This document shows positions 1 to 36,334 of a DNA stretch of 36,334 bases, piece by piece. The translations under genes and the position numbers were made by a program. The notes under the pieces were generated by a model that was given only the letters and a program-made list of their open reading frames with translations, searched no databases and was not told the origin of the DNA. Location of the stretch: assembly GCA_017465025.1 (NCBI GenBank), contig JAFTXM010000038.1, positions 1 through 36,334 on the forward strand. The letters run 5' to 3'. How positions within the stretch are numbered: the first letter of the stretch is position 1; each line of letters begins with the position of its first letter. Origin of the DNA: Oscillospiraceae bacterium (lineage in GTDB: Bacteria; Bacillota; Clostridia; Oscillospirales; Oscillospiraceae).

Positions 1-87
1 CGCATCCAGCCGCCCTCCCGCCGCGCCCACGGGGTATCCCACACTGTGGGCCAGGCGTATGGCTTCCGAGTCTCTAAGCTGTCTCAA
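1..87 (-). CDS. 5' end of an unidentified gene leaving the left edge
   Basis: An open frame begins at TTG (87-85) and stays open to the edge; it starts M-R-Q-LRDSEAIRLAHSVGYPVG and continues Gly/Ala/Arg rich. A strong AGGAGG lies at 92-97, only 4 nt from the TTG. I do not recognise the family from about 29 residues. It is divergent from the XRE repressor gene, and its predicted promoter (209-238) is overlapped and flanked by the repeated TGTCAC-N5-GTGACA operators, so it is probably a target of that repressor (inference). The start codon is chosen only because of the ribosome site. Confidence 0.5.
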   Translation of the reverse strand, partial: MRQLRDSEAIRLAHSVGYPVGAAGGRLDA

Positions 88-100
88 ACTGCCTCCTGCC

Positions 101-135
101 GCCCCTTATTGTCACATTTCGTGACAATAAGGGGC
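101..135. promoter_or_regulatory. Operator copy 1, extended perfect inverted repeat
   Basis: Arms 101-115 and 121-135 are exactly complementary (15 bp) around the 5-nt centre ATTTC. The core TGTCAC-ATTTC-GTGACA is shared with three further copies to the right. It lies just upstream of the ribosome site of the left-edge gene, so in that transcript it would also fold as a 5'UTR hairpin. Confidence 0.75.
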
Positions 136-186
136 GAAAATGTGCCGGTTAGGGTCTGTTCCCCTGTCCGGCACCGGATCATGTAT

Positions 187-203
187 TGTCACGTTTCGTG
201 ACA
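187..203. promoter_or_regulatory. Operator copy 2
   Basis: TGTCACGTTTCGTGACA, a palindrome with 6-bp arms. It covers the predicted transcription start of the minus-strand promoter, a typical repressor position. Confidence 0.7.
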
Positions 204-208
204 GCCGC

Positions 209-238
209 AATATAGCACACAATGCAGTTGAAAGTCAA
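209..238 (-). promoter_or_regulatory. Minus-strand promoter for the left-edge gene
   Basis: Reading the minus strand: -35 TTGACT at 238-233, 18-nt spacer, -10 TATATT at 214-209 preceded by TGC (extended -10). The predicted start near 202 falls inside operator copy 2. Confidence 0.55.
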
Positions 239-245
239 TACCTGT

Positions 246-262
246 GGTCACGTTCTGTGACA
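246..262. promoter_or_regulatory. Operator copy 3
   Basis: GGTCACGTTCTGTGACA, one step off the consensus at its first base. It sits between the two divergent promoters, just upstream of the minus-strand -35. Confidence 0.65.
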
Positions 263-271
263 AAATTTTTC

Positions 272-300
272 TTTACATTTGTCACGAAACGTGATAATGT
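272..300 (+). promoter_or_regulatory. Promoter of the XRE/HExxH operon
   Basis: TTTACA (272-277), 17-nt spacer, TAATGT (295-300). Operator copy 4 lies in the spacer and touches the -10, which predicts autorepression by the downstream XRE protein. Confidence 0.5.
280..296. promoter_or_regulatory. Operator copy 4
   Basis: TGTCACGAAACGTGATA, the same motif in the opposite orientation to copies 1-3, with one mismatch in the right arm. Confidence 0.65.
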
Positions 301-363
301 GGCATTGGAACACTGTAAAATAAAAGAAAAAGCCTTGTTTTAACAAGGGCTCAGGAGAATATC

Positions 364-708
364 ATGTCTCATTTCAGTGAAAAACTAATTCAGCTTCGCA
401 AAGCCCGGGGGCTTTCCCAGCAGCAGCTGGCAGAGGCTCTGGGTCTCTCCCGCAGTGCCATCGGAATGTACGAGACCGGCAAGCGTGAGCCGGATATTGA
501 GGTTTTGCGCCTTTTCAGCGACTATTTCAACGCGGATATGAATACGCTCATGTCCCCGCCCTCAGAGGAGACGGGGGAGCTGGGCGCACTTCTGGAGACT
601 CTGCGAAATCGGGCGGATATGCGTATGCTCTTCAAGCTGGCCAGGGACGCAAGCCCTGAGGATGTACTCAAGGCCGTGGAGATAATCGAGGCATTGCACG
701 ATGACTGA
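364..708 (+). CDS. XRE-family transcriptional repressor
   Basis: A 114-residue protein with an N-terminal helix-turn-helix of the phage-repressor/ImmR type (about residues 6-60; LSQQQLAEALGLSRSAIGMY is typical of the recognition region) and a short helical C-terminal part that probably dimerises. AGGAG precedes the ATG by 6 nt. The last 8 bp overlap the next gene, a small HExxH protein, giving the repressor-plus-peptidase arrangement known from ImmR/ImmA-like pairs. Four palindromes upstream, one within its own promoter, are the likely binding sites. No prophage or integrase genes are nearby, so this may be a stand-alone switch. The family is certain; the operator assignment is inferred from position. 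Confidence 0.85.
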   Translation: MSHFSEKLIQLRKARGLSQQQLAEALGLSRSAIGMYETGKREPDIEVLRLFSDYFNADMNTLMSPPSEETGELGALLETLRNRADMRMLFKLARDASPEDVLKAVEIIEALHDD

Positions 709-1030
709 TTATTTCGTGCGCCTTGTCCGCCTGCCCATCAGGGTGGAGGGTGTCACCGTTCCCAATTCTGACGGCACTTTCAGCATCTATATCAATTCCC
801 TGCTCTCTCAGGAAAAGCAAAATGAGGTGCTGGAGCATGAGCTGAGGCATATCCGCTCGGAGCATTTTTATGTGGATATGCCTGTTGAGCACATGGAGCG
901 TCAGGCCGGAGGGGAAGCGCTGAACATCGTGCTGCACCCGCCGGAGGGGAAAATTGCCCTTTTCCGCTCTGAAAACGCGCTTTTGGATTATCTCAGACGC
1001 CTCGCCGCCCAGATGGGCGTTAAACTTTGA
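701..1030 (+). CDS. Small ImmA/IrrE-like HExxH protein
   Basis: A 109-residue protein with EHELRHIRSEHF near residue 45-56, the zinc-metallopeptidase HExxH signature found in ImmA/IrrE (DUF955) proteins that relieve XRE repressors by cleaving them. It starts inside the 3' end of the repressor gene, so translation is probably coupled. It is short for the family, and no obvious third zinc ligand region can be assigned with confidence, so a non-catalytic or reduced role is possible. The C-terminal part (RSENALLDYLRRLAAQMGV) looks helical. Function is inferred from the motif and the repressor neighbour. Confidence 0.7.
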   Translation: MTDYFVRLVRLPIRVEGVTVPNSDGTFSIYINSLLSQEKQNEVLEHELRHIRSEHFYVDMPVEHMERQAGGEALNIVLHPPEGKIALFRSENALLDYLRRLAAQMGVKL

Positions 1031-1042
1031 ACATCTGTGCAT

Positions 1043-1487
1043 TTAGTCCAACTTAGAGTCGAACACGCACCGCATTTCGGCGGACCTGTCCGGCGCTTTT
1101 GGACTTATCGTCCTTGACAAATTTTGAGCTGTACGCCTGCGGCATATACTTGAAAATATGCGTTCTGGCTTTGCATCTTTTTCTTGAAATACACAAAGTA
1201 TTACCGCAAAAAAGAAGCTTCGCCATAACACATATTTTCTTTGTATCTGCTCTTGCCGCACAACTCAAAATTTGTCGACTTACGTCAGTAAGCCTGCGTC
1301 CTCTGCATCCAAAATCATCCGAACAATCCTCGCCGAAATGTGCAAAGCAGTTTTTTCGGTTCGGATTTTCGACCAGACGAGGCATTGGCCGCAGGGAATA
1401 CTTGACGTATTTGCAAGGGCAATAACGAAGTATGGGCAAAAATCCGCCCGATAAAAACCGATGCGGGTTCAACTCCCGTTGGACTAA
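1043..1487. mobile_element. MITE-like repeat element with TA ends
   Basis: The ends are perfect inverted TTAGTCCAAC (1043-1052) and GTTGGACTAA (1478-1487); similarity continues for about 30 bp (GAGTCGAAC against GAGTTGAAC, read outward to inward). TA at both borders fits a TA target duplication as in IS630/Tc1-type elements. A second, nested inverted repeat (GACAAATTTTGAG, 1116-1128; complement 1264-1276) encloses a central 135 bp. No transposase or convincing coding frame is present. Both ends resemble the T-arm and acceptor strand of a tRNA (GTTCRACTC). It fills the gap between the HExxH gene and the Sel1-repeat gene and ends about 15 bp before the latter's start. Confidence 0.55.
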
Positions 1488-1502
1488 TGAAAGGAAGCTG
1501 TC

Positions 1503-2348
1503 ATGAAAAAATCTGTTTCGTTTCTTCTCGTTTTGATTTTTGTTTTCTCCGCTTTTGCTCCCGCGGCTCTGGCCGAAGAGGACCGGGATGCAGTCTTTGC
1601 CGAGGCTATGGCGCGGCTTTTCCCCGCCGAGGGCAGTCACGCCCCTGCCGCCGCTCTTGAACTGCTGCTGCCTCTGGCGGAGTCCGGGGATGCCGAGGCT
1701 CAGTATTACTGCGGCTGGATATATGACTTTGAGCTTGAAGACAGTGTTGAAAACGATGCCGTAGCCTTATCCTGGTATGAAAAGGCTATGGAGAGTGGGG
1801 TGCTCAAGGCTTATGTGGCCGCGGCTCTATATCCCTATGCTGAATCTTTGGATGAATGTGAAAAGCTTCTTGAGCAGGCCTTTTCTCAGGGCTTTCTCGA
1901 CTTGTCCGAGGATGAGCTGGGCGCAGACGGGCTTTTCTGGATGGGGCTGATGCACGATATAGGCTATGGCCTGAATCAGGACTATGAAAAAGCCCTTCTC
2001 TACTATTCCAAAGCTGCTGAAAGATGTAATGTTCCGGCCATGAAGAGCTGCGCCGATATGTATCTTTTCGCTCTGGGCACAGAGCAAAACTACGCTCTTG
2101 CCGCCCGGTGCTACGATGCCGCCGCAAAACTGGGCTATGCCCCCGCCATGTACGAGCTGGGTCTTATATACCAGAATGGCTTGGGCACAGAGCCGGACTG
2201 CGAGCTGGCAATGGAGTATTTTATCGACGCCTTCGTCAACGGCTTTGATGCAGCCTCCAGCATGATAGAATATATGAAGCTGAGCGGCGAGGGCATGGGA
2301 ACATACAATGAAAGAGCCGCTGAATATACAGCGCACGCCCTTCCCTGA
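1503..2348 (+). CDS. Exported Sel1-repeat protein
   Basis: A 281-residue protein with a Sec signal peptide (MKKSVSFLLVLIFVFSAFAP, cleavage probably after ALA near residue 24). At least four Sel1-like (TPR-related) repeats follow, with cores such as AEAQYYCGWIYD, ADGLFWMGLMHD, VPAMKSCADMY and APAMYELGLIYQNG, each followed by A-x-x-YY/WYE-KA. Such repeats form alpha-solenoids that bind other proteins; the partner is unknown. The ribosome site AAAGGAAG sits immediately after the repeat element, so the gene's promoter must lie in or beyond that element. It is followed by a terminator shared with the convergent LysR gene. Confidence 0.8.
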   Translation: MKKSVSFLLVLIFVFSAFAPAALAEEDRDAVFAEAMARLFPAEGSHAPAAALELLLPLAESGDAEAQYYCGWIYDFELEDSVENDAVALSWYEKAMESGVLKAYVAAALYPYAESLDECEKLLEQAFSQGFLDLSEDELGADGLFWMGLMHDIGYGLNQDYEKALLYYSKAAERCNVPAMKSCADMYLFALGTEQNYALAARCYDAAAKLGYAPAMYELGLIYQNGLGTEPDCELAMEYFIDAFVNGFDAASSMIEYMKLSGEGMGTYNERAAEYTAHALP

Positions 2349-2383
2349 TAAATTCAATTGAACATATTCTCATGTAAAAGCAT

Positions 2384-2421
2384 CCCCGATGGCCGCGCCA
2401 TCGGGGGTGTAACATTTTTTC
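2384..2421. terminator. Bidirectional terminator (Sel1 gene / LysR gene)
   Basis: Perfect 10-bp stem CCCCGATGGC / GCCATCGGGG (2384-2393, 2397-2406) with a 3-nt loop, followed by a T-rich run on the plus strand. Confidence 0.8.
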
Positions 2422-2433
2422 ACATTTATTCTA

Positions 2434-3402
2434 TTATAGTAGGGGTTTATCCATATAGCTCTTTTCGTAGCAGGCGAAAAACTCCACAATGCTGTCAAAA
2501 AGCTCTCTGGTCTTGCCGGTGAGGCCGTTTTCCTTGTGATAATAGGCGCAGATGCTCTCAAGCTCGGCAAGGTAGGGCAGGGGGAACACATAGATATTTT
2601 TAAGGTAGTCCTCTCTCAGCTCCGCATCCAGCATATCCCAGAAAAACTTGGGGTAGAGGAAGATGCCCATGCCGCTGTTTGCCAGCTGAAAGCCGTTTTC
2701 AAGGTTTGTAAGCTCGCAGACAAACTTCGGCTCGATATCGTAGAACTTGAGATAGCAGCTCAGCGCCCGCCCGCCGGAGGATACCCTCGCGGTCTTGATA
2801 AAAGGCTCGTCCTTGAAATAGCGAAGCTCTGCGCATTTTTCAAATTCTCTCAGCTTATTCTCAAGCTCATCTCCGGCAAGCCTTTCCATTATCGCCCTCG
2901 GCACCACAAGAAGCATGGGCTTTGGGCAAAGCTTCACCGTTTCATGGGTGTCCGGCGGATTATATATGGAGCCTATCACCAGATCCACCGCATCGTGGCT
3001 GACAGCTTTCTGCAAAACCTCGGGAGATGCCTCGCTGAGCTTGACAAAGGTGCCGGGGTTTTTGTCCACAAAATCCGGCAGCACGTGGGGCAGTATGGCC
3101 CGGGCTATGCTGTGCTCTATGCCAAGATGCACAAACTCCCCGTTGCCCATCCGCTTTGAACAGCTGTCCTCATACTGCTGCTTGAGCGCCATTATCCCCT
3201 TGGCGGTACGCAGGAAGTTCACCCCGTCCGGTGTTAGCCCCAGCGGGCGGCTTCTGACGAAAAGGTGGGTGCCCAGTTCCTCCTCCAGCTTGGCGATCTG
3301 TTTTGAGAGAGTCTGCTGGGAAATAAAAAGGTGCTGCGCCGCTGTGGAAAAACTCTTCTCATCAGCAACGGCTATGAAGCTTTTCAATAATCCAAAATCC
3401 AT
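2434..3402 (-). CDS. LysR-family transcriptional regulator
   Basis: A 322-residue LysR-type regulator. The N-terminal winged HTH is clear: MDFGLLKSFIAVADEKSFS, followed by AAQHLFISQQTLSKQIAKLE and GTHLFVRSRPLGLTPDG. The rest is a periplasmic-binding-like effector domain. The ATG at 3402 is chosen over a start 11 codons upstream because AGGAG lies 8 nt before it and the family begins at this Met. It is divergent from the TAXI-TRAP operon, so it probably controls that transporter in response to its substrate (inference from the usual LysR layout). Confidence 0.88.
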   Translation of the reverse strand: MDFGLLKSFIAVADEKSFSTAAQHLFISQQTLSKQIAKLEEELGTHLFVRSRPLGLTPDGVNFLRTAKGIMALKQQYEDSCSKRMGNGEFVHLGIEHSIARAILPHVLPDFVDKNPGTFVKLSEASPEVLQKAVSHDAVDLVIGSIYNPPDTHETVKLCPKPMLLVVPRAIMERLAGDELENKLREFEKCAELRYFKDEPFIKTARVSSGGRALSCYLKFYDIEPKFVCELTNLENGFQLANSGMGIFLYPKFFWDMLDAELREDYLKNIYVFPLPYLAELESICAYYHKENGLTGKTRELFDSIVEFFACYEKSYMDKPLL

Positions 3403-3532
3403 GTCCCATTCTCCTGTATATATCTGCCATATCAATTAAGAAACAAAAATCGCCGTCAAAGTCGAAAATATGCAAAATTGGCAAGTTTTCCCCGTTTCTT
3501 GCCTTATTTGGAAACTTAGTTCCCCTGACATT

Positions 3533-3545
3533 TGTAAAATATACA
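3533..3545. promoter_or_regulatory. Candidate LysR box
   Basis: TGTAAAATATACA matches the T-N11-A rule with complementary TGTA/TACA ends. It lies about 60 bp upstream of the TRAP promoter -35, the usual recognition-site distance. Weak on its own in an AT-rich spacer. Confidence 0.35.
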
Positions 3546-3605
3546 TAAACGGGCTTTATTTCAACAATACTTTTCTGTAATAATTGGTGAAAGTAAAAAA
3601 AGGGC

Positions 3606-3634
3606 TTGCATAAATCAACTTTTGGTTGTATTAT
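3606..3634 (+). promoter_or_regulatory. Promoter of the TAXI-TRAP operon
   Basis: TTGCAT (3606-3611), 17-nt spacer, TATTAT (3629-3634); predicted start near 3641, 70 nt before the coding region. Confidence 0.6.
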
Positions 3635-3712
3635 AAATCCAGAAAAGGCGTAAGTCAATAGCCTGCGACTCTTCGTAATTTATTTTTTTACTTATACATG
3701 GAGGTAAGAAAA

Positions 3713-4669
3713 ATGAAAAAGATGCTTGCAATGACCCTCGCACTGTGCATGATCTTCGCACTGTGCCTCAGCTCCACTGCTTTTGCAGCTGAAAGCCTCA
3801 CCTTCACCACCGGCGGTGAGACCGGCACCTATTATGCATTCGGCAGCGTTATCGCCCAGTATGTCTCCACCAACTCCGACGTGGATGTGACCGCTGTCAC
3901 CGGCAACGGCTCTCAGGCAAACGTTGAAGATATGGACGCTGGTTTCTATCAGCTGGCCTTCTGCCAGTCCGACGTTATGAGCTACGCTTACGCCGGCACC
4001 AACCTCTTTGAGGACATCGGCGCTATCGACAGCTTCTCCGTTGTTGGCGCTCTTTACATGGAGCAGGTCCAGATCGTCACCATGAACCCCGACATCAAGA
4101 CTGTTGCTGACCTGAAGGGCAAGAACGTCTCCATCGGCGCTCTCGGCTCCGGCGTTTACTTCAACGCCATTGACGTTCTCGGCGTGTACGGCATGACCGA
4201 GGATGACATCAAACCCGTTTACCAGAGCTTCGGCGACAGCGCTGAGAGCCTGAAGGACGGCAAGATCGATGCAGCCTTCATCGTTGCAGGCGCACCCACC
4301 ACCGCTATCACCGACCTGAGCACCAGCGGCGATGTGTTCCTGGTCTCCATCGAGGATGACAAGATCGAAGAGCTCATCGAGCTGAGCCCCTACTACACCG
4401 CAAACACCGTTGCAGCTGACACCTACGGTATGCCCGAGGATGCACAGACCGTTGCTATCGCAGCAGTTGTTCTGGCCCGCGACGATGCTTCCGAGGATGC
4501 AATCTACAACTTCACCAAGACCGTGTTTGACAACATGGATCAGCTCCAGCACGGTAAGGCCGCAGAGCTGAGCCTGGAGTTCGCCTCCAGCATCACCGAT
4601 GTTCCCTATCACCCCGGCGCAGCCAAGTACTTTGCCGAGCAGGGCATCGAGGTTGCAGCAGTCAAGTAA
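3713..4669 (+). CDS. TAXI-family TRAP transporter substrate-binding protein
   Basis: A 318-residue exported solute receptor. It has a Sec signal peptide ending near AFA-A (residue 23), then LTFTTGGETGTYYAFGSVIA, the family hallmark of TAXI (TRAP-associated extracytoplasmic immunogenic) proteins. Further family features are GNGSQANVEDM, DLKGKNVSIGALGSG and KDGKIDAAFIVAGAP. There is no lipobox, so the mature protein may be free in the wall space or held by other means. The ATG at 3713 follows GGAGG by 8 nt; an in-frame ATG 15 nt upstream overlaps the ribosome site and is unlikely. The fused permease follows. Relatives bind glutamate or other small organic acids; the substrate here cannot be read from sequence. 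Confidence 0.9.
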   Translation: MKKMLAMTLALCMIFALCLSSTAFAAESLTFTTGGETGTYYAFGSVIAQYVSTNSDVDVTAVTGNGSQANVEDMDAGFYQLAFCQSDVMSYAYAGTNLFEDIGAIDSFSVVGALYMEQVQIVTMNPDIKTVADLKGKNVSIGALGSGVYFNAIDVLGVYGMTEDDIKPVYQSFGDSAESLKDGKIDAAFIVAGAPTTAITDLSTSGDVFLVSIEDDKIEELIELSPYYTANTVAADTYGMPEDAQTVAIAAVVLARDDASEDAIYNFTKTVFDNMDQLQHGKAAELSLEFASSITDVPYHPGAAKYFAEQGIEVAAVK

Positions 4670-4711
4670 TAAGTCTTGCTGATACCGCGCAAATAGTCCT
4701 TTGAAAGGTCT

Positions 4712-4744
4712 GACTACGGCGCTCTTAAAAAGCGCGCCGTAGTC
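4712..4744 (+). other. Intercistronic hairpin in the TRAP operon
   Basis: GACTACGGCGC (4712-4722) pairs perfectly with GCGCCGTAGTC (4734-4744). No U-tract follows, so it is more likely a 3'-end stabiliser or partial attenuator than a terminator. That would favour excess binding protein over permease (inference). Confidence 0.55.
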
Positions 4745-4824
4745 ATTGTGCGTTATTGATGTGTTTAAAAACTGCAAAGACCACCGCAAATTTCACCTAC
4801 AAAATATCGAAAGGGGCACTGTGA

Positions 4825-6834
4825 ATGTCCAAAAAGACCAATCCGGACATAGTTGAGAATGTCAATTCCCAGCTTGAAGGTGACGCCGTTGACGTAGGCA
4901 CCGCCGAAGATGTAGATAACCTTATGCGCAAATACGACAAGGAGTCTCAGACCCGTATCTGGGAAGGTACTCCCGCCATCGTTGTGCGTGCCATAATGGT
5001 CTGTTTCTCTCTTTACTGCATCTATTCCACCCTTTTCAGCGTTGCCGCGCTGGAAAAGCGCATGACCGCGTTTCTCGCTCTGGTCGTCATCATGGGCTAT
5101 CTGACCTATCCCGCCAGCAAGCACCATGTGCGCCACAACTATATTCCCTGGTATGACTTTGTTCTCATGGCTCTGGGCGCAGGCAGCTTCCTTTATTACT
5201 GCTTCAGCTACGACTCTCTTGTCAGAGTTCTCACCAGTGCCGCCAGGATCAGCACCTTGCAGATAGTTATAGGCATCGTGGGTATCCTCTGCCTTATTGA
5301 GCTTTGCCGCCGCTGTGTGGGTATTCCCATTCTCTGCGTAGCGGGCGCACTCATAGCCTATACTTTTATAACTCTCTCATCCAACGGTACTGTGGCTGTA
5401 GCTCTCAAGAGAATGCTCTACACCCTCTTCTACACCACCTCCGGCATCATGGCAACTCCTGTACAGGTCTGCGCCAAGTACATAGTGGTGTTCATCATCT
5501 TCGGTGCCTTCCTTGAGCGCACCGGCATCGCCGCCTTCTTCATCAGCCTCGCCAACTCTCTGGTTGGTGGTCTCTCCGGCGGTCCTGCCAAGGTGGCTGT
5601 CATCTCCTCCGCACTCTGCGGCATGGTTTCCGGCTCCTCCGTTGGCAACACCGTCACCACCGGCTCTGTCACCATTCCCATGATGAAAAAGACCGGCTAC
5701 AAGGGCGAATTTGCAGGCGCAGTCGAGGCTGCCGCCTCCACCGGTGGTCAGATAATGCCCCCCATTATGGGCGCTGCCGCCTTCCTTATGGCAGAGTACA
5801 TGAACGTCACCTACGGCGAGGTTGCTCTCCGTGCCATTCTCCCTGCCGTTCTCTACTTTGCAGGCATATTCATCGCCGTTCACCTTGAGGCCAAGAAGCT
5901 TGGTCTGAAGGGTATCGACCGCAGCGAACTGCCCAGAATTCTCCCCCTTATGAAAAAGAGCTATCTGCTGCTGCCCCTTATCGTGCTGGTCGCTCTGGTC
6001 ACCACCAATACCCGCACCATGCAGTTCTCCGCTTCCATCGCCATCATCTGCTCCGTTGTGGTCAGCCTTTTTGACAAGGATAACCGCATCACCCTCAGCA
6101 AGATATTCGAGGCTCTGGAAGCCGGCGGCAAGAGCACCATCACCGTGGCTGTGGCCTGCTCCATGGCCGGTATCATCTCCGGCTGCATCACCGCAACCGG
6201 TCTCGCCTCCAAGCTGATAAGCGCCGTGGTCTCCGCCAGCGAAGCCGTCAAGTTCATTGACCCCACCTTCGTGGCTCTGTTCCTGACCATGCTCTGCTGC
6301 ATCATCCTCGGCATGGGCGTTCCCACCACTGCTAACTACTGCATCATGGCCTCCACCTGCGCCCCGATCCTTATCACCATCGGCGTACCCAAGATGGCGG
6401 CTCACTTCTTCGTGTTCTACTTCGGCATCGTGGCCGATATCACTCCTCCCGTTGCTCTGGCCGCCTACGCAGGCTCCGCCATTGCCAAGTCCAATCCTAT
6501 GAAAACGGGCATAAACGCCACAAAGCTGGCAATAGGTGCGTTCATCGTACCCTATATATTCTGCATGAACCCTGCCATGCTTCTCATTGACGTGACCGCA
6601 TGGAGCATGATTCAGATAATCATTACCTCCTTTGTGGGTATGTTCGGCGTTGCCGCCGCCCTTGAGGGCTATCTGCTGATAAATATGCACTGGATCACCC
6701 GCATCATGGCAGCCGCCGGCGGCCTTCTGATGATGATCCCCGGCTCTGTCACCGACTTTATCGGTATCGGCCTTCTGGTGGTTGTCCTTCTCATAGAGAA
6801 GTTCGGCAGCAAGAAGCTTAACGCAGTAGTGTAA
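4825..6834 (+). CDS. Fused TRAP transporter permease (4TM/12TM type)
   Basis: A 669-residue polytopic membrane protein joining the small DctQ-like and large DctM-like TRAP subunits. A soluble N-terminus of about 50 residues is followed by a first membrane group (about 50-160) and then the DctM domain. The latter contains GMVSGSSVGNTVTTGSVTIP, GGQIMPPIMGAAAF and GMGVPTTANYCIMAS, the conserved sodium- and substrate-site loops. TRAP systems couple solute uptake to the Na+ gradient. Fused permeases of this length are the usual partners of TAXI receptors such as the gene just upstream. Ribosome site AAAGGGG, 8 nt before the ATG. A perfect terminator follows. Confidence 0.9.
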   Translation: MSKKTNPDIVENVNSQLEGDAVDVGTAEDVDNLMRKYDKESQTRIWEGTPAIVVRAIMVCFSLYCIYSTLFSVAALEKRMTAFLALVVIMGYLTYPASKHHVRHNYIPWYDFVLMALGAGSFLYYCFSYDSLVRVLTSAARISTLQIVIGIVGILCLIELCRRCVGIPILCVAGALIAYTFITLSSNGTVAVALKRMLYTLFYTTSGIMATPVQVCAKYIVVFIIFGAFLERTGIAAFFISLANSLVGGLSGGPAKVAVISSALCGMVSGSSVGNTVTTGSVTIPMMKKTGYKGEFAGAVEAAASTGGQIMPPIMGAAAFLMAEYMNVTYGEVALRAILPAVLYFAGIFIAVHLEAKKLGLKGIDRSELPRILPLMKKSYLLLPLIVLVALVTTNTRTMQFSASIAIICSVVVSLFDKDNRITLSKIFEALEAGGKSTITVAVACSMAGIISGCITATGLASKLISAVVSASEAVKFIDPTFVALFLTMLCCIILGMGVPTTANYCIMASTCAPILITIGVPKMAAHFFVFYFGIVADITPPVALAAYAGSAIAKSNPMKTGINATKLAIGAFIVPYIFCMNPAMLLIDVTAWSMIQIIITSFVGMFGVAAALEGYLLINMHWITRIMAAAGGLLMMIPGSVTDFIGIGLLVVVLLIEKFGSKKLNAVV

Positions 6835-6856
6835 AAATAACTGCATACTCAAAACC

Positions 6857-6893
6857 AATGCCCTCGGGAAATCCCGAGGGCATTTAATATTTA
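6857..6893. terminator. Terminator after the TRAP operon
   Basis: Perfect 13-bp stem AATGCCCTCGGGA / TCCCGAGGGCATT (6857-6869, 6872-6884) followed by an AT-rich run. It would also end a minus-strand transcript arriving from 7030. Confidence 0.8.
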
Positions 6894-6977
6894 TTCAGTG
6901 TTTAATTTTCCGCTCTGCTCCTGTTCTTCAAGCCCAGGGCAAGCCCCAGAAACAGCGGCACACAGGTAACATCGCAT
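6891..6977 (-). CDS. Possible 28-residue peptide gene in a small minus-strand unit
   Basis: The 337-nt gap 6835-7171 holds a minus-strand unit. Its promoter has -35 TTGCAT (7070-7065), an 18-nt spacer and -10 TATAAT (7046-7041). CCTCC at 6982-6986 gives GGAGG on the minus strand, and the TRAP terminator lies downstream. From the ATG at 6977 the frame reads MRCYLCAAVSGACPG and ends at 6891. A second ATG at 6972, 9 nt from GGAGG, would give only 14 residues (MLPVCRCFWGLPWA). A third frame without a Met reads like a membrane-protein tail (VPLFLGLALGLKNRS). It could therefore be a peptide gene, a small RNA or the remnant of a decayed gene. Confidence 0.25.
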   Translation of the reverse strand: MRCYLCAAVSGACPGLEEQEQSGKLNTE

Positions 6978-7040
6978 TTACCCTCCAGAAAGCAAGCTGA
7001 TCTGCCTTTTCAGCGAAAAATTCAACATATCTGATTTTTT

Positions 7041-7070
7041 ATTATAGTATAGCCCTGTCACTTAATGCAA
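7041..7070 (-). promoter_or_regulatory. Minus-strand promoter in the 6835-7171 gap
   Basis: TTGCAT (7070-7065), 18-nt spacer, TATAAT (7046-7041), reading leftwards toward the small unit at 6891-6977. Confidence 0.45.
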
Positions 7071-7171
7071 GCAAAAACTGTACGGGTGCAAAACCACACT
7101 GAAATAGCTCTGTACTTTTTTGTCGTTTCATGTTAACATACTCAGGTAAAAGAGATTTACGGAGGCAAATT

Positions 7172-8101
7172 ATGGATAAGGTTGCAGTTTTGATCCCCTG
7201 CTATAACGAGGCCGCCACCATAAAGAAAGTGGTGGAGGATTTCAAGCGCGGTCTGCCAGAGGGCGGCGTGATATATGTGTATGACAACAACTCCAAGGAC
7301 GGTACTGCCGAGATCGCCCGGGCTGCCGGGGCTGTGGTGCGCCATGAGTACCAGCAGGGCAAGGGCAATGTTATCCGCCGCATGTTCAGGGAGATAGACG
7401 CGGAATGTTATCTTATGGCAGACGGTGACGATACCTACCCCGCCGAGCACGCCCCTGAGATGATAGATCTGGTGCTCAACCGTCAGGTGGACATGGTGGT
7501 GGGCGACCGCCTCTCCTCCACCTATTTTGAGGAGAACAAGCGTCCCTTCCACAATTTTGGCAACTGGATAGTGCGTTTCGGCATAAATACCCTCTTTAAA
7601 AGCAGCATCAAGGACATTATGACCGGTTACAGGGCTTTTTCCTACCAGTTTGTAAAGAGCTTCCCCGTCTTGTCCAAGGGCTTTGAGATAGAGACGGAGA
7701 TGAGCATTCACGCCGTGGACAAGAACATGAGCGTTGAAAACGTCATCATCGACTACCGTGACCGCCCCGAAGGCAGCGAGTCCAAGCTCAACACCGTGTC
7801 CGACGGCTTCAAGGTCATAAAGACCATTATCCGCCTTTTCCGTACATACAAGCCCTTTGCCTTCTTCTCCCTGCTGGCTCTGGTTCTGGTAATTCTGGCC
7901 GCCCTGTTCTTTGTGCCCGTTCTGGTGGACTATTTCAGAACCGGCCTTGTGGAGCGCTTCCCCACCCTCATCGTCTGCGGCTTTGTGATAATCGCGGCGG
8001 TGCAGTCTTTCTTCGCCGGCCTTATCCTTGAAAATATCCAGCAGAAAAACCGTCAGGACTTTGAGATGAACCTGATACGCTTGAGCGAGAATTTGAAGTA
8101 A
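7172..8101 (+). CDS. Membrane-anchored family 2 glycosyltransferase
   Basis: A 309-residue GT2 enzyme of the dolichyl/undecaprenyl-phosphate sugar synthase type. The GT-A domain begins KVAVLIPCYNEAATIKKVV, with nucleotide-binding YDNNSKDGTAEIARAAGA, the DGDDTYPAE metal/donor motif and TGYRAFSYQFVKSFPVLSKG near the acceptor site. Two C-terminal membrane segments (about residues 232-257 and 270-292) anchor it. It probably transfers a hexose from a nucleotide sugar to a lipid phosphate for envelope glycans; donor and acceptor are not determinable. The ATG at 7172 has GGAGG 7 nt upstream; an in-frame ATG 42 nt earlier has no ribosome site. It stands alone between two terminators. Confidence 0.85.
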   Translation: MDKVAVLIPCYNEAATIKKVVEDFKRGLPEGGVIYVYDNNSKDGTAEIARAAGAVVRHEYQQGKGNVIRRMFREIDAECYLMADGDDTYPAEHAPEMIDLVLNRQVDMVVGDRLSSTYFEENKRPFHNFGNWIVRFGINTLFKSSIKDIMTGYRAFSYQFVKSFPVLSKGFEIETEMSIHAVDKNMSVENVIIDYRDRPEGSESKLNTVSDGFKVIKTIIRLFRTYKPFAFFSLLALVLVILAALFFVPVLVDYFRTGLVERFPTLIVCGFVIIAAVQSFFAGLILENIQQKNRQDFEMNLIRLSENLK

Positions 8102-8108
8102 AAATCTG

Positions 8109-8137
8109 ATACCCCGCTGACTTTTGCAGCGGGGTAT
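8109..8137. terminator. Bidirectional terminator (glycosyltransferase / sigG)
   Basis: Perfect 11-bp stem ATACCCCGCTG / CAGCGGGGTAT (8109-8119, 8127-8137) with short T-runs on each side, between two convergent genes. Confidence 0.75.
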
Positions 8138-8139
8138 GT

Positions 8140-8916
8140 TTATGCGCTGATGTTCTTTTTTATCTGGCTGATGGCGTTTTTTTCCAGTCTTGACACCTGG
8201 GCCTGGGATATGCCCACCTCTTTTGCCACCTCCATCTGGGTGTGGCCGTCGTAAAAGCGCAGGGCAAGTATACGCTTTTCCCTCTGGCTCAATCGGCGCA
8301 TGGCCTGTTCAAGGGCTATCTGCTCCAGCCAGTGCTCGTCTGTATTTCTTGTGTCGCCTATCTGATCCATGACGGTGCTGCTCTCCCCGGCATCGCTGAA
8401 CACCGGCTCGTAGAGAGAAACAGGGTCGCATATGGCCTCCATGGCGAACACCACATCCTGCCTCGGCAGGCCTATTGTCTTTGCTATAGTCTCAATATCC
8501 GGCTCCCGGCCCATTTCGTTTGTGAGCTTCTCCTTGGCCTGCAAAACCTTGTAGGCCGTATCCCTCATGGAGCGGGACACCCTTATGGCGCTGTGGTCAC
8601 GCAGAAAGCGCCGCAGCTCCCCGGCTATCATGGGCACGCCGTAGGTGGAAAACTGCACATTCTGATTAAGATCGAAGCAGTCAATGGCCTTTATCAAGCC
8701 GATACAGCCCACCTGAAAAAGGTCGTCCATGCTCTCGCCCCTGTTGGCAAACTTCTGCACCACCGACAGCACAAGGCGGAGATTGCCGCTGATAAGCTCC
8801 TCTCTGGCTTTCATATCCCCTGATTGGGCTTTTTCCAGCAGTCTTCTTGTCTCCTCGCCCCGGAGCACAGGCAGCTTCGCCGTGTTCACACCGCAGATCT
8901 CAACTTTTCCCTGCAT
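8140..8916 (-). CDS. sigG: Forespore sigma factor sigma-G
   Basis: A 258-residue sigma-70 family factor of the late forespore. The N-terminus KVEICGVNTAKLPVLRGEE is the sigma-G signature and includes the region bound by Gin/CsfB in relatives. Region 2 reads NLRLVLSVVQKFANRGESMD then DLFQVGCIGLIKAID and FSTYGVPMIAGELRRFLRD; region 4 ends QMEVAKEVGISQAQVSRLEK. Length matches B. subtilis SigG (260). Ribosome site GGAG 7 nt upstream. Unlike in Bacillus and many Clostridia it is not next to spoIIGA-sigE here. I found no convincing sigma-F or sigma-G promoter upstream. Confidence 0.95.
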   Translation of the reverse strand: MQGKVEICGVNTAKLPVLRGEETRRLLEKAQSGDMKAREELISGNLRLVLSVVQKFANRGESMDDLFQVGCIGLIKAIDCFDLNQNVQFSTYGVPMIAGELRRFLRDHSAIRVSRSMRDTAYKVLQAKEKLTNEMGREPDIETIAKTIGLPRQDVVFAMEAICDPVSLYEPVFSDAGESSTVMDQIGDTRNTDEHWLEQIALEQAMRRLSQREKRILALRFYDGHTQMEVAKEVGISQAQVSRLEKNAISQIKKNISA

Positions 8917-9098
8917 AGTCTTTCTCCAATCCGCTTTTTTGAAAGCTTGTCCGGCGGGAACATTATGCGCATGATTTTATTTCCCGCAGGACTAATTATT
9001 TCCCACGGCGGGAATTTTCATGCACACAGCTTTTTTCACGGGCTGTGCCGCAGGCCGGCAAAAAGCGGAAAAACTATTGAAAAACAAGGAAAAATCCC

Positions 9099-9127
9099 TT
9101 GACAAAGGCGGGAGAATATTGTATATT
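9099..9127 (+). promoter_or_regulatory. rplJL promoter
   Basis: Consensus TTGACA (9099-9104), 17-nt spacer, TATATT (9122-9127). The upstream part of the 357-nt gap 8917-9273 holds GGCGGGAA-containing repeats (8953, 9007) of unknown meaning. Confidence 0.85.
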
Positions 9128-9133
9128 AACTGA

Positions 9134-9235
9134 GCGCTCCGAAGACAGCAGGTGGCGAAGGCCGTAAATCCTGCCGAGGACATCAACAATTTTGATTGTT
9201 TTTGTGCCTTTGCGTCTTGACGCGAAGGCTTTCTT
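9134..9235 (+). ncRNA. Ribosomal protein L10 leader
   Basis: The 5'UTR of rplJ contains the L10-leader core: CCGAAGACAGCAGGTGGCG, then the closing strand CCTGCCGAGG. In this family L10(L12)4 binds a kink-turn and represses its own mRNA. Downstream, GCCTTTGCGTC (9206-9216) pairs with GACGCGAAGGC (9219-9229) with one G-T wobble and is followed by TTTCTTT, a likely attenuator terminator. Start taken from the predicted transcription start. Confidence 0.85.
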
Positions 9236-9273
9236 TATGAGCGTGATCCATCGTTACGGAGGTGAAACCACAC

Positions 9274-9810
9274 ATGCCAAACGCAAAGGTTCTTAGCGAA
9301 AAGCAGGCAATGGTCGAAGCTCTGGCCGCACGTATCCAGAATGCAAGCGCCGGCGTTTTTGTTGACTACAAGGGTATTACCGTCAGCGAAGATACCGCAC
9401 TTCGTTCCGAAATGCGCAAGGACAGCGTGGAGTACACCGTTGTTAAGAACACCCTGACCAGAAAGGCTCTGGAAAAGCTGGGAATGACCGGTCTTGACGA
9501 CATTCTCAACGGCACCACTTCTCTGGCCACCGCCGAGAATGATCCCATTGCTCCTTTCCGTATTCTCAGCGACTACAGCAAGAAGCTCAATGACCGCTTC
9601 AACATCAAGGCCGCCTTCATGGAGGGCAAGGTCCTGAATGAGGCTGAGATCGCAGAGATGGCAGCGCTTCCTTCCAAGGACGCTCTGTACGCAAAGGTTC
9701 TGGGCACCATGATCGCTCCCATCACCGGCCTGGCCGTATGTCTCGGTCAGATCCTCGAGCAGAAGGGCGGCTCCATCGAGGCTCCCGCTGCCGAAGCAGC
9801 TGCTGAATAA
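9274..9810 (+). CDS. rplJ: 50S ribosomal protein L10
   Basis: A 178-residue L10, stalk base protein that binds 23S rRNA and carries the L7/L12 dimers on its C-terminal helix. Typical stretches are LAARIQNASAGVFVDYKGIT, YTVVKNTLTRKALEK and ALYAKVLGTMIAPITGLAVC. The start is set at ATG 9274, preceded by GGAGGTG; an in-frame GTG four codons earlier lies in the ribosome site. It ends in an acidic Ala-rich tail (APAAEAAAE). It forms an operon with rplL 34 nt downstream and is controlled by the L10 leader. Confidence 0.97.
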   Translation: MPNAKVLSEKQAMVEALAARIQNASAGVFVDYKGITVSEDTALRSEMRKDSVEYTVVKNTLTRKALEKLGMTGLDDILNGTTSLATAENDPIAPFRILSDYSKKLNDRFNIKAAFMEGKVLNEAEIAEMAALPSKDALYAKVLGTMIAPITGLAVCLGQILEQKGGSIEAPAAEAAAE

Positions 9811-9844
9811 GCAGAAACAAAGATTTTAATTGGAGGAAATTATA

Positions 9845-10216
9845 ATGAGCGAAAAAATCACCGCTATGATCGAAGAGATCAAGGCTCTTTCTGTTCTCGA
9901 GCTGTCCGAGCTCGTACACGCACTTGAGGATACTTTCGGCGTTTCCGCAGCAGCAGTCGCAGCTCCCGCAGCTGGTGGCGCAGCAGCCGCAGCAGTCGAA
10001 GAGAAGACCGAGTTTGACGTTGTCATGACCGACTTCGGCGCAGAGAAGATCAAGGTCATCAAGGAGATCCGCGGCATCACCGGTCTGGGTCTTGCTGATG
10101 CAAAGGCACTGGTCGAAGGCATCCCCGCCAAGATCAAGGAAGGCATCTCCAAGGAAGACGCAGAGGCCATCAAGGCTCAGCTCGAGGCTGTTGGCGCAAA
10201 GGTCGAGCTCAAGTAA
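9845..10216 (+). CDS. rplL: 50S ribosomal protein L7/L12
   Basis: A 123-residue stalk protein that recruits translation GTPases. The N-terminal dimerisation domain ([20 protein letters not shown]) is followed by an Ala-rich hinge ([15 protein letters not shown]) and the globular C-terminal domain with [20 protein letters not shown] and [14 protein letters not shown]. The ATG at 9845 follows GGAGG. rpoB, which commonly follows rplL, is absent; a strong terminator comes next. Confidence 0.97.
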
Positions 10217-10289
10217 TAGAGCTTTATTCCTTATAAAAGCCCACTCTTCAGGTATCTGAAGATAAGCAGTAAAACTGGACAATAAACAA

Positions 10290-10332
10290 AACACCCCCTG
10301 ATGCTGGAAACAGACCTGCATCAGGGGGTGTT
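10290..10332. terminator. Terminator after rplJL
   Basis: Perfect 15-bp stem AACACCCCCTGATGC / GCATCAGGGGGTGTT (10290-10304, 10318-10332), then TATTATT. Shared with the convergent small gene ending at 10334. Confidence 0.85.
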
Positions 10333-10333
10333 A

Positions 10334-10435
10334 TTATTCTTCCATATACTCCATGTAATCGCCTTCGCTGGCGAAAAGCCGATAGCGGCCATCCACATAG
10401 CCCATGTAACCGTTGTGTACGATGTATCCTTTCAT
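10334..10435 (-). CDS. Small conserved-looking 33-residue protein
   Basis: A 33-residue frame starting MKGYIVHNGYMGYVDGRYRL and ending YMEYMEE. It has a good AGGAGG ribosome site (minus strand, about 10450-10445), a double stop and an immediate terminator. It is rich in Tyr, Gly and acidic residues. I recall similar MKGY...GYMGYV...YxLFASE...Y proteins as hypothetical proteins in related Firmicutes, but cannot name a function. The ribosome site is part of a hairpin (10441-10483). Confidence 0.65.
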   Translation of the reverse strand: MKGYIVHNGYMGYVDGRYRLFASEGDYMEYMEE

Positions 10436-10440
10436 TGCAA

Positions 10441-10483
10441 GTACCTCCTGATTTATCTTATGTACATATTATAAATCAGGTAC
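10441..10483 (-). promoter_or_regulatory. Hairpin enclosing the ribosome site of the 33-residue gene
   Basis: On the minus strand GTACCTGATTTAT (10483-10471) pairs with ATAAATCAGG-AG-GTAC (10456-10441), a 10-bp perfect core plus 3-4 bp after a 2-nt bulge. The 3' arm contains AGGAGG, so translation would be blocked when it is folded. TATAAT within the 5' arm could instead serve as a -10, in which case the arm would not be transcribed. Confidence 0.45.
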
Positions 10484-10492
10484 TGTACAATT

Positions 10493-11485
10493 TTACGGAC
10501 AGATGCTCTCAGAAACCCGCTCTATCTGCTCCTTCATGGCCTTGACCACAGTCTCCGGCCCCAGTATCTGCGCCTTGCCCGCAAAGCCGAATATCCACGC
10601 GAAAAACTGAGGGCTGACCACCACATCAGTCCTGACGGTGAAATGCTCCTCCCCGTCGGGTATGAGCATCACATCCCTGCCAAGCCTGTCCAGCACCGGG
10701 CCGACCATGTCCTTTTCAAAGCGAAGGAGCACAGCCGTCTCTTCCCCGGTAAACATCCCGAAGGTCTTTCGTGCGTACACCGCCATATCAAGGGCGGCGT
10801 AGCTCTCCTGTCCGTCCCGGTCTTCATCGGTGATGCCGATATCCGCCATCTTATCCACGCGAAAATGCTTTATTCTCCCGGCTTCGGAGTCAAAGCCCAC
10901 CAGATAGTAGTTCTCGTCATCCCAGCCCAGTGAATAGGGGCTTATCACGTACCATGCGCCGTTTCTGCGGAAGCGGCGCTCTTTTTGCACGCTGTACTCA
11001 AAGTAATGAAAGCGTATCTTTTTATTCTCGGCTATGCCCCGGTGTATCTCGTCCACATTGTAGTAGATGGACTCGTTCATGGTCTTGATGCGGTTTTTTA
11101 CATAGACCTGCCGTCCAAGCTGCTTTGCCTGATGTACACTGGCGAGGCCGCCTATTTTTTTTATGAGGGACATGGTCTTTTTATGGGTGATGAACTTGGA
11201 GCACTGGACGCTGTCCACCAGCAGCTTAAGCTCCGGCAGCTCAAAATCCCGCTGGGACACATAGTAGCCGCTGGACTTGCCCGCGCCGCTCTGGATAATA
11301 TCAATGCCGTATTCTCTCAGGCATTCGATATCGTCATATATGCTCTTGCGCTCAGCGGCAATGCCCCTTGACTCAAGCTCCGCTATGAGCCGGGCCACGC
11401 TGACCGGGTGCTCCTCATCGGAGTTTTTGAGAAGATAGTCCATTACGTAGAGTATCTTCAGCTTCTGAAAGGATGACCGGGCCAT
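10493..11485 (-). CDS. WYL-domain transcriptional regulator (YafY-like)
   Basis: A 330-residue regulator. The N-terminal DeoR/HTH_11-like winged helix (KLKILYVMDYLLKNSDEEHP, then VSVARLIAELESRGIAAERK and SIYDDIECLREYGIDI) is followed by a WYL domain (about 150-230; GAWYVISPYSLGWDDENYYL, then RIKHFRVDKM) and a WCX C-terminal extension. WYL domains sense nucleotides or other ligands, and members often regulate DNA-damage or defence genes. It is the second gene after a DUF4317 gene, 25 nt downstream, and probably shares its promoter. No defence genes are adjacent, so the target is unknown. Confidence 0.87.
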   Translation of the reverse strand: MARSSFQKLKILYVMDYLLKNSDEEHPVSVARLIAELESRGIAAERKSIYDDIECLREYGIDIIQSGAGKSSGYYVSQRDFELPELKLLVDSVQCSKFITHKKTMSLIKKIGGLASVHQAKQLGRQVYVKNRIKTMNESIYYNVDEIHRGIAENKKIRFHYFEYSVQKERRFRRNGAWYVISPYSLGWDDENYYLVGFDSEAGRIKHFRVDKMADIGITDEDRDGQESYAALDMAVYARKTFGMFTGEETAVLLRFEKDMVGPVLDRLGRDVMLIPDGEEHFTVRTDVVVSPQFFAWIFGFAGKAQILGPETVVKAMKEQIERVSESICP

Positions 11486-11510
11486 TATTTCACGACCTCT
11501 CCTTTGTTTT

Positions 11511-12644
11511 TTATTCTTCTATGTTCACGGCGATACCGTTGACCTCCACGCCTGCATCGGCGGAGATCATGATGTACTTTCTGCCCTCGATGACCCTTGT
11601 CTGCACAAGGTAGCCGAATTTTGGGTCAACGGTGACCTTCACTTCCGGAGTGCATATCTCAAGCTTCTTGCTGTCGATTATGTTGGCGGGGCTGAGCATT
11701 GCATCCTCGCCAAATTCCTTTTCCACATTCCGGCAGAAATTTTTCCGTTTTTCTTCGTCAAGGCCGCTGTTTTCAAGAATCTCATCAAGCTCCTCAACAC
11801 TGACGGTCAGGGGTTCCGGGTCGCGGCTCTCCTTATGGACGGCGATACGGTCGCTCAGCTGCTCATGCACTGACTGGACGATATCATAGCTGAGGGGCTT
11901 TTCATCCGTCTCGGCGAGAACGGCGGTAAAGCTCTCCCGCTGCTCCCCGGCGGACATGGGTACCTTGGTTTTGAACACCGCATCAATAAAGTCCTGATGA
12001 ATCTGCCCGATATTGCGGGAGTAGAAGAGGGCATTGTAGATATTGGTGCTGCGGTCATCAAAGCTTGGGAACATGAAGCCCAGCTCCGGCGCGGCAACTA
12101 TCTGGTTGATAAAGGAGTTGTGGAAGCGCTTTTCCTCAGCATCATAGCCCAGCTGCACCTTGCCTTCCTTCACCGGGCATATGCAGCAGAGAATGTATTT
12201 GAATACCTCGCCCCGGCCCTCGTCGGCGTTGCCGTCCCTGCCGTAATGGGGCACATCGTAGGCATCATAGGCCAGCAGAATAAGGTAGTTATCCTCCCCC
12301 ATGTCCACAGCTTCCCGGATGCAGCGGAAAAACTCATCCCGCAGCACCGCATCATGAAGCTCGGTCTTTCTGAGGGCGGAAAGCAGTCTGTGCTCGTCGC
12401 TGTCCATGACCTGCCTTGTGGCAAAGCTGATGTCCACAAGGTTGCGGCCCAGAGTGCCGGAGAGGGTCTTTTTCACAAGGGAGAGATATTTTTCCACTTC
12501 CTCCCGGCTTAGAAGCCCCACCGACTCGTCAATATATGATATGACCTCCCGCTGGGAATTTACATAGCAGCCATAGATATGGTTTATACTGCTGCGCTCG
12601 GGCTTTATGCGCCGGCGTATCTCGTTGAGTTCTTTCTGGTTCAT
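11511..12644 (-). CDS. DUF4317-family protein
   Basis: A 377-residue cytoplasmic protein with no signal peptide or membrane segment. The sequence (start MNQKELNEIRRRIKPERSSI; then YGCYVNSQREVISYIDES; C-terminal KYIMISADAGVEVNG) matches what I know as DUF4317, common in Clostridia and of unknown function. The ribosome site GAGG lies 6 nt before the ATG. A promoter at 12677-12705 precedes it, and the WYL regulator follows in the same operon. Acidic, with several long helices predicted by eye. Confidence 0.75.
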   Translation of the reverse strand: MNQKELNEIRRRIKPERSSINHIYGCYVNSQREVISYIDESVGLLSREEVEKYLSLVKKTLSGTLGRNLVDISFATRQVMDSDEHRLLSALRKTELHDAVLRDEFFRCIREAVDMGEDNYLILLAYDAYDVPHYGRDGNADEGRGEVFKYILCCICPVKEGKVQLGYDAEEKRFHNSFINQIVAAPELGFMFPSFDDRSTNIYNALFYSRNIGQIHQDFIDAVFKTKVPMSAGEQRESFTAVLAETDEKPLSYDIVQSVHEQLSDRIAVHKESRDPEPLTVSVEELDEILENSGLDEEKRKNFCRNVEKEFGEDAMLSPANIIDSKKLEICTPEVKVTVDPKFGYLVQTRVIEGRKYIMISADAGVEVNGIAVNIEE

Positions 12645-12676
12645 GCCATACCTCGAAAAATTTTCTTTTCCTGCCC

Positions 12677-12705
12677 ATTATGCCACAAGCCGCTGCACTT
12701 GTCCA
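12677..12705 (-). promoter_or_regulatory. Promoter of the DUF4317-WYL operon
   Basis: Minus strand: TGGACA (12705-12700), 17-nt spacer, CATAAT (12682-12677). Confidence 0.6.
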
Positions 12706-12725
12706 GAACCGGGGGCAGGCTCCGC

Positions 12726-12893
12726 TCAAAGGATATTGCTCAGAAAAACAAGCAGCTGAAGCAGCATAACATACCAGATAAGCCCCTTTACGCCGCAGTT
12801 TCCCCCCTTGTCCTCGTCACAGCCGACCTCGTGGCCTGCAAAGCCCTCCTGTGCATCAAAGCAGCCGCTGTACATAAAATCGCGCATTTTCAT
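12726..12893 (-). CDS. Small Cys-containing membrane protein, 55 residues
   Basis: The frame starts MKMRDFMYSGCFDAQEGFAG, continues with a charged EVGCDEDKGGNCG stretch carrying two more Cys, and ends in one hydrophobic helix (VKGLIWYVMLLQLLVFLSNI). The ribosome site GGGAGG lies 8 nt before the ATG. Three Cys in a short soluble part followed by a C-terminal membrane anchor suggests a tail-anchored peptide, perhaps metal- or disulfide-linked. Family not recognised. It precedes the DUF4317 operon in the same direction but that operon has its own promoter. Confidence 0.6.
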   Translation of the reverse strand: MKMRDFMYSGCFDAQEGFAGHEVGCDEDKGGNCGVKGLIWYVMLLQLLVFLSNIL

Positions 12894-13109
12894 ATCTTTT
12901 CCTCCCGCACATTTTTATCTTATGTGCCTTTATTATGCGCGTCTCACTGTCCCATAAAAAGGACTGTTTGGCGGCTGTCCCGGTTTTTATGTGCGGAAGA
13001 ACCGGATGATTTTTTGACTGTTTTTCACAAAAGCCCTGCTTAAAACATCCATAATTTTTCTGCCGTATCTCTGATGCACACAAATTTGCCACATTTGGTA
13101 AATTTCGTC

Positions 13110-13138
13110 TTGTTATATTTTGCTTATTGTGTTATATT
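13110..13138 (+). promoter_or_regulatory. Promoter of the dehydrogenase gene at 13285
   Basis: TTGTTA (13110-13115), 17-nt spacer, TATATT (13133-13138), giving a leader of about 140 nt. Within the 391-nt gap 12894-13284 I see no other gene and no recognisable riboswitch. Confidence 0.5.
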
Positions 13139-13284
13139 ATTATCAATCTTTGCCGGAATACAGAGCTTTTCTTGCGGATAAAGGCTCTGTTCAGGGGAAA
13201 ACTAACCCAACACGGCAAAGTAAAAAAATGCACCGGCTGCTCAACAGCGGCGGGCATTATATTATAAACCAAGGAGGTCCGAAA

Positions 13285-14307
13285 ATGGACAAGATAAAAG
13301 TAGTACAGTACGGTTGCGGCAAGATGAGCAAATACACCCTGCGTTACCTCTATGAGAAGGGCGCACAGATCGTCGGCGCTATCGGCCGCGGCGAGTCTCT
13401 GGGTCAGGACGTTGGCGACTGGGCAGGTCTTGGCGTAAAGACCGGCATCATCGTCTCCGACAACGCCGAGAAGGTTCTGGACGAGTGCAAGGCTGATGTG
13501 GCCATCATCACCACCCGCAGCTTCATCGGCGACATTTACGAAGCCATCGAGCAGTGTGTCTCCCGCGGCATCAACGTCATCACCACCTGCGAAGAGGCCA
13601 TCTACCCCTGGACCACTTCTGCCGCCATGATCAACAGACTCGACGCCATCGCAAAGGAAAATAACTGCACCATCACCGGCAGCGGTATGCAGGACATCTA
13701 CTGGATCAACTTCGTGGCTCTGGTAGCCGGCGGCTGCCACAAGATAAACAAGATCAAGGGCGCATACAGCTACAACGTGGACGAGTACGGCATAGCTCTT
13801 GCCAAGGCACACGGCTGCGACCTGACTGCCGCCCAGTTCGAGGCTGAGATCGCCCACCCCGCAGAGTTCGAGCCCTCCTACGCATGGAATGCCGCAGAGG
13901 CTATCTGCAACAAGCTGGGTCTGACCATCAAGAACATCACCCAGAAGCACGTTCCCTATATCATCGACCATGACATCTACAGCTCCACTCTGGGCAAGGA
14001 AATCAAGGCCGGCAACTGCATAGGCATGTCCGCCGTGGTCACCATTGAGACCATGCAGGGTATCGAGATCGAAGAAGAGACCATCGGCAAGGTCTACGGC
14101 CCCGATGACGGCGATATGTGCGACTGGCAGATCTTCGGCGAGCCCGATGTGAAGTTTGCCGTTGAAAAGCCCGCCACCGTTGAGCACACCTGCGCCACCA
14201 TCGTAAACCGCATCCCCTCCCTGCTGCTGGCTCCCGCAGGCTATGTGACCTGCGACCAGCTCGAGAGCGTGGAGTATCTCACCTACCCCATGGAGTACTA
14301 CTGCTGA
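13285..14307 (+). CDS. 2,4-diaminopentanoate dehydrogenase-like NAD(P) oxidoreductase
   Basis: A 340-residue protein with an N-terminal Rossmann fold ([20 protein letters not shown], then [20 protein letters not shown]) of the dihydrodipicolinate-reductase type. It resembles clostridial 2,4-diaminopentanoate dehydrogenase (Ord) in length and in blocks such as [39 protein letters not shown] and [11 protein letters not shown]. Ord acts in ornithine fermentation, but no other ornithine genes (OraSE, OrtAB) lie here, and the usual GLGAMG loop is GCGKMS. It may act on a related amino or keto acid. The ATG at 13285 follows AAGGAGG. It is monocistronic, ending at a terminator shared with the opposing crotonase operon. 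Confidence 0.65.
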
Positions 14308-14340
14308 GAATTTAAAGCAGCAATAAAGCCAATAATAACA

Positions 14341-14380
14341 AGAACCGTATCCACCTTGCGATGGATACGGTTCTTTGCTT
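14341..14380. terminator. Bidirectional terminator (dehydrogenase / crotonase operon)
   Basis: Perfect 13-bp stem AGAACCGTATCCA / TGGATACGGTTCT (14341-14353, 14362-14374), then TTGCTTTTT. Confidence 0.85.
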
Positions 14381-14395
14381 TTTCAAAAGAGTAAC

Positions 14396-15163
14396 TTATT
14401 TCTTGGAAAGGCTTGCGGCGTAGGCCTTGACTGCGTTGTGCAGATCCTCGGTGCCGCAGCAGTAGGTGGACTGAGCCTGCTCGAAGAGAAGTCCCGCTCT
14501 CAGGCCGCCCTCATCGGTGGCGTTGATGCCCTTCTTGCAGAAGCGCACTGCGGCCTCGGGGCTGCGGGCAATGGTCTTGGCCATTTTCATGACTCTGTCG
14601 TTAAGCTCCTCCATGGGAACAACCACCTCAACAAGACCAATGCGGAGAGCTTCCTGAGCGTCTATCTTCTCGCCGGTGAGAGCAAGGCGCTTGGCCTGAC
14701 CGATACCCACAAGGCGGGTAAGGCGGGCAGTGCCGCCCATGTCGGCAGAGAGGCCCAGCTGCACTTCGGGCAGAGCGAAAACGGCATTGTCAGCCGCCAC
14801 GCGGAAGTCAGCGCCCAGTATAAACTCAAGACCGGAGCCTACACAAAGGCCGTGGACTGCGGCAATGACGGGGTAGTTCTGTTCCTGCCAGAAGCCGTAG
14901 ATACGCTGCAGCCAGGGCAGATGATCCAGCACGTACTGGGAGCTTGCGTTGATGAGATAGTTAAGGTCGATACCGGCGGAGAAGCACTTGCCGTTGGCGT
15001 TGATGACCACACAGCGTATGCCTTCCTGCTGCTCTATGTATCTTTCAACCTCGTCCAGCTCCTTGTAGAAGCCCGCCTCAAAGATATTGAGGGGAGGACG
15101 GTTGAGCGTGAGCACGCCTATGCCCTTTTCCAGATTAAAGAGGAAGTATTTGCCTTCAAACAT
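14396..15163 (-). CDS. Enoyl-CoA hydratase/isomerase (crotonase superfamily)
   Basis: A 255-residue crotonase. The CoA-site and oxyanion-hole motifs are FSAGIDLNYL and AAVHGLCVGSGLEFILGADF. The acidic residues are Glu in GSGLEF and Glu in LPEVQLGL, plus an Asp in GLSADMGGTARL. That third acid, in the (A/S)AD(V/M)G context, is where delta3,5-delta2,4-dienoyl-CoA isomerases place a catalytic Asp, so a dienoyl-CoA isomerase or mixed hydratase/isomerase role is plausible. It is last in the GntR-ligase-crotonase operon, 20 nt after the ligase, with GCAGGAGG upstream. General family certain, reaction inferred. Confidence 0.85.
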   Translation of the reverse strand: MFEGKYFLFNLEKGIGVLTLNRPPLNIFEAGFYKELDEVERYIEQQEGIRCVVINANGKCFSAGIDLNYLINASSQYVLDHLPWLQRIYGFWQEQNYPVIAAVHGLCVGSGLEFILGADFRVAADNAVFALPEVQLGLSADMGGTARLTRLVGIGQAKRLALTGEKIDAQEALRIGLVEVVVPMEELNDRVMKMAKTIARSPEAAVRFCKKGINATDEGGLRAGLLFEQAQSTYCCGTEDLHNAVKAYAASLSKK

Positions 15164-15183
15164 TATCCGTTCCTCCTGCGGTA

Positions 15184-16866
15184 TCAGCCGTTCTTTTCCT
15201 TATACAGGGCCTGCAGTGCCTTGCGGTCGGCCTTGCCGGCGGCGGTTCTGGGCAGCTCTGCGATGAATTCATATGCCACGGGGATCTTGTAGGGAGCGAG
15301 GGAGGCACGCAGATACTTCTCAGCCTCTTCGGCATCCATGGTCTCGCCGTCCTTGAGGGCTATGTAGAGAACGGGGGCTTCGCCCTTGGTGGGGTGAGGA
15401 ACGCCGATGGCGCAGGCTTCCTTGACCTTGGGGTTGGCAAACATGGCCTCGTCCAGCTCTCTGGGGAACACGTTGAAGCCGTTGACGATTATCATGTCCT
15501 TCTTGCGGTCCTTGATGAAGATGAAGCCGTCCTCGTCCATGACGACGATGTCAGCAGTATACAGCCAGCCGTCACGGATGGTGGCAGCGGTGTCTTCGGG
15601 CTTCTGCCAGTACTCCTTGATGACCTGAGGTCCGCGGCAGATAAGCTCGCCGGTCTCGCCCAGAGGCATGACCTTGGTGCCGGTGGCAGCATCGACAACG
15701 ACCAGATCAGTGTCGGGGATGCAGACGCCCACGGAGCCGGCCTTGCGGACATGGACAGGGTTGATGGTGAGGATGTTGGAGGTCTCGCTCATGCCGTAGC
15801 CTTCGACGATCTTTGCGCCGGTGAGAGCCTCAAACTGCTCCATAACGGCAACAGGGCAGGGAGCGGAGCCGCAGAACACGCCCTTGAGGGAGGTGATGTC
15901 AGCCTCGCCGGCCTTGACCTGAGGAGTGGACAGAAGGCCTATGAGCATTGCGGGAACGGAGGCCCAGATGTTGGGCTTGTTCTTGACTATCTCAGCCAGC
16001 AGTGCATCGGGCTTGGGCTGAGGTACGCAGACGATGCTGCCGCCGGCGCAGAGGTTCAGACCCACGTTTGCGTTGAAGCCGTAGACATGGTTGAAGGGAA
16101 CTGCGGCCAGAGTGCGGACATCTTCCTCGGCAACCATGGTGTAGTTCTTGGTGGTCCACAGGGCGGTACGAAGACCCATGGTGTAGACCATCTTATTTGT
16201 GAGAACGCAGCCCTTGGGCACGCCGGTGGTGCCGCCGGTGTACTGGAAGCGGACGGGATCGTCCATGCCGACTTCCACATCGGGCTCGGTGTTGGGGTGG
16301 GTGCCTACGAGGGTGTTCATGTCGTAGAGGCCTTCCATCTGGGGCAGCTCAACTGCGCCGGAGGGCAGCTGGAATGCTATGACGCGCTTTACGGCACAGT
16401 CAGGATTCTGCATCATTGCGATAGCCTTGGGTGCAAAGGCAGCCATGACGATAACGGTCTCAGCGCCGGAGTCATTCATCTGGCCGGTCAGCTCAGGAAC
16501 GGTGTAGAGGGGGTTTGCAGGAATTTCTATGGCGCCGATCTTCCATATGGCGTGCATTGCCAGCAGATACTGGGGCACGTTGGGAGACATGACGGAAACA
16601 CGGTCGCCCTTCTTGACGCCCAGACCCAGCAGTGCGTTTGCCAGACGGCGGGAAACATCGTTGCAGTAGGCATAGGGCAGGGCCAGATCGCCTATAATGG
16701 CGTAGGGCTTGGTGGGGTATTTCTCAGTCCAGTGGTTGAACCACCATTTGAGGGGCTTGTCGGCATACTCGATCTTCTCGGGCAGCTCTGCGTCCCACTG
16801 CTTGCGGGCCAGCTCGTAATTCTTTACGGCCGCCAGATCAAACTCTTTCAGATAGCTTTTGTCCAT
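15184..16866 (-). CDS. Acyl-CoA ligase (AMP-forming)
   Basis: A 560-residue adenylate-forming ligase making acyl-CoA from a carboxylic acid, ATP and CoA. Visible motifs are the P-loop YTGGTTGVPKG (209-219), VPFNHVYGF (256-264), EGYGMSET (355-362), TADIVVMDEDGFIFIKDRKK, NGFNVFPRELDE and the C-terminal PRTAAGKADRK with catalytic Lys near 545. Length and motif style match medium/long-chain fatty acid-CoA ligases; aromatic or cinnamate-type acids are possible alternatives. The start at 16866 has AAGGAGG 6 nt upstream. It lies 65 nt after the GntR gene and presumably activates the substrate for the divergent beta-oxidation genes. Confidence 0.9.
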   Translation of the reverse strand: MDKSYLKEFDLAAVKNYELARKQWDAELPEKIEYADKPLKWWFNHWTEKYPTKPYAIIGDLALPYAYCNDVSRRLANALLGLGVKKGDRVSVMSPNVPQYLLAMHAIWKIGAIEIPANPLYTVPELTGQMNDSGAETVIVMAAFAPKAIAMMQNPDCAVKRVIAFQLPSGAVELPQMEGLYDMNTLVGTHPNTEPDVEVGMDDPVRFQYTGGTTGVPKGCVLTNKMVYTMGLRTALWTTKNYTMVAEEDVRTLAAVPFNHVYGFNANVGLNLCAGGSIVCVPQPKPDALLAEIVKNKPNIWASVPAMLIGLLSTPQVKAGEADITSLKGVFCGSAPCPVAVMEQFEALTGAKIVEGYGMSETSNILTINPVHVRKAGSVGVCIPDTDLVVVDAATGTKVMPLGETGELICRGPQVIKEYWQKPEDTAATIRDGWLYTADIVVMDEDGFIFIKDRKKDMIIVNGFNVFPRELDEAMFANPKVKEACAIGVPHPTKGEAPVLYIALKDGETMDAEEAEKYLRASLAPYKIPVAYEFIAELPRTAAGKADRKALQALYKEKNG

Positions 16867-16931
16867 GTCGGACCTCCTTATAAATTATTGTATCGTATAT
16901 TATGCTGCTCTCGGGCAGCCGGTTTACAGTG

Positions 16932-17639
16932 TTATTTGCTGGCGCTCAGATAGGTTTCGGAGCTGCGTACCAGCCTGTCATAGACGGACTTTTCATCGCC
17001 GTTGATGATGTCCTTCAGGTATTTTCTTGTAAGGCGCACATTCGGCACCGGGCCGAAGGTATTTATAGAGTCCTCCCAGAACTGGATTATGATGGGCTTG
17101 AACTCATTGAAAAGAGGTGCAAAAAAGCTGTTGCCGGAAAACACGCAGATGCTGCGCTGGAAAAGGAAAAAAAGCTGAGCCAGCTCGGTGGCGCTGCAAT
17201 CTGGCTTTTGGGCCAGCGTCTCGGCCTCATTGAGGATATCATCCAGGGCCTTTATCATTTCATCGGTATGGTTGAGGGCAAGCTTTCTCAGAGTAGTCCC
17301 CTCAACGGCAATCCTGAATTCAAAGAAGGAGCGTATCTGCTCCTGGGTCATCCTGCCGCCGTTATAGCGGATGAGGGCGTTTATGGCCTCAAGACTGCCT
17401 GTGACCCGATGATCAAGGACGAATGCGCCGCAGCGGGGCTTGATCTCGATAAAGCCCTTTTTCTCCAGTGCCACAAGCCCGGCGTGGATAACCGTCTTGC
17501 TTATTTTTGTTTCCTCCTGAAGCTGGCGCTCGGAAGGGAGCTTATCCCCGGGGCAAAGTCGGCCTGAGAGGATCTGCTGCTCTATTTTGTTTATGAAAAG
17601 CTCTTCCAGAGTGGGAACAGCTATTTTCCCTATAAACAT
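16932..17639 (-). CDS. GntR-family (FadR subfamily) regulator
   Basis: A 235-residue regulator. The GntR winged helix (about 10-76) reads KIEQQILSGRLCPGDKLPSE then RQLQEETKISKTVIHAGLVA and KKGFIEIKPRCGAFV. It is followed by an all-helical FCD effector domain (SFFEFRIAVEGTTLRKLAL and beyond) that binds acids or acyl-CoAs in relatives. The ATG follows AAGGAG. A FadR-like palindrome CTGGTCGGAACA abuts its ribosome site, and the same 12 bp lies at the start of the divergent fadN-like operon. It is therefore probably an autoregulating repressor of this regulon, released by an acyl-CoA (inference). Confidence 0.9.
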   Translation of the reverse strand: MFIGKIAVPTLEELFINKIEQQILSGRLCPGDKLPSERQLQEETKISKTVIHAGLVALEKKGFIEIKPRCGAFVLDHRVTGSLEAINALIRYNGGRMTQEQIRSFFEFRIAVEGTTLRKLALNHTDEMIKALDDILNEAETLAQKPDCSATELAQLFFLFQRSICVFSGNSFFAPLFNEFKPIIIQFWEDSINTFGPVPNVRLTRKYLKDIINGDEKSVYDRLVRSSETYLSASK

Positions 17640-17648
17640 AAATTCTCC

Positions 17649-17661
17649 TTGTTCCGACCAG
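17649..17661. promoter_or_regulatory. GntR operator, regulator side
   Basis: TTGTTCCGACCAG, the inverted twin of the site at 17834-17846 (12 bp identical). It has the same symmetry as FadR-type sites (TGGTC-N-GACCA) and lies between the regulator's promoter and its ribosome site. Confidence 0.7.
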
Positions 17662-17715
17662 TTTGTCCGCTGTCAAAAAATAGACATTTGTTGAGCACCC
17701 ATTCCAACAAGTAAC

Positions 17716-17744
17716 AGTATATAACCAAGTGTACAAAATATCAA
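17716..17744 (-). promoter_or_regulatory. Promoter of the GntR-ligase-crotonase operon
   Basis: Minus strand: TTGATA (17744-17739), 17-nt spacer, TATACT (17721-17716); start near 17709. Confidence 0.65.
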
Positions 17745-17797
17745 GAGTAATTTTTATTCAATTGCTGCATTTTAACAATGATTTAATAAATACACGC

Positions 17798-17826
17798 TTG
17801 AAATATAAGTTCAGGCGTGTTAGAAT
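17798..17826 (+). promoter_or_regulatory. Promoter of the fadN-like operon
   Basis: TTGAAA (17798-17803), 17-nt spacer, TAGAAT (17821-17826). The -35 lies in an 11-bp inverted repeat (17792-17802 / 17810-17820, one G-T pair), which may be a further protein site. Confidence 0.65.
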
Positions 17827-17833
17827 TTATAAG

Positions 17834-17846
17834 CTGGTCGGAACAG
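17834..17846. promoter_or_regulatory. GntR operator, fadN side
   Basis: CTGGTCGGAACAG, palindromic except at one pair. It covers the predicted transcription start of the fadN-like operon, a clear repression position. Confidence 0.75.
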
Positions 17847-17937
17847 ATGTGTTTTTCGGCCGATGTTCACTTTGTTGAATCATAGTCCTACGGGACCAAC
17901 TGACAAATAAACCTTTTTGAGCACGAAAGGAGCAAGC

Positions 17938-20232
17938 ATGGAAAAAACAATTGTTAAATTGGCTGTTGTCGGTGCGGGTACTATGGGTGCCGCTATCGCC
18001 GCCTGCGGGGCAAGAGCCGGTCTGGACGTGGTTTTGATGGTCAGAGGCAAGGGCGAGGAATCCGGCAGAGTCCGCGCCGCCAAGGCCATTGAGACCATCC
18101 TGAAAAAGGGCGAGATGAAGGGCACCGATTCCCGCCGCATAAAGGCCTCCCTTGTGGGCGCCGATATGGAGAAGGATGCCGCAATGCTGCGTGACTGCGA
18201 TCTGGTCATTGAAGCCGTTGCAGAGACTCTCTCCATCAAGCGCAGCACCATGGAGTTTATTTTCTCCAACTGCGCCGAGCACACCATCGTCGGCACCAAC
18301 ACCTCCAATATCTCCATTGCGGACATTGCCGAGAACTTCCCCGCCCAGTGGCAGGAGCGCTTCATGGGCATCCATTTCTTCAACCCTGTGCGCTTTATGG
18401 ATCTGGTAGAGCTTATCCCCCACAAGCTCACCAAGGAAAGCAACGTGAAAAAGGTCTATTCTCTTATGAATGACCGTTACGGCAAAAGCCCCATCATCTG
18501 CAAGGACGCTCCCGGCTTCATTGCAAACCGCATCGGCTCCATGGCCATAACCGCCGCCGTCAACGCAGTGCAGGACTTCGGCTATCCCGTCAACAAGGCC
18601 GACGCTCTCACCGGCGACCTTATTTTCAGACCCAAGCAGGGCGCTTTCAAGCTTCTGGACCTGGTGGGTCTGGACATTGCAGAGCATACCACCGACTATC
18701 TGAGCACCGCCGACATCCCCGAGTGTGAAAAGCCCTACCGCAACAAGCCCGCCATCCTTTCCGACATTGTTTCCAGAGGCTATCTGGGCAACAAGACCGG
18801 CAGCGGCTTCTATAAGAAAGTAAAAGGCCCCAAGGGCACCGAGCGGCTCATGTGGGATTACGAAAAGTGTGAATACGTGCCCACCGAGAGAGTTACCATT
18901 GAATCCATCGCCCAGATAAAGGACAAGCGGGAGAGACTGCGCGCCATGCTCTTCACCCAGCTGCCCGAAACAGAATTTGTGCAGAGAGTGGTTCTGGAGC
19001 CTTTGTGGCTTGCCATGACCATCTGCGATGAGATAAGCCACAGCTTCAAGGATGTGGACGTTGCCATGCGCGGCGGCTACAACTGGATAAAGGGCCCCTT
19101 TGAGCTGTGCGATCTGCTGGGCGCTGCCGATGTATGCGCACTGATGAAGGAAAAGGGCTTTGAGGTTCCCAAGTGGGTTGAGGAGAAGATAGCTGCCGAC
19201 GGCGGCTTCTACGCCGGTTCCGCCGCTGTCGCCTACGTAAAGGGCGAAGGAAAGGCCTCCGTCATCCTCAGCAATGACGACGCCGTTCTGACCGATATCG
19301 GTGACGGTATTGCCTGCTTCTCCCTCAAAACCAAGGCCAACACCTACACCATTCCCGCAGGCGAGCTTCTCCTTGAGGCCGCAAAGGAAGTTGAAAAGAG
19401 CGAGTGCTTCAAGGCCATGGTCGTTTCCAACCCCGGCCCCAACTTTGGCGCAGGCGCAAACCTCATGGCCGTTCTGGGCGCTATCTCCGCAGGCCAGTTT
19501 GACGCTCTTGAGCAGGGTGTAAAGACCTTCCAGGACGCCAACATGGCGCTGAAGTATCTGAAGAAGCCCGTGGTCGTGGCAGCTCAGGGTCAGGCTCTGG
19601 GCGGCAGCGCGGAGCTGGTGCTCCACGCAGGCCGTGTGGTTGCCCATCAGGAGCTTTACGCGGGCCTCGTTGAGATAGGCGTGGGTCTTGTTCCCTCCGG
19701 CGGCGGCTGCAAGGAGCTTCTCTTCCGCGCCACTGAGGGTCTCAAGTACGGCCAGATGGCAAAGATAATAAGCGCCATTGATGAGATAGTTCTCCCCGTG
19801 GCTCAGGCCTCCTTCAGCATGAGCGCCGATGACGCTTTCCGCACCGGCTATCTGCGCCGCGGCGATATTATAGTTCCCAAGTTTGCCGATGTACCCGCCA
19901 AGGCCAAGGTTTATGCCAGCGCTCTTGCAGACTGCGGCTGGCTGCCCCCCGCAAAGTACACCGTCACCGCCGCAGGTGAAAACGGCTACACCCACCTGAT
20001 GGCCACCGTGAAGGTCATGCTTGAAGGCCGCATGATGACCGAGTATGACGCCGTCATCGTTGAAAAGCTGGCAAGAATATTCAGCGGCGGCGACGCTCTT
20101 GCAGGCGAGCAGATAACAGAGGAAGACGTGCTGTATCTGGAGCGCAAGGCCTTTATGGAGCTTGCACACAATGAAAAGACCATCGAACGTATTCAGGGCA
20201 TGCTCAAAACCGGCAAGCCGGTGAGAAACTAA
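17938..20232 (+). CDS. fadN: Bifunctional 3-hydroxyacyl-CoA dehydrogenase / enoyl-CoA hydratase, FadN-like
   Basis: A 764-residue protein with the Bacillus FadN order: NAD-binding 3-hydroxyacyl-CoA dehydrogenase first, crotonase last. The dinucleotide loop is GAGTMG (12-17). The dehydrogenase His is in GIHFFNP (His146), and the C-terminal dehydrogenase part includes CKDAPGFIANRIGS. The crotonase domain (about 440-640) shows GAGANLMAVLGA, GQALGGSAEL (Glu559) and LVEIGVGLVPSGGG (Glu579), so both acidic residues are kept. It hydrates enoyl-CoA and oxidises the hydroxy product with NAD. The ATG at 17938 has AAAGGAG upstream. It is first gene of the plus-strand operon under the GntR operator, with the thiolase 12 nt downstream. 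Confidence 0.9.
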   Translation: MEKTIVKLAVVGAGTMGAAIAACGARAGLDVVLMVRGKGEESGRVRAAKAIETILKKGEMKGTDSRRIKASLVGADMEKDAAMLRDCDLVIEAVAETLSIKRSTMEFIFSNCAEHTIVGTNTSNISIADIAENFPAQWQERFMGIHFFNPVRFMDLVELIPHKLTKESNVKKVYSLMNDRYGKSPIICKDAPGFIANRIGSMAITAAVNAVQDFGYPVNKADALTGDLIFRPKQGAFKLLDLVGLDIAEHTTDYLSTADIPECEKPYRNKPAILSDIVSRGYLGNKTGSGFYKKVKGPKGTERLMWDYEKCEYVPTERVTIESIAQIKDKRERLRAMLFTQLPETEFVQRVVLEPLWLAMTICDEISHSFKDVDVAMRGGYNWIKGPFELCDLLGAADVCALMKEKGFEVPKWVEEKIAADGGFYAGSAAVAYVKGEGKASVILSNDDAVLTDIGDGIACFSLKTKANTYTIPAGELLLEAAKEVEKSECFKAMVVSNPGPNFGAGANLMAVLGAISAGQFDALEQGVKTFQDANMALKYLKKPVVVAAQGQALGGSAELVLHAGRVVAHQELYAGLVEIGVGLVPSGGGCKELLFRATEGLKYGQMAKIISAIDEIVLPVAQASFSMSADDAFRTGYLRRGDIIVPKFADVPAKAKVYASALADCGWLPPAKYTVTAAGENGYTHLMATVKVMLEGRMMTEYDAVIVEKLARIFSGGDALAGEQITEEDVLYLERKAFMELAHNEKTIERIQGMLKTGKPVRN

Positions 20233-20244
20233 GGAGGTAATGAC

Positions 20245-21432
20245 ATGGAGCTTAAAAATGCTGTTATAGTAGCCTACGGCCGCACAGGTATCGCCAAGGC
20301 CGTAAAGGGCAGCCTCCGTTACACCGGCTGCGTTGATTTTGGCTCTCAGGTGCTAAAGGGCATTCTGAAAAAGTGGCCCCAGCTCAACCCCGAACTGGTT
20401 GAGGACCTTATCTGCGGCTGCGCCATCCCGGAAGCAGAGCAGGGCCTGAACATAGGCAGACTTCTGGCCGACTCCTCCGGCTTCCCCCTGACCACCGCCG
20501 GTCAGACTGTAAACCGTTTCTGCTCCTCCGGTCTCCAGTCCATTGCCAGCGCCGCCAACGCCATCATGGCAGGGCAGGCCAAGTGCATCGTGGCAGGCGG
20601 CCTTGAGAACATGAGCAAGATACAGATGCATCAGGTGGCAATCATCCCCGATTCCGCCAGCTTCGGCTCATATCCCGACAATTTCACCACCATGGGCAAC
20701 ACCGCTGAGAACGTGGCCGCCAAGTACGGCATCACCCGCCAGCAGCAGGATCAGTTCGCCCTTGAAAGCCACCAGAAGGCTTCCGCCGCTCTGGCAGAGG
20801 GCAAGTTTGACGATGAGATCATCCCCGTAGTGGCAAAAGTTCCCTGCCGCAACGAGGACGGCAGCCCCGGCTACAAGGAAGTCACCTTCGCCACCGATGA
20901 GTGCCCCAGACCCGACAGCAGCATGGAAGCACTGGCAAAGCTCAAGCCCATTTTCCGCATGGGCGGCAGCGTCACTGCCGGCAACTCCTCCCAGATGAAC
21001 GACGGCGCAGCCTTCGTTGTTATGATGGAAGAGGAATTTGCCAAGGAGCAGGGTCTCAAGCCGCTGGCAAGATTTGTCAGCTTCGCCGTGCGCGGCGTGC
21101 ATCCGGCATACATGGGTCTTGGCCCCATCGAGGCCATTCCCAAGGCTCTGGAGATAGCAGGGCTCACACTTGACGATATCGACCTTATCGAGCTTAACGA
21201 GGCTTTCGCCTCCCAGTCCCTTGCCTGCATACAGGAGCTGGGTCTGGATAAGGACAAGGTCAACGTCAACGGCGGCGGCATAGCCTTCAGTCATCCCCTT
21301 GGCTGCACCGGCGCATACCTGACCATGAAGCTCATGGGCGAGCTCAAGCGCAGAGGCGGCAAGTACGGCCTTGTCTCCATGTGCATAGGCGGCGGCATGG
21401 GTGCTGCCGGTATCTTTGAAATGCTTGATTGA
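20245..21432 (+). CDS. fadA: Thiolase (3-ketoacyl-CoA / acetyl-CoA acyltransferase)
   Basis: A 395-residue degradative-type thiolase that cleaves 3-ketoacyl-CoA with CoA. The nucleophile is Cys93 in VNRFCSSGLQS. His350 lies in GGGIAFSHPLGCTGA and Cys380 in SMCIGGGMGAAG. The NEAF motif (IELNEAFASQSLACI) is present. The usual GHPxG is SHPLG, an unusual Gly-to-Ser change beside the catalytic His. GGAGG lies 9 nt upstream. Directly following fadN as in the Bacillus fadNA order, it completes the 3-hydroxyacyl to acetyl-CoA steps. Confidence 0.9.
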   Translation: MELKNAVIVAYGRTGIAKAVKGSLRYTGCVDFGSQVLKGILKKWPQLNPELVEDLICGCAIPEAEQGLNIGRLLADSSGFPLTTAGQTVNRFCSSGLQSIASAANAIMAGQAKCIVAGGLENMSKIQMHQVAIIPDSASFGSYPDNFTTMGNTAENVAAKYGITRQQQDQFALESHQKASAALAEGKFDDEIIPVVAKVPCRNEDGSPGYKEVTFATDECPRPDSSMEALAKLKPIFRMGGSVTAGNSSQMNDGAAFVVMMEEEFAKEQGLKPLARFVSFAVRGVHPAYMGLGPIEAIPKALEIAGLTLDDIDLIELNEAFASQSLACIQELGLDKDKVNVNGGGIAFSHPLGCTGAYLTMKLMGELKRRGGKYGLVSMCIGGGMGAAGIFEMLD

Positions 21433-21446
21433 GGGAGAATAAATAT

Positions 21447-22415
21447 ATGAAAACAAGAATTACCGAACTTTTTGGAATTAAATATCCCATTATCTGCGGC
21501 GGTATGCTGTGGGTCACCGACGCCAAGCTCTGCGCCGCCATCTCCGAGGCCGGCGGCCTTGGCTGCATCACCGCAGACCAGCACACCAGCGGCGAAAGTC
21601 TGAGAGCTGCCATCAAAGAGGTCAAGGCCCTCACCGACAAGCCCTTCGGCGTGAACATCACCCTTATGCCCTCCTTCCGCATCACCGAGGAAGTCTTTGA
21701 TGATTTCTTCAAGGTCTGCGCCGAGGAAAAGGTCACAAACATCGAGGTTTCCGGCATGTTCGCCACCAAGTATATCCCCATGCTCCATGAAGCCGGCGTG
21801 AAGATCTGCCACAAGGTGGGCGCTGTACGCCATGCTGCAAAGATAGAGCGTCTGGGCTATGACGCTGTTATAGTGGCAGGCGTTGAAGAAGGCGGCCACC
21901 CCCTCAGTGACAATGTGGCAACCAGCGTTCTGCTCCCCAAGGTGGCAGAGACCGTAAAGATCCCCATCATCGCCACTGGCGGCATGGTGGACGGCAAGTC
22001 CATGGCGGCTGCCCTCTGCCTCGGCGCTGACGGTATTCTGATGGCCACCCGCTTCATGGCCTCCGACGAGTGCTGGATACACGACAATATAAAGAGCTGG
22101 ATATGCGAGCTCAACGAGATGGACACTGAGCTGTTCTGCTCCTCCATCCTTCAGGCCCGCGGCGTAAAGAACGCCGTTGTGGCAGAGGTCAACGAGCTTG
22201 AAAAGGGCGGCAAGGAAAATATGTCCGCCATCGTCAGAGCCACCTCCGGCAAGCGTCTGCTGGCAGCTCTCGAAAGCGGCGACAGAGACGGTGCTGCATT
22301 CCTGCTGGGTCAGAGCATCGGCCGCATCCACGAGGTCAAGAGCGTAAAGGACATTATCGAGGACACTGTGAATGTCTGCGCTGAGACTCTCAAGGCCAAG
22401 GCCGCAGCCCTTTAA
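21447..22415 (+). CDS. FMN-dependent FabK/nitronate monooxygenase-like flavoprotein (copy 1)
   Basis: A 322-residue TIM-barrel flavoprotein of the nitronate monooxygenase / FabK enoyl-reductase superfamily. Motifs: N-terminal LFGIKYPIICGGMLWVTDAK, ISEAGGLGCITADQ, KPFGVNITLMPSF, VIVAGVEEGGHPLSDN (the His is the usual catalytic position), and phosphate-binding IIATGGMVDGKSMAAALCLG with MATRFMAS. It sits between thiolase and a crotonase, exactly where fadE (acyl-CoA dehydrogenase) follows fadNA in Bacillus. In an anaerobe an oxygen-using monooxygenase is unlikely; an NAD(P)H-linked enoyl- or dienoyl-CoA reductase, or acyl-CoA oxidoreductase, fits the setting (inference). ATG at 21447 with GGGAG upstream. 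Paralogous to the gene at 24640. Confidence 0.85.
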   Translation: MKTRITELFGIKYPIICGGMLWVTDAKLCAAISEAGGLGCITADQHTSGESLRAAIKEVKALTDKPFGVNITLMPSFRITEEVFDDFFKVCAEEKVTNIEVSGMFATKYIPMLHEAGVKICHKVGAVRHAAKIERLGYDAVIVAGVEEGGHPLSDNVATSVLLPKVAETVKIPIIATGGMVDGKSMAAALCLGADGILMATRFMASDECWIHDNIKSWICELNEMDTELFCSSILQARGVKNAVVAEVNELEKGGKENMSAIVRATSGKRLLAALESGDRDGAAFLLGQSIGRIHEVKSVKDIIEDTVNVCAETLKAKAAAL

Positions 22416-22427
22416 GAGAGGTGTCGT

Positions 22428-23219
22428 ATGGATAACGCCGAAAGGACCCCCATCTACAAGGTTGAAAACGGTGTGGCATGGATAACCATGAACCGCCCCG
22501 AAACTCTCAATGCATTCACCCCCGAGCTTATCCACGAGATGATGGACTGCTTTGACAAGGCCGAGAGCGACGATGCCGTAAAGGCCATCGTCCTCACCGG
22601 TGAGGGCCGCGGCTTCACCTCCGGCGGCAACCTTATGGAGCTGGCCGAAATGAACAAGGACAGACTCCGCGCCATCTACGATGTGGACTACACCGCCGAT
22701 ATGGTCTACCGCCTCTACAGCATCAAAAAGCCCGTCATCGGCGCGGTGAACGGCCCTGCCTTCGGTGCCGGCATCCCCACCGCCATGGCCTGCGATATCA
22801 TCATCGCCTCCGAGCACGCCCAGTTCGGCTACTCCTTCACAGGTCTGGGCTTCTGCCCCGACAGCGGTGCCACATGGTTCCTCGCCCAGAGAGTGGGCTA
22901 CAACAAGGCAGCAGAAATTCTCTTCTCCGCAAAGACTCTGAAAGCCGATGAGCTTTTGAGTCTTGGTCTTGTGAACGCCGTTGTTCCCCACGAAGAGCTC
23001 TTGCCCACGGTAAAAAAGACTGCCGAGCGTATCGCCGCCGGCCCCTCCGTGGCGCTGATGCTCCAGAAGCGCGTACTGAGAAACGCAGTCAGCTCCACCT
23101 TTGAGCAGAATAAGGACTTTGAGGCCATCGCCCAGATTTTTGCCTCCCAGACCGATGACTGCGCTGAGGGACTCAGGTCCGCTCTTGAGCGGCGGCGTCC
23201 CCAGTTCAGCGGAAAATAA
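22428..23219 (+). CDS. PaaG-like enoyl-CoA hydratase/isomerase
   Basis: A 263-residue crotonase. The oxyanion-hole and CoA motifs are FTSGGNLMELAE and GAVNGPAFGAGIPTAMACDI. The first catalytic Glu of hydratases (GGGxEL) is replaced by Pro in GAGIPTAM. The second site reads FTGLGFCPDSGATWFLAQRV, with an Asp in PDSGATW as in PaaG-type ring/enoyl isomerases. An isomerase (double-bond shift) is therefore more likely than a hydratase. AGAGGTG lies 5 nt upstream, and the gap to the upstream flavoprotein gene is 12 nt. A small hairpin separates it from the CoA-transferase gene. Confidence 0.85.
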   Translation: MDNAERTPIYKVENGVAWITMNRPETLNAFTPELIHEMMDCFDKAESDDAVKAIVLTGEGRGFTSGGNLMELAEMNKDRLRAIYDVDYTADMVYRLYSIKKPVIGAVNGPAFGAGIPTAMACDIIIASEHAQFGYSFTGLGFCPDSGATWFLAQRVGYNKAAEILFSAKTLKADELLSLGLVNAVVPHEELLPTVKKTAERIAAGPSVALMLQKRVLRNAVSSTFEQNKDFEAIAQIFASQTDDCAEGLRSALERRRPQFSGK

Positions 23220-23225
23220 CAAAAA

Positions 23226-23256
23226 AGCCCCTCCCCTTCATGGGGGAGGGCTGTTT
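23226..23256 (+). other. Intercistronic GC-rich hairpin
   Basis: AGCCCCTCCCC (23226-23236) folds with GGGGGAGGGCT (23242-23252) with one bulge, then GTTT. It is a weak terminator or processing site inside the operon, before the CoA-transferase gene. Confidence 0.5.
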
Positions 23257-23270
23257 GAAATGGAGTAGCT

Positions 23271-24614
23271 ATGAATTGGCAAAATGATTACTTTTCAAAA
23301 TTCAAGTCAGCAGAGGAAGCCGTAAAAGTAGTAAAATCCGGCGACACTGTGGTCTACGGCGAGTTCGTGATGGTCTCCCGCTATCTGGACAAGGCCTTTG
23401 CCCAGCGCGTGCCGGAGCTTGAAAACGTGCTTTTAAGGTCCACCACCTGTCCCTTCCCCCCTGCTGCTGTCATGGCAGACCCGAAAATGGAGCATCTGAT
23501 GTATAACGACTGGCACTTCTCTCCCGCCAGCCGCAAGCTCTCCGACCACGGGCTTTGCCGATACGTGCCCATGAACTACCACGAAGGCCCCAATGCCATC
23601 CGTCAGGGCCGCGTAGGAGATATCAACGTGGCAATGCTCATGACATCTCCCCCCGACGAGGACGGTTATCTGAATCTGGGCCCGACCTCCTCCATAACTC
23701 CTACCTACATTAAATACGCAAAGCACATCATTGTGGAGATAAACGAAAGTGTGCCCGTCTGCTGCGCCACCGATAATTCCCGCCTCCACGTCTCCCAGGT
23801 GGACACCTTTGTGCAGGGCCCCAACTACCCGCTCATTGAGGTACCCACTCCCCCGCCCAATGAGGTAGACGAGAAGATAGCTGAGTATGTGGTCTCTCTT
23901 GTGGAGGACCGTTCCTGCATACAGCTTGGCATCGGCGCAATGCCCAATGCCGTAGGTCAGCTTATAGCAAAAAGCGGACTGAAGGATCTGGGTGTGCACA
24001 CTGAAATGCTCTGCGACGCTTTTGTTGACATGGCCGAAGCAGGCTGCATCACAAATAAGTTCAAAACCACTGACCCCGGCAAGATGGTCTACACCTTTGC
24101 CACCGGCACAAAGAAGCTCTATGACTTCCTTGACGGCAATAAGGACTGTCTTATCGCCCCGGTGGACTATACCAACGATCCCTATCTTGTGGCGCAGAAC
24201 GACAATATGGTCTGCCTCAACAACGCGCTGGAAGTGGACCTTTACGGACAGGTCGCCTCCGAAAGCTCCGGTATCCGTCAGATTTCCGGCACCGGCGGCC
24301 AGCTTGACTTTGTCATCGCCGCCGAGCGTTCAAAGGGAGGCAAGGGGCTTATCTGCCTTTCCTCCACATATACCGACAAGGACGGCAATCTCCAGTCCCG
24401 CATCCGCCCCTACCTTGATCCCGGCACCATTGTCACCGTGCCCCGCAGCTACTGTCCCATCGTTATCACAGAGTACGGTATCGCCGATCTGCGTGCAAAA
24501 ACCACATGGGAAAGGGCAAAGGCGCTTATTGACATTGCCCACCCCGCCTTCCGCGAGGAACTGACAAAGGCCGCCATGAAGCTGCATCTCGCTGATTTCA
24601 GAACTCTGCTTTGA
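23271..24614 (+). CDS. Acetyl-CoA hydrolase/CoA-transferase family protein
   Basis: A 447-residue family I CoA-transferase related to 4-hydroxybutyrate and butyryl-CoA:acetate CoA-transferases. Signatures: LGIGAMPNAVGQLIA, GVHTEMLCDAFVDMAEAG (the Glu of HTEM is the residue that forms the acyl-glutamyl-CoA in this family), VDLYGQVASESSGIRQISGT, GGQLDFVIAA and CPIVITEYGIADLRAKT. It swaps CoA between acids, either activating a substrate acid at the cost of acetyl- or butyryl-CoA or recovering CoA from the end product. GGAG lies 8 nt upstream. It lies between the crotonase and the second flavoprotein. Exact acids unknown. Confidence 0.87.
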   Translation: MNWQNDYFSKFKSAEEAVKVVKSGDTVVYGEFVMVSRYLDKAFAQRVPELENVLLRSTTCPFPPAAVMADPKMEHLMYNDWHFSPASRKLSDHGLCRYVPMNYHEGPNAIRQGRVGDINVAMLMTSPPDEDGYLNLGPTSSITPTYIKYAKHIIVEINESVPVCCATDNSRLHVSQVDTFVQGPNYPLIEVPTPPPNEVDEKIAEYVVSLVEDRSCIQLGIGAMPNAVGQLIAKSGLKDLGVHTEMLCDAFVDMAEAGCITNKFKTTDPGKMVYTFATGTKKLYDFLDGNKDCLIAPVDYTNDPYLVAQNDNMVCLNNALEVDLYGQVASESSGIRQISGTGGQLDFVIAAERSKGGKGLICLSSTYTDKDGNLQSRIRPYLDPGTIVTVPRSYCPIVITEYGIADLRAKTTWERAKALIDIAHPAFREELTKAAMKLHLADFRTLL

Positions 24615-24639
24615 TCAAAGGATGTTTTAAGGAGTAAAC

Positions 24640-25611
24640 ATGGAAAGAAAGATTGAAACAAGAATAACCAAAATGCTTGGCATCGAGCGCCCCATCCTCT
24701 GCGGTGCCATGCAGTGGCTTACCAAGGCAGAGCTGGTTTCTGCCGTCTCCAACGCAGGCGGCCTTGGCGTAATGTCCTCCGCCACCTTCCCCAACGCCGA
24801 AGAGCTTCGCGCCGAAATAAAAAAGACAAAGGAGCTTACCGACAAGCCCTTTGCCGTAAACCTGACCCTCATGCCCTCTCTGGCTCCCCCTGACTATCCT
24901 TCCTATATCAAGGTGTGCATTGAGGAAGGCGTGAAGATAATGGAGACTTCCGGCCGCGCCCCCGAACCCTACATGGAGCAGATGAAGGGTGCAGGCATGA
25001 CCGTTATCCACAAGTGCACCGTTGTAAAGCACGCTTTGAAGGCCCAGGCCATCGGCTGTGACGCTGTCATCATCGACGGCACCGAGGCCGCCGGTCACGT
25101 GGGCGAAAACGACATCGGCTCCATCGCCCTGTGGCCCGCCGCTGTTGACAAGCTGGATATTCCCGTAATCGCCTGCGGCGGTGTGGGCGACGGACGCGGC
25201 CTTGCCGCAGCTTTGATGCTGGGCTGTGAAGCCGCCACCGTGGGTACCCGCTTCTTCCTCTCCGAGGAGGCCCCCGCCCTTGCAGCAGGCAAAGAGATGG
25301 TAGCAAAGTATCTGGATGAGACCGGCACCACACTGGTGCTCCGCCGTTTCCAGAACACCACCCGCGTTCTCAACAATGGCCTTGCCGCAAAGGTCAGTGA
25401 GCTTGAGGCAAGCGGCGCTCCCTTCGCCGAGATCGCTCCCTTTGTCTCCGGCCGCCGCCTGAAAACCGCATTTGATACCGGCAATCTGGACGACGGCGTT
25501 CTCACCATCGGTCAGATAAGCGGCATTATCCACGACGTGCTCCCCGTAAAGGTGATCATGGACAAGATGATGGATGAGTGCTTTGCCGCAATGGACAAGT
25601 ACCGGGTCTGA
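24640..25611 (+). CDS. FMN-dependent FabK/nitronate monooxygenase-like flavoprotein (copy 2)
   Basis: A 323-residue paralogue of the protein at 21447, clearly divergent. N-terminal MLGIERPILCGAMQWLTKAE, VSNAGGLGVMSSATF, KPFAVNLTLMPSL, VIIDGTEAAGHVGENDI (catalytic-position His), and IACGGVGDGRGLAAALMLGC with VGTRFFLSEEA. The EAAGHVG form is closer to classical NMO/FabK (E-x-G-G-H-x-G) than copy 1 (EEGGHPL), which suggests different substrates. AAGGAG 6 nt upstream. Last gene of the operon, followed by a strong terminator. Function proposed as for copy 1, a flavin redox step on acyl- or enoyl-CoA. Confidence 0.85.
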   Translation: MERKIETRITKMLGIERPILCGAMQWLTKAELVSAVSNAGGLGVMSSATFPNAEELRAEIKKTKELTDKPFAVNLTLMPSLAPPDYPSYIKVCIEEGVKIMETSGRAPEPYMEQMKGAGMTVIHKCTVVKHALKAQAIGCDAVIIDGTEAAGHVGENDIGSIALWPAAVDKLDIPVIACGGVGDGRGLAAALMLGCEAATVGTRFFLSEEAPALAAGKEMVAKYLDETGTTLVLRRFQNTTRVLNNGLAAKVSELEASGAPFAEIAPFVSGRRLKTAFDTGNLDDGVLTIGQISGIIHDVLPVKVIMDKMMDECFAAMDKYRV

Positions 25612-25624
25612 ACAATTTTGCATT

Positions 25625-25660
25625 AAAAAATCTGCACAGTGAAAACTGTGCAGATTTTTT
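25625..25660. terminator. Bidirectional terminator (acyl-CoA operon / pgi)
   Basis: Perfect 16-bp stem with AAAAAATCTGCACAGT and its complement around a GAAA loop (25641-25644); U-tracts on both strands. Confidence 0.95.
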
Positions 25661-25673
25661 GTTTTTCTCAGAT

Positions 25674-27254
25674 TCAGATGTTCAGAAGCTCGCTGTAGAC
25701 CTTCAGTGCGCCGTCAGTATCGTGTGCCAGCACCTTCTTTGCAAGAACCTTGCCCAGCTGTACGCCTTCCTGGTCAAAGCTGTTCAGGTTCCACACAAAG
25801 CCCTGGAACATGACCTTGTTTTCAAAGTGGGAGAGGATTGCGCCCATGGTTCTGGGGTCAAGCTTTTCGCCGATAATTATGCTGGAGGGACGGCCGCCTG
25901 CAAAGTACTTGTTGCGGTTGTCGTCCTGCTTGCCGCAGGCAAAGGCCACGATCTGGGCGGCAACGTTTGCGCTGAGCTTCTGCTGGCTTGTGCTGCCCTC
26001 GATAACAACGTCGGTGTCCATCTGGCTGTTTTTGAAGCCCATGAACTGCAGGGGAATAATGTCAGAGCCCTGATGGAGAAGCTGATAGAAGGAGTGCTGA
26101 CCGTTGGTGCCGGGCTCGCCGAAGATGACAGGGCCGGTCACGTAGTCAACGCTCTCACCGAAACGGTTGACGGTCTTGCCGTTGGACTCCATATCCAGCT
26201 GCTGGAGATGGGCGGGAAAACGGCTCAGTGCCTGAGAATAGGGCAGCACGGCGGTGGAGGGATAGCCGAGGATATTGCGCTCGTACACGCCGATAAGAGC
26301 GTCCAGCATGGCGGCATTGCTCTTTATATCGGGGTTCTTTGCGAGTCTGTCGGCCTCGGCTGCGCCTGCCAGAAACTGGTCAAACACCTCAGGGCCGAAG
26401 GCGAGGGACAGCACAGCGCCGCCCACAGCAGAGGTGGAGGAATAGCGGCCGCCGATATAGTCGTCCATAAAGAAAGCTGCGAGGTAGCCGGAGTTTTTGG
26501 CCAGAGGAGAAGTCTCGCTGGTGACTGCCAGCATATGCTTTGCAGGGTCAAGCCCGGCCTTCTCCAGTGCGTTCTTCACAAAGGACTCGTTGGTCAGAGT
26601 CTCCAGAGTAGTGCCGGACTTGGAAACCAGCACGAAAAGGGAGTGTGCCACGTCGATCTTGCTGAGGACACCGGCTGCATCGTCAGGGTCAACATTGCTT
26701 ATAAACTCAGCCTTCATCTTCAAGGTGCCGTTGACCTTTGCCCAGTTTTCAAGGGCAAGGTAGATGGCGCGGGGGCCAAGGTCGCTGCCGCCTATGCCTA
26801 TCTGAACCACGGTGGTGAACTTCTCACCGGCGGCATTGGTGATCTCACCGGAGTGGACCTTCTTTGCAAGCTGAGCTATTTTCTCCTGCTGCGCGGCATA
26901 GAACTCACGCTTGTCAACACCGTCGGCAACAACTGCCCCGCCCAGCTGAGAGCGGGTAAGGTGGTGCAGAACGCGGCGCTTCTCGCCGGTGTTGATGACC
27001 TCACCGTTATAGAGTGCTGCAAACTTTTCGGTAAGCTGGGCTTCGTCTGCAAGCTTGGCAAGGGCTGCCAGTATTTCGTCGTTCACGGGTCTTGCGCCGT
27101 AATTGAAGTCAAGCCCCTCCGCCATTTTCACGCTGTAATTTCTCACGCGCTGTGCACCCTGCTCTCCGCTCATCTCAGCGGCAAGGTCAATGGGTCTGAG
27201 GGTCTCAAGCTGCTTGTATGCCTCCAGCATATCCATGTTTTTCCAGTTTATCAT
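25674..27254 (-). CDS. pgi: Glucose-6-phosphate isomerase
   Basis: A 526-residue enzyme interconverting glucose-6-phosphate and fructose-6-phosphate. Family signatures: VVQIGIGGSDLGPRAIYLAL, FVLVSKSGTTLETLTNE, GGRYSSTSAVGGAVLSL, and PGTNGQHSFYQLLHQGSDII with the active-site His. C-terminal VWNLNSFDQEGVQLGK contributes the catalytic Lys region. CAGGAGG lies 8 nt before the ATG. It is monocistronic, divergent from eno across a 260-bp gap. Confidence 0.96.
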   Translation of the reverse strand: MINWKNMDMLEAYKQLETLRPIDLAAEMSGEQGAQRVRNYSVKMAEGLDFNYGARPVNDEILAALAKLADEAQLTEKFAALYNGEVINTGEKRRVLHHLTRSQLGGAVVADGVDKREFYAAQQEKIAQLAKKVHSGEITNAAGEKFTTVVQIGIGGSDLGPRAIYLALENWAKVNGTLKMKAEFISNVDPDDAAGVLSKIDVAHSLFVLVSKSGTTLETLTNESFVKNALEKAGLDPAKHMLAVTSETSPLAKNSGYLAAFFMDDYIGGRYSSTSAVGGAVLSLAFGPEVFDQFLAGAAEADRLAKNPDIKSNAAMLDALIGVYERNILGYPSTAVLPYSQALSRFPAHLQQLDMESNGKTVNRFGESVDYVTGPVIFGEPGTNGQHSFYQLLHQGSDIIPLQFMGFKNSQMDTDVVIEGSTSQQKLSANVAAQIVAFACGKQDDNRNKYFAGGRPSSIIIGEKLDPRTMGAILSHFENKVMFQGFVWNLNSFDQEGVQLGKVLAKKVLAHDTDGALKVYSELLNI

Positions 27255-27289
27255 CGGTTTGGCCTCCTGTTTACTTACTTAACTTTTGA

Positions 27290-27318
27290 ATTATACTACT
27301 ATTGGCAGGAAATGACAA
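27290..27318 (-). promoter_or_regulatory. pgi promoter
   Basis: Minus strand: TTGTCA (27318-27313), 17-nt spacer, TATAAT (27295-27290). Confidence 0.75.
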
Positions 27319-27477
27319 TACTTCTCAAAAAATCGAAGTCCGTCCTGAAGAGACTTGTACGGGCTCACAAATAATTGCAAGCTATGCAAAGCTTTACGCC
27401 TCATGTAAAGTCTGCGCCAAGTTGATACAACAGCGTTTTCTTTACATCTTTGTCTTTATTTTTCTTTTCTTTCAGGG

Positions 27478-27483
27478 TATAAT
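27478..27483 (+). promoter_or_regulatory. eno promoter -10
   Basis: TATAAT at 27478-27483, 31 nt before the start codon. The -35 position (27455-27460, TTTATT) is weak, preceded by a pyrimidine-rich stretch. Confidence 0.5.
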
Positions 27484-27496
27484 GTAATACAAATAA

Positions 27497-28804
<1,308 letters not shown>

Positions 28805-28808
28805 ACCT

Positions 28809-28846
28809 ATTGCATCCGTCATATGGCGGATGCAATTTTTTCTTTT
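28809..28846 (+). terminator. Terminator after eno
   Basis: 12-bp stem ATTGCATCCGTC / GGCGGATGCAAT with one G-T pair (28809-28820, 28825-28836), followed by TTTTTTCTTTTT. Confidence 0.9.
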
Positions 28847-28849
28847 TAT

Positions 28850-28879
28850 GTATAATCCGCTCCAATGCAGGCAAAAATA
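28850..28879 (+). promoter_or_regulatory. Sigma-F promoter of spoIIQ
   Basis: GTATA (28850-28854), exactly 15 nt, then GGCAAAAATA (28870-28879). This matches every position of the sigma-F consensus GYWTA-N15-GGNRANANTW. It lies 44 nt before the spoIIQ start codon. Confidence 0.8.
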
Positions 28880-28923
28880 GGCTTGTAAGCCAAAGAACTA
28901 CTGCATATGGAGGTCAAAAAAAT

Positions 28924-29655
28924 ATGAGCAGCAACAGCTCCGGCAAGAGGCTGGAGGGATTTTTCACAGGCAAGGGCTTTTACATAGTCCTTTTCCTGTG
29001 CGCCGCAGTGATCGGCGTATCCGCATGGATGCTTGCGGCCGGAAACGAGACTATGGAAAATGAGCTTGGCGCAGTGGGCGAAAGCTCCCTCAACAGAGTG
29101 GAGACTATCATCATCCCCCCCGCTCAGGACGAGACCACACAGGTCATCAATCTGGATCCTCCCGAGGTGACAATTGAGGCTGCCGAGGAGGCCCCTCAGG
29201 CCGTGGAGGTTTTTGAGGAGAGCGTCATTGAGGTCGCCGCGCCCGAACCTGAATATATCTGGCCTGTCAGCGGTGAGATAGAGCGCGGTCATGATGCCTC
29301 CCGGCTCATGTACGATGTTACCATGCGCGACTGGCGCACCCACGAGGGTATCGACATTCTCGCCCCTCTGGGCAGTACCGTCACCGCCACCCGGGGCGGC
29401 ACAGTGACTTCCGTGGAGAACGATGACCTTTACGGCACCGTTGTCACCGTGGAGCACGATGACGGCAGTCAGGCCATGTACGCAAATCTGGCGGAGCTTC
29501 CCGCCGTCAATGTCAATGAGCGCATTGAGCAGGGCTATATCATCGGCGCTGTGGGCGACACCGCACTTTGCGAGGTGGCACAGGGCACACATCTGCACTT
29601 TGCCCTCTCCGTCAACGGCGAGAGCATCGACCCGCTCAGCGTACTGGGCGCATAA
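28924..29655 (+). CDS. spoIIQ: SpoIIQ-like forespore membrane LytM protein (M23 family)
   Basis: A 243-residue bitopic protein: short cytoplasmic N-terminus, one membrane helix (GFYIVLFLCAAVIGVSAWML, about 17-37), an acidic linker, and a LytM/M23 domain (about 120-240). The zinc motifs are intact: THEGIDI (H-x-x-x-D) and THLHF (HxH). Clostridial SpoIIQ proteins keep these, whereas B. subtilis SpoIIQ is degenerate. GDTALCE before the HxH is also typical. SpoIIQ binds SpoIIIAH across the two spore membranes and supports engulfment. The upstream sigma-F promoter agrees with this call. The ATG at 28924 has GGAGG upstream. A generic M23 peptidase is the alternative. Confidence 0.82.
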   Translation: MSSNSSGKRLEGFFTGKGFYIVLFLCAAVIGVSAWMLAAGNETMENELGAVGESSLNRVETIIIPPAQDETTQVINLDPPEVTIEAAEEAPQAVEVFEESVIEVAAPEPEYIWPVSGEIERGHDASRLMYDVTMRDWRTHEGIDILAPLGSTVTATRGGTVTSVENDDLYGTVVTVEHDDGSQAMYANLAELPAVNVNERIEQGYIIGAVGDTALCEVAQGTHLHFALSVNGESIDPLSVLGA

Positions 29656-29663
29656 TCTATAAA

Positions 29664-29703
29664 GCGGAAACAGTATGTTTGTACACACTGTTTCCGCCTT
29701 TTT
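29664..29703 (+). terminator. Terminator after spoIIQ
   Basis: Perfect 11-bp stem GCGGAAACAGT / ACTGTTTCCGC (29664-29674, 29687-29697), followed by CTTTTTT. Confidence 0.9.
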
Positions 29704-29742
29704 TATTAGGCGTAATTGACAATAGTCAGCGCCGATAAATTG

Positions 29743-29751
29743 TGCTATACT
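29743..29751 (+). promoter_or_regulatory. Extended -10 promoter of tex
   Basis: TGCTATACT (29743-29751). The TTGACA at 29716-29721 is too far (24 nt) to act as its -35, so recognition would rely on the TGn element. Confidence 0.45.
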
Positions 29752-29784
29752 CAAGGGCGAAATCAAGCAAAGGAGAGCCGCCAT

Positions 29785-31941
29785 TTGGAGACTATATCTC
29801 AAATTCTCGCCCGGGAACTTGACCGGGAGCTGAGCCATATTGAAAATGTTATTGCGCTTCTGGGCGAGGGCAACACAATCCCCTTTATCGCCCGCTACCG
29901 CAAGGAGATGCACGGTGCAATGGACGATACCGCCCTGCGCACCCTTTCAGAGCGCCTTGAATATCTCCGCTCTCTTGCCCAGCGCAGGGAGACGGTAAAA
30001 AACAGCATCATCGAGCAGGGCAAGATGACTGATGAGCTGGACGCCGCCATAGACGAGGCTCAGACTCTCGCCGCCCTTGAGGATCTGTACCGCCCCTATA
30101 AGCCCAAGCGCCGCACCCGCGCCACTGTGGCAAAGGAAAAGGGTCTTGAGCCTCTGGCGGATGCTCTTTTCTCCCAGAGCATGAGCCTGCCCGCACCGGA
30201 GGAGCTGGCAGCGGACTATGTGGACGCGGAGAAAGGCGTTGAGACTGTGGAAGATGCGCTCGCCGGCGCTTCCGACATTATTGCCGAGCGTATTTCCGAT
30301 GATGCCGCCATCCGTCAGCAGCTGCGCGCTTTTATAGAGAAAAACGCCTCCGTCACTTCCAAGGCCGCCAAGGACGAGGACAGCGTTTACCGCCTTTACT
30401 ATGACTTCTCCCAGAAGCTTGACAGGCTTCAGGGCCACCAGATTCTGGCTCTCAACCGGGGCGAGAAGGAAGAATTCCTGAAAGTTGACGTGGAGCTTGA
30501 CCGGGAGCTTGCCCTGCAGCGGGTGCGCCGCATGGTGATAGTCCCCGGCAGCCCCGCCATGGCCTTTGTCCGCGCCGCCGCCGATGACGCCTATGACAGG
30601 CTCATCTGGCCCTCCATGGAGCGTGAGACCAGAAGCAGCCTCACCGATATGGCCTGCGAGGGCGCAATAAAGATGTTTGGCCTCAACCTCAAGCCTCTTC
30701 TGATGCAGCCTCCCGTCAAGGGCAAGGTTACCATGGGTCTTGACCCCGGCTACCGCAACGGCTGCAAGGTGGCAGTGGTGGACGGCACTGGCAAGGTGCT
30801 GGACACTGCCGTGGTCTATCCCACCTTCTCCGAATCCCGCAAGAACGAGGCCATCCGTACCCTCTCTGCGCTCATAAGAAAGCACGGCGTTGAGCATCTT
30901 GCCATCGGCAACGGCACCGCCTCCCGGGAGACTGAGCAGATGGTGGTGGAAATGCTCCAGCAGCTGGGTGGCGGACAGGCCTATGCCATGGTCAATGAGG
31001 CCGGCGCTTCTGTGTACTCCGCTTCAAAGCTTGCAGCGGAGGAGTTCCCCGACTTTGATGTAAACCTCCGCTCCGCCGTGTCCATTGCCCGCCGTTTGCA
31101 GGACCCGCTGGCAGAGCTTGTAAAGATAGACCCCATGGCAATAGGTGTGGGCCAGTATCAGCATGATATGCCCCAGGCCAAGCTGGAGGAGACTCTCAAC
31201 GGCGTGGTGGAAGACTGCGTAAACGCCGTGGGCGTGGATGTGAACACCGCTTCCCCCTCCCTTTTGCAGCGCATCTCCGGCCTGACCAAGACCACTGCCA
31301 AAAACATAGTCCTCTACCGTGAGGAAAACGGCGCATTCACAGGAAGAAAGCAGCTTTCCAAGGTTCCCAAGCTCGGCCCCAAGGCATTTCAGCAGTGCGC
31401 GGGCTTTTTGAGAGTGCCTGAAAGCGCTCAGGTGCTGGACAATACCGCCGTCCACCCTGAAAGCTACGAGGCTGCAAAGACTCTTCTGAAAATCTGCTCC
31501 TACAGCCTTGAGGATGTGGCCGCCGGCAGGATTTCCGAGCTGCCCAAGCGCCTTGAGCTTATCGGCATGGAAAAGGCCGCTGCCCAGTGCGGCGTAGGTA
31601 CTCCCACCCTTGCCGATATAGTCTCCGAGCTTTTGAAGCCCGGTCGTGACCCCCGTGACGAGCTGCCTCCCGTACTTCTCCGTAAGGACGTTCTGGAGAT
31701 AAAGGACCTTAAGCCCGGCATGGAGCTTATGGGTACAGTGCGCAATGTCATTGACTTCGGCGCATTTGTGGATATCGGCGTGCATCAGGACGGCCTTGTC
31801 CACATCTCCCAGATAAGCTCCAAGTTCATCCGCCACCCCAGCGAGGCCGTAGCCGTGGGTGACGTGGTAAAGGTGGTCGTTCTGGAAGTGGACGAGAAGA
31901 AGCACCGCATCTCCCTTTCCATGAAACAGGCAAGCAAGTAA
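29785..31941 (+). CDS. tex: Tex-family RNA-binding transcription accessory protein
   Basis: A 718-residue Tex protein. Order: N-terminal helical Tex domain (GEGNTIPFIARYRKEMHGAM), YqgF/RNase H-like domain (VTMGLDPGYRNGCKVAVVDG), helix-hairpin-helix region (VGVDVNTASPSLLQRISGLT and later) and a C-terminal S1 domain (LMGTVRNVIDFGAFVDIGVH, then QDGLVHISQIS). Tex binds nucleic acids and affects transcription and stress tolerance in several bacteria. No ATG is available at the family start; TTG at 29785 with GGAG 9 nt upstream gives METISQILARELDREL, which fits family N-termini. Monocistronic, between two terminators. Confidence 0.93.
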   Translation: METISQILARELDRELSHIENVIALLGEGNTIPFIARYRKEMHGAMDDTALRTLSERLEYLRSLAQRRETVKNSIIEQGKMTDELDAAIDEAQTLAALEDLYRPYKPKRRTRATVAKEKGLEPLADALFSQSMSLPAPEELAADYVDAEKGVETVEDALAGASDIIAERISDDAAIRQQLRAFIEKNASVTSKAAKDEDSVYRLYYDFSQKLDRLQGHQILALNRGEKEEFLKVDVELDRELALQRVRRMVIVPGSPAMAFVRAAADDAYDRLIWPSMERETRSSLTDMACEGAIKMFGLNLKPLLMQPPVKGKVTMGLDPGYRNGCKVAVVDGTGKVLDTAVVYPTFSESRKNEAIRTLSALIRKHGVEHLAIGNGTASRETEQMVVEMLQQLGGGQAYAMVNEAGASVYSASKLAAEEFPDFDVNLRSAVSIARRLQDPLAELVKIDPMAIGVGQYQHDMPQAKLEETLNGVVEDCVNAVGVDVNTASPSLLQRISGLTKTTAKNIVLYREENGAFTGRKQLSKVPKLGPKAFQQCAGFLRVPESAQVLDNTAVHPESYEAAKTLLKICSYSLEDVAAGRISELPKRLELIGMEKAAAQCGVGTPTLADIVSELLKPGRDPRDELPPVLLRKDVLEIKDLKPGMELMGTVRNVIDFGAFVDIGVHQDGLVHISQISSKFIRHPSEAVAVGDVVKVVVLEVDEKKHRISLSMKQASK

Positions 31942-31962
31942 ATTTCTGATAATAACACTCTC

Positions 31963-31990
31963 AGCCGTGCATAATGCACGGCTGTTTTAT
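31963..31990 (+). terminator. Terminator after tex
   Basis: 9-bp stem AGCCGTGCA / TGCACGGCT (31963-31971, 31975-31983) followed by GTTTTATT. Confidence 0.85.
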
Positions 31991-32039
31991 TCATGAAAAC
32001 ATCTAATATTTATATTTGATTTTTCCCCATTGATAAATA

Positions 32040-32068
32040 TTGACTGATTTACCGCGCAATTTTATAAT
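32040..32068 (+). promoter_or_regulatory. Promoter of the exported protein at 32135
   Basis: TTGACT (32040-32045), 17-nt spacer, TATAAT (32063-32068), a near-consensus housekeeping promoter. Confidence 0.75.
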
Positions 32069-32134
32069 ATGATCAGCTTTGAAAGCATTATTACATTGAG
32101 CACCATACTTCAAGCGCGAAAGGAGAATGACAAA

Positions 32135-32935
32135 ATGAAAAAATTTTTAGCCCTCACCCTTGTGTTCATGCTGTGTCTCAGCTGTATGCCGGGTGTTGCT
32201 GCTTTTGGAACTTCTCTACCCGAAAATAGTATTAATCTAGGGCTAGGAATTTCTATTAAGCCTACCAGTCCTAATACAGGAGGCGGCGTTCCCGGAGAGC
32301 CTGAGCCCGAAGAAAGCGACAATGCACTGTATGTGGAGCCCACATGGAAGCTTGTTGTAGATTATAATGAAGAAGGCGAAGAAACCGTTTCCGCTGTGAC
32401 TTATTTGCTTCCGGTTTCTGATGACGGGGTTTACGAGTATGCCCCCGGCTCATGGCTTCTGGACCAGATGCTCAACAAGCTTGATACTTTTGCCTTTGAG
32501 ACGCGCAAAATTGAGCTTAGCGCAGGCAGCTCCGGTTCGGTGAGTGCTCCCGCCCTCGCTTCCTACACCAGCAGTGAAGCCGGTGAGCCTGTATACTCCG
32601 CCCTTTTCAATCTGCCCGCTCAGGATGAGGGCCGCAGCTTCCCTGACGATGGCACAGCCCTTGTCATCAAGTTTGCCGGTAATATCTGTATCAGTGTTCC
32701 CGCACAGCAGGCAGCTTCCGTTCTCAATGCAATCGACCTGAAGGTATACGGCGACAGACTTGTTGTTGAGCTTATAGGCGCGGAGGATGCTGAGGCGTAC
32801 ATTGAAGTTCCCTGCACCGGTACTCCCCTGTGGATCGATGCAGAGGGCAATGAGCTTGAGGCCGAATACGAGGATGCAGACGGCGGCTTCAAGGTAAAAG
32901 TCAAGTCCGGCCTGACTCTGGTTTTCAAGGCATAA
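32135..32935 (+). CDS. Exported protein of unknown function
   Basis: A 266-residue secreted protein. Signal peptide MKKFLALTLVFMLCLSCMPG with likely cleavage after GVAA (near residue 23). A low-complexity linker follows (PTSPNTGGGVPGEPEPEESD), then a soluble region rich in beta-prone stretches (KLVVDYNEEGEETVSAVTYL, ALVIKFAGNICISVP, DRLVVELIGAEDAEAYIEVP, GFKVKVKSGLTLVFKA). No family recognised; an immunoglobulin-like or jelly-roll fold is a guess. The ATG at 32135 has AAAGGAG upstream. Codons just after the signal peptide (about 32220-32280) are AT-rich, unlike the rest. It ends at a terminator shared with spoIIID. Confidence 0.75.
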   Translation: MKKFLALTLVFMLCLSCMPGVAAFGTSLPENSINLGLGISIKPTSPNTGGGVPGEPEPEESDNALYVEPTWKLVVDYNEEGEETVSAVTYLLPVSDDGVYEYAPGSWLLDQMLNKLDTFAFETRKIELSAGSSGSVSAPALASYTSSEAGEPVYSALFNLPAQDEGRSFPDDGTALVIKFAGNICISVPAQQAASVLNAIDLKVYGDRLVVELIGAEDAEAYIEVPCTGTPLWIDAEGNELEAEYEDADGGFKVKVKSGLTLVFKA

Positions 32936-32950
32936 ACTGAATAAAACGCA

Positions 32951-32985
32951 AAACAGCGGCGTTACTTCGCCGCTGTTTCTTTATA
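32951..32985. terminator. Bidirectional terminator (exported protein / spoIIID)
   Basis: Perfect 11-bp stem AAACAGCGGCG / CGCCGCTGTTT (32951-32961, 32968-32978), then CTTTATATTTTC. On the minus strand the 5' arm lies inside the last codons of spoIIID. Confidence 0.85.
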
Positions 32986-33219
32986 TTTTCTTTTGGTGGC
33001 CATGCCGCCGCGGATATGCCGCTCGGCCTTATTCAGATCCAGCAGCTTTCGCACCTGGGCGTACATTTCCGGCTTGAGCCGTGGCAGCCGCTCGGTCAGG
33101 TCCTTGTGCACCGTGGACTTGGATATGCTAAACTCCCTTGCCGCCGCCCGGACAGTGCTCTGCTTTTCTATTATGTACTCAGCCAGGTCGCAGACCCGCT
33201 GATCTATATCCGTGTACAT
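32962..33219 (-). CDS. spoIIID: Sporulation regulator SpoIIID
   Basis: An 85-residue DNA-binding protein that reshapes mother-cell gene expression during sporulation. The HTH is diagnostic: VRAAAREFSISKSTVHKDLT, followed by ERLPRLKPEMYAQVRKLLD and the basic tail RHIRGGMATKRKYK, nearly the Bacillus pattern. ATG at 33219 is preferred to an upstream TTG because GGAG lies 8 nt before it and the family starts here. A sigma-E type promoter sits 50 nt upstream (33270-33298). In Clostridia spoIIID is often next to spoIIQ; here tex and an exported protein lie between them. Confidence 0.95.
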   Translation of the reverse strand: MYTDIDQRVCDLAEYIIEKQSTVRAAAREFSISKSTVHKDLTERLPRLKPEMYAQVRKLLDLNKAERHIRGGMATKRKYKETAAK

Positions 33220-33269
33220 TTTCACCACTCCCTGTACGCACTCCTGCAAGCGCGCTTTGACTTGCTCAA

Positions 33270-33298
33270 TTTATATGCAGATATCAGTGGTGATATGA
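33270..33298 (-). promoter_or_regulatory. Candidate sigma-E promoter of spoIIID
   Basis: Minus strand: TCATATC (33298-33292, 6 of 7 to KMATATT), 14-nt spacer, CATATAAA (33277-33270, against CATACANT). Position and spacing suit a mother-cell sigma-E gene. Confidence 0.5.
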
Positions 33299-33308
33299 AA
33301 AGCTCTTA

Positions 33309-33337
33309 TTGACTTTTCAGGGCCTTCATGTGATGAT
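33309..33337 (+). promoter_or_regulatory. Candidate promoter for the YgjP-like gene
   Basis: TTGACT (33309-33314), 17-nt spacer, GATGAT (33332-33337). The predicted start would coincide with the ATG at 33344, so the mRNA could be leaderless. Confidence 0.35.
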
Positions 33338-33343
33338 AATGCC

Positions 33344-34036
33344 ATGATAAAAACGCTTGATTATCTCAACTGTACAATAGAATACGAGCTTACGCGGAAA
33401 AAGGTGAAAAACCTCAATCTCCGCATCAGGGCTGACGGAAGCATCTGCGTCTCCGCGCCCTACTTCACGCCCCAATGGTACATTGACCGCTTTGTGCTTT
33501 CAAACGGTGATAAAATCCTCGCCGCACTGGAGCGCAGGCGCAAAAAAGCCCCTCTGCCGGAAAACAGCATATATCTCGCAGGGCAGCTTTTTTCCATATC
33601 CACTGTGCAAAGTGCGAAGAACAAGGCCGAATTCAAGAGCGGACAGCTTCTTGTAGGCCTTCGCAGCCCGGACGATGCAGAAGGTCGGGTTCAGGCAATA
33701 AAAGCCTTCATCCGGCAGCTTGCCATTTCCCGCGTGGAAACAAGCATTGAACGCACTTACCCCATATTTTCCGCCATGGGCGTAAAAATGCCGGAAGTGA
33801 AGTACCGGGCCATGAAAAGCCGCTGGGGCAGCTGCCGCTATGAAAAAAGCTCGCTGAGCTTCAATACTGCGCTGGCCCATGTGCCGGAAGCTTGCGTGGA
33901 TTACGTGGTGATGCACGAATTCTGCCACTTTATCCACCCGAACCATTCCCCTGATTTCCACGCCCTGATGACAAGGCTGATGCCGGACTGGAAAGAGCGC
34001 AAAAAGACACTGGAAAAATATTCCGCACTGTTGTAA
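33344..34036 (+). CDS. YgjP-family (DUF45) zinc metallopeptidase
   Basis: A 230-residue protein of the YgjP/WLM-SprT-like group. The C-terminal half carries KSRWGSCRYEKSSLSFNTAL and the zinc site VVMHEFCHFIHPNHSPDFHA (HExxH with the third His in HPNHS/DFH), both hallmarks. The N-terminal half is the usual beta-rich YgjP part (VKNLNLRIRADGSICVSAPY). Cytoplasmic; substrates not established for this group. No ribosome site is visible before the ATG, while a promoter-like pair ends only a few bases upstream. The PfkB kinase gene follows 36 nt later, perhaps co-transcribed. Confidence 0.88.
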   Translation: MIKTLDYLNCTIEYELTRKKVKNLNLRIRADGSICVSAPYFTPQWYIDRFVLSNGDKILAALERRRKKAPLPENSIYLAGQLFSISTVQSAKNKAEFKSGQLLVGLRSPDDAEGRVQAIKAFIRQLAISRVETSIERTYPIFSAMGVKMPEVKYRAMKSRWGSCRYEKSSLSFNTALAHVPEACVDYVVMHEFCHFIHPNHSPDFHALMTRLMPDWKERKKTLEKYSALL

Positions 34037-34072
34037 TATTCATATAAATATGCAGAAAGAGAGATTCATGTC

Positions 34073-34999
34073 ATGGGTATAGTTGTTGCAGGCAATGTTT
34101 TTGTGGATATAAAGGGCTTCCCTGAGGACGTGTATATTCCCGACGGGAGAAACGCCGGTAATGTGATGATAGTCCACGGCGGCGTGGGTCGCAACGTGGT
34201 GGAGGACATTGCCAATGTGGAGCTGCGCCCCACCTTCGTCAGCATGGTGGACGAAAGCCCCGAGGGGGCCGAGGTTATCCGCAAGCTCAATAACCACAAG
34301 GTTGACACCCGCTATGTTGTCACTGTTCCCGACGGCATGGGTATGTGGCTGGCGGTGTTCAACGAGGGCGGCGACGTGGTGGCTTCCATCTCCAAGCGCC
34401 CCGTGATGGACGCAATGGTGCAGCTTATCGAGGAAAAGGGCGATGAGATTTTTGCCGATTGCGACAGTATTGTTCTTGAGATAGACATGGACAAGGAAGT
34501 CATAAAAAGTGTTTTCAAGTTCGCCAGAAAGTACAATAAGCCCGTGTACGCCGTTGTGGCCAATATGAGCATCGCCTCCCAGCGCCGGGACTTTCTCCAG
34601 TCCACCGCCTGCTTTGTATGCAATCTTGAGGAGGCGGGCATCCTCTTCGTCTCCGACTTTTCAAATCTCAGCCCTGAGGAGCTTCGCCCCATTCTGGCCG
34701 AGAAGATAGTACAGGCTCAGTTCCCCGCCGTGGTTGTCACCATGGGCAGCCGGGGCGCAGTCTGGGCGGATATGCAGGGCAATTCCGGCGTACAGCCCGC
34801 AGATACCGTGAAGGTGCGCGATACCACCGGTGCGGGAGACGCCTTCTGCTCCGGCGTTGCCATCGGCCTGACCTACGGCAAGTCCATGGCTGAGGCAGTG
34901 GAGATCGGCACCCGCCTTGCCGCCTCCGTCATCACCTCCGCCGAAAATGTCTGTCCCCGCTTCCAGCCGGAGGAATTCGGCCTTGATGTGGAAGTGTGA
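34073..34999 (+). CDS. PfkB-family carbohydrate/nucleoside kinase
   Basis: A 308-residue ribokinase-fold kinase. N-terminal GIVVAGNVFVDIKGFPED, the substrate-side glycine motif VHGGVGRNVVEDIANVELRP (GGxxxN), and the ATP/anion-hole signature VRDTTGAGDAFCSGVAIGLT with the catalytic Asp in GAGD. It phosphorylates a sugar, nucleoside or related alcohol; pseudouridine, adenosine and ketose kinases share this form and sequence does not choose between them. AGAGAG upstream is a modest ribosome site. A terminator follows, separating it from the LacI-type regulator. Confidence 0.87.
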   Translation: MGIVVAGNVFVDIKGFPEDVYIPDGRNAGNVMIVHGGVGRNVVEDIANVELRPTFVSMVDESPEGAEVIRKLNNHKVDTRYVVTVPDGMGMWLAVFNEGGDVVASISKRPVMDAMVQLIEEKGDEIFADCDSIVLEIDMDKEVIKSVFKFARKYNKPVYAVVANMSIASQRRDFLQSTACFVCNLEEAGILFVSDFSNLSPEELRPILAEKIVQAQFPAVVVTMGSRGAVWADMQGNSGVQPADTVKVRDTTGAGDAFCSGVAIGLTYGKSMAEAVEIGTRLAASVITSAENVCPRFQPEEFGLDVEV

Positions 35000-35063
35000 T
35001 ACCGGTACTTGGACCAACGCCGTAGGGGCAGATATTATCCGCCCACTTTATCTGCGTTTCCCC

Positions 35064-35098
35064 ATGCCCATACAGCAAAAATGCTGTATGGGCATTTT
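35064..35098 (+). terminator. Terminator after the PfkB kinase
   Basis: Perfect 13-bp stem ATGCCCATACAGC / GCTGTATGGGCAT (35064-35076, 35083-35095), then TTTT. Confidence 0.8.
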
Positions 35099-35161
35099 GC
35101 ACAAAATACAACAGGCAATTTAGGCAGGGCTACAAAGTTTCTTTCAGCATAATTTGGATGG

Positions 35162-35190
35162 TTGACTTTGTTCAATGCCCTTGTTAATAT
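35162..35190 (+). promoter_or_regulatory. Promoter of the LacI-family gene
   Basis: TTGACT (35162-35167), 17-nt spacer, TAATAT (35185-35190); start near 35197. The rest of the 276-nt gap holds the upstream terminator and the tandem operators. Confidence 0.65.
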
Positions 35191-35207
35191 TTATTTGCCG
35201 AAGGGTT

Positions 35208-35231
35208 GGAAACGTTTCCGGTAACGTTTCC
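35208..35231. promoter_or_regulatory. Tandem LacI-type operators
   Basis: GGAAACGTTTCC (35208-35219), a perfect palindrome with the central CG of LacI-family sites, directly followed by GGTAACGTTTCC (35220-35231) with one mismatch. They lie just downstream of the predicted start, suggesting autorepression. Confidence 0.75.
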
Positions 35232-35275
35232 GGAACACATTTGTCCGTTAAACGCAGACTTTTGGGAGAAAAACA

Positions 35276-36289
35276 TTGACTATTAAAGATATTGCCAAAG
35301 CCTGCGGAGTAGGCGTGAGCACCGTTTCCAGAGTGCTCAACAACCGTCCCGATGTCAGTGATGATGTGCGTCGGCGGGTGTTGGAATTTGTTGACAGCTG
35401 CGGCTACATTCCCAACAACAGCGCCCGTGATCTGGTGCGCAGCCGCTCGGATGCCATAGGCGTCGTGGTACGCGGTACGGGCAATCTTTTCTTTGCCGAG
35501 ATGCTCAAGACCATATCGAGCCTTATAGAAAAAAGCGGACACACCATGGTGCTGCACTTTATTGATTCCGATGCGGACGAGGTAAAGGCAGGGGCCATAC
35601 TTGAAAGGGAAAAGAAGCTCATCGGGCTTATTTTTCTGGGCGGCCGCTATGACTACACTCCGGCGGAGCTGAGTCTCATAGGCGTGCCCTATGTGTGCTG
35701 TACATACACAAACCGTTTCGGTTCACTGAGTGAGGAGGACTACGCCTCCGTTTCCATTGATGACTATGCCGCGGGCTACAGCGCGGTGGAGCATCTTATA
35801 TCCCTGGGTCACAGGCGCATCGCCGCGCTGGTGCCCAGTCTGCACGACAGCTCCGTCAGCGAGCTTCGCTACTGCGGCTACTGTGCAGCTTTGAAGGAGC
35901 ACGGTATCGAACCGGACAGGGAGCTTATCGCCGAGGCGGGAGGCTGCTTTGAAATTCCGGAGGCCTATAACTGCATGAAGACCCTGCTTGAAAGCGGGGT
36001 GGAGTTCAGCTCGGTCTTTGCCGCATCCGACACCGTGGCCATCGGCGCCATGAAGGCCATTGAGGACAAGGGGCTTTCCATCCCCGGTGACATTTCCGTG
36101 ATAGGAATTGACGGCCTTGTGGTAACCGAATACGCAAACCCCACCCTCACGACTCTGGTGCAGCCTGCGGAGGAGATGGGCAGGCAGAGCGTGGAAATGC
36201 TCCTCTCCCTTCTGGATGGGGTCAAGACCACCCGGCACCTTCTTGTAAAGCCCGCCCTGCGCATTGGCGCATCGGTGAGAAAAATCTGA
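35276..36289 (+). CDS. LacI-family transcriptional regulator
   Basis: A 337-residue regulator. The N-terminal HTH reads TIKDIAKACGVGVSTVSRVL and NNRPDVSDDVRRRVLE with the YIPNNSARDL hinge. The effector domain is of the periplasmic-binding type (SDAIGVVVRGTGNLFFAEML; VFAASDTVAIGAMKAI; DISVIGIDGLVVTEYANPTL). It begins at TTG 35276, with GGGAG 7 nt upstream; the family always starts at this point. It probably binds the tandem palindromes in its leader and responds to a sugar. Target genes may lie beyond the right edge; the last 45 bp show no gene. Confidence 0.92.
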   Translation: MTIKDIAKACGVGVSTVSRVLNNRPDVSDDVRRRVLEFVDSCGYIPNNSARDLVRSRSDAIGVVVRGTGNLFFAEMLKTISSLIEKSGHTMVLHFIDSDADEVKAGAILEREKKLIGLIFLGGRYDYTPAELSLIGVPYVCCTYTNRFGSLSEEDYASVSIDDYAAGYSAVEHLISLGHRRIAALVPSLHDSSVSELRYCGYCAALKEHGIEPDRELIAEAGGCFEIPEAYNCMKTLLESGVEFSSVFAASDTVAIGAMKAIEDKGLSIPGDISVIGIDGLVVTEYANPTLTTLVQPAEEMGRQSVEMLLSLLDGVKTTRHLLVKPALRIGASVRKI

Positions 36290-36334
36290 TTTTCCCGCAT
36301 TTATGCGTGAAGATACCACCACCTTGAGTGGAAA

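Follow-up and report, generated by a model that had tools for sequence, protein, structure and literature searches.

In Bacillus, the fadNAE operon encodes FadN, then FadA, then FadE, an acyl-CoA dehydrogenase (ACAD). A locus of an Oscillospiraceae bacterium raises the question of how a similar operon operates when a FadN-type fusion and a FadA-type thiolase, as in a fadNAE-type operon, are followed by a PF03060 flavoprotein and not by an ACAD. The locus lies in the window, the whole 36,334-nucleotide stretch of DNA analysed here. Gene calls and profile matches place gntR-acs-ech1 divergently from fadN-thl-nmo1-ech2-cat-nmo2 at positions 14396-25611, where every gene named in the original prediction is present. 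The features are as follows.

14340..14375, no strand assigned: terminator-like hairpin after the ligase operon and its opposite-strand neighbour (perfect 14-nt inverted repeat)
14396..15163, minus: ech1, enoyl-CoA hydratase retaining Crt's two Glu positions (PF00378, alignment)
15184..16866, minus: acs, acyl-CoA ligase (PF00501/PF13193)
16932..17639, minus: GntR/FCD transcription regulator (PF00392, PF07729)
17650..17660, minus: putative operator O1, TGGTCGGAACA on the minus strand (exact 11-mer, conserved palindrome)
17798..17826, plus: promoter-like TTGAAA-17-TAGAAT of the fadN operon (promoter scan)
17835..17845, plus: putative operator O2, just 3' of the fadN-operon -10 (exact 11-mer, conserved palindrome)
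17938..20232, plus: fadN-like fusion of a 3-hydroxyacyl-CoA dehydrogenase and an enoyl-CoA hydratase domain (PF02737/PF00725/PF00378)
20245..21432, plus: thl, FadA-type thiolase (TIGR01930 above cut-off)
21447..22415, plus: nmo1, PF03060 flavoprotein (profile, PDB ranking, tree)
22428..23219, plus: ech2, PaaG-like crotonase, probable double-bond isomerase (active-site alignment, solved matches)
23271..24614, plus: cat, CoA-transferase of the 4-hydroxybutyrate/butyryl-CoA:acetate family (TIGR03948, 3gk7)
24640..25611, plus: nmo2, PF03060 flavoprotein nearest PA1024 (profile, PDB ranking, tree)
25624..25661, plus: terminator-like hairpin after the fadN operon (hairpin scan)

By our reading of the sequence, the ATG at 17938 is the start of fadN, and the probable start of nmo1 is at 21447. 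The NCBIfam model closest to the fadN product is Staph_FadB, at 526 bits against a cut-off of 999, and the best for thl is PRK07661, at 513 bits against 633.

The gene order of the cluster, whose conservation the original prediction had proposed to check, is kept across the genus in the neighbourhoods of the carrier genomes, so the grouping is not due to chance. The FadN orthologue is carried by 11 genomes, 10 in a 61-genome genus sample plus G109, and is 33-35% identical to full-length FadN-like proteins from other genera of the family. Relatives of nmo2 outside the genus reach up to 41% identity among the matches listed from 394 genomes of the order; 398 genomes of the phylum give 14 at E ≤1e-70 including nmo2 itself, the others at 38-44% identity. 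The cluster gene order is absent from all 13 neighbourhoods fetched around nmo2 relatives outside the genus. The closest of these (L172) has, within 10 kb, one nmo gene, two genes resembling crotonases, and one each resembling a ligase and a hydroxyacyl-CoA dehydrogenase; they stand among HpaB-type and DUF362 genes. A plasmid search returned at most 26% identity among the ten matches listed, a PHROGs scan added nothing informative, and the listings of literature searches limited to open-licence PMC papers gave no description of the regulon.

The regulator had been called FadR-type, a label that does not hold, as it reaches 36 bits with the two FadR models, whose cut-offs are 189 and 249; it is a GntR protein with an FCD domain (PF00392 and PF07729). 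A palindromic operator is found in the gntR-fadN gap at 11 of 11 carrier loci, with two copies seen in nine and the spacing conserved among loci. Two exact copies of the 11-mer are present in the species' own genome, both at the cluster. Matches with at most one mismatch number 18, below the 50 of a reversed control; the inexact ones among them are therefore disregarded, and evidence is drawn solely from the two exact sites. Two one-mismatch sites, one inside the ACAD gene of contig C91 and one inside an OYE-type gene (C71:3908), were set aside. O2 lies downstream of the predicted promoter of its own fadN operon, a site in the intergenic gap from a scan that gave 9 promoter-like sites against 5.7 in shuffles. 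The terminator scan, whose control is the same for both hairpins, gave 15 sites against 12.3 in shuffles. Since this is near the shuffle level, what speaks for the hairpin at 14340..14375, terminator-like on both strands, is only the length of its perfect stem. Read from sequence, the operators, the GntR/FCD protein, and the cluster form a conserved regulon.

The genomes bear on whether an ACAD serves this regulon from elsewhere. The window, which is contig C12, lacks both ACAD and electron-transfer flavoprotein (ETF) genes as predicted, for whole-genome PF00441 and PF01012 matches fall only on contigs C91 and C117. The proposed search outside the window gave a divided answer: the own genome, a MAG 71.7% complete with 3.0% contamination, has one ACAD with EtfBA (G000:C91), and this operon is without the regulon operator. 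One of the two results that the original prediction named as refuting it is a co-regulated ACAD under the same operator; a search of the own genome did not reveal one. The claim of a regulon without ACAD likewise stands in part, against the own genome's ACAD and EtfBA, as a genome-wide PF00441 match is missing from 9 of the 11 FadN-orthologue carriers (8 of 10 in the genus sample, plus G109), four of which are 93-97% complete. A regulon built without ACAD is therefore supported by the sequences. That the C91 operon serves ordinary beta-oxidation in trans is very unlikely. This has in its favor that the genes are in the own genome and that the same ACAD occurs in a sister genome (G609, identical to G200), against the nine carriers without a match and an operon that, by our reading, adjoins a LysR-like gene and that carries no operator. 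Moreover, this ACAD is empty at both Glu columns of the alignment, whereas all but one of the other 32 readable rows carry a Glu there, and its nearest NCBIfam model, acryloyl-CoA reductase, has a cut-off of 640 bits and gives 188.

The remaining CoA enzymes suggest what kind of substrate is handled. Both hydratase Glu residues are kept in 9 of 9 aligned ech1 orthologues, and the Glu pair of the FadN hydratase domain in 7 of 7. For ech2, neither hydratase position has a Glu in 8 of 8 while the Asp of PDSG is kept, a pattern that we take to be a PaaG-type isomerase site. PaaG-type enzymes are among its best solved matches, and ech2 is a probable double-bond isomerase, which fits unsaturated substrates. 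The ligase has its solved matches in feruloyl-CoA synthetase (239 bits), 4-coumarate ligase (217), and the long-chain ligase 1ult (161). Although this ranking favors feruloyl-CoA synthetase, none of the 25 NCBIfam models listed passes its cut-off (best PRK06187, 403 bits against 476), so no substrate is claimed for acs. The cat product scores 491 bits with TIGR03948, below the curated cut-off of 675, and 324 bits with the solved match 3gk7.

That a thiolase, a hydroxyacyl-CoA dehydrogenase, a crotonase, and a butyryl-CoA:acetate-like CoA-transferase share one operon could also indicate reverse beta-oxidation, in which butyrate or longer acids are the products of the fadN operon, nmo1 and nmo2 replace Bcd/Etf as enoyl-CoA reductases, and cat is the terminal CoA-transferase. 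This is quite improbable: going by what is known of these families, FadN/FadA-type enzymes that share operators with an acyl ligase and an FCD regulator suggest that an acid is taken up, and the ech2 isomerase would be superfluous.

The two flavoproteins had been described as FabK/NMO-type. Both do belong to PF03060, but both lie outside the FabK clade. A 61-sequence tree unites T. maritima FabK with 28 of the 29 rows from the order in a clade that excludes them; nmo2 groups with PA1024 (100/98), with a long-branch warning, and nmo1 falls in a different clade. The FabK model TIGR03151 scores 262 and 252 bits for the two against a cut-off of 453. PA1024 is the best solved match of both, at 285 bits versus 185 for the best FabK with nmo2 and 217 versus 200 with nmo1. 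Solved entries named nitronate monooxygenase, PA1024 (6e2a) apart, reach at best 90 bits with nmo1 and 108 with nmo2; 6e2a is PA1024 under the nitronate monooxygenase name. A FabK role in fatty-acid synthesis is unlikely, since two genomes of the genus that are 94-95% complete (G004 and G174) are without an over-cut-off PF03060 match, and the genus is thus not dependent on a PF03060 protein. PF03060 was also rejected as a marker of ACAD loss: at a locus of another family (L175), an nmo1 homologue stands beside two ACADs and a CoA-transferase, which counts against a tie between the two. At two further loci (L178 and L182), the six scanned neighbors encode PilZ, EF-G, ParA-type, FtsW/RodA, M50 peptidase, and ThiF proteins.

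Three precedents count for nmo1 and nmo2 acting in acyl-CoA chemistry. PA1024 is an NADH:quinone oxidoreductase of Pseudomonas whose genome context, in passages of PMC10033279, suggests a role in fatty-acid catabolism; here, in contrast, a single gut-bacterial operon has two putative relatives. IpdC, likened to nmo1 and nmo2 by description and not by sequence, is a FabK-like flavoprotein acting on CoA esters from the KstR2 steroid-ring regulon, which has a predicted CoA-transferase, crotonase, and thiolase; its gene is termed an acyl-CoA reductase gene (PMC5380842, in part). It differs in that its pathway includes FadE enzymes and its substrate is a steroid-ring remnant. ArkA, in excerpts of PMC4029986, provides resistance to acrylate and is a predicted acrylyl-CoA reductase.

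A second type of flavoenzyme, absent from the original prediction, appears in 9 of the 11 carriers, where crtI-fnr extends the ligase operon: crtI encodes a phytoene-dehydrogenase-like protein and fnr a fused NADH-flavin-[2Fe-2S] reductase. These nine are the same carriers as those without an ACAD match. In the own species, crtI-fnr is elsewhere in the genome, without the operator. Sequence matches place the fused reductase nearest to PaaE and BenC, which are NADH- or NADPH-using reductases, and this fits electron flow from NAD(P)H. An N-terminal [ST]-L-H occurs in 18 of 18 distinct crtI genes having that region, 37% paralogues included.

The pair might instead serve the catabolism of isoprenoid or sterol-type acids, with the CrtI-like enzyme acting on an allylic position like limonene dehydrogenase or delta-24 steroid desaturase and the CoA genes degrading the resulting acid. 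In the available text of PMC4109377, the limonene dehydrogenase CtmAB consists of FAD proteins resembling phytoene dehydrogenase, and its genes accompany those of a 2Fe-2S ferredoxin and an NADH:ferredoxin reductase (CtmEF). Both this enzyme and the delta-24 desaturase have NADH/2Fe-2S reductase partners, as the CrtI-like enzyme does, and a His-containing N-terminal motif that the one in crtI resembles (PMC4109377 and PMC11061730, in part). The covalent-flavin consensus of their class, G-F-L/R-X-N/S-T/L-H-A in passages of PMC11061730, is resembled by crtI in the [ST]-L-H-E stretch, but its G-F and final A are unmatched. The explanation is quite unlikely, for CtmAB and the delta-24 desaturase are two-subunit enzymes, whereas each of the nine regulon loci has one crtI gene and not two paired catalytic subunits, and reductase and ferredoxin are fused. 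In addition, the cluster is without an alcohol or aldehyde dehydrogenase, the likeness to CtmAB is one of description and not of sequence, and the delta-24 desaturase is reported as without similarity to phytoene desaturases (PMC11061730, in part).

Either flavoenzyme type could also substitute for FadE, so that a PF03060 protein or the CrtI-like enzyme makes the alpha-beta double bond and full beta-oxidation proceeds with a non-ACAD dehydrogenase. The lack of an ACAD match in nine carriers and the presence of the rest of the cycle in the cluster would agree with this. So would IpdF and IpdC, which in vitro jointly, and neither alone, oxidise the 5-OH of a CoA ester and change, or introduce, a double bond in it (PMC5380842, in part), and a flavoenzyme of the limonene dehydrogenase class that desaturates a steroid side chain (PMC11061730, in part). 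It is nevertheless fairly unlikely: FabK runs in the reducing direction, according to sections of PMC5380842 and PMC4029986, and the fused partner looks like reductases that donate electrons from NAD(P)H. A further objection comes from energetics. For simple acyl-CoA dehydrogenation, NAD+ generally lacks the oxidising power, and the substrate of IpdC is reportedly activated by a keto group.

The preferred reading, at a probability of about 40%, is fermentation of an acid that is unsaturated from the outset, with NADH kept in balance by flavoenzymes that would reduce C=C bonds; we infer its substrate, electron direction, repression, and product. The GntR/FCD protein would act as a repressor at two operators, holding the regulon off until the substrate induces it. 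This substrate would be a 2-enoic, 3-enoic, or poly-unsaturated carboxylic acid, possibly aryl-propenoic. Acs would form its CoA ester, ech2 would shift double bonds to the alpha-beta position, and ech1 and the FadN hydratase domain would add water. Oxidation by FadN would then give the 3-keto ester and NADH, and the thiolase would cleave off acetyl-CoA. NADH would be re-oxidised by nmo1 and nmo2 through reduction of enoyl- or dienoyl-CoA and, in most carriers, also by the phytoene-dehydrogenase-like enzyme reducing C=C, fed by the fused reductase. Finally, Cat would transfer CoA from the reduced acyl-CoA to acetate and release a saturated acid. Crotonate dismutation, or enoyl-CoA respiration, is an established anaerobic mode of growth on an unsaturated acid that similarly uses the unsaturated acyl-CoA as both donor and acceptor, although reduction there is by ACAD, ETF, and formate cycling (PMC8805022, in part).

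Several points count against this unsaturated-acid model. The own species has an ACAD with EtfBA and keeps crtI-fnr apart from the operator, and PF03060 enzymes may reduce quinones instead. The L175 homologue of nmo1, with its two neighboring ACADs, is a further point. A FadN-type fusion, a FadA-type thiolase, and an acyl ligase usually serve full beta-oxidation of saturated acids, which also weighs against it. An unlikely, more far-reaching version is an oxygen-independent module in which twin PF03060 reductases and the CrtI-like enzyme with its fused reductase fully replace ACAD/ETF on plant isoprenoid or poly-unsaturated acids, the CrtI flavin being histidyl-bound as in the limonene dehydrogenase class.

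The regulon is defined and has putative operators, and its substrate should thus be findable by an induction screen. If the preferred reading is true, anaerobic gut bacteria can bypass ACAD/ETF by a beta-oxidation-like route whose redox balance comes from other flavoenzymes, and predictions of fatty-acid or plant-acid use based on ACAD markers would miss it. The CrtI-like enzyme and reductase pair, widespread in the genus, would be linked to CoA-ester catabolism, possibly as part of a new oxygen-free use of unsaturated plant or lipid acids.

Every gene named in the original prediction is confirmed at its place in the window, where a ligase operon diverges from a fadN operon and each is followed by a hairpin:

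13285-14307, plus strand, 2,4-diaminopentanoate-dehydrogenase-like gene (148 bits, cut-off 400)
14340-14375, long perfect hairpin after the ligase operon (gntR-acs-ech1)
14396-15163, minus strand, crotonase ech1
15184-16866, minus strand, acyl-CoA ligase acs
16932-17639, minus strand, GntR/FCD regulator gntR
17938 (ATG)-20232, plus strand, fadN
20245-21432, plus strand, thiolase thl
21447-22415, plus strand, flavoprotein nmo1
22428-23219, plus strand, crotonase ech2
23271-24614, plus strand, CoA-transferase cat
24640-25611, plus strand, flavoprotein nmo2
25624-25661, long perfect hairpin after the fadN operon

A terminator scan gives 15 sites, its shuffled controls 12.3; the number of sites is therefore no evidence. 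The cluster is flanked by the dehydrogenase-like gene and pgi; among the carrier loci whose annotation used this pair as queries, both lie at the cluster only in the present species and its sister (G609, also G200).

A FadN orthologue is found in 10 of 61 sampled genus genomes and in G109 from the family sample, giving 11 carriers. Comparison of gene order, as had been proposed, finds the full fadN-thl-nmo1-ech2-cat-nmo2 run on one contig in seven (the present genome, G609, G109, G606, G583, G595 and G571). In G561 the fadN-to-nmo2 run is divided between two contigs and nmo2 is truncated; G582, G560 and G578 reach a contig end before the run completes. FadN is 98% identical between the present genome and G609.

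The divergent cluster is a predicted regulon, marked by a conserved palindrome between gntR and fadN. TGGTCSGACCA occurs in this stretch in 11/11 carrier loci, exactly in eight and with one mismatch in the present genome, G609 and G578. With one mismatch allowed, two copies are present in 9/11 stretches; the second copy of G609 is found in locus L076, a record taken as the same genome, and G578 has a single copy in the stretch as cut. One predicted operator copy lies immediately before gntR and the other downstream of the predicted -10 of the fadN promoter (TTGAAA-17-TAGAAT, 17798-17826 in the present genome). The two copies lie 185 bases apart here; in the other eight species whose stretch contains both, the spacing is 208-211 bases. 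An equally good best match arises in 0 to 11 of 2000 single-base shuffles per locus, and the exact 11-mer TGGTCGGAACA occurs twice in the entire present genome, both times in the gntR-fadN gap.

The two PF03060 flavoproteins are 38-39% identical to one another. Among solved structures, PA1024 is clearly best for nmo2 (285 bits versus 185 for the best FabK) and narrowly best for nmo1 (217 versus 200). In a 61-row tree nmo1 and nmo2 fall into separate clades, both with full support; nmo2 groups with PA1024, under a long-branch warning, nmo1 groups with eight sequences drawn from other families in the phylum, and 28 of the 29 order rows group with Thermotoga maritima FabK. Homologues in other families have varied neighbours: a crotonase in L172 and L173, unrelated genes in L178 and L182. 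In L175 (4285-9888), from another family of the phylum, an nmo1 homologue forms a single run with a CoA-transferase and two acyl-CoA dehydrogenases (ACADs). L172 (1-9981), the most similar neighbourhood found outside the genus, brings together ligase-like, crotonase, HpaB-type, hydroxyacyl-CoA-dehydrogenase-like, DUF362, crotonase and nmo genes. PF03060 precedents are IpdC, which acts on CoA esters only together with IpdF (PMC5380842), and ArkA, which its paper predicts to reduce acrylyl-CoA (PMC4029986).

The original prediction noted that the window lacks an ACAD. Nine of the 11 carriers have no ACAD match, but in the present genome contig C91 encodes one PF00441 protein with EtfBA. Its neighbours are two glyoxalase-like genes and, by reading of the sequence, a divergent LysR-like gene (L002, 6987-12113). 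Among carriers, only the sister genome also has a match; none is found in the remaining eight carriers of the genus sample, nor in G109 with two different domains. These nine are 57-97% complete, and from the listed completeness values the naive chance of missing an ACAD in all of them by gaps alone is about 5 in 10^9. ACADs do occur in the genus, since 13 of 51 sampled genomes without FadN have a match.

The present ACAD is itself unusual. Fetched loci gave 36 aligned sequences, with three more lacking a row. Two aligned Glu positions, one in the EG motif close to the C-terminal end and one in E-R, are presumably the catalytic bases. Among the 33 rows not of the present type, 28 have the former and three the latter instead, and the L198 row is cut before its end. 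Both Glu are absent from the present ACAD and from its sister's (two loci of one genome). Among NCBIfam models the present ACAD comes closest to acryloyl-CoA reductase (188 bits, cut-off 640), and no regulon operator is found in the 19-kb stretch around it. The ACAD of L196 (G607:C101, a genus member without FadN), the last of the 33, also has neither usual Glu. Elsewhere in the present genome, L003 (C117) encodes EtfAB and what reads as a GlcD-like FAD protein; together they are probably a lactate dehydrogenase linked to Etf.

The crotonases differ at positions we take to be the active-site residues that set hydratase versus isomerase role. Both Glu positions of hydratase 5z7r are kept in ech1 (9/9) and the FadN hydratase domain (7/7); ech2 keeps neither, but keeps the Asp of 3hrx (8/8). 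The regulon thus has two hydratases and one probable isomerase, a set that would suit a substrate with misplaced double bonds.

The enzyme set first proposed missed a pair outside the sequence then in view. In nine carriers (G109, G606, G561, G582, G560, G583, G595, G571 and G578) the ligase operon extends past acs-ech1 into crtI and fnr; in the present genome and G609 the pair is on a different contig from the cluster (crtI 77-78% identical). G601, with ech1-crtI-fnr at a contig end and no FadN match, was left out of the carrier count. CrtI is an FAD-type protein weakly like carotenoid desaturases (34 bits to 4rep; 57 bits to the CrtD model, cut-off 550). Fnr joins an FAD/NAD domain to a [2Fe-2S] domain, with BenC the nearest solved structure and PaaE the nearest NCBIfam model; its C-x4-C-x2-C is intact in 26/26 rows, representing 17 distinct genes (nine loci repeat another). 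The same kinds of parts make up the limonene dehydrogenase of an anaerobic Castellaniella pathway, in which CtmAB works with the ferredoxin CtmE and the reductase CtmF (PMC4109377). Its relative, delta-24 steroid desaturase, carries flavin on the His of a G-F-L/R-X-N/S-T/L-H-A consensus (PMC11061730). CrtI has [ST]-L-H-E close to its N-terminal end in 18/18 distinct genes that cover this part; a truncated gene without it, present as two rows, is outside the 18. By sequence the motif is a resemblance to the consensus, not membership.

The genus seems to have an expanded set of CrtI-like proteins, with matches in 53 of 61 genomes, weak partial ones included. L163, L164 and L165 carry a further crtI paralogue (37% identical) close to the main copy. 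L164 and L165 also have a second fnr (46-47%), and in L163 and L164 a gene for a GltD-like flavoprotein separates the two crtI copies. The present genome's crtI-fnr contig (L226, 313-6774; C71) carries two OYE-type flavoproteins like BaiCD/bilirubin reductase, one MFS transporter and, by sequence reading, a second.

The favoured reading is that the regulon would serve to ferment an acid that is unsaturated from the start, with NADH kept in balance. FadN and thl would form the oxidation arm; nmo1 and nmo2, with CrtI/Fnr in most carriers, would reduce C=C bonds, and cat would release the reduced acid. Such dismutation is known in principle for crotonate (PMC8805022). Counting against this reading are the ACAD of the present species, the lack of an operator at its crtI-fnr pair, and PF03060 homologues beside ACADs elsewhere. 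No description of this regulon turned up in the searches made of an open-licence library. The parts are known families; put together in this way, and built without an ACAD, they appear to make a new form of beta-oxidation-type catabolism.
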